A stretch of 38,751 nucleotides of DNA, taken from the IMG/VR virus record IMGVR_UViG_3300011115_000191, positions 1 through 38,751 of that record; one strand, 5' to 3'. The position numbers were made by a program, and so were the translations under genes. Shown in pieces: positions 1 through 38,751 of this stretch (its first letter is position 1; every line of letters starts with the position of its first letter). This DNA comes from a virus. A model generated the notes under the pieces. The model had not been told where the DNA came from, ran no database searches, and saw only the letters and a list, made by a program, of their open reading frames with translations.

Positions 1-2
1 GT

Positions 3-143
3 GAAAAAGCGGTGGCTGAGTCAGCACCGTATCTAGCCGAGCGCGTGAAGTATCTGGAGATGAGAATTGGGAAGTTGCGTGAGGCTGGGAGAAGTGATCT
101 GAACACCGAGCAATGGTATCTGGAGTTCTACCGCTTAAGTTAA
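3..143 (+). CDS. C-terminal fragment of unknown phage protein (5' end outside window)
   Basis: Frame 3 is open from the window edge to a TAA at 141-143 and gives 46 residues. They are charged and predicted helical, ending in NTEQWYLEFYRLS. The other two forward frames hit stops almost at once, so this is probably the tail of a gene that starts left of the window. A short non-coding gap and a strong Shine-Dalgarno sequence for the next gene follow. No family is recognised and no function is proposed. Confidence 0.5.
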   Translation, partial: EKAVAESAPYLAERVKYLEMRIGKLREAGRSDLNTEQWYLEFYRLS

Positions 144-179
144 GCGGGTTCATATGCTGAAGCCAAGGAGGACGGTTCA

Positions 180-359
180 TTGCGTCAGTATCCTGTTGAC
201 CCCCCGATGCAGGTTGAGGAAGGTATGAGAGCGCACAGTATCGGTGACATGATGGATGTTATTGATATGGCGTGTGACATGATGGACTCAAGCGAGAAGG
301 TTAATTACTACCTCACCCGCGACGGTAAAATCATGGATCAAGAGGCGTGGGACACATGA
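180..359 (+). CDS. Small unknown phage protein, TTG start
   Basis: This is a 59-residue ORF starting with TTG at 180. The start is chosen because a consensus AAGGAGG lies at 165-171, eight bases upstream. An alternative ATG at 208 has no good ribosome site. The product is acidic and methionine-rich (GDMMDVIDMACDMMDSSEK) and is predicted to form one helical segment. Its TGA overlaps the ATG of the next gene in an ATGA junction, which suggests translational coupling. No family is recognised. Confidence 0.6.
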   Translation: MRQYPVDPPMQVEEGMRAHSIGDMMDVIDMACDMMDSSEKVNYYLTRDGKIMDQEAWDT

Positions 360-655
360 TGCCTACTGATGAGCATTACGACGACGCCACGCACCCTATT
401 CACGCAAAGATGAAAGGCATGAAGCGGGAGATAGAGTTAGCCGCTAAGAGTGGGATAGAGTTTCATGTCCAAGTAGCCGAGCATTACAAGAAGAGCTACT
501 ACGATGTGAAGGTGTATGAAAACATGCGGTCAGCAGAGGACTACTTCTACAACAGGACTACGATCAAACCGAGAGGACGCAAGCGGTTGATCAAAGTGGA
601 TGCGGGGGTAGTGAAAGTAATCAGAGAACAACGAGGAGAGAAAGTTGAAAATTGA
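356..655 (+). CDS. Unknown phage protein, 99 aa
   Basis: An ORF of 99 residues begins at the ATG overlapping the upstream stop (ATGA at 356-359). A GTG at 347 would extend it by three codons but lies inside the upstream gene. The product is basic, with a charged helical N-terminal half and a lysine/arginine-rich patch (KPRGRKRLIKVDAG) near the C terminus that could contact nucleic acid; that is inference from charge only. Its last codons overlap the TTG start of the next gene. No family is recognised. Confidence 0.7.
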   Translation: MMPTDEHYDDATHPIHAKMKGMKREIELAAKSGIEFHVQVAEHYKKSYYDVKVYENMRSAEDYFYNRTTIKPRGRKRLIKVDAGVVKVIREQRGEKVEN

Positions 656-887
656 AACGAGTGAAGACGGCATCGTAGCAAACATAAACAGTTCGTTTAA
701 CACACGCCCCAAGCCCCGCGATTGGGAGGAGGCGATAAACCAAGTCATTGATGACAAACACAAACTCCGCTGCGCCCTGCTGGATATCCTCATGGCGTGG
801 AATTTCAACACGGGGCTAGCTGCTGTCGAGAACGCACTGCAACGCGCAAAGGAGGTGTTAGATGCAACAGATGTAGACCCTAGCTGA
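645..887 (+). CDS. Unknown phage protein, 80 aa, TTG start
   Basis: An 80-residue ORF starts with TTG at 645, preceded by a GAGGAGA Shine-Dalgarno sequence and overlapping the upstream gene by 11 bases. A helical central segment (DDKHKLRCALLDILMAW) precedes an alanine-rich C-terminal helix. Together with the gene at 180 it shows that this phage uses TTG where the ribosome site is strong. It is the last gene before the promoter-like element at 898-926. No family is recognised. Confidence 0.65.
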   Translation: MKIETSEDGIVANINSSFNTRPKPRDWEEAINQVIDDKHKLRCALLDILMAWNFNTGLAAVENALQRAKEVLDATDVDPS

Positions 888-897
888 TGTATAACGC

Positions 898-926
898 TTG
901 ACAGGGGGGGTTCTCCCCCCTAGACT
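898..926 (+). promoter_or_regulatory. Sigma70-like promoter driving the AAA+/VWA cassette
   Basis: A perfect -35 hexamer TTGACA lies at 898-903. It is followed by exactly 17 bases and a -10-like TAGACT at 921-926, which matches four of six consensus positions. This sits in the 71-base gap between the small genes and the AAA+ gene at 959, the one sizeable gap in this part of the plus strand. It would be read by host RNA polymerase. The spacer is a perfect G/C inverted repeat, annotated separately. The call rests on sequence match and position only. Confidence 0.6.
904..920. repeat. G7-TTCT-C6 palindrome filling a promoter spacer
   Basis: Seven G, the loop TTCT and six C form a perfect six-pair G:C hairpin. 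It is flanked exactly by the -35 and -10 hexamers. It lacks a following T-tract, so it is not a classic intrinsic terminator for the plus strand. It could act as an operator, alter promoter geometry, or pause transcription arriving from upstream. Confidence 0.7.
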
Positions 927-958
927 TACCAAAAACAAAATCACAACAGGAGTATCAA

Positions 959-2077
959 ATGCAAGCACCTATGCTGTCGCATAAGCAGGTCTACGCGCTC
1001 ATCAAAGCCGTAGGTAAAAAGAGAACCGTCGTCGTGCAGGGTGAGACGGGTGTCGGTAAGACCTCCATTCAGATGGAGTTCATGCGTGATCCAGACTTCA
1101 AGGATTACCACGTCAACCGCCCCGTTGAATGCACTCAGTTGTCCGATGGTTCGATCTGGATGCCCGACATTGACCGAGAGTTGGGCGTGTCGCGTGAGTT
1201 ACCCAACGAGCGCTTCAGTATCAACGCTAAGAACCGCAAGGGCGTTGATGGTTCTAAGCCAGTGGTGTTGTTCTTCGATGAGATACTGAAGGCATCTAAT
1301 CCGGTCAAGTGTATGCTTGCACCGGTCATACACGACCACATGGTGGGTATGTATGGCGCACCAGAGGGCAGCATCATATGGTGTGCCACTAACTTAGAGT
1401 CTGAAGGGTTGGGTGACTCAGCCAAGATGCACCTGCGCACACGCTATAAGAGAGTGGTCATGCGCAAGCCTACGCAGCCTGAGTGGGCGAATGAGTTTGC
1501 CATACCTAACAACCTGCACCCTGCCATCATCGCCGCTACCGCGCTGCATCCCGAGTGGTTCGACTCGTTCATGGACTACGAGAAGGGCGGCAAGTATGAA
1601 GGTCGCACACTGGCGAGTGAGAACCCCTGCATCCACAACCCGCGCTTGGCACAGGACGGCATCGTTAGCCCACGCACACTGCACTCAGCGAGTGACTCGC
1701 TGCATGAGGCACACCTGATAGACAGGGAGACACTGTTAGCTGATCTGTGTGGCACCGTTGGGGTTACGGCAGGACATATCATCATGTCAGTGATGCGGTT
1801 GGTGAATGACATACCGGCACCCGAGCGTGTGTTTGCCGACCCGGACAACACGATGCTGTCTAACAACAAGTCAGCGCAGGTGCTTCAGGTGTTTCAGTTG
1901 TTCAACCGCGCTACCACACGCGACGATATGGCGGCTGTCGTGCGCTACGTAAGAAGGATGCACACAGAGATGCAGACAATCTTTCGCCATAGCGTCGAGA
2001 ACTCAGTCAAGAACGCGGTGTTCTCTACCATCACTGAGTTTCAGTCCATGTTGCAGGACAACCGGTTGTTTGTTTAA
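959..2077 (+). CDS. MoxR/CobS-like AAA+ ATPase
   Basis: This 372-residue protein is a single-domain AAA+ ATPase. It has a Walker A GETGVGKT at residues 28-35, a Walker B VVLFFDEI at about 102-109, a sensor-1-like IIWCATNLE at about 139-147, and arginines near 160 (HLRTRYKRV) that may include the arginine finger. MoxR-type ATPases form hexamers that remodel or activate partner proteins, usually together with a VWA-domain protein; related phage proteins are often labelled CobS. A VWA gene follows seven bases after the stop, which supports that pairing. An AGGAG sits six bases before the ATG, and the promoter at 898-926 lies directly upstream. The family is clear; the substrate is unknown. Confidence 0.88.
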   Translation: MQAPMLSHKQVYALIKAVGKKRTVVVQGETGVGKTSIQMEFMRDPDFKDYHVNRPVECTQLSDGSIWMPDIDRELGVSRELPNERFSINAKNRKGVDGSKPVVLFFDEILKASNPVKCMLAPVIHDHMVGMYGAPEGSIIWCATNLESEGLGDSAKMHLRTRYKRVVMRKPTQPEWANEFAIPNNLHPAIIAATALHPEWFDSFMDYEKGGKYEGRTLASENPCIHNPRLAQDGIVSPRTLHSASDSLHEAHLIDRETLLADLCGTVGVTAGHIIMSVMRLVNDIPAPERVFADPDNTMLSNNKSAQVLQVFQLFNRATTRDDMAAVVRYVRRMHTEMQTIFRHSVENSVKNAVFSTITEFQSMLQDNRLFV

Positions 2078-2083
2078 GGAGGC

Positions 2084-3253
2084 ATGATGATACCCAATCA
2101 CACATGGCAGACTATGCAGTTAGCACAGCGGGTGTCAGCCTGTAACGGTGACATCGTTGAGCATCCAGAGTTCGGGCGGCTCACAGGCGTGGTGTTTATG
2201 GGCGAGGTCATCATCAACCCCGCTTGCCCCACTGCCGCAACAAATGGGCGCGACGTTACCTATGGCACGACGTTCTGCGGGGCGTTGAACCAGAAGCAGT
2301 TGCGCTACGTGGTGCTGCACGAGAGCTTCCACAAGGGGCTGCGGCACTGCGTGTTGTATAAAGATATCGTCAAGCGTTACCCCGACGAGTCCAACCAAGC
2401 GCAGGACTATGTGATCAACGGGTTGATCGAAGAGGTTGACCCGACGTTCCAGTTTGTTGAGCGTCCGTGTGCGCTGTTGATAAACCCTAAGTATCAGGGC
2501 ATGGGGTTCATCGAGGTGCTGAAGGACATCATCAAGAACCCGCCGCCTCCCAGTGAGAGCAAGACGATGGATGAGCATGGGGAGATGGATGACGATCCCG
2601 AGTTGGGCGATGCGATTGAGGATGCGCTGATACAGGGGAAGATCGTGTCAGACCGCATACGCGGCGAGAAGGCGGGTGGTAACCCGTTGGATGTGCTGGT
2701 GCGTCCAAGCAATACGGCATGGCGTGACGCGACGCTGGAGTTCATGCAGGACGTGTGTGAGGGGGATGAGTTGAGCCGCATCTGTCCGCCGAACAAGCGT
2801 CTGCTGCCGTCTGGGTTTCTGATGTGGTCGCACTACTCAGAGACGGTGGGCGAGATCATCCTTGCGTGTGACACATCCGGTTCGATGGGTAGCGTGTATC
2901 CGGTGGTATTCGGGGAGATCGCGCACATCTGCCAGACGCTGTTGCCTGAGTCGGTGCGGGTGATCTGGTGGGATAGTCGGGTGCGCGGTGAGCAGGTCTT
3001 CACGCCCGACAACTACGAAGCGATAGCGAGTCTGATGAAACCACAAGGCGGGGGCGGCACAACTGTGTCTGCTGTCGCTGACTACATACAGGAGAAAAGA
3101 TATGAACCGAGAGCGCTGATATACCTGACCGATGGATACATCGAGTCTGAATACCGCACCCCTGCATTACCGATACTGTGGGGGGTTGTAGACAACACAC
3201 GGTTTGTGCCGCGTGTTGGTAAGAAAGTAGACATTTGCAGCTTCACAATCTAG
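2084..3253 (+). CDS. Metallopeptidase-like plus VWA domain protein (DUF2201-type), partner of the AAA+ ATPase
   Basis: This 389-residue protein has two parts. The N-terminal part carries a zinc-peptidase-like HESFH motif at residues 79-83 (VVLHESFHKGLRH). The C-terminal part is a von Willebrand A domain with an intact metal-binding DTSGSMGS motif from residue 263. This layout matches the DUF2201 family (metallopeptidase-like domain followed by VWA-like domain), which resembles CobT and other MoxR partners. The MIDAS site would bind a divalent metal and a client protein. AAGGAGG at 2076-2082 overlaps the upstream stop and is better spaced for the second ATG at 2087 than for 2084. Whether the HExxH site is catalytic cannot be told from the sequence. 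Confidence 0.85.
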   Translation: MMIPNHTWQTMQLAQRVSACNGDIVEHPEFGRLTGVVFMGEVIINPACPTAATNGRDVTYGTTFCGALNQKQLRYVVLHESFHKGLRHCVLYKDIVKRYPDESNQAQDYVINGLIEEVDPTFQFVERPCALLINPKYQGMGFIEVLKDIIKNPPPPSESKTMDEHGEMDDDPELGDAIEDALIQGKIVSDRIRGEKAGGNPLDVLVRPSNTAWRDATLEFMQDVCEGDELSRICPPNKRLLPSGFLMWSHYSETVGEIILACDTSGSMGSVYPVVFGEIAHICQTLLPESVRVIWWDSRVRGEQVFTPDNYEAIASLMKPQGGGGTTVSAVADYIQEKRYEPRALIYLTDGYIESEYRTPALPILWGVVDNTRFVPRVGKKVDICSFTI

Positions 3254-3264
3254 GAGATACACAA

Positions 3265-4173
3265 ATGCAACGCTATAACATTGATACATCTGCAATGCTG
3301 GTTGAAGTCAACGCGTCCGTATGGACTGCACGTAAGCTGGATCGTACGACAACCGATGAGGTCATCACACGCAAGAACGCTGCGTCGAAGGGTGCGGCAC
3401 GGGTTAACAAGCACCTGCTGGCTGGGCGTAGTGAGTTGGAGGTAATCGTTGCCCACGTTGGTGCGGTGCGTGGCTATGTGTATGCGAACACGCTGCCGTG
3501 GTCAGACAGCGGGATGCGCTTGCTGCCGGTGGTGAATTTCAAGGAGTTCAACGAGCGCATGAAAACGGAAGAGGATACGTATTGGAAGCTGTGCCAGACG
3601 TTCGTTGATGTCTACCCGACGTTGATCACTGCGCAAGCATTGCAACTGGGCGATATGTTCAAGCGCGAGGACTTCCCCAGCCCGGACAGCATCCTGCACA
3701 AGTTTGCGTTTCAGGTGAACTACATGCCCGTGCCGACATCGGGTGACTTCCGTGTGGATGTGGGTAACGATGCGCAAGCCGAGCTTCACGCACAGTTGGC
3801 GAAGCTGGCAGATGACCGCGTGTCGAAGGCGATGGAGGATGTAAAGCTGCGCTTGCGGGATCATCTGGCGCGGATGTCTGATCGTCTGTCGGTTGATGTG
3901 GTGAACAACGTGGCAAAACCAAAAGTCTTTCACAACTCATTAATTGAGACGGGGCTTGACCTGTGCGATATGTTGCAGCGGTTGAACCTTGTAGGTGACC
4001 CCACGATTGAGACCGCACGGGCTAAGTTGGAGATATGCCTTAGCAACATAACCACACGCACCAAACGCAACGGAACTGAAATATCCATAGCGGAAACGTT
4101 ACGGGATGATATGCAGCAGAGAAGTGCAGTAAAAGCACAGGTTGATGAGATTCTTAACAAGTTCACATGGTAG
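3265..4173 (+). CDS. DUF3150-like protein of the AAA+/VWA cassette
   Basis: This 302-residue protein follows the VWA gene by 11 bases. I chose ATG 3265 because TAGGAG ends eight bases before it; a TTG at 3235 would extend the ORF into the VWA gene. The sequence is mostly alpha-helical and soluble, with a charged helix around KLADDRVSKAMEDVKLRLRD. It resembles DUF3150 proteins, which I recall travelling with CobS-like ATPases and VWA proteins in phages. That assignment comes from length, context and general appearance, not a diagnostic motif. It is probably a third subunit or the client of the ATPase. Confidence 0.6.
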   Translation: MQRYNIDTSAMLVEVNASVWTARKLDRTTTDEVITRKNAASKGAARVNKHLLAGRSELEVIVAHVGAVRGYVYANTLPWSDSGMRLLPVVNFKEFNERMKTEEDTYWKLCQTFVDVYPTLITAQALQLGDMFKREDFPSPDSILHKFAFQVNYMPVPTSGDFRVDVGNDAQAELHAQLAKLADDRVSKAMEDVKLRLRDHLARMSDRLSVDVVNNVAKPKVFHNSLIETGLDLCDMLQRLNLVGDPTIETARAKLEICLSNITTRTKRNGTEISIAETLRDDMQQRSAVKAQVDEILNKFTW

Positions 4174-4184
4174 AGGAAACGGTA

Positions 4185-4646
4185 ATGACTAAAACAGAGA
4201 AGATTCGCAGGGCGCTGTTGAAGACCCCTAAAGCCAAAGCCAAAGTAGTAGCAGAGCGGTTAGGCGTAACTGTGCAGGACGTATACACCGCACGTTACCT
4301 AATGAAAAAACAGAACAGGGCAAACGGGTATGCACCGTTGGAGACGCCGGTAAACATGCGTACGGAAATGTTGAAAGAAGTAATGCCGGGTTTAAACGCT
4401 TTGTTTAACACTGATTATGCGGGGACTCCCTCAGAGGTCACGAGCAAAGAAGATATGGTGAATCACCCCCCGCACTACACCGTGGGTGGCGTTGAGACTA
4501 TCGACTTCATTGAGGCGAAGCAGTTGAACTTTAACTTGGGTAACGTGGTTAAGTATCTGAGCCGTGCAGGGGAGAAGGGCGATGCACTGCAAGACCTACA
4601 GAAGGCACGTTGGTATCTGAACCGTGAGATAGCGAGGGTGGAATGA
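4185..4646 (+). CDS. DUF3310 protein with N-terminal helix-turn-helix
   Basis: This 153-residue protein has a C-terminal DUF3310 domain, recognised by VNHPPHYTVGGVETIDFIEA followed by FNLGNVVKYLSRAGEKGD and a final LQKARWYLNREI. DUF3310 is very common in phages and lies near nucleotide-metabolism genes, but its activity is unknown. The N-terminal about 40 residues (KAKVVAERLGVTVQDVYTAR) look like a helix-turn-helix, suggesting nucleic-acid binding; the linker is low in structure. I chose ATG 4185, with GAGG eight bases upstream, over ATG 4167, which lies inside the previous gene. Confidence 0.85.
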   Translation: MTKTEKIRRALLKTPKAKAKVVAERLGVTVQDVYTARYLMKKQNRANGYAPLETPVNMRTEMLKEVMPGLNALFNTDYAGTPSEVTSKEDMVNHPPHYTVGGVETIDFIEAKQLNFNLGNVVKYLSRAGEKGDALQDLQKARWYLNREIARVE

Positions 4647-4825
4647 GCGCATATAACGAACAGAAGTTGGATGAGGCCAAAGGGTATCTCCGTGACAGAA
4701 AGATTTATATTATGGAGTTCCCGTTTAAGCCGACAAACGCGGCACAGACAGATGTAGCCGCAACGCATCGTCGTTACTTGCTGCAAGTCAAAGGGGTGCC
4801 ACAGATGAAGCAGGTGCGGAAATGA
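4643..4825 (+). CDS. Unknown small phage protein, 60 aa
   Basis: The ATG overlaps the stop of the DUF3310 gene (ATGA). The product is basic, starting MSAYNEQKLDEAKGYLRDRK and ending in a lysine-rich tail. It has no membrane segment or recognised motif. The overlap at both ends places it firmly in the operon. Confidence 0.7.
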   Translation: MSAYNEQKLDEAKGYLRDRKIYIMEFPFKPTNAAQTDVAATHRRYLLQVKGVPQMKQVRK

Positions 4826-4941
4826 AAGACACAATAAAGTTTCTAGGCACATGCTGCTTGATCGCGTTCTTGTCGGTCAATGCGCTGATCTTACTGGTGC
4901 TGTATGTGAAGTGGGTATCTAAGATGGTGGGGGCGATATGA
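4822..4941 (+). CDS. Small single-pass membrane protein, 39 aa
   Basis: The ATG at 4822 overlaps the stop of the previous gene and the TGA at 4939-4941 overlaps the next ATG. The product is almost entirely one hydrophobic helix (CCLIAFLSVNALILLVLYVK) between a short lysine-containing N terminus and a basic C terminus, as expected for a tiny inner-membrane protein. Roles could include superinfection exclusion or membrane stress, but nothing in the sequence decides this. Confidence 0.65.
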   Translation: MKDTIKFLGTCCLIAFLSVNALILLVLYVKWVSKMVGAI

Positions 4942-5117
4942 CACGCGAAGAAGAGAGACTGTTTAAATCATTAGCCGAGTATATCCGGCAGCGTAAGAAC
5001 TTCTTCAAGGAAAGCACACAGCCAGCCTTGCGCGAATGGAAGGGCGCTGATGTGAAGCTAGCCGAAGCATGGAACAGATACCAAGCTGAGATACACAAGA
5101 CGAAGGAGAAGAAATGA
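4938..5117 (+). CDS. Unknown small charged phage protein, 59 aa
   Basis: This ORF joins its neighbours by ATGA overlaps on both sides (4938-4941 and 5114-5117). The product is highly charged and predicted all-helical, from MTREEERLFKSLAEYIRQRK to a lysine-rich end. Its last codons contain GGAGAAGAA, the ribosome site of the next gene, so coding and translation signals are shared. No family is recognised. Confidence 0.7.
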   Translation: MTREEERLFKSLAEYIRQRKNFFKESTQPALREWKGADVKLAEAWNRYQAEIHKTKEKK

Positions 5118-5422
5118 GTGACCATCCAAGTATGTTTGGTTTTGGTGCTGCTCTAGAGGGAGAGACAGATCACCCCATTATATACACGGACAACCGTTTG
5201 GTTGGCGGCAACCCAGATCAAGTAGATGGTTACTGGGACACTGAAGAAGAAGCTATTGTAAATTTTTCGATGCAGTTATCGCAAATGGCTCATGCCGCGC
5301 AACGTCACTTTTTATTTGTACGCAGAGCGCCGGAACTTGTGGCATCAAATCAGTTTGAGGGCGGGACTAAGTGGAGAATGATTGGTAGGTTTTCAATTGC
5401 AAAACTTAAGGAGAACACATGA
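5114..5422 (+). CDS. Unknown phage protein, 102 aa
   Basis: The start ATG overlaps the upstream TGA and has a strong AAGGAGAAGAA leader. The product begins MSDHPSMFGFGAALEGETDH and has a central YWDTEEEAIVNFSMQL segment, then a FLFVRRAPELV strand and WRMIGRFSIAKL near the end. That suggests a small mixed alpha/beta fold. It has no signal peptide, membrane span or recognised catalytic motif. Confidence 0.75.
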   Translation: MSDHPSMFGFGAALEGETDHPIIYTDNRLVGGNPDQVDGYWDTEEEAIVNFSMQLSQMAHAAQRHFLFVRRAPELVASNQFEGGTKWRMIGRFSIAKLKENT

Positions 5423-5583
5423 TACTGACACCGGACGAAATGGCTAAAGATATGCTTAGGATGTTATGGGAAGCCGTTGATGCACATGCTACGCCTGAGA
5501 CACGGGATGAGGTGGCGGGGAAAGTATTGGAGGCGTTCAGCGGATATATGTTTAGGGGGCCGATAGATAGGGGGGAGAAATAA
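5419..5583 (+). CDS. Unknown small phage protein, 54 aa
   Basis: The ATG at 5419 overlaps the upstream stop and follows AAGGAGAACAC, a good ribosome site. The product is an acidic helical peptide (MILTPDEMAKDMLRMLWEAV) with a short glycine- and arginine-containing tail. The stop TAA at 5581-5583 shares its last base with the next ATG. No family is recognised. Confidence 0.65.
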   Translation: MILTPDEMAKDMLRMLWEAVDAHATPETRDEVAGKVLEAFSGYMFRGPIDRGEK

Positions 5584-5729
5584 TGTTGGACTTCTGGGAC
5601 GACAAAGAATGGGAAAAGGTGCTACGCCACCGCAAGCAAGCCTACCGTGAGGGTGTGCGTGATGGTGTTACGTGCGGCGTTTTGCTGGCAGTGGTGTTTG
5701 CTTATGTGTGGTGCTACTTCGGGAGATGA
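5583..5729 (+). CDS. Small membrane-anchored protein, 48 aa
   Basis: The TAATG overlap at 5581-5585 and a GGGGGAG leader support this start. The first 28 residues are charged (MLDFWDDKEWEKVLRHRKQA and on). They are followed by one hydrophobic span (CGVLLAVVFAYVWCYF) that ends at the C terminus. The layout is a cytoplasmic helix with a C-terminal tail anchor. It is the second tiny membrane protein in this accessory run, and its role is unknown. Confidence 0.65.
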   Translation: MLDFWDDKEWEKVLRHRKQAYREGVRDGVTCGVLLAVVFAYVWCYFGR

Positions 5730-5730
5730 C

Positions 5731-5979
5731 ATGAGCGACACACCAAGAGCGCGAAATGGATGCGAGGGAGAAGAAATGATGAGCGACATTGAAATGGAGT
5801 ATGCCGAGACACTCCGCGATCTTGCCGAAGCACAGGAGGAACTGAACGACAAGCGCAAGTTTTGCTACGCAGTTGAGCAAGCTCTTGACGGGCTTAAAGG
5901 TGACTACGTTGAAATAATTGTGGCGCTGCGGAAGGATGCTGAGAAGTATCGGAGGCTAAATAATGACGCCTTTAATTAA
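5731..5979 (+). CDS. Unknown coiled-coil phage protein, 82 aa
   Basis: The ORF starts one base after the upstream stop. A second candidate start at 5776 has the leader GAGGGAGAAGAA, close to the AAGGAGAAGAA seen before other genes here, so a 67-residue form is equally possible. The product is a long charged helix (ETLRDLAEAQEELNDKRK), likely a coiled coil. It overlaps the next gene by 17 bases. No family is recognised. Confidence 0.65.
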   Translation: MSDTPRARNGCEGEEMMSDIEMEYAETLRDLAEAQEELNDKRKFCYAVEQALDGLKGDYVEIIVALRKDAEKYRRLNNDAFN

Positions 5980-6679
5980 ATCAACGATGCAATTGATGTT
6001 TGAGGGCGGCGTTGATCCCGTTGATTTGCAATGGTTTGATATATCAAAATCATGGCAAAAAGATGCGAAGGCAGACCTTGAGCCATTAATGACGTATCGA
6101 CCGCCTTTTGAAAAAAATGTGGTTGTATGGAAAGGGCCGACAAGAAATCATTTTGATTACGAAGTGATGATGATCGTTGCCGGAACCGATCCAGAAGAAG
6201 GCATTATTGTATCAATGTGGAAAGGGCCGGTAGGTAAAAGGCCAATTCGTATGCCCTCCATGATTTATTTAATAGATGAAGATGAAATTAGATATGGCGG
6301 CCTTGACGATAAAGAAACAATTGAAAAAGGAGTGGCTGAATTAATGTTGGCTATGGTCGGATGTTGGTATCGCGCACTTGAAAATGAGTGCGAAACATAT
6401 AAACCAGAAATCAAGAACACGTTTACAAACCGACGAAAAATAGCGCAAGGAAAAATGCCGACGTATGATTGGCGCACCGTTTTGATTGGTGCAAAATCAA
6501 ATAAAAAAGAAAGTAAAGGCGGCACACACGCATCACCGCGATTGCATGACCGGCGCGGTCATTTAAGACATTTGCGTAATGGTAAAAACGTGTGGGTTAA
6601 ATCATGCAAGGTGGGCAGCGTAGAGCTTGGCGCAGTATTCCACGATTATAAATTTATTGAAAAATGGGAGGGTGAATGA
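5963..6679 (+). CDS. Unknown phage protein, 238 aa, AT-rich
   Basis: ATG 5963 is preceded by GGAGG seven bases upstream. The N-terminal half has alternating hydrophobic strands (VVVWKGPTRNHFDYEVMMIV). The C terminus is basic and glycine/histidine-rich (GGTHASPRLHDRRGHLRHLR, then NVWVKSCKVGS). I recall similar C termini in uncharacterised phage proteins but cannot name a family. By eye the gene is clearly richer in A and T than its neighbours and uses AAA, GAA and ATT heavily, which suggests separate acquisition. It has no membrane segment. Confidence 0.75.
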   Translation: MTPLIKSTMQLMFEGGVDPVDLQWFDISKSWQKDAKADLEPLMTYRPPFEKNVVVWKGPTRNHFDYEVMMIVAGTDPEEGIIVSMWKGPVGKRPIRMPSMIYLIDEDEIRYGGLDDKETIEKGVAELMLAMVGCWYRALENECETYKPEIKNTFTNRRKIAQGKMPTYDWRTVLIGAKSNKKESKGGTHASPRLHDRRGHLRHLRNGKNVWVKSCKVGSVELGAVFHDYKFIEKWEGE

Positions 6680-6978
6680 TGAGCGACAAACTGAGAGAGG
6701 CCGCGCAAGCGGAACAGGAGCCTGTGGCTTGGATGGTCTACACCGAGGATGGGCAGTCTGTTTTTGTGACGGACTGCCCGACCGACATCCAAAAAAATCA
6801 ACGGGCTTTACCTCTCTACGCCGCCCCGCCGCGCAGTGAATGGGTTGGTCTGACTGGCCCCGAGGTGGATGCAGCATACAAATTAGTGAGCGATAAAGAA
6901 TGGGCGATTGGTGGGTTAACTGATGCGCGGGTATTTTTCTGCGCCATCGAAGCCAAGCTAAAGGAAAAAAACACATGA
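6676..6978 (+). CDS. Phage protein with PVAW...PLYAAPP pattern, 100 aa
   Basis: A strong GGGAGGG precedes the twin ATG at 6676/6679, which overlaps the upstream stop. The protein has EPVAWMVYTEDGQSVFVTD followed by ALPLYAAPP. This pattern is frequent in small phage and prophage proteins of Burkholderiales and relatives. The C-terminal half (WVGLTGPEVDAAYKLVSDKE) resembles a second module common in such proteins. The function is unknown; it is used here mainly as a host hint. Confidence 0.75.
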   Translation: MMSDKLREAAQAEQEPVAWMVYTEDGQSVFVTDCPTDIQKNQRALPLYAAPPRSEWVGLTGPEVDAAYKLVSDKEWAIGGLTDARVFFCAIEAKLKEKNT

Positions 6979-7226
6979 CCAAGATACATTTGCAGAACAA
7001 ATGGGCAGAAACAAATAACTCCGTCTGCGCTTTGTTGCGACAGGCACATGATGTGTTGGCGTTGACATCGTTGCCTGTGGAACAGGTCAGGAAGCCGCTG
7101 ACGGATGCGGAAATAGATAAAGCATGGGAGTGGGCGCAGAGAAGTTCGCCGATAGGTGTTACACGGCTTACTGTTTTTGCTAGAGCAGTCGAACGCGCAC
7201 ACGGGATAGGGGTGAAAGATGAATAA
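6975..7226 (+). CDS. Unknown phage protein, 83 aa
   Basis: The start overlaps the upstream TGA (ATGA at 6975-6978). The product includes RKPLTDAEIDKAWEWAQRSS and ends in a helix, FARAVERAHGIGVKDE. The phrase 'KPLTDAEI' also recurs in many small phage proteins, as do the modules in the upstream gene, so these may be shuffled accessory modules. No catalytic motif is visible. Confidence 0.7.
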   Translation: MTKIHLQNKWAETNNSVCALLRQAHDVLALTSLPVEQVRKPLTDAEIDKAWEWAQRSSPIGVTRLTVFARAVERAHGIGVKDE

Positions 7227-7467
7227 ACCGATACTGAACTACGATGAACAGGCAGCACGAATCCGAGTGCTTGAGAAGGCGTTGGTTAAATCGGAAGAGG
7301 ACTACGAGAATCTGTTGAAGGAACAGGGAATGACAGTCGATGAAGCATGGCAGAAATACTGCGAGGAGACGATGCCGCAGAAGACCGCGCACGTTTACCC
7401 GCTATCGGGGGCGATGTATACGATTTTTGTAACAGGATGGAACGCAGCACTCAAGGAGAAGAAATGA
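7219..7467 (+). CDS. Unknown phage protein, 82 aa
   Basis: ATG 7219 overlaps the previous gene by eight bases. AGGGGTGAA lies upstream. The N-terminal half is a charged heptad-like helix (RIRVLEKALVKSEEDYENLL) and the C-terminal half has aromatic residues (FVTGWNAALKEKK). A dimeric coiled coil is plausible. No family is recognised. Confidence 0.7.
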   Translation: MNKPILNYDEQAARIRVLEKALVKSEEDYENLLKEQGMTVDEAWQKYCEETMPQKTAHVYPLSGAMYTIFVTGWNAALKEKK

Positions 7468-7652
7468 AGCTATCAAACAACAAGGATTTAAATAGCCTAT
7501 TAAAATCCGCACAGGCACAGGGGTGGGAGTTTGTTGCAAAGAATAACCACATCAAGGGTAAGAATGTGAACGGGCAAACCACAACCATATCCCGAACCCC
7601 TAGTGACGGACGGGCTTTCAAAAACATTATGCACGACTTGAGGATCAAATGA
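7464..7652 (+). CDS. HicA-like small protein (orphan)
   Basis: The 62-residue product starts at 7464 with the leader AAGGAGAAGAA. The order is a helix with LLKSAQAQGWEF, a strand with NNHIKGK, a strand TTTISRTPSD, then a helix RAFKNIMHDLRI. This matches the dsRBD-like layout of HicA/YcfA mRNA interferases, where a His in the second strand is catalytic; here it would be the His of NHIKGK. No HicB-like antitoxin lies next to it. It may be a toxin fragment, a phage RNA-binding protein, or an inhibitor that mimics a host toxin. Confidence 0.6.
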   Translation: MKLSNNKDLNSLLKSAQAQGWEFVAKNNHIKGKNVNGQTTTISRTPSDGRAFKNIMHDLRIK

Positions 7653-7939
7653 CTCCAGAAGCCAAAGTAAAGAAGCACGTAAAGGTAACGCTCAAAGAAC
7701 TCCACGCTTACTATGCCATGCCGGTAACGGGTGGCTACGGTACGTCCGGTGTGCCAGACTTTCTGGTGTGCTACCGGGGTATGTTCTTTGGTGTTGAGTG
7801 CAAAGCCAACGGCAACAAACCAACCGCGCTGCAAGAAAAGAGCATGAGCGACATACGCGATGCGGGTGGATACACCATTGTGATTGATGAAACCAACGTC
7901 GATCAGCTTGGTTCTTGGTTGCGCGCTCATGCAGATTGA
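7649..7939 (+). CDS. VRR-NUC domain nuclease
   Basis: This 96-residue protein is a compact VRR-NUC domain. It has the early GTSGVPDFLV segment with the catalytic Asp, then FGVECKA with Glu and Lys, then KPTALQEKSM. These are the PD-(D/E)XK core residues of the family. Phage members are small Holliday-junction or flap-type nucleases. The start overlaps the stop of the upstream gene. Its position just before the DNA polymerase fits a role in replication or recombination. Confidence 0.85.
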   Translation: MTPEAKVKKHVKVTLKELHAYYAMPVTGGYGTSGVPDFLVCYRGMFFGVECKANGNKPTALQEKSMSDIRDAGGYTIVIDETNVDQLGSWLRAHAD

Positions 7940-8192
7940 GGACACCCCGCCAGACTTGGAAACTGTGCCAGACAACGTGAAGGCTGACTACGAAGACGCT
8001 CTCCAAGCGCTTATCCACGAGTGTATCTGGGGTGAGAACGGACGGTTCGCCGTCCTGCTAGTCGGTGACCCCAACACCTCTTTCATAAACGTGTTATCCA
8101 TAAACAGCGATAGAGACCAAGCACTTGCCCTACTGCACCTCGCCAACGATGCGATGGTTACAAAACCAAAAGACTACGGAGACCTTAACTGA
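7929..8192 (+). CDS. Unknown phage protein, 87 aa
   Basis: I chose ATG 7929, which overlaps the nuclease gene by 11 bases; a more distant ATG at 7884 would give a much longer overlap. No clear Shine-Dalgarno sequence precedes it, so translation is probably coupled. The product is acidic, with a helix (NVKADYEDALQALIHECIWG) and a strand (GRFAVLLVGD). The TGA overlaps the polymerase ATG. No family is recognised. Confidence 0.65.
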   Translation: MQIEDTPPDLETVPDNVKADYEDALQALIHECIWGENGRFAVLLVGDPNTSFINVLSINSDRDQALALLHLANDAMVTKPKDYGDLN

Positions 8193-10183
8193 TGATGCCC
8201 TTTAAGCGTGTGATGGTGCTGGACTTTGAAACGGCATGGTGTAGCAGCACCTACACACTGAGCAAGATGACTACGGAGTCCTACATCCGTGACCCGCGCT
8301 TCAAGGCGTGGGGTGCGGCGTATAAGGTTTTAGGCTACACCGAACGGGAGACAAAACCGCGCTGGGTAGCTGGCGCAGACCTTCAAGCCTTCTTTGATAG
8401 CGTAGAGTGGTCTACCACGGCGCTGCTGGCGCAGAACACCGCGTTTGATGCCGCCATCCTGCACTGGCGCTACGGGCATCTGCCGTGCTTCATGTTTGAT
8501 ACCTTGAGCATGGCTCGTGCAGTGCGGGGGGTGGAGGCTGGCAACAGTCTCAAGGCACTGGCTGAAGCCTTCGGGTTCCCGCCCAAAGGGACAGACCTCA
8601 TGCGCAGTAACGGCATCCTTGATGAACTGCCCCGCGACATCGAAACCACGCTAGCAGATTACTGCGTCCACGACGTGGAGCTTTGCGAGGGGGTGTTTGA
8701 GAAACTGAGTGTGGGGTTTCCTACCAAAGAGTTACGACTCATCGACATGACGCTGCGGATGTTCGTCAACCCGCTGTTGACCCTAGACCCCGAGCTTCTA
8801 AAAGACGCTATAGAAGATGAACGTATCAAACGGGAAGGGCTAATGGCACGGCTGACGGTGACGGAGAAAGACCTTGCCAGCAACGACAAGTTTGCCGAGG
8901 TGCTGCGGCTGATCGGGGTTGAACCCCCCACGAAGAACAAGAAGCCCACGCCCACCACGCCCAACCCCGTGGGCAAGACTTACGCGTTCGCCAAGAACGA
9001 CGCCATGTTCCAAGCGCTGCTGAACGGCGACAACGAGGATGTGGCGTTGTTGTGTGAGGCAAGGCTGGCAGTCAAGTCCACGCTGGAGAGGACGAGAGCG
9101 CAGCGGTTTCTGGACATCTCTACCCGTGGCACCCTACCGGTTCCCCTGAACTACTACGGGGCGCATACGGGGCGCTGGGCAGCGGGGCGGGGGAGTAGCG
9201 TCAACCTACAGAACCTGAAGCGGGGGTCGGCTCTACGCAAGTCCATCATGGCCCCGAAAGGCTACAGCATCGTGGTCTGTGACTTGGCTCAGATCGAACC
9301 CCGCGTGTTGGCATGGATAGCGGACTACGAAGAACTGCTGGGCATCTTCGCATCAGGACAAGACGCCTACGCTGCGTTTGGAGCGCAGATGTTTGGTATC
9401 CCCGGCCTCTCAAAAGAAAGCCACCCTGACCTGCGGCAGTCTGCGAAGTCGGCGCTGCTGGGCGCTGGCTACGGGCTAGGCTGGTTCTCGTTCGCCGCGC
9501 AGCTTCTCACGGGGTTTCTGGGTGCGCCCCCCATGCGGTATGACGTAGCCTTTGCTAAACAACTTGGTGTAACTAAGGATATGATGCTGGAGTTCATGGA
9601 CTACGCGCCCAACATGGAGAAGGCGTTATCCATCCCGAGGCTGTGTAGCGACAACCAGATCGTCGTGCATTGCGTCGCTGCCAAGCAGATCATCGACAAG
9701 TATCGCAGCGCAGCAGGGGCGGTTAAAACCTTCTGGGAACTGTGCGATGAGTTGATTATCCGGTCGCTGGCAGGGGGTAAGCCTCACGAGTATAAATGTC
9801 TAATCTTTGAAAAGGAGCGTATAATATTGCCAAGCGGCCTCGCCCTGCGCTACCCCTCTCTGGTCAACAAACCGGACGACAAGGGGCGGTTGCAGTGGTC
9901 GTATGGGGCGCAGAATAAGAAGCTGTATGGTGGGAAGCTCACCGAGAACGTCGTACAAGCGGTAGCTCGGTGCGTGATGACGGATGGCATGTTGCGGATA
10001 CAGAAGCGGTATCCCTGTGTGCTGACTGTGCATGATGAAGCAGTAGTGCTGGTGCCTGAGATGGAAGCGTTTGAAGCCGAGTCTTGGGTGCTGGAGCAGA
10101 TGATCAAAGAACCGAAATACATGCCGGGGATACCACTAGCTGCGGAGACAGGCGTGGCCCCACGTTACGGCGATGCGAAATAA
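8192..10183 (+). CDS. Family A DNA polymerase with 3'-5' exonuclease
   Basis: This 663-residue replicative polymerase lacks the 5'-3' nuclease domain, as is usual for phages. The exonuclease motifs are DFE at residues 11-13, QNTAFDAA, and YCVHD. Polymerase motif A is CDLAQIEPR (Asp364), motif B runs from R415 to G428 (RQSAK then GAGYG), and motif C is VHDEA (His614, Asp615, Glu616). All catalytic residues are present. In motif B, Leu423 occupies the position of E. coli Phe762. The start ATG overlaps the upstream stop. It copies the phage genome with the helicases, candidate SSB and primase encoded downstream. Confidence 0.95.
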   Translation: MMPFKRVMVLDFETAWCSSTYTLSKMTTESYIRDPRFKAWGAAYKVLGYTERETKPRWVAGADLQAFFDSVEWSTTALLAQNTAFDAAILHWRYGHLPCFMFDTLSMARAVRGVEAGNSLKALAEAFGFPPKGTDLMRSNGILDELPRDIETTLADYCVHDVELCEGVFEKLSVGFPTKELRLIDMTLRMFVNPLLTLDPELLKDAIEDERIKREGLMARLTVTEKDLASNDKFAEVLRLIGVEPPTKNKKPTPTTPNPVGKTYAFAKNDAMFQALLNGDNEDVALLCEARLAVKSTLERTRAQRFLDISTRGTLPVPLNYYGAHTGRWAAGRGSSVNLQNLKRGSALRKSIMAPKGYSIVVCDLAQIEPRVLAWIADYEELLGIFASGQDAYAAFGAQMFGIPGLSKESHPDLRQSAKSALLGAGYGLGWFSFAAQLLTGFLGAPPMRYDVAFAKQLGVTKDMMLEFMDYAPNMEKALSIPRLCSDNQIVVHCVAAKQIIDKYRSAAGAVKTFWELCDELIIRSLAGGKPHEYKCLIFEKERIILPSGLALRYPSLVNKPDDKGRLQWSYGAQNKKLYGGKLTENVVQAVARCVMTDGMLRIQKRYPCVLTVHDEAVVLVPEMEAFEAESWVLEQMIKEPKYMPGIPLAAETGVAPRYGDAK

Positions 10184-10196
10184 CAACGGAGAACAC

Positions 10197-10607
10197 ATGG
10201 ACAAGATCAAGATCGGCAAGACCGGATACAAGATTGAAGTTATAGAAGCGTTCTGGAACAAAGCGGTTGTTGCACAGATCGACTACCACACCAAGACCGT
10301 AACACTCGCCAGACGCGGTGGTATATCACACAAGCCGCGCTCAAAGACGGACATAGAACAGTCTTTCTGGCATGAAGCTGTGCATGGGATTCTGAAAGAC
10401 ATGCGCAACCCTTTGGAGAGCAACGAAGCGTTCGTAGATGGTATAGCCATCAGGCTAATGAAGCTAATCAAACAGGTATACCCTAATGAAAGTAACTTGG
10501 TCACACAGCGCGTTAAAAGATTACGAGAGCTGCGCCCGGAAGTACTACGAAGTAACCGTGTTAAAAAAGCACAAGTTTCAAGAAACAGAACAAACACGCT
10601 ACGGTAA
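10197..10607 (+). CDS. HExxH metallopeptidase-like protein
   Basis: I chose ATG 10197, after CGGAGA, over ATG 10173 inside the polymerase gene; it gives 136 residues. The core motif is FWHEAVHGIL with His59, Glu60 and His63, a zinc-binding HExxH helix. SNEAFVDGIA follows and could supply the third ligand. The fold may resemble ImmA/IrrE-like or other small phage peptidases. The basic C-terminal about 40 residues are encoded out of frame with the next gene's N terminus, a 122-base overlap. The substrate is unknown. Confidence 0.75.
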   Translation: MDKIKIGKTGYKIEVIEAFWNKAVVAQIDYHTKTVTLARRGGISHKPRSKTDIEQSFWHEAVHGILKDMRNPLESNEAFVDGIAIRLMKLIKQVYPNESNLVTQRVKRLRELRPEVLRSNRVKKAQVSRNRTNTLR

Positions 10608-11142
10608 AGAACTACACAAAGCAGCAGAACGCTACGTTAAGGGTGGGCCGTTACCGGCGCAGTTTAGTTTCATGCAGCCAACCCTTGACGCGCTCAAAGC
10701 AAAACGCGGCACCAAACACACCGAGCTTCAGTTGGCGTTGGATGTGAACTTGAAACCGTGCAAGTGGTTTGATAAAGATTTGGTGTGGGTGCGGGGCATC
10801 ATCGACTTGTTGATTCTTGACGGTGATGTGGCGTGGGTGGTTGACTACAAGACCGGCAGTAACAAGTATCCTGACAAGGATCAGTTGGACTTGATGGCGC
10901 TATTAACCTTTGCCCACTACCCTGAAGTAAAGAAAGTGAATGCGGGTTTGTTATTCGTTGTGAAAGAAACCATGACGAAGCACAAAGTCGAAGTAGAGAA
11001 CGCAGAAAGTATTTGGTGGGATTACCGCGAACGCGTTGCCAAGATTGAGGCAGCGCACACGAACAATGTGTGGAACCCTACGCAGTCGGGGTTGTGTCCG
11101 TGGTGTCCTGTAAAAACGTGTGAGTTTCATCCTGAACATTAG
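10486..11142 (+). CDS. PD-(D/E)XK nuclease with Fe-S cluster cysteines (Cas4/RecB-like)
   Basis: This 218-residue protein begins with SHSALKDYESCARKYYE, a typical N terminus of Cas4/AddB-type nucleases. The catalytic core is Asp107 in RGIIDLLI and Asp120 plus Lys122 in VVDYKTG, followed by the QLDLMALL helix. Cys16 and the C-terminal cysteines 204, 207 and 212 (CPWCPVKTC) match the four ligands of a 4Fe-4S cluster. Such proteins are single-strand-specific nucleases in recombination and end processing. The start is fixed by homology-like features although it lies inside the upstream gene. Confidence 0.88.
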   Translation: MKVTWSHSALKDYESCARKYYEVTVLKKHKFQETEQTRYGKELHKAAERYVKGGPLPAQFSFMQPTLDALKAKRGTKHTELQLALDVNLKPCKWFDKDLVWVRGIIDLLILDGDVAWVVDYKTGSNKYPDKDQLDLMALLTFAHYPEVKKVNAGLLFVVKETMTKHKVEVENAESIWWDYRERVAKIEAAHTNNVWNPTQSGLCPWCPVKTCEFHPEH

Positions 11143-11151
11143 GAGAATGAA

Positions 11152-11418
11152 ATGCCTAAGTCGTCCAAGCAAGAACTTAAAACAAAAGCCGCCTACAACA
11201 AGATACCCAGTGTGCAAGACAAACGGGTTATCAACAACCGCGCTCGTCGGCAAGCAATCGCTTCCGGTAAAGCAAGCGTTGGAGATGGCACCAACGTAGA
11301 CCACATCACGCCGTTAGGTAAAGGTGGTTCTGCAAGTAAGAGCAACACCCGTATCGTTCCAGAGTCGCAGAACAAAGGATGGCGTAAGAAATACCCCGAT
11401 ATGTATGGTAAAAAATAA
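11152..11418 (+). CDS. HNH endonuclease-like protein
   Basis: The 88-residue product starts at ATG 11152 after AGGAGA. The motif VDHITPLGKGGSASKSN followed by QNKGWRKKYP matches the HNH core, with the His of DHI, an Asn, and a final polar residue. The N terminus is strongly basic. It is free-standing between a nuclease and a helicase. It could be a homing-type endonuclease or a recombination nuclease. The overlap of its TAA with the next ATG argues that it is an integrated operon member and not an insertion. Confidence 0.75.
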   Translation: MPKSSKQELKTKAAYNKIPSVQDKRVINNRARRQAIASGKASVGDGTNVDHITPLGKGGSASKSNTRIVPESQNKGWRKKYPDMYGKK

Positions 11419-12995
11419 TGCAGATCGTAAATAACAAGACGTTGGTATTGCGTACAAAGACACCTTCCAAGTACGCAATAATCCCTCGCTCAAAACACAT
11501 CGGAGAAGTAAAGAAGGGCGTTCACGAAGTAGCGATCTACTGGGGTCTGGATGAGGTACGCGTTCTAAAGAATCTGGGTGTGCGTAACGTGCCTTCTCCG
11601 ATCCTGCGCAAGTATGATTGGCCCGGACGCTACACGCCGTTCACACACCAGCGCGACACCGCCGCATTTCTCACCATGCACAAACGCGCATTTGTTTTCA
11701 GCGAACCGGGAACCGGTAAAACGCTGTCAGCTTTATGGGCGGCAGATTACCTGATGCGTATGGGAGAGGTGCGGCGCTGCCTTATCTTGTGTCCGTTGTC
11801 GATCATGCAAGCCGCGTGGATGGGCGACATCACAAAGAGCGTGATACATCGAACCGCTGTTATCGCGTATCACTCTAACGCAGAGCGTCGTAAAGAAGCA
11901 GTCAAGAAAGACTACGAGTTCGTCATCAGTAACTATGACGGGCTTCCTATGATTGCTGACACCATCCTTGAGGACGGTCGGTTCGATCTGATCATCGGGG
12001 ATGAGGCCAACGCGTGGAAGAACGTATCTACGCGCCGCTGGAAGACGCTCAACAAACTGATGCTGCCCGATACATACCTGTGGCTGATGACGGGAACCCC
12101 CGCTGCGCAGTCGCCGGAGGATGCGTATGGGTTGGCGCGGTTGATTAACCCCACTGCCGTGCCTCGCTTCGCTACCGCGTGGCGTGACAAAGTGATGCGC
12201 CAGATCACGAAGTTTAAGTGGGTGCCGAAGGAGGATGCGTACGATACGGTCTACGACGTGCTGCAACCAGCCATTCGGTATACAAAAGCGCAGTGCCTTG
12301 ATCTGCCGCCTGTTGTAACCGTTACACGGGAGGTTGAGTTAACGAGTCAGCAGCGTAAGTATTACCAACTGCTCAAGAGTCAGATGCTGGTGCGCATGTC
12401 GGGGGAAACAATTACCGCCATTAACGCCGCAGCAATCGTTAACAAGTTGTTGCAGATATCAGCAGGTGCGGCTTACACAGACAACCAAGAGGTAGTTGAA
12501 TTTGACTGCTCTCCAAGACTGTCTGTGTTGCTTGAGATACTGGAAGAAACAAACCGTAAGGTGCTGGTGTTTGCCCCATACCGGCACAGCATCGACACGA
12601 TAAGTAGCCATCTTGATAAGCACGGCATACCCAACAGCAAGATACACGGGGATGTTACCGCTTCCAAACGGGCGCTTATCTTTGACGCGTTTCAGACGCA
12701 AACTGATCCGCGTGTGTTGGTCATTCAGCCGCAAGCTGCTTCACATGGCGTCACGCTTACGGCTGCTGACACGGTTGTCTTTTGGGGGCCGGTGATGTCT
12801 GTGGATACCTACATCCAGTGCTGCGCTCGTTCAGACCGTCAGGGGCAGACATCAGACAAGGTTACGGTGTTTCACATTCAAGGCAGCGACATAGAACGCC
12901 GTATGTTCAAGCAGTTAGCGGGGAAAGTTGATAACCACGAAATACTCATTCAACTGTATGAGGATGAACTTGCAAACAGGACTATCGACGTGTAA
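11418..12995 (+). CDS. SNF2/superfamily 2 DNA helicase
   Basis: This 525-residue ATPase has two RecA-like lobes. Walker A is EPGTGKT (Lys101), motif II is DEAN at 195-198, motif III is LMTGTPAAQSPED, and motif VI is QCCARSDRQGQ at 467-477. The last motif and the ALIYLTD-free, compact second lobe are typical of phage SNF2-type helicases. These translocate on double-stranded DNA and are thought to help replication or recombination. The N-terminal about 70 residues form a small DNA-contact region. It is translated with a one-base overlap to the HNH gene. Confidence 0.9.
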   Translation: MQIVNNKTLVLRTKTPSKYAIIPRSKHIGEVKKGVHEVAIYWGLDEVRVLKNLGVRNVPSPILRKYDWPGRYTPFTHQRDTAAFLTMHKRAFVFSEPGTGKTLSALWAADYLMRMGEVRRCLILCPLSIMQAAWMGDITKSVIHRTAVIAYHSNAERRKEAVKKDYEFVISNYDGLPMIADTILEDGRFDLIIGDEANAWKNVSTRRWKTLNKLMLPDTYLWLMTGTPAAQSPEDAYGLARLINPTAVPRFATAWRDKVMRQITKFKWVPKEDAYDTVYDVLQPAIRYTKAQCLDLPPVVTVTREVELTSQQRKYYQLLKSQMLVRMSGETITAINAAAIVNKLLQISAGAAYTDNQEVVEFDCSPRLSVLLEILEETNRKVLVFAPYRHSIDTISSHLDKHGIPNSKIHGDVTASKRALIFDAFQTQTDPRVLVIQPQAASHGVTLTAADTVVFWGPVMSVDTYIQCCARSDRQGQTSDKVTVFHIQGSDIERRMFKQLAGKVDNHEILIQLYEDELANRTIDV

Positions 12996-13031
12996 AATCT
13001 TTTACTAGCAGTAACCACAACGAGGATAAAA

Positions 13032-13436
13032 ATGACAACAGAAGAAATGATACCGATGGACAAGCTTGCGAAGATTTACTTGAAGATTCGCACGAAGGTT
13101 CAGCTACTCACGCAAGACTACGAAAAAGAAAAGGCTGGTCTGGAAGCGCAGAAAGCGGAGGTTGCAAACGCTATGCGTGATCAGATGAAGGCGCTTGGCT
13201 CTAAGTCTATTAAGACTGAATACGGAACGGTCATGCTTGGCGTAAAGACACGCTACTCCACGCAAGATTGGGATGCGTTCAAAGATTTCTGCATCAGCAA
13301 CAACACCATTGATCTTCTTGAGCGCCGTATTGCTCAACGGAACATGGCGAAATGGCTAGAGGAGAATCCCGAGGATGTGCCTCCGGGATTGAACTCTGAT
13401 TCTGAGTACGAAGTAACTGTTAGAAAACCTAGTTAA
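13032..13436 (+). CDS. Unknown phage protein next to SSB candidate, 134 aa
   Basis: The ATG at 13032 follows CGAGGATAAA. An N-terminal heptad-like helix (KIYLKIRTKVQLLTQDYEKE) leads to a small alpha/beta region with TEYGTVMLGVKTRYSTQDWD, and the protein ends in TVRKPS. I recall similar proteins placed just before ssDNA-binding proteins in other phages, so a replication accessory role is inferred. A Gam-like nuclease inhibitor is an alternative on the basis of the helical hairpin, but I cannot support it further. Confidence 0.75.
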   Translation: MTTEEMIPMDKLAKIYLKIRTKVQLLTQDYEKEKAGLEAQKAEVANAMRDQMKALGSKSIKTEYGTVMLGVKTRYSTQDWDAFKDFCISNNTIDLLERRIAQRNMAKWLEENPEDVPPGLNSDSEYEVTVRKPS

Positions 13437-13446
13437 AGGAATGAAC

Positions 13447-14397
13447 ATGGCTACAGAGATGGAAGTATTTAACCCCGCGCAACTCCCCGCTTTTGCACGT
13501 AATCGCAAAGGCCCGTCCGCGCTTTCTAAAGCACTGGCGGGTGGTGGCGGTGGTGGCTATCAGCATCGCTTGTCGATCAAGGGCGGTGTGTTTCGTTTGT
13601 TGGCAAGTGGCAAAGAGATAGCGTCTATTGAGGAGCGCTATCTGGATGTCGTAGTGGTTAATGCAACGCCGAAAGTTGGGCGCATTTTCTACGGTGTGAA
13701 GTTCAGCGAGTCGGAGAGCGCGGCACCCAAGTGTCAGTCGGTGGATGGCGTGAAGCCGGATGCAGGGGTTACAGAGAAGCAACACGACAACTGCGCTGCC
13801 TGTCCGATGAACATCAAGGGTAGCGGGGATGGCGAGACTAAAGGGTGCCGTTACTTTCAACGCGTGGCACTGGTGCTTGCCAACGACATGAAGGGTAACG
13901 TGCTGCAACTGACGGTGCCGTCGAAGTCGCTCTTTGGTAAAGAAGAAAACGGTAACTACCCGTTGCAAGCGTATGCGCGGTGGTTGGAAGCGCAGGGGAT
14001 TGACCCTGATCTGGTGGTGACACGTATCAAGTTTGATACACGCGAGTCTTCACCCAAGCTGTTCTTCCGCACCGTGCGCTACCTTGATGACTCGGAGTTT
14101 GCGGTTGTGCAGGTGAAGGCTGAGTCGCAAGACGCCAAGGATGCCATCGACAACAAGAGCAAAGAGGGTGTAGCGGAAGCGCCGCAGATTGAAGCACCGA
14201 AGGGGCCGCAGTTCCCGCCAGATGAGGACGTGGACGAAGCTCCTGCTCCGAAGGCGAAGAAGCCTAAGAAGAAGGCCGTTGAAGAAGAGGACGAGGCCGA
14301 AGAACCCCCTGTCCGTAAGAGCGCAGCAGCAGCACCGGCTGCACCCGCCGCAAAACCCCTGTCCGCCGTAGTGGATGATTGGGATACTGACGACTAA
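13447..14397 (+). CDS. Candidate single-stranded DNA-binding protein with acidic tail
   Basis: I chose ATG 13447 because AAAGGA ends six bases upstream; the ATG at 13441 directly abuts that site. The 316-residue product has a globular N-terminal part with four cysteines (96, 116, 119, 134) that could bind zinc. It then has a low-complexity linker rich in Lys, Glu, Ala and Pro, and the acidic end VVDDWDTDD. An acidic aromatic-containing tail after a flexible linker is the hallmark of phage and bacterial SSBs, used to recruit replication proteins. The position among replication genes fits. The fold itself is not proven. Confidence 0.7.
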   Translation: MATEMEVFNPAQLPAFARNRKGPSALSKALAGGGGGGYQHRLSIKGGVFRLLASGKEIASIEERYLDVVVVNATPKVGRIFYGVKFSESESAAPKCQSVDGVKPDAGVTEKQHDNCAACPMNIKGSGDGETKGCRYFQRVALVLANDMKGNVLQLTVPSKSLFGKEENGNYPLQAYARWLEAQGIDPDLVVTRIKFDTRESSPKLFFRTVRYLDDSEFAVVQVKAESQDAKDAIDNKSKEGVAEAPQIEAPKGPQFPPDEDVDEAPAPKAKKPKKKAVEEEDEAEEPPVRKSAAAAPAAPAAKPLSAVVDDWDTDD

Positions 14398-14406
14398 TAT
14401 AGGAGC

Positions 14407-14425
14407 GGGGGGCGTTAAGCCCCCT
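14407..14425 (+). other. G/C-rich hairpin after the SSB gene
   Basis: GGGGGC at 14408-14413 pairs perfectly with GCCCCC at 14419-14424 around the loop GTTAA, with a possible extra G-T pair outside. It lies ten bases after the SSB stop and ten before the next ATG. There is no T-tract after it, so it is more likely an mRNA-stabilising or attenuating structure than a full terminator. It could lower expression of the downstream regulator relative to the SSB. Confidence 0.6.
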
Positions 14426-14434
14426 TGCTATCGC

Positions 14435-14713
14435 ATGGCGTATAAAAGCTCACTTAGAAAGAAAATCGCACTGGCTCCAAGCAGCATTGGTAAGACGCTG
14501 GGAAGTCACGCTGTCCGTACAGACTTCTCGGTGCTGCGCATTTCAAAAGCCACTGGCGCAACACGCCAGACTATTTATAACTGGTTCGTCGGCGGGGTTG
14601 TAGCACCTTACTATCGTGATAGGGTTGCTGAGATCATCGACATCTTAAAAGATTCCCAAACCGCCGAATACGCATGGAGAACCGTATGCTCCCGCTTCCA
14701 TCTGAGAACGTAA
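14435..14713 (+). CDS. Helix-turn-helix DNA-binding protein
   Basis: The 92-residue product starts at ATG 14435; upstream in-frame codons cover the SSB stop and hairpin and are unlikely to be used. The central segment SVLRISKATGATRQTIYNWF is a good helix-turn-helix of the Cro/XRE type. A following helix is RDRVAEIIDILK. The basic N terminus (MAYKSSLRKKIAL) could contact DNA too. It is probably a phage transcription regulator, perhaps of the early block. There is no clear Shine-Dalgarno sequence, but the upstream hairpin occupies that place. Confidence 0.75.
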   Translation: MAYKSSLRKKIALAPSSIGKTLGSHAVRTDFSVLRISKATGATRQTIYNWFVGGVVAPYYRDRVAEIIDILKDSQTAEYAWRTVCSRFHLRT

Positions 14714-14883
14714 CGGACAAAGAGTTTTTGCAAGCTGTTTCCTACATGCTGAACGCTTACCACTCGTTGCCTAGAGCGTGGCAAATGGCTATGGCGCTCC
14801 GTTTGGAGAAACTTGTAAACCCAAGAGAAGTTGATTTTAGCTGCGCACCGGTTCAACTAGAACTCCCGTTCGTTAACTCGTAA
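14674..14883 (+). CDS. Unknown small phage protein, 69 aa
   Basis: The ATG at 14674 lies inside the regulator gene and gives a 40-base overlap; a second ATG at 14686 shortens it. GGAG does not occur at a useful distance, so coupling to the upstream gene is likely. The product is helical (FLQAVSYMLNAYHSLPRAWQ) and ends in LELPFVNS. No family is recognised. Confidence 0.6.
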   Translation: MENRMLPLPSENVTDKEFLQAVSYMLNAYHSLPRAWQMAMALRLEKLVNPREVDFSCAPVQLELPFVNS

Positions 14884-14904
14884 CACCCATACTGAAGGGT
14901 TACT

Positions 14905-17820
14905 ATGACACCGCTGGAATTTATAGCGGCTGTAGTACCGTCGGCGGGGGTTTTATGCGTCGCGGAACTAAGCTCAAAGAAAAAAGAACACGTATTTGTA
15001 GACAAGGTTGAAGACCTTGCACCGCACATCAGGCGCTTTGTTGAAGCTAAAAGGGATACTTACTTTGCACTAGCGAGTTTTACAGAGAGTGGTAAACGTA
15101 CGGCACCCAACGCGCTGTACATCCGGTCGTTGTTCGTTGATATCGACTGCGGCGCAGGTAAGCCGTATCTGACCAAGCAAGCCGCCGCTACCGCGCTGGA
15201 TGGTTTCCTGCAAGCCACAACGCTAGGCGTGTTGGGGAACCCGTGGGTTGTCACGTCTGGCGGGGGGCTGCACGTCTACTGGCCTTTCACGGACAACATA
15301 CCTGTCGCGCAGTGGCGTCCGGTTGCTGAGAACTTCAAGCGCTTATGCAAGAAGCACTCGTTGCACATTGACTTTACAGTAACCGCCGATGCAGCGCGGG
15401 TGTTGCGTGTGCCGGACAGCTACAACTGGAAGATCAAAGACAAACCGCGCAAAGCCAAGATCATGATCGAGGGCGTGACGTTTGCCTTTGCTGACATCGC
15501 TGCTGCGGTCAAGGTGCAGATCAACGGTGAGGCTGTGGCGGAGCCGGTGTTTAACCCTGCGGCGATTCCCGGTGTGCGCCCCAAACGCCAGACACCATCA
15601 CAGGTCAAGCTGATTGAGAACAGCGTCACACGGTTTAAGAACATCATGCTGCGCACTGACGGCGGTTCAGGGTGCCTACAGTTGCGCCACTACGCCGAGA
15701 ACGCAGCACAAGACGGTATGGAACCGCTGTGGCGTGGCTTGTTGTCAATTGCTCAGAAGTGTGTGGACGGCGCGAAAGCGGCAAAGTGGTTGTCTGGGCT
15801 GCACCCCTATACGCCAGACCGCATGGAACAGAAGATGCGCGAGATCAAGGGGCCATACTCCTGCTCTAAGCTGGATGGCGAGAACCCCGGCGTCTGCGAG
15901 AAATGCCCGAACTGGGGCAAGATCACCAACCCACTGGCACTGGGGCGGGAAGTCGCAACAGACAACACCGCAAAAGAGATCACGCTGCCGCCTGAGAATG
16001 GTTCAAGCACCGAGCCGGTATCACTGCCCAACCAGATCAAAGTCACGCGCCCCACGCCGCCACGCGGCTTCTCTTACGGCAAGAACGGGGGCATCTACCG
16101 CGCGATAGAAGCGGAAGACGAGAGCAAGAACACGATTAAGAAACAAGTTTTGGTATTACCGTATGACTTGTTTGTTGTAGACCTGTTGAACGTCAACAAA
16201 GAACACTACGTCTTTATGTTGGCAACCCGCCCAGAAGGGGCGATTCAAGTGTCCTTGCAGCAGAAGGCGGTAGTCAGCAAGGATGATACGGTCAAGGCGT
16301 TGGCTGCGCAGAACATCGTGGCGGCGTATGGGGCTGGCAATGACAAGAACCTGTTTGATTACGTCAGGGCGTGTGTAGAGGAGGTATCCTCTAGCAAGCA
16401 AGCGATCAACGTCCCTACGAGCTATGGGTGGCAAGCAGACGGTGGGTTTGTGGCAGGTGGCAAGATATTCATGGCTGATCAGACAGTGCGCCAGATACCC
16501 ATGCCGGGGCTGGAAAACCTTACCCACGCTACCACGCCGAAAGGCACCCTAGAGACATGGCGCAAATACCCGCAGATGCTGATAGCGAAGGGTCTGTATG
16601 ACGTGCTGGCGATTGGCTGCGGTGTGGGTTTTGGTTCCCCGCTGATGGAGTTCACGGGGCTGGATGGTCTGACCTTCCACGCTGGCTCCACTGAATCTGG
16701 CACCGGCAAGACCGTGGCGCTGGAGTTGGCGGCGTCCATCTGGGGGCATCCGCGTGACTACCGTGTGGGTAAAAGCACGTCCTCAGTCGCCATGCAGCAA
16801 CGGGCGGGGATGCTGCGGAACCTGCCGCTGTTGAGCGATGAGATTACCAGTAAGAACCGGCGCGATGCAGAGTGGTTTCCTGAGTTTGTGTTTGACTTGT
16901 CAGAAGGCCGCGCTAAAGAGCGTATGGAGTCGGGTGCTAACAAAGAACGCCTCAACACATCGGTCTGGTCGTTGATGGCGATTCTGTCCTCCAACACGCA
17001 CATGATGGACTACCTGACCGGTGGACGGAAGCACTCGTCTGAGGGTGAGATACGCCGGATGCTGGAGTGGGTTACCAACGAGTCGCTATCGTGGGAGGCG
17101 CATGAAGTTGAGGTTATCAAGACGCTGCGCTACCACCACGGCACCGCTGGCGATGTCTATGCACGGTGGCTGACGCTTAACCGCAGCACGGCGATAGCGG
17201 TCTACCAGAGCGTGTATCAGCGCATCAGGGCTGAGTTCAAGATGACCAACGACGAGCGTTACTGGCATGCTGGCGTGGCGTGTTGTGTGGCGGGGTGCAT
17301 CCTTGCTGGATCGAAGTATTCCAACGTGGTTGACCTGCCCGTGCAGCAGATCATTATCAGCTTGAAAGTAATTGTTGAGAAGGCGCGTGTCACGGTTCGT
17401 TCTAACGTCCGCACGGCTGAAGACATCCTGAATGCCTACATCAGCGAGTTCTACGGTAAGTTCATCGTGGTGCGCGTGATTGATGGGGCGATACAAGCGA
17501 CGTTCGGGGAGTCTGGCACTGTGGACGAGTCGATCACACGCACAAACATTTCAGGTCGGGTCGAACGGAACGTAACTCCGGGTTACATAAACTTCTTTAT
17601 AGAAGAACGGATGCTCAAGTCTTACTGCTCCAGCATGAGCTTTGGGTATGCAGACTTCCGCAAGCAGATGGAGAGGCAGCACCGCGTTGAGTATATCAAG
17701 AAGGATATGTTGTCCAAGACCAAAGGCCCACAGATGCGCGTGAACACAATTAAGATCAGTCGCCCTGAGTCACCGTTGCTTGAGACCGATGTCGATCAAA
17801 ATATATTACCCGTGGACTGA
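14905..17820 (+). CDS. Primase-helicase fusion (AEP-like primase plus DUF927-type helicase)
   Basis: This 971-residue protein joins two activities. The N-terminal about 190 residues look like a primase-polymerase of the archaeo-eukaryotic type, with LFVDIDCG (Asp79, Asp81), SGGGLHVYWPF and RVLRVPDSYNWK. A cysteine cluster (C-S-C and CEKC near residues 315-335) may bind zinc. The C-terminal half resembles DUF927 helicases, with Walker A GSTESGTGKT at 594-603 and Walker B LLSDEI around Asp645. Such proteins prime and unwind at the replication fork. It is the largest early gene and the penultimate one of the plus-strand block. Confidence 0.85.
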   Translation: MTPLEFIAAVVPSAGVLCVAELSSKKKEHVFVDKVEDLAPHIRRFVEAKRDTYFALASFTESGKRTAPNALYIRSLFVDIDCGAGKPYLTKQAAATALDGFLQATTLGVLGNPWVVTSGGGLHVYWPFTDNIPVAQWRPVAENFKRLCKKHSLHIDFTVTADAARVLRVPDSYNWKIKDKPRKAKIMIEGVTFAFADIAAAVKVQINGEAVAEPVFNPAAIPGVRPKRQTPSQVKLIENSVTRFKNIMLRTDGGSGCLQLRHYAENAAQDGMEPLWRGLLSIAQKCVDGAKAAKWLSGLHPYTPDRMEQKMREIKGPYSCSKLDGENPGVCEKCPNWGKITNPLALGREVATDNTAKEITLPPENGSSTEPVSLPNQIKVTRPTPPRGFSYGKNGGIYRAIEAEDESKNTIKKQVLVLPYDLFVVDLLNVNKEHYVFMLATRPEGAIQVSLQQKAVVSKDDTVKALAAQNIVAAYGAGNDKNLFDYVRACVEEVSSSKQAINVPTSYGWQADGGFVAGGKIFMADQTVRQIPMPGLENLTHATTPKGTLETWRKYPQMLIAKGLYDVLAIGCGVGFGSPLMEFTGLDGLTFHAGSTESGTGKTVALELAASIWGHPRDYRVGKSTSSVAMQQRAGMLRNLPLLSDEITSKNRRDAEWFPEFVFDLSEGRAKERMESGANKERLNTSVWSLMAILSSNTHMMDYLTGGRKHSSEGEIRRMLEWVTNESLSWEAHEVEVIKTLRYHHGTAGDVYARWLTLNRSTAIAVYQSVYQRIRAEFKMTNDERYWHAGVACCVAGCILAGSKYSNVVDLPVQQIIISLKVIVEKARVTVRSNVRTAEDILNAYISEFYGKFIVVRVIDGAIQATFGESGTVDESITRTNISGRVERNVTPGYINFFIEERMLKSYCSSMSFGYADFRKQMERQHRVEYIKKDMLSKTKGPQMRVNTIKISRPESPLLETDVDQNILPVD

Positions 17821-17977
17821 AACCGAAGTGGGGCAGAGCTTCTTCGTGCCTTCGCTAGATGTGTATAAAACAAAAGAGGCAGGGCTAGTTGTAGCCCTGC
17901 ATCTCCACATCAAAGGTAAAGCAACTTTCGGTTTACTGCATGGCAAACACGGGGTGCTGTTTACGCGGCTTTCCTGA
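17789..17977 (+). CDS. Unknown small phage protein, 62 aa, overlapping the convergent late gene
   Basis: ATG 17789 lies 32 bases inside the primase-helicase gene. The product begins MSIKIYYPWTETEVGQSFFV and ends HGVLFTRLS, a compact alpha/beta-like pattern. I recall similar short phage proteins with a YYPW start. Codons for AGLVVAL encode one strand of the terminator hairpin at 17879-17900. The last 17 bases overlap, on the opposite strand, the end of the giant late gene. The ribosome site is weak. Confidence 0.65.
   Translation: MSIKIYYPWTETEVGQSFFVPSLDVYKTKEAGLVVALHLHIKGKATFGLLHGKHGVLFTRLS
17866..17900 (-). terminator. Intrinsic terminator of the late (minus-strand) operon
   Basis: GCAGGGCTA at 17879-17887 and TAGCCCTGC at 17892-17900 form a perfect nine-pair stem with a four-base loop. 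Read on the minus strand, the stem is followed by CTCTTTTGTTTTATA, a T-rich run as expected for a Rho-independent terminator. It lies 61 bases beyond the stop of the giant gene, the last late gene. On the plus strand no T-tract follows, so it acts in one direction only. Confidence 0.8.
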
Positions 17978-20900
17978 TTATTTCACGATACTGTTTGGCT
18001 ATATCTATCTGGTCTTTGCGCAACTGGTCAAGACGCTTACGCTTTTCAGAAGGCACCAGATCAGACGCTTTAACCTGTGCAACATCATCTGCTATCTGTT
18101 TCATGTTGTTCTTAAAGTCTGGATAAGTTTCGCCAATTGAAATGCGCTGTAGGTTGGCGTTAAGGTAAGCATCCGCTTCAGCGGTTTTACCGTCATCGTT
18201 TAGTTTCTTATAAGTGTTAACCGCCCGTTCGCCATCCTGCATCAACTCATACGTGCGGTTAATAACCCCACCCGCATCGTTAGGTTGAAACGCGCTACCA
18301 ATAAACGCGGTTTGAGATGTTTTCTTTTCGGCTTCTTTTGCGGCAGAACTTGCAAAAAACGCATCCGCCAATGACACCGCAGACAACAGTGTTTGCGCAC
18401 CAACCCCGCGTATAAACTGGTCAACCTTAACGGGAGACACACCCGGAATACCCATACTGCCTAGTGTTTTTGCAAGTTCAGTGGTTGTGTCTTTATAGCG
18501 TTGCGCAGGATCAAGCGCTTGCATACGCGGTGACTCAACGTCAGCCCCAGTAAAAAGGTCTTTACCGGTAACACCCTCAACAACCGGCACAAGAAACTGC
18601 GGTATAGTTTTGCTAGAACCGCCCGGAATTGAGTTGATACCCATTTGCACGAGCGCTTTACCAATATCCGATACGTCATCATCTCCAGCTACAGAATTGT
18701 AAATGGCTTCAGGAATAGCTTTAGCAAGCAAACCAAATTCAAACGGAATTGGTATACGAACAGGCTCATCAAAAAACGGAACGCGCACAAACCAGTTGTT
18801 GAGCTTTTGTTCCGGGGTAGCGTTCTTGTAGGCTTCGTCGTCTTCCATTGCCATTGCATACATAACAGTAAACGCAGCCATTGCCATAGCCCGTTGCTTA
18901 AATTTTTCTTGAATTTTTAAGCGTTCGTTGTACGGCAGTTTGCCGGTCATAGCTTTAATAAATACGCTCATGCCTTGTATCTGCGCGTTAAAGAACGGAT
19001 ACAACGTATTGGCCCACTGTATAGATGGAGCTACACCGCGACGGTTAAAGTCAGTAATTTCATTGGCGGCAACCCACGCTTCCATCTCATTCAAACCTTG
19101 TTTGATGTAGCTGTTGTAAGCCGCCAACCGAACGCCCACATCCGCCTCCATACTCTTGGCTTCAGCAAAAGCAAGCAGTCCTGATATTGATTGTTTACCG
19201 CTCACAACACTGCGCAGAACAGTAGACAACGCTTCTTTGCTGCCACCGGCAAGAACTTGTCCACCAAGCAGCCCTTGGCTTTCAAGCAGCGCGGCTTCGC
19301 GGCTAGTGCCGGTTAACGACTTGTATATATTTTTGAACGGGTCTACTACGGGAATAAAGTTGGCACCGCTGGTTCCCAACGCAGAGAACGAATCTTTAAC
19401 AACCTGCCGAAGCGGATACAACGGGCTTAAGATAACAGCGCGGCGAAGAAACTGTGCGGGGAGACCCATCAGTTCAAGCGCTTTAGGCATTGTAGTTTTA
19501 ACGCCTTCCAACCCCTTAACCAGTAGCGTTGGCGGAATACCATCAAACATCGTATCTTTTGTTTCTACGCGAACCGCAATATCTTCGCCATCTTTCCTAA
19601 AGCGAATAACATTAGCGCCTTTATACATGCCTGAAACTTTAATGCTTTCTTTTTGTTCACCGGTTTGTTTGTCTTTATACTCACGCGTTTCAAGCATACC
19701 AAGCTTGCGTAGCGTGTCAACAACACTACCCGTTGCAATGTTACGCAGCGCCATGTCTGTCAACAAATTTGTGTTCTGTACCGCGCTGGTGAAAATGTTA
19801 CTAATTGCAGTGTCACCGCCTACCAAGCCGTGCAAATGCGGCTGCTCTGTCAAGTTTCCAACAATGATCGGGCTTGATTCGTTGCCCAAAATTAACTCAA
19901 TCTCACCGCTTGGGTTTTCCCGATAGAACGGGATGTAATCTTTGGTAGCGCGAAGGGCATCCGCTTTTTCTTTAGAAAGCGCCCCCGCTTGTTCGGCAAA
20001 ATCAACCAAGCCTTTGTTGTATTCGTTGTATATACCCCGCGCTTTATCAAACGCAGTTTTAACTCTAGGCATTGCCGCAATCTCACGCTCAAACTGTTGA
20101 AGCTTGGCTTCAGTCAGCATTTGATTGCCGTTTTTGTCTTTACCAAAATTTAATTTATCAACGCCAATTTTCTCGTTTTTAACCCGCTGCGCTGCCATAT
20201 ACATGGTAAACATATCACCGGCATCTTTTTCAGCAAGCCCCGATTCACCTAGAGCTTTAAACACTTTAACAAGGTTAGCGCCGTCCTTGTTCTTGGTTTC
20301 AACCATCCAATATTTGTTAGCGCCAGTGCCTTTTTGTTTGTATTCAAGCGCACCGTTTGCCGCAACCAGCCGCGTAAAGTTCATTATCTTGTCACGCGCA
20401 CTCAAGTTGTAGCGCACTTGTGAAGCTTCCAAATCTGTAATCTTTTTACCTGCAACGCCCTTTTCAAGCGCTGCCCAGATGGGCGCATAGCGATCTACAA
20501 ACTGGGTCATACCCGCCAAACCCGTTATGTTGCCGCGTATTTCGTCAATCTTAGACCTGTCTTGTGCCACTACAGAGTGCATAATGTCCCACGATTCAGC
20601 GCTCATACCGGCAGGGCGAAGACCTTCTTTTCCTCTAAAAACAATCGTGCCATCGGGGGATACATAAGCACCCAACTGCCCCGCTGCCAAACTGCGTGAC
20701 GACTCACGAATCAACGCTTGAATTTCTTTGGCATCGCGCTTTGCCATGTCAGACAAGCCCATGTTACGGAACAAACTGCGCACCGCAGCGATCATGTCAC
20801 GGATCAGCCCCTTAACCTGCTCAGTAAAAGTGGGTGCAACACGACGCCCCTCGGCAGCGTGGGCAATCATCTCCCGCACAACCATCATCCGAATTTCAGG

Positions 20901-23900
20901 GTTCTTCAGCAAATCTTTTGCCGCCAGCGCGGTCTCAACGTCAGGGAACACGTTTAGCGCCGTGGCAACATCGGCTACGTGCCGTTCGCCTTGCTTAAAC
21001 AGCCGATCAACCAGCGCTTGCATACGCTCTGGCCCAAGCACGGTGTCCACGCCGTAGTGACCGATCAACTCGTGCGCAATGGTCTCTTCAAGGTCGGCAG
21101 CGCTTTTGTGCGCTTCGCCTATTACAACCACGGTGCCGTCTGGCAGCACTGCGCCTTTGGCGTAAGTCACGCCGTCTTCAGCCATTGCATCACGCATACT
21201 TTGCGGAACATCCGCCATCGTAGGGGCGTATACAAAATTGATACCTTTTGGCAACGCTTTCTTAACCCGCGCCGCCACGTCAGCCGCAGCTTTAGAGTCT
21301 ACGCCACGGTCTTGCGGCGTGGCTTCGCGGTATTCAGTGCGTTTTTTACCGCCCCGTTTTGTTGTAGTAACAGGGCCGGGGGCTTTAGCTTCGTTTGATA
21401 TGCCCGTTTTGGCGTACGTGCGAATACCGGTTACGCCTGTAGCGCTTTCTCTTTCGGTAATGGCGTATGCAGTTCGTATGTCTTTTTGCAGCTTGTTTTC
21501 TGTGGCAACACTTAATTTACGGTTGCTCAAAACAATTTTGTTTGCTTTAGCCAAAGCTTTAATATTATCCAATGCCGTGGCAGCAGCTTCCAGCCTATCA
21601 GTCCACCGTTTTAAACCGGCTGGAAGCTTAACCATAGCCGATCTAATATTGTACCTTTGCGCTGTAAGCAGTTTTAAATTGTCCGCTGAAAGCTTTTTGT
21701 TTTTAAGCTTTTTATCAAGCCCTACTAATTGTTTTTCTAAAGCCGCTCTTTGCGCTGTTGCTTGGTCAACAGCAGCAGACGCCCCTTCGTATTCTTTAAG
21801 GGCCGTGTTATACCTAGCGGGTAGCGTTGTTGCGTAAGTTTCAGCAAGTTTCTGCTGAATAAGTTTTTCTCTTACCAATTTACCTTGTTCTTCTGGAGTA
21901 AGTGTAAGCCATTTAGTTCCAAGTTCACCTTCAAGCACATCGCGGATGTCTTGAATACGTTCTTGTCTTTCTTCTTTTGGTGTTAATGCTTCTATTCTAG
22001 GTGCTTTTTCAATCCGCACCGGCATTGTCATACGTTGTTGCAAGTTTGTGCGTTTGTTTACCAGCTTACTAAAAAGCGCTGCTGCTTTTAACTGGTAATC
22101 CGTTCTGTTTAACGTGTCTGAAAGCCCTAAAGCTTTAAGCTGCAACGCATCAGCGTCGTTAAGCTCTATATTGCTTACGTTTATTTTTAAAGCTTTGCCA
22201 ACGCTTTTTATTGCTTTGTTTAAACGCTTAATACTGCTTTCATACCGGCCAAGTTCAGTTCCGGGGGCTGCATTTTTAACACTAACAAGGGTAGTTTCAA
22301 AAGTTTTTGTGCTAATAACATACGGTTCAAAACTTGCAGCAATTTTATTAGCTAAAGTTTCTTGTTGTTTTTCTGCGGTAGAACTTAAAGCATCAACTTT
22401 TGCTTCTATTGCGTCAAGTTGTTTTGATAAACGATTAACTTGTTCTTCAGTTTTTAACTTGTCAATGTAGCGTTCAATAGATTCAAGAATAAACTGTTCT
22501 TTAAGTATGGCTTCTTTGTACTTTTTGAAGGGCGCTTCATAGCTTTTCTTTAATTCAGGTATGGCAAAGTTTTTTATGTATGCTTGTTCTTTACCAACAG
22601 CTTTTTCAGTTTTAGCTAAAACGTCCGCAACTTTTGCATCTACTTTTTTAACGTCGCTAAAAAACCCTTCAAGCTTTGCTTGTTCTAACCACGATTTAAA
22701 TTTTGGTGTTTTAACGCTTGCCAAAGCATCTTTAGCACTCAGCGTCTTGTTTGTTTTTGTAAGCTCATTAAAATAACCCTCAAACACCGCTTGTTTTAAC
22801 CAAGCTTTAAACTCAGTAGATTTAAACCCTTTTAACGCTGAATCAACTATTTGTGAGGCTTCAACATCAAAGTTAGCGGGGCTATCAAAAAAACCTTCAA
22901 ACGCAGATTGCTGTAACCACTCTTTAAACTTAGGCGTTTTATACTCTTCCAGCATTTCCATCTTAAGATTAAGATTTTTAAGCTCTTGTTCAAAAGTGGT
23001 GTGCGCGGCGTTGTATTTAAACTTTAAAACTTCTATTTTGTCCTCTAGCCGCTTTTTAATAATCTGCTGCGTCTTTAAGTTGCTTTCAAGCGAGGTTGTT
23101 TCCGCAGGTGTTTTTTCCTGTTGTTCTTGTTCAATTTTAAGTGCTTTTAATTTGCGGTTGCGTTCAGATGCAGCCGCATTTAAAGAATCAGCCCACTCTT
23201 TAGCTACTTGTTTTACAAGCGCGGTATTTAAAACGCGATCCGCTTTTTTACGCGAAGGTTTATTTTTTATTTCCGTTAATTTTTCTTCACGAATAGCGTT
23301 AATTTGCGTTGTTTTATCACGCCATTCTTTTTCTATTTCTTTTTCACGTTTTGCAAATGTGTTTTGTTCTTTTTCAGGTTCTTTTTTCTTTTTGTTCTCA
23401 GCCTTTATGCGGTCGCGTTCAACTTTAGCTTCTTCCGCTTGGTTTTGTTTGTAGTTAAAAGCTTGCGCTTTACGGAGCCGTTCAAACCGTGCTGGGGTTG
23501 TACGAGTTGTGCCACGCGTTTCCGCAAACATTTCTTTTTGACCCGCCTCATCACCAACATATTGTTTGGCGGTGGCAAGGTCTTTTTGCAACTGCTCAGG
23601 GTTGGCTTCAAGGCCCATAACCACACGATCCGCCAAAGTAAACGCTTCATCAATGACGTTTTGTTTAGTTGGGGTGGGGCCGTAAACAGAGGTTTCTAAA
23701 AAGTCTTTAGCATCACGCAGAGTCTGCCGCACTTCTGGCGACATAACCGGTTCTGCCAACGCATCGTCAATTCTATTAACAGCCTGAGTGCGCGAGTCTT
23801 TATCTTCAGCGCGGCCTTGTGCTTGCGCAAAACTTTCTTGAACAAGATCAAATGCGCCAGCTTGTTTATTACCTGTTTTGGGTTGTTGTTTTCCAACAAG

Positions 23901-26846
23901 ATTTTCTACTAATGAATCGACACCCGCTTGAAGCTTTGCTAACTCGCTAATTTTGCGTTGGTTTACGGGTTTGCTAAGTTCTCCCGGCCCACCAAGCTTG
24001 GTCATACCACGCTTAATTTCCGTACCAAGCAGCAACCGAAGTTTGCGTTCTGCCCTCATCCACGGCGCTATTTGTTCTTTAGTAGCACCTTCTTGAACCA
24101 TTTTTGATATTTCCGCACCAATAGCTGCAATTCTTCTACGCGCAGCCGCTTGCCTTGCGTTATCAGGTTTTGGTTTAGCCCTAAGCAAAAGGTTGTTTAG
24201 CGCTTTACGCAACTTACCTAAAGCAACTGTTTTACGAGTGCTTTCATCAAAAGATTTTGAAAGGTTTTGACGCGCAGCGGTTTTATTAGCTTCAGTAGCA
24301 TCAAAATATAAAGACCACAAATTTTCAGTTTTTTGAAGTTTGCCCAACGAAGCCAACCGCGCATCAACTTCTGTTCCAGCGGCATTAACAATTGTATCTA
24401 TAAGCGCTTTACCTTTTTCTTCGTAAGCACCTTCGTTTTTAATTGTTGTATTTGTTTTTCCTTGGCGCAAAAGTTCAATCAAATTGCCAAGTTCAAACAT
24501 TGCATTTTTACGTTCTTCAGCGCTTTTGTTAGCGGCTGCTTGAGCTTCAACAACTTGACGCTGCTTTGAAGCTTCATTAACTTCTTTACCTAAGGGTGCT
24601 TTTGTAAGCATCTCTTCGGCGGGGGTTTGTTGCAGCGTTGTTTGCGCGGCGTCACGTAGCTGGTTAAGCTCATGCAACGTAGCTTCCATGCGCACAAAAC
24701 GGTTTCCTGCGGGAGTAAGATGTCCGTTTTGAATTAATTCTTTGTTTGGAAATACCCGTTTACGAAATTCTTCCAAGCTTTTTATTTTAGCGTTCAATAC
24801 CGGCAACGCCGTTTCAGCATCGTCCGTATTTTTAAGGTCAAGCGCTTTATTGTCTGGAACTTTAATACCAAAAATATTGGCAACTTGAGGTGTAATTTGT
24901 TGATCGTTAAGGGCCGTATCTATTTGCTGATATGCACGAGCCGCGCCTAATGACGTTTTACCGGTGCCAACAACAACCGTTTTTAAAGGGTCTTCAAGCA
25001 ATTGCTGCGCTTGCTGAGTGCCTTGTTCAAAGCCAAGATTGTTTAATTGTTCTGACAATTTAGCTTTAAATGCTTCTTTCCTATCAGCAGCGGCGGCGAT
25101 TCTTTCTGCGTTTATATTTTCTTCTGCTTGTGGCCCTAAACGTGTTTGAAAAGCGGTGAACCCTTTTTCCATTTCTGCACGTTTAACGGCCCGTTCTTTT
25201 TCTGTAGTGCCTTTAGTTAATGGAACCCCCGCTAACAAATCACCGGTTGTATCAACCTGCGCGTTGTATGGGGCAAGCTTGGCTCCAATAGCCAGCATCT
25301 TTTGCCAATCACCAGCTTGTGCGGCAGCGTCATATTGTTTCTGCAAAGCTTGTGCTTGTTTGTCAGACACCGGCAACGGCGCTTGTTTTAACAGCTTATC
25401 AAGTTGTTTAATCTGATTATCAACGGTCAGACTTTGTTGATACAGCGCTTGCGCAGCAACAGGGTTTACTGCGGCAACTTGCTGCATTTGCGTAGCTAAC
25501 GCATCACTTTTTTCTTGCAACGCATCACGTTGCTGTTGCAACGCTTCGGGGTCTTTAAGCTGCTCACTTAGACGGTTAAAGTCGTTACGCAAAGCAGACG
25601 CGGTTTGTGTGTCACCTTGAGCTTCGGCATCTCTGATCTGCGTGTACAACTGCTGCATCGACTGTTGAACCGGCAGCGCTGATGCTTCCCCTTCAAACAA
25701 CCGCCCTTGAGGGCCAACTGCTTGGGGGGCTTCAATCGCCGCTTGTTGTTGCGCGGCACGGGCTTGCTGAGCTTGTTGAGCTTGAGCGGCTTCCGCAGCC
25801 TGTTGCTGCTGTTGAAGCGCGGCTTGCTGCTGTGCAGCTTGTGCATCTCTGGTTTGCTGCAACTCTTGTAGTTGATCACGCGCTGCGCTGCGACCGCTGA
25901 CTCCACCCACGCCACCAAACAACGCGCCGGGGCCAACAACCCCCACCGCCGTAGCAACATATTCTTTTCGTGCATCTGCATCAAAAAGCGACAGACCTGC
26001 TTGCCAACGCTCAAGCACGGCTTGCGCAGTTTCTGTTGGCATTTCTACTGCAACACCGGTAGCCGCCCCACGCCCAACCGTTTTAGCAAGGCTGCGTTCT
26101 GCGGTTTTAACCAGTTCAGCTTCGGCTTTTTCAACACCAAGTTTAGGTAACGCACTAGCAAAAAGTTTACCAACACCCAAACGACCCAACACAAAAGCTG
26201 TTTCAGCAACATCCAGCGCGGCTTGCGGGGCAGCAGCAGTTGCAGCTTTGCTGTAGTCTAGGGGTTTAGCTTCTTTAGCTTTTTCGTTTTCATCAACTTG
26301 GCGTTCGACGTTTGTTCCAACAAACGCCGGATATGACGCAGCCAACGCGCCCAAAGCCCCGCCACCAATCGTGCCTACCGGCCCCAAAGGTGAACCTGCC
26401 ATTGCACCCAACCGCGCACCACTTGCTACAGCGCCCATCTGCGGCAACGACTCACCAATTTGCCCACGCCACATACCCAACAAAGAACTTAAGCCGCCAC
26501 GTTCTTCAGGTTTTTCACCGCCAAACAGCCCATACTTTTCTTGGGCTGTTTGTACATCTTCCCAGCTAGGAGCTTTTGCAGTCTCCATACGCTTGGCTTG
26601 GGAGCGTTCAATACCCCGTTTTGTGGCTTCATCAGAGAGGCCGAACAGCGGAGCCGCAGCAGTTGAGTACGCAGACTTGAGGGACTCAAGACCAGACTTT
26701 ACGCTTGGTATAAAACCTTCCTCCGCTTTTTTTTCATCTGCATACAGTTTGGGAAACTGATTTTTAGCAAGTTTTATAGCTTCATCATCAGACAACCCGC
26801 TAGGAATTTCAACATATTTGCCAGACGGCGTTTGTAAATACGGCAT
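17961..26846 (-). CDS. Giant polyvalent virion protein, 2961 aa
   Basis: This is the last and largest late gene. The N terminus has IPSGLSDDEAIKLAKNQFP, a short motif I recall from very large podophage proteins. A Gly/Ala-rich hydrophobic region follows at about 130-180 and a Q/A-rich stretch at about 325-375. Roughly 400-1800 is a long charged, coiled-coil region. HELIGHYG at about 1921-1928 is a zinc-peptidase-like HExxH. The C-terminal third contains YIPFYRENPSGEIELIL and ITDFNRRGVAPSIQWANTLY (near 2600), features I associate with LPD38-type polyvalent proteins. It is probably ejected into the host with the DNA. No lytic transglycosylase motif is apparent. The start follows a weak GGAA. 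Confidence 0.85.
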   Translation of the reverse strand: MPYLQTPSGKYVEIPSGLSDDEAIKLAKNQFPKLYADEKKAEEGFIPSVKSGLESLKSAYSTAAAPLFGLSDEATKRGIERSQAKRMETAKAPSWEDVQTAQEKYGLFGGEKPEERGGLSSLLGMWRGQIGESLPQMGAVASGARLGAMAGSPLGPVGTIGGGALGALAASYPAFVGTNVERQVDENEKAKEAKPLDYSKAATAAAPQAALDVAETAFVLGRLGVGKLFASALPKLGVEKAEAELVKTAERSLAKTVGRGAATGVAVEMPTETAQAVLERWQAGLSLFDADARKEYVATAVGVVGPGALFGGVGGVSGRSAARDQLQELQQTRDAQAAQQQAALQQQQQAAEAAQAQQAQQARAAQQQAAIEAPQAVGPQGRLFEGEASALPVQQSMQQLYTQIRDAEAQGDTQTASALRNDFNRLSEQLKDPEALQQQRDALQEKSDALATQMQQVAAVNPVAAQALYQQSLTVDNQIKQLDKLLKQAPLPVSDKQAQALQKQYDAAAQAGDWQKMLAIGAKLAPYNAQVDTTGDLLAGVPLTKGTTEKERAVKRAEMEKGFTAFQTRLGPQAEENINAERIAAAADRKEAFKAKLSEQLNNLGFEQGTQQAQQLLEDPLKTVVVGTGKTSLGAARAYQQIDTALNDQQITPQVANIFGIKVPDNKALDLKNTDDAETALPVLNAKIKSLEEFRKRVFPNKELIQNGHLTPAGNRFVRMEATLHELNQLRDAAQTTLQQTPAEEMLTKAPLGKEVNEASKQRQVVEAQAAANKSAEERKNAMFELGNLIELLRQGKTNTTIKNEGAYEEKGKALIDTIVNAAGTEVDARLASLGKLQKTENLWSLYFDATEANKTAARQNLSKSFDESTRKTVALGKLRKALNNLLLRAKPKPDNARQAAARRRIAAIGAEISKMVQEGATKEQIAPWMRAERKLRLLLGTEIKRGMTKLGGPGELSKPVNQRKISELAKLQAGVDSLVENLVGKQQPKTGNKQAGAFDLVQESFAQAQGRAEDKDSRTQAVNRIDDALAEPVMSPEVRQTLRDAKDFLETSVYGPTPTKQNVIDEAFTLADRVVMGLEANPEQLQKDLATAKQYVGDEAGQKEMFAETRGTTRTTPARFERLRKAQAFNYKQNQAEEAKVERDRIKAENKKKKEPEKEQNTFAKREKEIEKEWRDKTTQINAIREEKLTEIKNKPSRKKADRVLNTALVKQVAKEWADSLNAAASERNRKLKALKIEQEQQEKTPAETTSLESNLKTQQIIKKRLEDKIEVLKFKYNAAHTTFEQELKNLNLKMEMLEEYKTPKFKEWLQQSAFEGFFDSPANFDVEASQIVDSALKGFKSTEFKAWLKQAVFEGYFNELTKTNKTLSAKDALASVKTPKFKSWLEQAKLEGFFSDVKKVDAKVADVLAKTEKAVGKEQAYIKNFAIPELKKSYEAPFKKYKEAILKEQFILESIERYIDKLKTEEQVNRLSKQLDAIEAKVDALSSTAEKQQETLANKIAASFEPYVISTKTFETTLVSVKNAAPGTELGRYESSIKRLNKAIKSVGKALKINVSNIELNDADALQLKALGLSDTLNRTDYQLKAAALFSKLVNKRTNLQQRMTMPVRIEKAPRIEALTPKEERQERIQDIRDVLEGELGTKWLTLTPEEQGKLVREKLIQQKLAETYATTLPARYNTALKEYEGASAAVDQATAQRAALEKQLVGLDKKLKNKKLSADNLKLLTAQRYNIRSAMVKLPAGLKRWTDRLEAAATALDNIKALAKANKIVLSNRKLSVATENKLQKDIRTAYAITERESATGVTGIRTYAKTGISNEAKAPGPVTTTKRGGKKRTEYREATPQDRGVDSKAAADVAARVKKALPKGINFVYAPTMADVPQSMRDAMAEDGVTYAKGAVLPDGTVVVIGEAHKSAADLEETIAHELIGHYGVDTVLGPERMQALVDRLFKQGERHVADVATALNVFPDVETALAAKDLLKNPEIRMMVVREMIAHAAEGRRVAPTFTEQVKGLIRDMIAAVRSLFRNMGLSDMAKRDAKEIQALIRESSRSLAAGQLGAYVSPDGTIVFRGKEGLRPAGMSAESWDIMHSVVAQDRSKIDEIRGNITGLAGMTQFVDRYAPIWAALEKGVAGKKITDLEASQVRYNLSARDKIMNFTRLVAANGALEYKQKGTGANKYWMVETKNKDGANLVKVFKALGESGLAEKDAGDMFTMYMAAQRVKNEKIGVDKLNFGKDKNGNQMLTEAKLQQFEREIAAMPRVKTAFDKARGIYNEYNKGLVDFAEQAGALSKEKADALRATKDYIPFYRENPSGEIELILGNESSPIIVGNLTEQPHLHGLVGGDTAISNIFTSAVQNTNLLTDMALRNIATGSVVDTLRKLGMLETREYKDKQTGEQKESIKVSGMYKGANVIRFRKDGEDIAVRVETKDTMFDGIPPTLLVKGLEGVKTTMPKALELMGLPAQFLRRAVILSPLYPLRQVVKDSFSALGTSGANFIPVVDPFKNIYKSLTGTSREAALLESQGLLGGQVLAGGSKEALSTVLRSVVSGKQSISGLLAFAEAKSMEADVGVRLAAYNSYIKQGLNEMEAWVAANEITDFNRRGVAPSIQWANTLYPFFNAQIQGMSVFIKAMTGKLPYNERLKIQEKFKQRAMAMAAFTVMYAMAMEDDEAYKNATPEQKLNNWFVRVPFFDEPVRIPIPFEFGLLAKAIPEAIYNSVAGDDDVSDIGKALVQMGINSIPGGSSKTIPQFLVPVVEGVTGKDLFTGADVESPRMQALDPAQRYKDTTTELAKTLGSMGIPGVSPVKVDQFIRGVGAQTLLSAVSLADAFFASSAAKEAEKKTSQTAFIGSAFQPNDAGGVINRTYELMQDGERAVNTYKKLNDDGKTAEADAYLNANLQRISIGETYPDFKNNMKQIADDVAQVKASDLVPSEKRKRLDQLRKDQIDIAKQYREIIRKAA
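22660..22940 (-). repeat. Three-copy protein repeat inside the giant gene
   Basis: Three copies of a KFKxWLxQxxxEGFF motif occur in a row: KFKEWLQQSAFEGFF, EFKAWLKQAVFEGYF and KFKSWLEQAKLEGFF. They are spaced 39 and 37 residues apart, at about residues 1300-1395. The DNA copies have diverged, so the duplication is not recent. The segment lies in the lysine-rich coiled-coil part of the protein. Confidence 0.8.
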
Positions 26847-26861
26847 AGCGGTTCCAATCTT

Positions 26862-29678
26862 TTATGATGGGTTTACAACGCGACCTGCAATTTCGGCTGA
26901 ACCCGGCTTTTTATCAAGTTGTACTGAGCTTGTAACAGTTGATGTACCCGTCAACCGATCTATTTCTGATTGATAAATAAGGTCTCTAATTTCTAGAAGG
27001 CTAGCATTTGGATACTTAGTTTTCCATGCTGAAAGTTGCATTGGACTTGCCACTACTTTGGAAGCATTATCAATAGCTTTATCCCGAATTGCTGGAGTAA
27101 TAGCGTTTGGATTTTTAATGTTACGAGCAGTAGCCCTGTCTTTTTCCGCTTCTGCTGGAATACCAACGTCCGCTTGCGCAGTACGCAGTCTGGCTTCCGC
27201 AGTGCCAACCATAGCCTTAGTTAATGAATCTTGACGCAAAATGGCATTTCTTTCAAATTCTATTTGATTTTGTGCAGTCCAATGTCCTTCTTTGATTTTA
27301 AGTTCTCTTTCTTTATGCGCCATTTCACTAGAATGGTTAATAAAATCTATTGCCAATTTAGCGTCACCTTGTTCCATGCCCATCTTAGCGGTTTCCATAC
27401 TAATCTGAGATTGAAGCATGGCACGTTTGGCTTCGTCATTGGTTTTGTTAAGCGCCGTGACTTTAGCAGCGATGTTTTTACCAGCCTTACCCGCGCCTTC
27501 AGCAAAAGTGCGGGAAGTAAGGAACTCTGATGCCGCTTCTAACAACGCAGCACCTTTGTCACTATCAGCCATTGCTTTAGGCATACCCAACTGCTTGACC
27601 GCTTCCGCAATACTATCAAACCCAACTTGACGCCGAGCGTTCATCGCGTCTAAATATCCAAGCCCAGAAGCTTGTTTGGGGGCCGGTGGCCCCGCCTCTT
27701 CCGGCGCTACAGCGGCAATACCTTGCGGTGCTGAAGCAGGGGCGGCAGCTTTTGACGCGTCTATGTTTGCTTGCATCCGCGCCAGTGCGTCAGGGTTAGC
27801 GTTCAGCAATTCCAAACCACTTTTTGGAGTTGCGGCGGGTGTGGTGCGTGGGGCGTTGTTTGTAACAGTGCGAGGAACGTCGCTGCTATCTTTTTGACCC
27901 GCATTTTTAGCAAGCTGCTCTGTAGATGCAGACGGCCCCATATTAAAAGGAGAAATCCGCCGAGCCATGTCCCGCGCTTGTTGATCATCAATTTGCTTAC
28001 TTTGAACTAGCTGACTTAGTTCTTCTTGAGTAGGCAACCTACCATTTTTAAAGTCCGATGCCGCACCCGCTTCCGGGCTATAAGTAAGACCGCCAATGTA
28101 AGGCGCAGCCCTTCCTGCAAAAGACCCTATACGGCTTAACAAAGATGGTGCGGCGGCTGAGACCGGAGGTGTAATAGACGCAGCAGCTTCTGGAGCAGCA
28201 CCTGTAAGTGCTCTATATTTTGCCAGTCTTTCTAACATTTCTTTTCTACTGTTAAAATCAGTAGGTGTCCTACCGTCAAACATATCTGTTTGCGTACCCG
28301 GAACTTGCCCCATGTTTTGAAAGTGCTTCACGTCCCCACCATCAGCGTAACCGATGATGCCACCTTCGGCGGCTTGCACCACGTCGTTCATGTTATCGGC
28401 TTTAAGCGCAGCGATGCCGCCTTGATCTTCGGGTATTGGCACTGCATCTTGACGCCCCTCCATCATCCGGTCGATGACAGACTTGCCTTGATTCTGTGCA
28501 AGCTCACCCTGCGCTTGAATCCCTGACGCGGCAGTGTGGTTTTTTATTGCTAGCGGCAACGCTGCGGCAGCTACCCCCGGAGATATCTCGCTGGGCCGTT
28601 GGCCTTTAACTATGGCATCCAAGTCTTTAGGAGACATCGTCATGGCAAGATCGTATTGCGTTTGTATGGGCATCCCACCGGTAATACCACCACCCGCAAA
28701 GTGTTGAACAGCCCCGCCTTCTTTATACCCTTTGATCACGCCGCCTTCTTTAGCGCCTTTCACTAAATTACTTATGCCAGCCGCGCCCAAACCGTAACCC
28801 ATAATCTGATTGGCAAGAGGTGGTGCGGCTTGCGCGGTTTGCGTAGTGGTAATCCCACCGGTCGGAGTGCCATGCAGAATGTCTGACATGAACCCCATTT
28901 GCTGATACGGATAGTTCTGCCGGTTCAAGAAATCTTGATACGTGTTAGTCAAGTTTTGCTGGTTCAACGCTTGCTGTTGAGCGCCAGCCTGTTGCTGCGC
29001 TCCCGCGATACCCATCTGCTGGTTGTATTGATTCTGACCCAACTGCCCCAGAGTTCCAGCCGCAGTGTTAGCTTGACCGTATCCTTGCAGCCCTTGTGCG
29101 GCGGCAGTTTGCATGTTTTGATTAGCGGTATTGTAAGCTTGGTTGTACGCACCACCAACAAGCTGGTTCTGCGCCAGCATCTGATTCTGTTGGTTGAGGC
29201 TGTTAGCCAGCGTCGCACGGTTACCACCAAACGCACCACCTTTAGTGGCTGCACCTTGTTGCTGCTGACCAGCAATACCATACTGTTGGTTAAGCAACTG
29301 CATTGCCGGATTCAACGTATTTTGCAAATACGGATTCATATATCGAGCAACAGCACTGGGATCAGTGGCCTGTTGTCCATATTGTTGACCCGCCATTATG
29401 CTACCAAGACCGGAAGCATTGGCTAAGTCGGTGCCTTGGCCTAGTTGCCCCGCAGTCTGCATACGGCCAATACTGCCAAACGCTTGCTGTTGCATGGGCG
29501 TAAAGTCAGCAACACGCTGTCCCGTATATTGTTGATACGGGTTTGTATTAACATCTGTCAGCGCTTGTGCTTGACCCAGAAGTTGTTCGGAGTACGGTTG
29601 TGCCCAAACTGGTAAATTAGTCTGATTGACTGTTTGGCTTGTTGGTGCCGGTGCTGGTGAGCTTCCGCCTTTACCCAT
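26862..29678 (-). CDS. Q/N-rich virion protein, probable internal/ejection protein, 938 aa
   Basis: The ATG follows AGGAGA and overlaps the upstream stop by eight bases. Residues 1-300 are rich in Gln, Asn, Gly and Ala with many YGQxN-type segments. Two short glycine motifs occur near 308-332 (EGGVIKGYKEGGAVQHF) and 434-453 (EGGIIGYADGGDVKHF). The C-terminal third is helical and charged. This layout resembles internal virion proteins of podophages that line the DNA-ejection channel. No enzymatic motif is visible. Its neighbour is the giant polyvalent protein, which suggests the two act together. Confidence 0.75.
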   Translation of the reverse strand: MGKGGSSPAPAPTSQTVNQTNLPVWAQPYSEQLLGQAQALTDVNTNPYQQYTGQRVADFTPMQQQAFGSIGRMQTAGQLGQGTDLANASGLGSIMAGQQYGQQATDPSAVARYMNPYLQNTLNPAMQLLNQQYGIAGQQQQGAATKGGAFGGNRATLANSLNQQNQMLAQNQLVGGAYNQAYNTANQNMQTAAAQGLQGYGQANTAAGTLGQLGQNQYNQQMGIAGAQQQAGAQQQALNQQNLTNTYQDFLNRQNYPYQQMGFMSDILHGTPTGGITTTQTAQAAPPLANQIMGYGLGAAGISNLVKGAKEGGVIKGYKEGGAVQHFAGGGITGGMPIQTQYDLAMTMSPKDLDAIVKGQRPSEISPGVAAAALPLAIKNHTAASGIQAQGELAQNQGKSVIDRMMEGRQDAVPIPEDQGGIAALKADNMNDVVQAAEGGIIGYADGGDVKHFQNMGQVPGTQTDMFDGRTPTDFNSRKEMLERLAKYRALTGAAPEAAASITPPVSAAAPSLLSRIGSFAGRAAPYIGGLTYSPEAGAASDFKNGRLPTQEELSQLVQSKQIDDQQARDMARRISPFNMGPSASTEQLAKNAGQKDSSDVPRTVTNNAPRTTPAATPKSGLELLNANPDALARMQANIDASKAAAPASAPQGIAAVAPEEAGPPAPKQASGLGYLDAMNARRQVGFDSIAEAVKQLGMPKAMADSDKGAALLEAASEFLTSRTFAEGAGKAGKNIAAKVTALNKTNDEAKRAMLQSQISMETAKMGMEQGDAKLAIDFINHSSEMAHKERELKIKEGHWTAQNQIEFERNAILRQDSLTKAMVGTAEARLRTAQADVGIPAEAEKDRATARNIKNPNAITPAIRDKAIDNASKVVASPMQLSAWKTKYPNASLLEIRDLIYQSEIDRLTGTSTVTSSVQLDKKPGSAEIAGRVVNPS

Positions 29679-30114
29679 GCTGTTCTCCTAATCCTGCTTC
29701 AGCAGCAGGAAGTTCAAATGTTTGCCACAACGGTTTATGCCCGTCAGTTTTAAATACTTTCGCCCAACCAAGACGGGCCGTTGCTTCAATTCCATCGCAT
29801 TTGCTATCACAAGCCCACGCCTGTAACAGTTTCAACATCGGGTCTTTCCACTCATCCAGATCAACGCCACCGCAGAACGTCATGCACAAAAACTTTTTGC
29901 GGGGGTATGTAACGTAGTTGGTTACAACCGCACCTTTGATCAGCGTGTCTTCAAACGCTATCCACAAGTGATGCTCATAGTCTGTGAGCGCATCCAGAAT
30001 ATCCCCAGCTTCATATCTGCCATGCGTATACTCAGCCGCCCCTTCCAAATACTTTTCAATTTGGGGCCAAAACTGAGTAACCATTGCTGGCGGCACTAGG
30101 CTGACTTGTATCAT
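29671..30114 (-). CDS. GNAT-like protein, T7 gp13-like position
   Basis: The 147-residue product starts MIQVSLVPPAMVTQFWPQIE, has DYEHHLWIAFEDTLIKGAVV and a C-terminal CDGIEATARLGWAKVF. The strand-helix order (a central strand after WIA, then a long helix and EATARLGW) resembles GNAT N-acetyltransferase-like phage proteins. In T7-like phages a protein of this size (gp13) is encoded just before the internal virion proteins. The cofactor-binding loop is not clear, so activity is doubtful. It overlaps its neighbours by four and eight bases. Confidence 0.65.
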   Translation of the reverse strand: MIQVSLVPPAMVTQFWPQIEKYLEGAAEYTHGRYEAGDILDALTDYEHHLWIAFEDTLIKGAVVTNYVTYPRKKFLCMTFCGGVDLDEWKDPMLKLLQAWACDSKCDGIEATARLGWAKVFKTDGHKPLWQTFELPAAEAGLGEQHG

Positions 30115-31394
30115 GCAGGTATGAACTTTGCAGGGTTAATTTGTTTGCCTTGCTTCTTGTTGCCGGTTCTTGCGTGACGAATCTTGTCCATCATAGCGTA
30201 AAGCTGCTTTGCTCCCGCGTCTGTGGAGCCATTACCAAGGTGCGAAACAACATCAGCGGGTATGACAAATTCGCCTTGGGCAAGCGCGGCGCGTTGTGGT
30301 TTTGGCCCTTTAATCACAGCGGGGATTGAGTCTGACATGCCATCCCCCGGCCCTTGAAGCAGTTTACCACCAGCCGCATACTCCCCACCAAGCGCCGCGA
30401 TACCGCCCTGTGCCATTCTGGTGTAGGGGGCTTCTAGCGAGGGGTTGGTGCCGCTTAAAGAAGCAATCAGTTCTTGCAACGCCCGATCCCGATTGAGCAT
30501 GTCTGCGGAATCGTCTTCGTATGGCCCCCCGCGTACGGATGAGCTTTTAGGGACGTAAGACCCTTTTGCCATGCCTTTGATTTCCCCGCCTTCAGCGGAA
30601 TAGTGCGTGATCTTTGGGGGGCCATACGTTCCCGTTTTTTGATCGTATACGTAAGAATACCGATCTCCGGGTGAACCCGCCATTGGGTTATTAGTTAAAG
30701 GCTTTGGTTGCATTGCATCGGCAATCGCGGGGGCAGCGGCGGCACCAATTTTCCCCATGTATTCTCCAGCAAATGTGCCGGGATCAACTGTCTGTGCGCC
30801 TTTAGCCAGTTGATCCAAACTTGACATTTTTGCTGTTTGGGCTTGAATGTCTGCTGCCTGTTGTCCAAAAGCTTGATTAGCGGCTGGCATTGCTTGCTGA
30901 GTTAACTCAGCGGTTTGTTGACCTGTTTGCGCTAGGATGTCTTGAGGAACGTCATACGGCCCCATATTTGTAGCCATATTATTAGCAAGTTGTTCAGGGG
31001 GCTGCAACGCCTGTATACCAGCGTTATTAACAGCCCCAGCGCCTTCAGACATTAAACCCCCGCTTAGTCCCGCCCCGCCATACGCGCCAAGCCCTGCCGT
31101 AATACCTTCACCAATGCTACCAGTACGCGCTGCTTGAAGTCCGCCAATCCCCGCGCCGATCATCCAAGGTGCAACCCCCGGTAGCAACAGTGACGCCCCA
31201 ACGCCAAGTAGCGTTGGCAACATCTTATCCAAAAACCCCGCTTCTGGAAGGCCCGTGTGCGGGTTAAGCGTCAAGGAACCACCTTGCGACATAGCAAGAT
31301 TCTGCATTGCCCCTACTTCGTTAGGGGTCATGTGGACAAGCATTTTGTCGTTGCCACGACCGAGCGATGCGATGCCTTGGGCGATGTCTTTCAT
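30111..31394 (-). CDS. Probable internal/ejection protein, 427 aa
   Basis: I chose ATG 31394, with GAGG five bases upstream, over ATG 31451 inside the neighbouring gene. A Gly/Ala/Leu-rich hydrophobic region (LLGVGASLLLPGVAPWMIGA and after) could insert in membranes. The C terminus has GPGDGMSDSIPAVIKG, then AQGEFVIPADVVSHLGNG and GAKQLYAMMDKIRHARTG. I recall this combination from podophage internal proteins. It shares short EGG-type motifs with the 938-residue protein. An ejection-channel role is inferred from position and composition. Confidence 0.75.
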   Translation of the reverse strand: MKDIAQGIASLGRGNDKMLVHMTPNEVGAMQNLAMSQGGSLTLNPHTGLPEAGFLDKMLPTLLGVGASLLLPGVAPWMIGAGIGGLQAARTGSIGEGITAGLGAYGGAGLSGGLMSEGAGAVNNAGIQALQPPEQLANNMATNMGPYDVPQDILAQTGQQTAELTQQAMPAANQAFGQQAADIQAQTAKMSSLDQLAKGAQTVDPGTFAGEYMGKIGAAAAPAIADAMQPKPLTNNPMAGSPGDRYSYVYDQKTGTYGPPKITHYSAEGGEIKGMAKGSYVPKSSSVRGGPYEDDSADMLNRDRALQELIASLSGTNPSLEAPYTRMAQGGIAALGGEYAAGGKLLQGPGDGMSDSIPAVIKGPKPQRAALAQGEFVIPADVVSHLGNGSTDAGAKQLYAMMDKIRHARTGNKKQGKQINPAKFIPA

Positions 31395-31428
31395 AGGTGC
31401 CTCAAAAGGGTAGGTTTTGTCAATAATA

Positions 31429-32088
31429 TCATGCGGGTAGTGCTGACACAAAGGACAGCGTAGCGATTACAGAAGCCGTGGTTGGGCGGGTGGGGCTTGT
31501 TCCAGCGGCGTAATATTGCAGGGAAACTTGAGCGTCATCCGTAGACCACATTAATTGTAAGTAGTCCCCAGCATTAAGCTGGACAAAGTAGTTCCAAGCC
31601 GCAATGGTATGTCCGTTTACACCACCGTGTTTATTAGGCACCGAAGTGATGCTGTTAGAACCAACCACATCCGCACCGTTTACACGTATCCAGGCATTTG
31701 CGTCATGTATTTGGGTATCGACGTTCTCAAACTGACCAGACCATTGCAGGTTATAAACCCCACTGTTAACCACAGTTATCTTAGAGCTACTTACCATAGA
31801 CACATCGTTGGAATAGTCTGTGACGTTAAACGTCATTATGGTTGCGGTATTAGCAGTAGCGGTTTGATCAACGCCAGACTGAAAAGCACCATAAGGGAAC
31901 CTGACGTATTTCCCACCGCCACCACCTGTGCCTAGCAACAACCCCAGAGCGTTATCCAGCGTGTTGAAATACCGGCGAAGGTCAGCCAGTAGCTGGTTCT
32001 GATAGCGTTGCTCATACTGTAGCGGCCCAACCGGTAAGTTGGGAGCCTTTGGGGGCAGCAGGGTATTGGGTGGGATAGCCACGGTCAA
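31429..32088 (-). CDS. Tail appendage protein with jelly-roll (C1q/TNF-like) domain
   Basis: A TTG at 32088 overlaps the upstream stop; a GTG at 32082 is also possible. The first 60 residues form a helical anchor (YEQRYQNQLLADLRRYFNTL). A short Gly run follows, then a beta-rich domain with SGVYNLQWSGQFENVD, AWNYFVQLNAGDYLQLMW and a final ASVIATLSFVSA strand. This pattern is typical of jelly-roll domains in phage appendages. It probably helps bind the host surface. Confidence 0.75.
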   Translation of the reverse strand: MTVAIPPNTLLPPKAPNLPVGPLQYEQRYQNQLLADLRRYFNTLDNALGLLLGTGGGGGKYVRFPYGAFQSGVDQTATANTATIMTFNVTDYSNDVSMVSSSKITVVNSGVYNLQWSGQFENVDTQIHDANAWIRVNGADVVGSNSITSVPNKHGGVNGHTIAAWNYFVQLNAGDYLQLMWSTDDAQVSLQYYAAGTSPTRPTTASVIATLSFVSALPA

Positions 32089-34526
32089 CGTCTGCCGTCA
32101 GGTCTGATATCAATTCTGGTTGCACCCAGTTGCCAAGCCACTCCGATATCGCTTGAAAGAATCTTAAACGCCATTTGACGACCACGTATCCGCGTGTAAA
32201 CCTGCCCAGTGAAAAGCTGGACAACATAGTTGTGGACAAGTGGGTTTGAGTAGTTGTTACCACTGACCACTGTGGGTACGTTGCCAACTCCATAAGCAGT
32301 GCCTGAGTTTTGACGCGGCCTGACCGATATAGTCAGTTGCGGTGCAGCTACTGTAGACCCGTCAAACGTAACGTCAGGCAGCATCCGGTTTACAAACCCA
32401 AAGTTATGCCCGTCTCCGATATCAAAGTCTGAAGACTGCACGTAAGATTCGATAGGCTGAAGCACCGACAGTGAACCGTCATCCGTCCCGTTCTCGTGAT
32501 ACATGACTTGGTTTGGCGTATTGTAAGTCACAGCCAAATATTTAATGTGTGTTGCGGCGGTTGATGCAACCTTTGTAACCGGATTATTCGCCCCACGAAC
32601 ACAGTTCTTGATGGTATTCCCATCTAGTGAGGTATGACCTGTGTAGTCTATGTATTCAGACTCAATCAACAAAGTTCCTGAACTTGGGTAGGAGTAACCG
32701 TTTATGACGGTAATGCTGGTTTGAGTAGCCGTGATATCTTGGTCTAAATAAGTATTCTGAACACTAAAAGCGCCCATAGGATACTGCCGTAAAGAAGAAT
32801 CCAACCATGCCGTGCGGTTAATGTTGCCGTAATACCAAATCTGTTCCAAATGGTTATAGACCACATACCGGTCATTTACCGGACTACCAAGGGATGGATA
32901 CATCCACCAGACTTCGTTAAAACCTTCGTTGGTTCCAGATACGATTTGATACGCTTGATCTTGGTTTATGTTGTTGAATACATATTGCCGCAAGGTGCAA
33001 GGAAGCGTATCTACGCGGCCTGTATATACATAGAACTTATCTACACCCATCCAGAACGTCTGGTTGTTTACTGAAGCCACAGCATTGGGTGAAATGATGG
33101 AGGTGTTGTCCATCAACTGGTTGAAGCCCCAGACATAGGGTGGCCCCAGATACTGCATACTGAATAACGCAGCGTCCGTCCAAATCAAAACTTCTTGCTT
33201 AGAAGTCCTAGCGGTAACAATCGTAGAACCACCTTGCAGCCGATATTCACCCGCTTGGTTGGTTGTAGCCGGAACCCATTCATACGGGTCTTCTTGATCA
33301 GACCACCTTACAAGCATTGGGTCAAATGTTGTATTTGAATCTCCGGGCGTATACGAGTTAGCCCCAAACGCTATAACAAACCTCTGAACATCGGACGCTA
33401 TAACCGCCAACGTGGTGTTCGGCACATAAGCATAGTTTGCATAGGAAGCATTTTGCGCCGCTTTTTGCAACGTGATACCCCTTGCATAAGAAGAAGTGTC
33501 AGCAGCCCAGTAGTAAATAGCACCGCCACGCGGAGCAAAGATCAGGTCTTGACCAAAGTTATCGGCAGACCAAAGGCGTAGCTGTGTGCCAAGACTATTA
33601 GCAGAAGCTGACGCAGCGCCCCAACCGTAAGCGGAAGTCCCAGACGTTTGATTTGAATATTGTCTTACCGTAATACCGGCAGCGTGTTCTGTTCTTGGAG
33701 ATTGAGTAGTGCTGCTAGTTGCTGGTCTAGTGCAACCGGTAAAGGTATTAGTAGAAATACCGGTGTAGGTAATGATTTCAGCTTCAATTATGATTGTTCC
33801 GGCAGGGGAAGGAAACCCAGAAACCGAAGCTACGGTAATAGATGTGGCAGTAGCAGTAATAGCGGACGACAAGGTTGAACTAGCCGCGCCGTAAACAACA
33901 CCATTCCACGGGCCTGTTCCCCAACCGTTACTGGTTGAGTATGTTGCATTACCAGCATTGATTTGGTAGCTAGCAGTAACGCCGGAGCCTCCTCCAGTAG
34001 TGGTGGAAGTAGCCGCAGTAGAGCTTATGATGGTGTAAGTATTTCCATCGGGCGTGGAAATGATTTCATATTCGCCATTTAAGGTCAGCCCACCAGCCGC
34101 CGTAGCACCGGCAAAAGTAACCCAAGTGCCGGGGGATGCTCCATGTGCCGTTGCTGTTACGGTAACTAAGTAAGAACCAGAAGTCATTGAAAAGGGGGCC
34201 GCACCAAGGGACACTGGAGAAGCCGGAGTCAACGGGGTAATGTCGTAATACTTGCCACCATTTTCAACATAGTATTTCTGATTGGTGCCGATACCGTTTA
34301 CATTAGCGTAAGCCAGCGTAACCCAGTTACACATATCCCTGTTTACACCCACGTAGGTATACGCAACGCCGTTATTAAGAGCGGCAAGGTTAGTCCAGCC
34401 ACCAATCTTCTCAGGTTGACCAGAACGGAATCTGATCTTGTCAGACTCAAACCACCCACCTTCATTGGCATAAGTGGTGGATTCCCGGTTAATTCCGGGC
34501 TTCAATTGTAGTTTCTGTAACGGCAT
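32085..34526 (-). CDS. Podovirus tail tubular/stabilisation protein, 813 aa
   Basis: The protein begins MPLQKLQLKPGINRESTTYA followed by FESDKIRFRSGQPEKIGGW, a strongly recognisable start of podovirus tail stabilisation or tubular (T7 gp12 / P22 gp10-like) proteins. The rest is beta-rich. Two copies of an inserted small domain share SITV...GTxxIExExIxYTG, at about residues 215-285 and 590-650. A further HGASPGTWVTFAGATAAGG domain lies near residue 130. It would form the tail nozzle. AGGGG lies seven bases before the ATG. Confidence 0.85.
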   Translation of the reverse strand: MPLQKLQLKPGINRESTTYANEGGWFESDKIRFRSGQPEKIGGWTNLAALNNGVAYTYVGVNRDMCNWVTLAYANVNGIGTNQKYYVENGGKYYDITPLTPASPVSLGAAPFSMTSGSYLVTVTATAHGASPGTWVTFAGATAAGGLTLNGEYEIISTPDGNTYTIISSTAATSTTTGGGSGVTASYQINAGNATYSTSNGWGTGPWNGVVYGAASSTLSSAITATATSITVASVSGFPSPAGTIIIEAEIITYTGISTNTFTGCTRPATSSTTQSPRTEHAAGITVRQYSNQTSGTSAYGWGAASASANSLGTQLRLWSADNFGQDLIFAPRGGAIYYWAADTSSYARGITLQKAAQNASYANYAYVPNTTLAVIASDVQRFVIAFGANSYTPGDSNTTFDPMLVRWSDQEDPYEWVPATTNQAGEYRLQGGSTIVTARTSKQEVLIWTDAALFSMQYLGPPYVWGFNQLMDNTSIISPNAVASVNNQTFWMGVDKFYVYTGRVDTLPCTLRQYVFNNINQDQAYQIVSGTNEGFNEVWWMYPSLGSPVNDRYVVYNHLEQIWYYGNINRTAWLDSSLRQYPMGAFSVQNTYLDQDITATQTSITVINGYSYPSSGTLLIESEYIDYTGHTSLDGNTIKNCVRGANNPVTKVASTAATHIKYLAVTYNTPNQVMYHENGTDDGSLSVLQPIESYVQSSDFDIGDGHNFGFVNRMLPDVTFDGSTVAAPQLTISVRPRQNSGTAYGVGNVPTVVSGNNYSNPLVHNYVVQLFTGQVYTRIRGRQMAFKILSSDIGVAWQLGATRIDIRPDGRR

Positions 34527-34527
34527 C

Positions 34528-34974
34528 TTATGCCCCTAAATATACGGCGCGTTCGTCTTTTCGACGAGTAACGAGGCCCGGAAACACTTTACCCCCTGCC
34601 TTCGTATACAGCAAGAAGCCGTCCGCAGCACCCTCAAATTCACCCCTATTGTGCTTCATGCGGATGCCTGACCGCTGCAACCCACCCAGACCTAAATTAA
34701 ACGAAAAGGATACAAGTGCATCAAAGCGAGGCTGAGTAAGGTCAGTAGGACATAGTCTGCAAACTCCAGCCTCAAACCTTGCAAGGTCTTTTTTAAGTAG
34801 CGCATGAACTTCCTCCAGTGAGAGGGTCTTGTTCCATTCCGGTGGCAACGACTTCCCATCCCCAATCAAATGCCCGACACCCACTGTCCATAGGCCAATG
34901 CAGTCCTGATAGGGCTTACGCCTGACCCCTTCGTGGTGGCACAGCATCTCAATGGCTTTGTCGGAGACGTTCAC
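34528..34974 (-). CDS. Endolysin, GH24 muramidase (T4 lysozyme family)
   Basis: The 148-residue enzyme starts with GTG, overlapping the holin-like gene's TGA (GTGA). The catalytic layout is Glu15 (HHEG), Asp24 and Thr30 (TVGVGH), with the same spacing as Glu11, Asp20 and Thr26 of T4 lysozyme. It cleaves peptidoglycan. There is no signal peptide or SAR helix, so it needs a pore-forming holin for release. The upstream 3-TM protein is the likely partner. Confidence 0.92.
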   Translation of the reverse strand: MNVSDKAIEMLCHHEGVRRKPYQDCIGLWTVGVGHLIGDGKSLPPEWNKTLSLEEVHALLKKDLARFEAGVCRLCPTDLTQPRFDALVSFSFNLGLGGLQRSGIRMKHNRGEFEGAADGFLLYTKAGGKVFPGLVTRRKDERAVYLGA

Positions 34975-35474
34975 TTACCAAACGCCCTAGTGCCAAAATG
35001 GAAAGCAACAATGGACGCCCAAATTGTTTGCGTGTCGTCATCCCAAAGCTGATCCAACGCCACGTTGAATTCCACGCCAGTTTTGAAGGCGTAGATGAAG
35101 CCAAACACCTCAACGAACACAAACATGATGAACATGCCGTAGGTGATGGCAGGACGCACCATAGCCCTCGCATTGATCACCCAAGTGCTTGCCCCCTGAC
35201 CCAAAGCTATGTCGTGCGCGTAGAGGCTCTGGCGCTCTTGCATGGCGGTCTGGCTGTTCGTTACGTCAGCGTTGATCTGAATCTGTTCGGTCTGGATATG
35301 CTCAATGCGTTCCTGAACTTCAAGACCAGCTTTTTTCAGCGCCATTTCCCGTTCGGTCTGCATCTGCGCCAGCGTGACTTCATGCTTCTTGTCAGCACGA
35401 TCTTGAAAGAAATCCAGCAGTTTCGGCACACCACCGGAGAGGAAAGAGATTACGGTAGTCAAAAGGGTAAACAT
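34971..35474 (-). CDS. Holin candidate, GTA_holin_3TM-like
   Basis: The 167-residue product has an N-terminal hydrophobic segment (MFTLLTTVISFLSGGVPKLL), a charged coiled-coil middle, then two C-terminal hydrophobic spans (ITYGMFIMFVFVEVFGFIYA and a span near WASIVAFHFGTRAFGK). This resembles the three-TM holin family known from gene transfer agents and many phages. The endolysin gene follows directly and is translationally coupled. AAGGA precedes the ATG by about ten bases. Confidence 0.75.
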   Translation of the reverse strand: MFTLLTTVISFLSGGVPKLLDFFQDRADKKHEVTLAQMQTEREMALKKAGLEVQERIEHIQTEQIQINADVTNSQTAMQERQSLYAHDIALGQGASTWVINARAMVRPAITYGMFIMFVFVEVFGFIYAFKTGVEFNVALDQLWDDDTQTIWASIVAFHFGTRAFGK

Positions 35475-35629
35475 TATTTTTCATTCCTTTTGTTCCAGAG
35501 TTCAAATAGCGTTTTAACCTTTTCCTCCAACACCGCTACACGCAGATCAATTTTTGATAGCACAATGATTAGCGTAATTAATGCAAGGAGGATGGGCCAA
35601 GCCTTAACCAGCATATCAAAAGTATCCAT
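35474..35629 (-). CDS. Small TM plus coiled-coil protein, 51 aa
   Basis: This ORF reads from ATG at 35629 to TAA at 35474-35476 and overlaps both neighbours by one base (TAATG upstream). The N-terminal hydrophobic span is WPILLALITLIIVLS, followed by a charged helix (LRVAVLEEKVKTLFELWNKR). Such proteins are common in phage lysis cassettes and could regulate the holin or act as an inner-membrane lysis partner. A spanin role is not supported, since no outer-membrane lipoprotein partner is visible. Confidence 0.75.
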   Translation of the reverse strand: MDTFDMLVKAWPILLALITLIIVLSKIDLRVAVLEEKVKTLFELWNKRNEK

Positions 35630-36405
35630 TATGCGGTCGGCCCTGTAACAGTGTTGGAATTGGAAAGGATATTTGAGTTACCGGTTATTGCATTACCTGC
35701 GGCACCACCAGCACCACCACCAGCGTTACCAAGGTTACCTCCTGCACCACTAGCTCCCGCATTTCCCGCAGTACCGTAGCCCCCGTCACCACCCGTGCCA
35801 CCGTAAAAAGATTGCGTTCCACCAACCCCACCAGCACCTCCTGCTGAACTATTACCGTCCGAACCCGCAGAACCGCTAGTCGCAGAGCCATAACTTGCTG
35901 ATCCGCCACCGCCACCCGTTCCGGTATTGGCCCCGCCGCCACCGCCACCGCCACCAGCAGTGCCATAAAAAGCATAAGTAGAGCCACCGCCACCGCCACC
36001 GCCACCGCCACCGCCGACAATTGAACCTGAACCTGTAATGGTTACAGAGTAACTAGCGGTTAAAGCAGGGCCACCATCTGTTCCAGCACCACCGGGGTTA
36101 GCCCAAGGAGTTGATTGATATGCAGCCCCGCCAGCACCGCCAGCACCGCCTTTACCAATAATTTTTCCATTATTATTAATAGTGATGGAGCTGCCAGAAG
36201 GCCAACCAGTGCCTGTATCAAGCGCGTACGTTGAAGTGCTTGTGGAATAGACATTAATACCAGAATTAATAGTAAGAATAACGGCAACAGGAACGCTTGG
36301 GGAACCAGCAGCAGTAAAAATATTGTAGTTGCTTGTGTCCGCAGAAATAGTCAATGACACTGATGGTATTCCACCGCCTACAAACATATTCATTATGCCG
36401 CTCAT
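35629..36405 (-). CDS. Glycine-rich tail fibre tip/adhesin, 258 aa
   Basis: I chose ATG 36405, which overlaps the upstream stop in TAATG. The N-terminal 100 residues are beta-rich (SLTISADTSNYNIFTAAGSP). From about residue 90 the protein is dominated by Gly, with Ala and Ser, including an eleven-Gly run and repeated GGAGG-type blocks. Similar glycine-rich sequences form polyglycine-II sandwiches in phage adhesins such as S16 gp38. It sits right after a tail fibre gene, so it probably binds the host receptor. Confidence 0.8.
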   Translation of the reverse strand: MSGIMNMFVGGGIPSVSLTISADTSNYNIFTAAGSPSVPVAVILTINSGINVYSTSTSTYALDTGTGWPSGSSITINNNGKIIGKGGAGGAGGAAYQSTPWANPGGAGTDGGPALTASYSVTITGSGSIVGGGGGGGGGGGSTYAFYGTAGGGGGGGGANTGTGGGGGSASYGSATSGSAGSDGNSSAGGAGGVGGTQSFYGGTGGDGGYGTAGNAGASGAGGNLGNAGGGAGGAAGNAITGNSNILSNSNTVTGPTA

Positions 36406-37388
36406 TAACTGACTCCAGAGCCAGAGATAAACCACGTATCGGTACCCACTTTAAGCAATGTCGCAATGCCTTTGGTAGCCACAGTCCGATTTCCGGTATT
36501 AGTAGTTCCGGCTTGATACATCGTGATAGACGTAGTGGATATTGTGATTGAAGTCGTGCCGTTGTTTACGATGGTCAATGCAGTGCCTACGGGGAAAGCC
36601 ACCGAAGCATTGGTTGGAACCGTAATAGTTTGAGTTCCAGAGTTTGCGCTATAAACGTGTTTGCCGTTATCTGTCAAAGCAAGCGTGTAATTACCGGATT
36701 GAGCATTTTGTGGGATGTTTAGATAACCTACAGAAAATGCCGTGGTGCCATCAGAGATAGTCGATCCGCTAGAAAGCGTTGCAACACCTGAAAGAGCGGC
36801 TGGCGCGGTAGAAGCCCAGTTAGTCCCATTAGAGGTAAGCAAGTTACCAGAAGCACCGGGGACAATTGGCGTAAACCCTGTGCCGCCAGAATTGCCCGTG
36901 TAAACAGCATAAGCTGTCAGTGAAGAAGCCCCAGTACCACCAGAGGCTACCGGCAAAGCAGCGCCTAGCGTCAATGAAGAGAAGTAGTTAACAGCATCTA
37001 CGATATTGGTTCCGTCACAATACAGGATGGCTTTAGTTGAAGCTGGAACAGATATACCCGAATAACCTGTGGGCCTTACTGTAATTGCGCCAGTAGCACC
37101 GTTAAAAATTATATACAACTTGGTTTTGCTGGCTGGAACTTCTAAGAATGTGCTGGCTCCACCTGTCCCAGTAACAGTAATAACCATGTTACGAGCCGTT
37201 CCAGAAGCGCCATTAGGCATCGTTATAATTGTGGTTGCACCCGTAGTAACCGCCGCTGCGCCGTACCCGCAAATAGACTGTTCAAACAGGTTACCCAAGT
37301 TGTTATTGGTCGTTGTTCCCCAAGTGCCGGATTGATCGCCAGCGCCAAGAAGCTCAATTCCAAGATTTGTACTGTAAGTAGAAGCCAT
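36405..37388 (-). CDS. Tail fibre protein, 327 aa
   Basis: The product starts MASTYSTNLGIELLGAGDQS then GTWGTTTNNNLGNLFEQSI, a start widely seen in phage tail fibres. It is Thr/Ser/Gly-rich with many short strands, including ALPVASGGTGASSLTAYAV, a fibre-shaft motif. The C terminus ends in TLLKVGTDTWFISGSGVS. AAAGGA precedes the ATG. It is followed by the Gly-rich protein in a one-base overlap, which suggests a fibre plus tip pair. Confidence 0.85.
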   Translation of the reverse strand: MASTYSTNLGIELLGAGDQSGTWGTTTNNNLGNLFEQSICGYGAAAVTTGATTIITMPNGASGTARNMVITVTGTGGASTFLEVPASKTKLYIIFNGATGAITVRPTGYSGISVPASTKAILYCDGTNIVDAVNYFSSLTLGAALPVASGGTGASSLTAYAVYTGNSGGTGFTPIVPGASGNLLTSNGTNWASTAPAALSGVATLSSGSTISDGTTAFSVGYLNIPQNAQSGNYTLALTDNGKHVYSANSGTQTITVPTNASVAFPVGTALTIVNNGTTSITISTTSITMYQAGTTNTGNRTVATKGIATLLKVGTDTWFISGSGVS

Positions 37389-37398
37389 TTTTAATCCT

Positions 37399-38133
37399 TT
37401 ATGCTGCTATTGGATACCAAGTTGTTGTCTCTGTTGTGTCTACGTTAGACCAAGTTACCGGTAAGTCTGGACGAGACAACGTAATTATATTTCCTGATAT
37501 GGTTGTAGCTGCTATAGCGCCACCACTAAATGCACCACAATCTTCGTAAGTAACCGTATTAAGGACATCCGTCCAATTAGCCGTTTCCGCCGTATCTATA
37601 TTTGCCCACGTTCTGACCGTTCCAGCCGTTCCCGTTGCGGTGTTACCCGTAAGCGCAAGTGTCCTAGAATGAGCTACAGAGCCAACAGACCCTGTGGCAG
37701 TTACGGCAGTTAGTGCTGGGCCATGTGCAACCGCTACTGTTCCTACAGACCCGGTTCCGCTCACTGCGGTAAGCCCAACGGACACCGAAATTCCAACTGT
37801 GCCTACTGAACCTGTGCCGGTAACGCTATCTTCTTGTTCTACATCTGAGGCTACAACCGTTCCTACGGAACCTGTGCCGGTAACGCCAGTAACTTCTTGG
37901 GTATGCGAAACCCCAATGGTGCCTACTGAACCTGTGCCGGTAACCTTTGTAATGGCTTGAGCGTAAGAAACAGACCCGACAGACCCTGTTCCTGTGTTTC
38001 CTGTAACTGCTTGGGTATGAGAGACCCCTACCGTGCCTACTGAGCCGGTTCCGGTAACCGCAGTTATACCTACGGTTGAATCTACCGCATCATCAGCAAA
38101 GGCGGCAGCGGATAGGGACTCAAACCCAAACAT
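37399..38133 (-). CDS. Tandem-repeat virion protein, 244 aa
   Basis: The product begins MFGFESLSAAAFADDAVDS. It then carries about eight copies of an 18-20-residue repeat with core TGTGSVGTV. The C-terminal domain has WANIDTAETANWTDVLN and a closing WSNVDTTETTTWYPIAA, two related W-x-N-x-D-T motifs. Repeats of this kind are seen in phage virion proteins and should form a regular beta structure. It is probably a fibre or decoration protein, located before the tail fibre gene. Confidence 0.8.
   Translation of the reverse strand: MFGFESLSAAAFADDAVDSTVGITAVTGTGSVGTVGVSHTQAVTGNTGTGSVGSVSYAQAITKVTGTGSVGTIGVSHTQEVTGVTGTGSVGTVVASDVEQEDSVTGTGSVGTVGISVSVGLTAVSGTGSVGTVAVAHGPALTAVTATGSVGSVAHSRTLALTGNTATGTAGTVRTWANIDTAETANWTDVLNTVTYEDCGAFSGGAIAATTISGNIITLSRPDLPVTWSNVDTTETTTWYPIAA
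37741..38060 (-). repeat. Coding tandem repeat, period about 60 bases
   Basis: The core (plus-strand form CCTACTGAACCTGTGCCGG) recurs at 37801, 37861 and 37921 with an exact 60-base period. More diverged copies lie at about 37741, 37980 and 38035. The copies are in frame and encode TGTGSVGTV units. Near-identity of the central copies suggests recent expansion or gene conversion. Confidence 0.85.
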
Positions 38134-38136
38134 GGT

Positions 38137-38304
38137 TTACGCAGCTTCTACCGGTTTTTCTTCAGCTTGTTTAATGGCTTCGACTTGCGGTTGCGCTTGG
38201 ATTTGTATTTTGCCAATCAATCCAGCTACTTGAGCATACGACATTTGGCTCAAAGCCTGAAGCACACCATTAACTTCCGCTACATCCAGTTCCAGCTTAA
38301 TCAT
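38137..38304 (-). CDS. Unknown small phage protein, 55 aa
   Basis: The ORF runs from ATG at 38304, overlapping the upstream stop by one base (TAATG), to TAA at 38137-38139. The product starts MIKLELDVAEVNGVLQALSQ and continues as a helix (VAGLIGKIQIQAQPQVEAIK). I recall such LELxxxEVNxxLxAL proteins near phage tail genes; their function is unknown. Confidence 0.7.
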   Translation of the reverse strand: MIKLELDVAEVNGVLQALSQMSYAQVAGLIGKIQIQAQPQVEAIKQAEEKPVEAA

Positions 38305-38486
38305 TACTTAGCCCCTATGGGTTGAGTGGTTAAAAGACGCAAAATAACGATGCCCACCGAGATCGCAATCCCGACAAACATCTGTGCTACCGGCGTCATC
38401 GGCAGCAAACCTATATAGCCTTGCACGATGGACAAGACTGCGATGATGATCGCATACCAGACGGTTTTGCTTTTAAGCAGTTGCAT
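38304..38486 (-). CDS. Two-TM small membrane protein, holin candidate
   Basis: I chose ATG 38486, which overlaps the upstream stop, over ATG 38531 inside the neighbour. The 60-residue product has two hydrophobic spans (VWYAIIIAVLSIVQGYIGLL and MFVGIAISVGIVILRLL) with a short turn and a basic start. That matches a class II holin. It lies about 3.3 kb upstream of the endolysin, apart from the 3-TM candidate, so one of the two may be the true holin. Confidence 0.7.
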   Translation of the reverse strand: MQLLKSKTVWYAIIIAVLSIVQGYIGLLPMTPVAQMFVGIAISVGIVILRLLTTQPIGAK

Positions 38487-38701
38487 CACGCTGCTGCTTG
38501 TTGCAAAGGCGTCAAATCTTCCGTAGTCCAAAAGTCTTTGGCAATCATAATTTTAAGGTGTTCTTTATTGCGGCTAAGGCAATCAGCCCAATCTGCATCA
38601 GTCATGCGTTCCGGCTTACCTGCATTAATCAAGTTCACCGAATCCATTGCCGCGCTGTAGTGTTGCGCGATTTGTGCTGCTGTTGGTTGTTCAATATCCA
38701 T
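38486..38701 (-). CDS. Unknown small phage protein, 71 aa
   Basis: ATG 38701 has AAAGGA eight bases upstream. The product is helical (TAAQIAQHYSAAMDSVNLIN, then MTDADWADCLSRNKEHL). I recall related proteins among phage structural genes without known function. The stop overlaps the start of the holin-like gene. Confidence 0.7.
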   Translation of the reverse strand: MDIEQPTAAQIAQHYSAAMDSVNLINAGKPERMTDADWADCLSRNKEHLKIMIAKDFWTTEDLTPLQQAAA

Positions 38702-38712
38702 TTTTTTTTCCT

Positions 38713-38751
38713 TTACGGATGCGCTGATTTGTATGCGTCAAATTCGGCTTT
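38713..38751 (-). CDS. C-terminal fragment of an upstream late gene
   Basis: The minus strand reads KAEFDAYKSAHP and a TAA at 38713-38715, entering from beyond the window edge. The spacing to the next gene's ribosome site is normal. Too little remains to name a product. Confidence 0.5.
   Translation of the reverse strand, partial: KAEFDAYKSAHP

Follow-up and report, generated by a model that had tools for sequence, protein, structure and literature searches.

A largely co-inherited phage cassette of a MoxR-class AAA+ ATPase, an HExxH-VWA protein and a DUF3150-like protein, with relatives on conjugative plasmids

The window examined in this study is the whole of IMG/VR record IMGVR_UViG_3300011115_000191 (38,751 bases), which is probably a genome fragment. 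It carries three adjacent genes for a MoxR-class AAA+ ATPase, a protein with both an HExxH motif and a VWA domain, and a DUF3150-like protein. We propose, with a probability of about 0.5, that their products form one ATP-driven, VWA-coupled remodelling and proteolysis machine that would act early on a protein complex that hinders or serves mobile DNA as it establishes itself and replicates after entry. The proposal starts from direct observations of motifs, conservation, linkage, joint inheritance, promoter conservation and presence in both phages and plasmids.

Cassette layout and conservation

The ORF list confirms the three-gene cassette of the original prediction (Table 1), with products of 372 and 389 aa from genes 1 and 2. 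Gene 2 begins 7 bases past the end of gene 1. There are two successive ATG codons at its start (2084-2089), and the distance from the Shine-Dalgarno sequence (aaggagg, 2076-2082) suits the second of them, at 2087, better. The third reading frame is also open from a TTG at 3235, but its start is most likely the ATG at 3265, which is preceded by a ribosome-binding site and is used by close relatives as well. Pairwise dN/dS values against the closest relative are approximately 0.14, 0.13 and 0.11 for genes 1, 2 and 3, as simple pairwise estimates in which the synonymous sites of gene 3 are partly saturated. Values of 0.11-0.14 indicate purifying selection on all three genes and argue that the cassette is not a chance assemblage.

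Table 1. Features of the cassette and its surroundings in the window
Feature	Position	Strand	Basis or remark
Sigma-70-like promoter, TTGACA-17-TAGACT	898..926	+	32 bp ahead of gene 1; conserved in close relatives
Ribosome-binding site aggag, gene 1	948..952	+	AGGAG invariant in seven aligned sequences
Gene 1, MoxR/midasin-class AAA+ ATPase	959..2077	+	phrog_1297, motifs, N4 gp24 homologue
Walker A GETGVGKT, gene 1 aa 28-35	1040..1063	+	Motif, homologue alignment
Gene 2, HExxH metallopeptidase-VWA (putative)	2084..3253	+	DUF2201_N + DUF2201, phrog_1314, N4 gp25 homologue
HESFH zincin motif, gene 2 aa 79-83	2318..2332	+	Motif, homologue alignment
MIDAS DTSGS, gene 2 aa 263-267	2870..2884	+	Motif, homologue alignment
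Ribosome-binding site aggag, gene 3	3252..3256	+	Sequence
Gene 3, DUF3150-like third component, 302 aa from ATG 3265	3265..4173	+	Profile match, relatives' starts
DUF3310 protein	4167..4646	+	Pfam; overlaps gene 3 by 7 bases

The cassette shares its strand with the genes for a polymerase, an exonuclease, a helicase and a primase, whereas the virion and lysis genes occupy the other strand. This layout supports a place in the early or replication block rather than in the virion block.

The opposite-strand virion block opens with a gene (17961-26846, minus strand) for a 2961-aa protein that lacks a PHROGs match and carries an LPD38 domain near its C-terminus, in a layout resembling that of Rhizobium phage RHph_TM3_14A (L081). 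The primase-like protein encoded at 14905-17820 and the gene order also provide a distant tie to this phage (L080/L081). Pseudomonas phage Rollin has the primase too, and no AAA, VWA or DUF3150 gene was found in the stretch fetched from it.

The ATPase and the HExxH-VWA protein

As predicted, the AAA+ module of gene 1 is intact, with Walker A and Walker B (VLFFDE) motifs, and residues G28, G31, G33, K34, D107, E108, N145 and R162 are invariant in 19 homologues. The protein matches phrog_1297 at 4e-30, and a profile search of solved structures places Midasin nearest (1e-22), with CbbQ and NorQ lower at about 2e-4. The AAA modules of Midasin, CbbQ and NorQ are all partnered with VWA domains. Together, the AAA+ motifs and this nearest kin identify gene 1 as a MoxR AAA+ protein. 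Its Pfam matches (AAA_16, AAA_2 and AAA_7) are all sub-threshold, and the AAA_5 cut-off, which the Chitinophaga homologue of gene 1 exceeds, is a label of convenience and not a biological criterion.

Gene 2 indeed combines an HExxH site (HESFH, from residue 79) with an intact MIDAS (DTSGS...GGT...TDG). Nine residues, namely H79, E80, H83, D108, D263, S265, S267, T326 and D350, are invariant in 34 homologues. Both DUF2201 (8e-12; 45.8 bits against a cut-off of 26.4) and DUF2201_N (7e-6; 26.3 against 23.2) are matched in Pfam, as is phrog_1314 at 4e-52, such that adjacent genes of the window match both members of the phrog_1297/phrog_1314 pair typified by N4 gp24/gp25. The predicted structure (mean pLDDT 82.9) places the VWA domain at residues 252-389, with fold matches reaching a Z score of 12.3 over about 137 residues at 2.6 A, and the MIDAS domain of human MDN1 is among the Foldseek matches of the model. 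Sequence searches of solved structures with genes 2 and 3 yielded nothing useful. We consider gene 2 to encode a putative zincin metallopeptidase in which D108, invariant in the window's clade, is the candidate third metal ligand.

The family phrog_1314 is named 'HNH endonuclease' in PHROGs, and many phage records, including that of N4 gp25, carry the same name. The motifs argue against this name and point to a metallopeptidase-VWA protein, and relabelling the family would correct a database name that is spreading.

A DUF3150-like third component

The DUF3150 identity assigned to gene 3 holds at the level of remote homology. By itself, the protein scores 16.9 bits against Pfam DUF3150 (E = 0.0041), below the gathering score of 24.9 bits, and for this reason we call it DUF3150-like. 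The family is matched by 11 of the 16 members of the gene 3 alignment (best 1.3e-6), and a Chitinophaga homologue that is 34% identical to gene 3 reaches 30.0 bits. When the gene 3 profile is compared with canonical DUF3150 proteins, hhalign reports a probability of 83.5% and an E value of 8.3e-6 over 212 columns. A PDB search with the predicted structure (mean pLDDT 79.8) gave helical-bundle similarities and nothing significant, a result that does not by itself establish a new fold. Among viral predicted structures, eight proteins were matched, of which at least one is named DUF3150. The term 'DUF3150' was not found in the literature searched.

Promoter and operon structure

Viewed in isolation, the promoter-like sequence ahead of gene 1 is no more than expected from shuffles of the region. 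Its conservation was assessed in seven aligned sequences, comprising the window and six relatives of the close subclade, with L017 and L072 being nearly identical. The -35 element TTGACA is invariant among the seven, the -10 element recurs as TAnnnT and the spacing is 17-18 nt, while the spacer and flanks have largely diverged. This pattern supports the use of the host sigma-70 polymerase by the cassette. Beyond this subclade, most of the clade shows no visible counterpart of the promoter, and the proposal that the cassette has its own promoter thus stands for the close subclade.

The operon extends past the three genes, since the DUF3310 gene overlaps the gene 3 stop (4167-4173). A DUF3310 relative is present in 28 of 58 loci, and this gene is a probable operon member outside the core trio.

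Joint inheritance in phages

Absence of co-occurrence in other phages had been set beforehand as a refutation test of the prediction. Scanned with gene 1 as the sole query, IMG/VR gave 55 loci; in eight of them the contig breaks off no more than 700 bases from gene 1. All 47 uncut loci hold the three genes on one strand, as do all 43 loci with at least 2.6 kb of downstream sequence, although some of the 55 are near-duplicates (clustering gene 1 at 95% identity leaves about 35 groups), and the number of independent cases is correspondingly smaller. The order is AAA-VWA-DUF3150 in 33 loci, AAA-DUF3150-VWA in 13 and VWA-AAA-DUF3150 in one. The prediction was not refuted by this test, and because membership is kept through the permutation of order, joint function is favoured over hitch-hiking. 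The trio is also present in Planktothrix and Synechococcus phages.

Some phages carry the AAA+ and VWA genes without a detected DUF3150 gene, including N4 and other Schitoviridae, jumbo phages and Rhizobium phage RHph_TM3, with the search for some of them confined to the stretch around the pair. For N4, Presley, PG11 and PA5oct, a profile search elsewhere in the genomes found no DUF3150 at E values up to 1. The existence of these phages suggests that the AAA+/VWA core pair can work without the third protein, which weighs against the single-machine proposal. Presence of DUF3150 requires two changes on the maximum-likelihood VWA tree and likewise on the AAA tree, compared with a shuffled mean of about 9.6, and none of 500 shuffles was as low as two; both trees have long deep branches and some nodes with modest support. 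The distribution indicates that the three genes have mostly been passed on together and that DUF3150 was probably lost in RHph_TM3. A 257-aa gene that follows the VWA gene in RHph_TM3 was considered as a diverged DUF3150 gene and rejected, given that it has no profile match.

Relatives on plasmids and in an integrative element

The trio is also found on plasmids of Burkholderiales and Rhodovastum, in several cases flanked by a PRTRC cassette on one side and type IV secretion genes on the other. In six Burkholderiales plasmids (L068, L077, L078, L079, L089 and L090) it lies in a conserved backbone behind the PRTRC genes, with a conserved hypothetical protein of about 505 aa also ahead of it and type IV secretion genes mostly just after. 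In the plasmid of Paraburkholderia acidisoli, the AAA gene (L079:6667-7856) appears to be split over two frames, and may be broken or carry a sequencing error. On a Chitinophaga chromosome, the trio probably sits in an integrative element, because a tyrosine integrase, an RteC gene and a PIN_8 gene adjoin it. The PIN_8 domain gene (L074:4334-5515, minus strand), which is divergent from the trio and beside the integrase, is a possible functional neighbour.

A comparable set exists on IncC plasmids. Specifically, pSN254 carries a MoxR AAA gene, ssb, bet, exo, DUF3150 and VWA. Four more distant plasmids, chosen down the match ranking, hold AAA, DUF3150 and VWA genes together, with recT and exo adjoining in three of them, and canonical DUF3150 genes on MPF_F conjugative plasmids occur with MoxR AAA and VWA genes, mostly beside ssb, recT and exo. 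The IncC DUF3150 protein is matched by 1,102 PLSDB records, 970 of which are typed as conjugative.

The IncC and MPF_F cassettes resemble that of the window in their three components, in the N-terminal HExxH of the VWA protein (near residue 60 in all five plasmid proteins) and in matching DUF3150 profiles. They differ in having a CbbQ/NorQ-type AAA protein and a longer, CobT-like VWA protein, and in being embedded with ssb, recT and exo. Single IncC proteins, those of pSN254 included, have no significant match to the phage profiles, and the link emerges only with alignments on both sides: in profile-profile comparison, the phage and plasmid VWA families align over TDG - HExxH - N.xD (62%, E 7e-5, 67 columns). 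The two trios are only remotely related, and the reading that they represent two ancient branches of one machine is supported, not proven.

A proposed machine and its alternatives

In the mechanism that we propose, gene 1 would assemble as a MoxR-class AAA+ ring on which gene 2 docks via its VWA domain, as in MoxR-VWA precedents. By analogy, the MIDAS metal of gene 2 would hold the client, and ATP hydrolysis would pull or twist the VWA protein together with the client, whereupon the HExxH domain may cut whatever is exposed. The DUF3150-like protein could serve as a recruiting adaptor or, less likely, be the client itself. Expression from the host-type promoter would presumably be early, and the client may be a DNA-associated complex that hinders or serves the establishment or replication of incoming mobile DNA.

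A different role would be that of a chaperone-protease in virion assembly that folds and trims structural or ejected virion proteins, with the DUF3150-like protein as assembly adaptor. A role in virion assembly has been proposed for a homologous jumbo-phage pair by analogy with the tail chaperones of archaeal ATV (PMC7824862). In its favour, giant internal proteins (2961 aa) are encoded in the window. In addition, the PA5oct homologue of gene 1 bears an 'ESI-MS/MS' note and the Kaldavass pair lies among virion structural genes, two observations that fit a virion role and count against our reading. However, conjugative plasmids and an integrative element, which make no virions, keep the trio, and in the window's lineage the genes lie on the replication strand behind a conserved host-type promoter; for both reasons we favour a function early on, in the establishment or replication of mobile DNA. 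N4 gp24/25, moreover, are middle genes (PMC4193335). We regard virion assembly as an unlikely function for the window's cassette; it may still apply to the jumbo-phage pairs.

A dedicated protease for counter-defence or host takeover would instead disassemble and cut a host defence or housekeeping complex early. The conserved sigma-70 promoter and the invariant HExxH and MIDAS residues are consistent with such a device, as is the occurrence of the trio in elements that enter cells as foreign DNA, namely phages and conjugative plasmids. Against this, the clade keeps the genes almost without exception and the pair is core in Schitoviridae, which resembles a core function rather than a patchily distributed anti-defence gene. 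PADLOC and NCBIfam gave no meaningful match for the cassette, and we judge the takeover or counter-defence role originally suggested rather improbable. It is highly improbable that the trio is a cofactor- or metal-insertion machine like CobST, NorQD or CbbQO that matures one metalloenzyme: the plasmid AAA protein has a CbbQ_C domain, the plasmid VWA protein matches CobT and one is annotated NorD, but no conserved client enzyme gene adjoins the trio across phages and plasmids and the HExxH peptidase signature is retained almost throughout.

A broader form of the early-acting machine can be put forward as speculation that may well not hold. Here, the MoxR AAA+/DUF3150/zincin-VWA set would be an undescribed machine common to lytic phages and to conjugative plasmids of broad host range, IncC resistance plasmids among them, and would serve both by stripping or cutting the host proteins that act on DNA just after it enters the cell.

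Comparison with known systems

The AAA+/VWA pair is already known, and the third gene makes the window's cassette a variant of it. The original prediction correctly placed the set in the MoxR-VWA class and missed its identity with N4 gp24/gp25, the jumbo-phage precedent and the occurrence on plasmids.

MoxR-vWA ternary conflict systems likewise combine MoxR and vWA proteins with a third component (PMC7159879). That component is VMAP, iSTAND or FtsH, whereas DUF3150 alone rises above noise in a Pfam scan of the gene 3 alignment. Furthermore, those systems provide chromosomal immunity in multicellular bacteria, whereas the trio described here belongs to lytic phages and plasmids. In NorQ-NorD, a MoxR AAA+ protein also drives a MIDAS-bearing VWA partner, which puts a finger into the pore and contacts the post-sensor-1 loop through its C-terminus; twisting of this partner by ATP turnover remodels the client (PMC13036017). 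NorD differs in that it inserts iron into NO reductase, and no DUF3150 partner is described there.

The jumbo-phage pair ASV44729/ASV44728 of Atu_ph07, in which a metallopeptidase-vWA protein was described as the co-chaperone of a MoxR chaperone (Iyer & Aravind 2021; PMC7824862), has the same two-protein architecture, and its locus matches both window profiles. It differs in its proposed role in virion assembly and in having no DUF3150 gene in the stretch fetched. The HExxH letters, retained almost throughout the other homologues, were not found in the homologue at this locus.

Further known counterparts are the Schitoviridae core AAA+ and vWFA proteins, N4 gp24 and gp25, which are core genes of N4-like phages with no assigned function (PMC4193335, PMC7650795, PMC2784036). 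They are a homologous ATPase and HExxH-VWA protein encoded by adjacent genes on the early/middle side of the genome, and differ from the window's cassette in lacking a DUF3150 gene by whole-genome profile search. No functional study of gp24/gp25 was found in the literature searched. Listed without function since 2009-2014, these proteins are now tied to a widespread plasmid cassette, and the jointly inherited third gene, together with a plasmid backbone trio that serves no virion, provides a testable early-function hypothesis for them.
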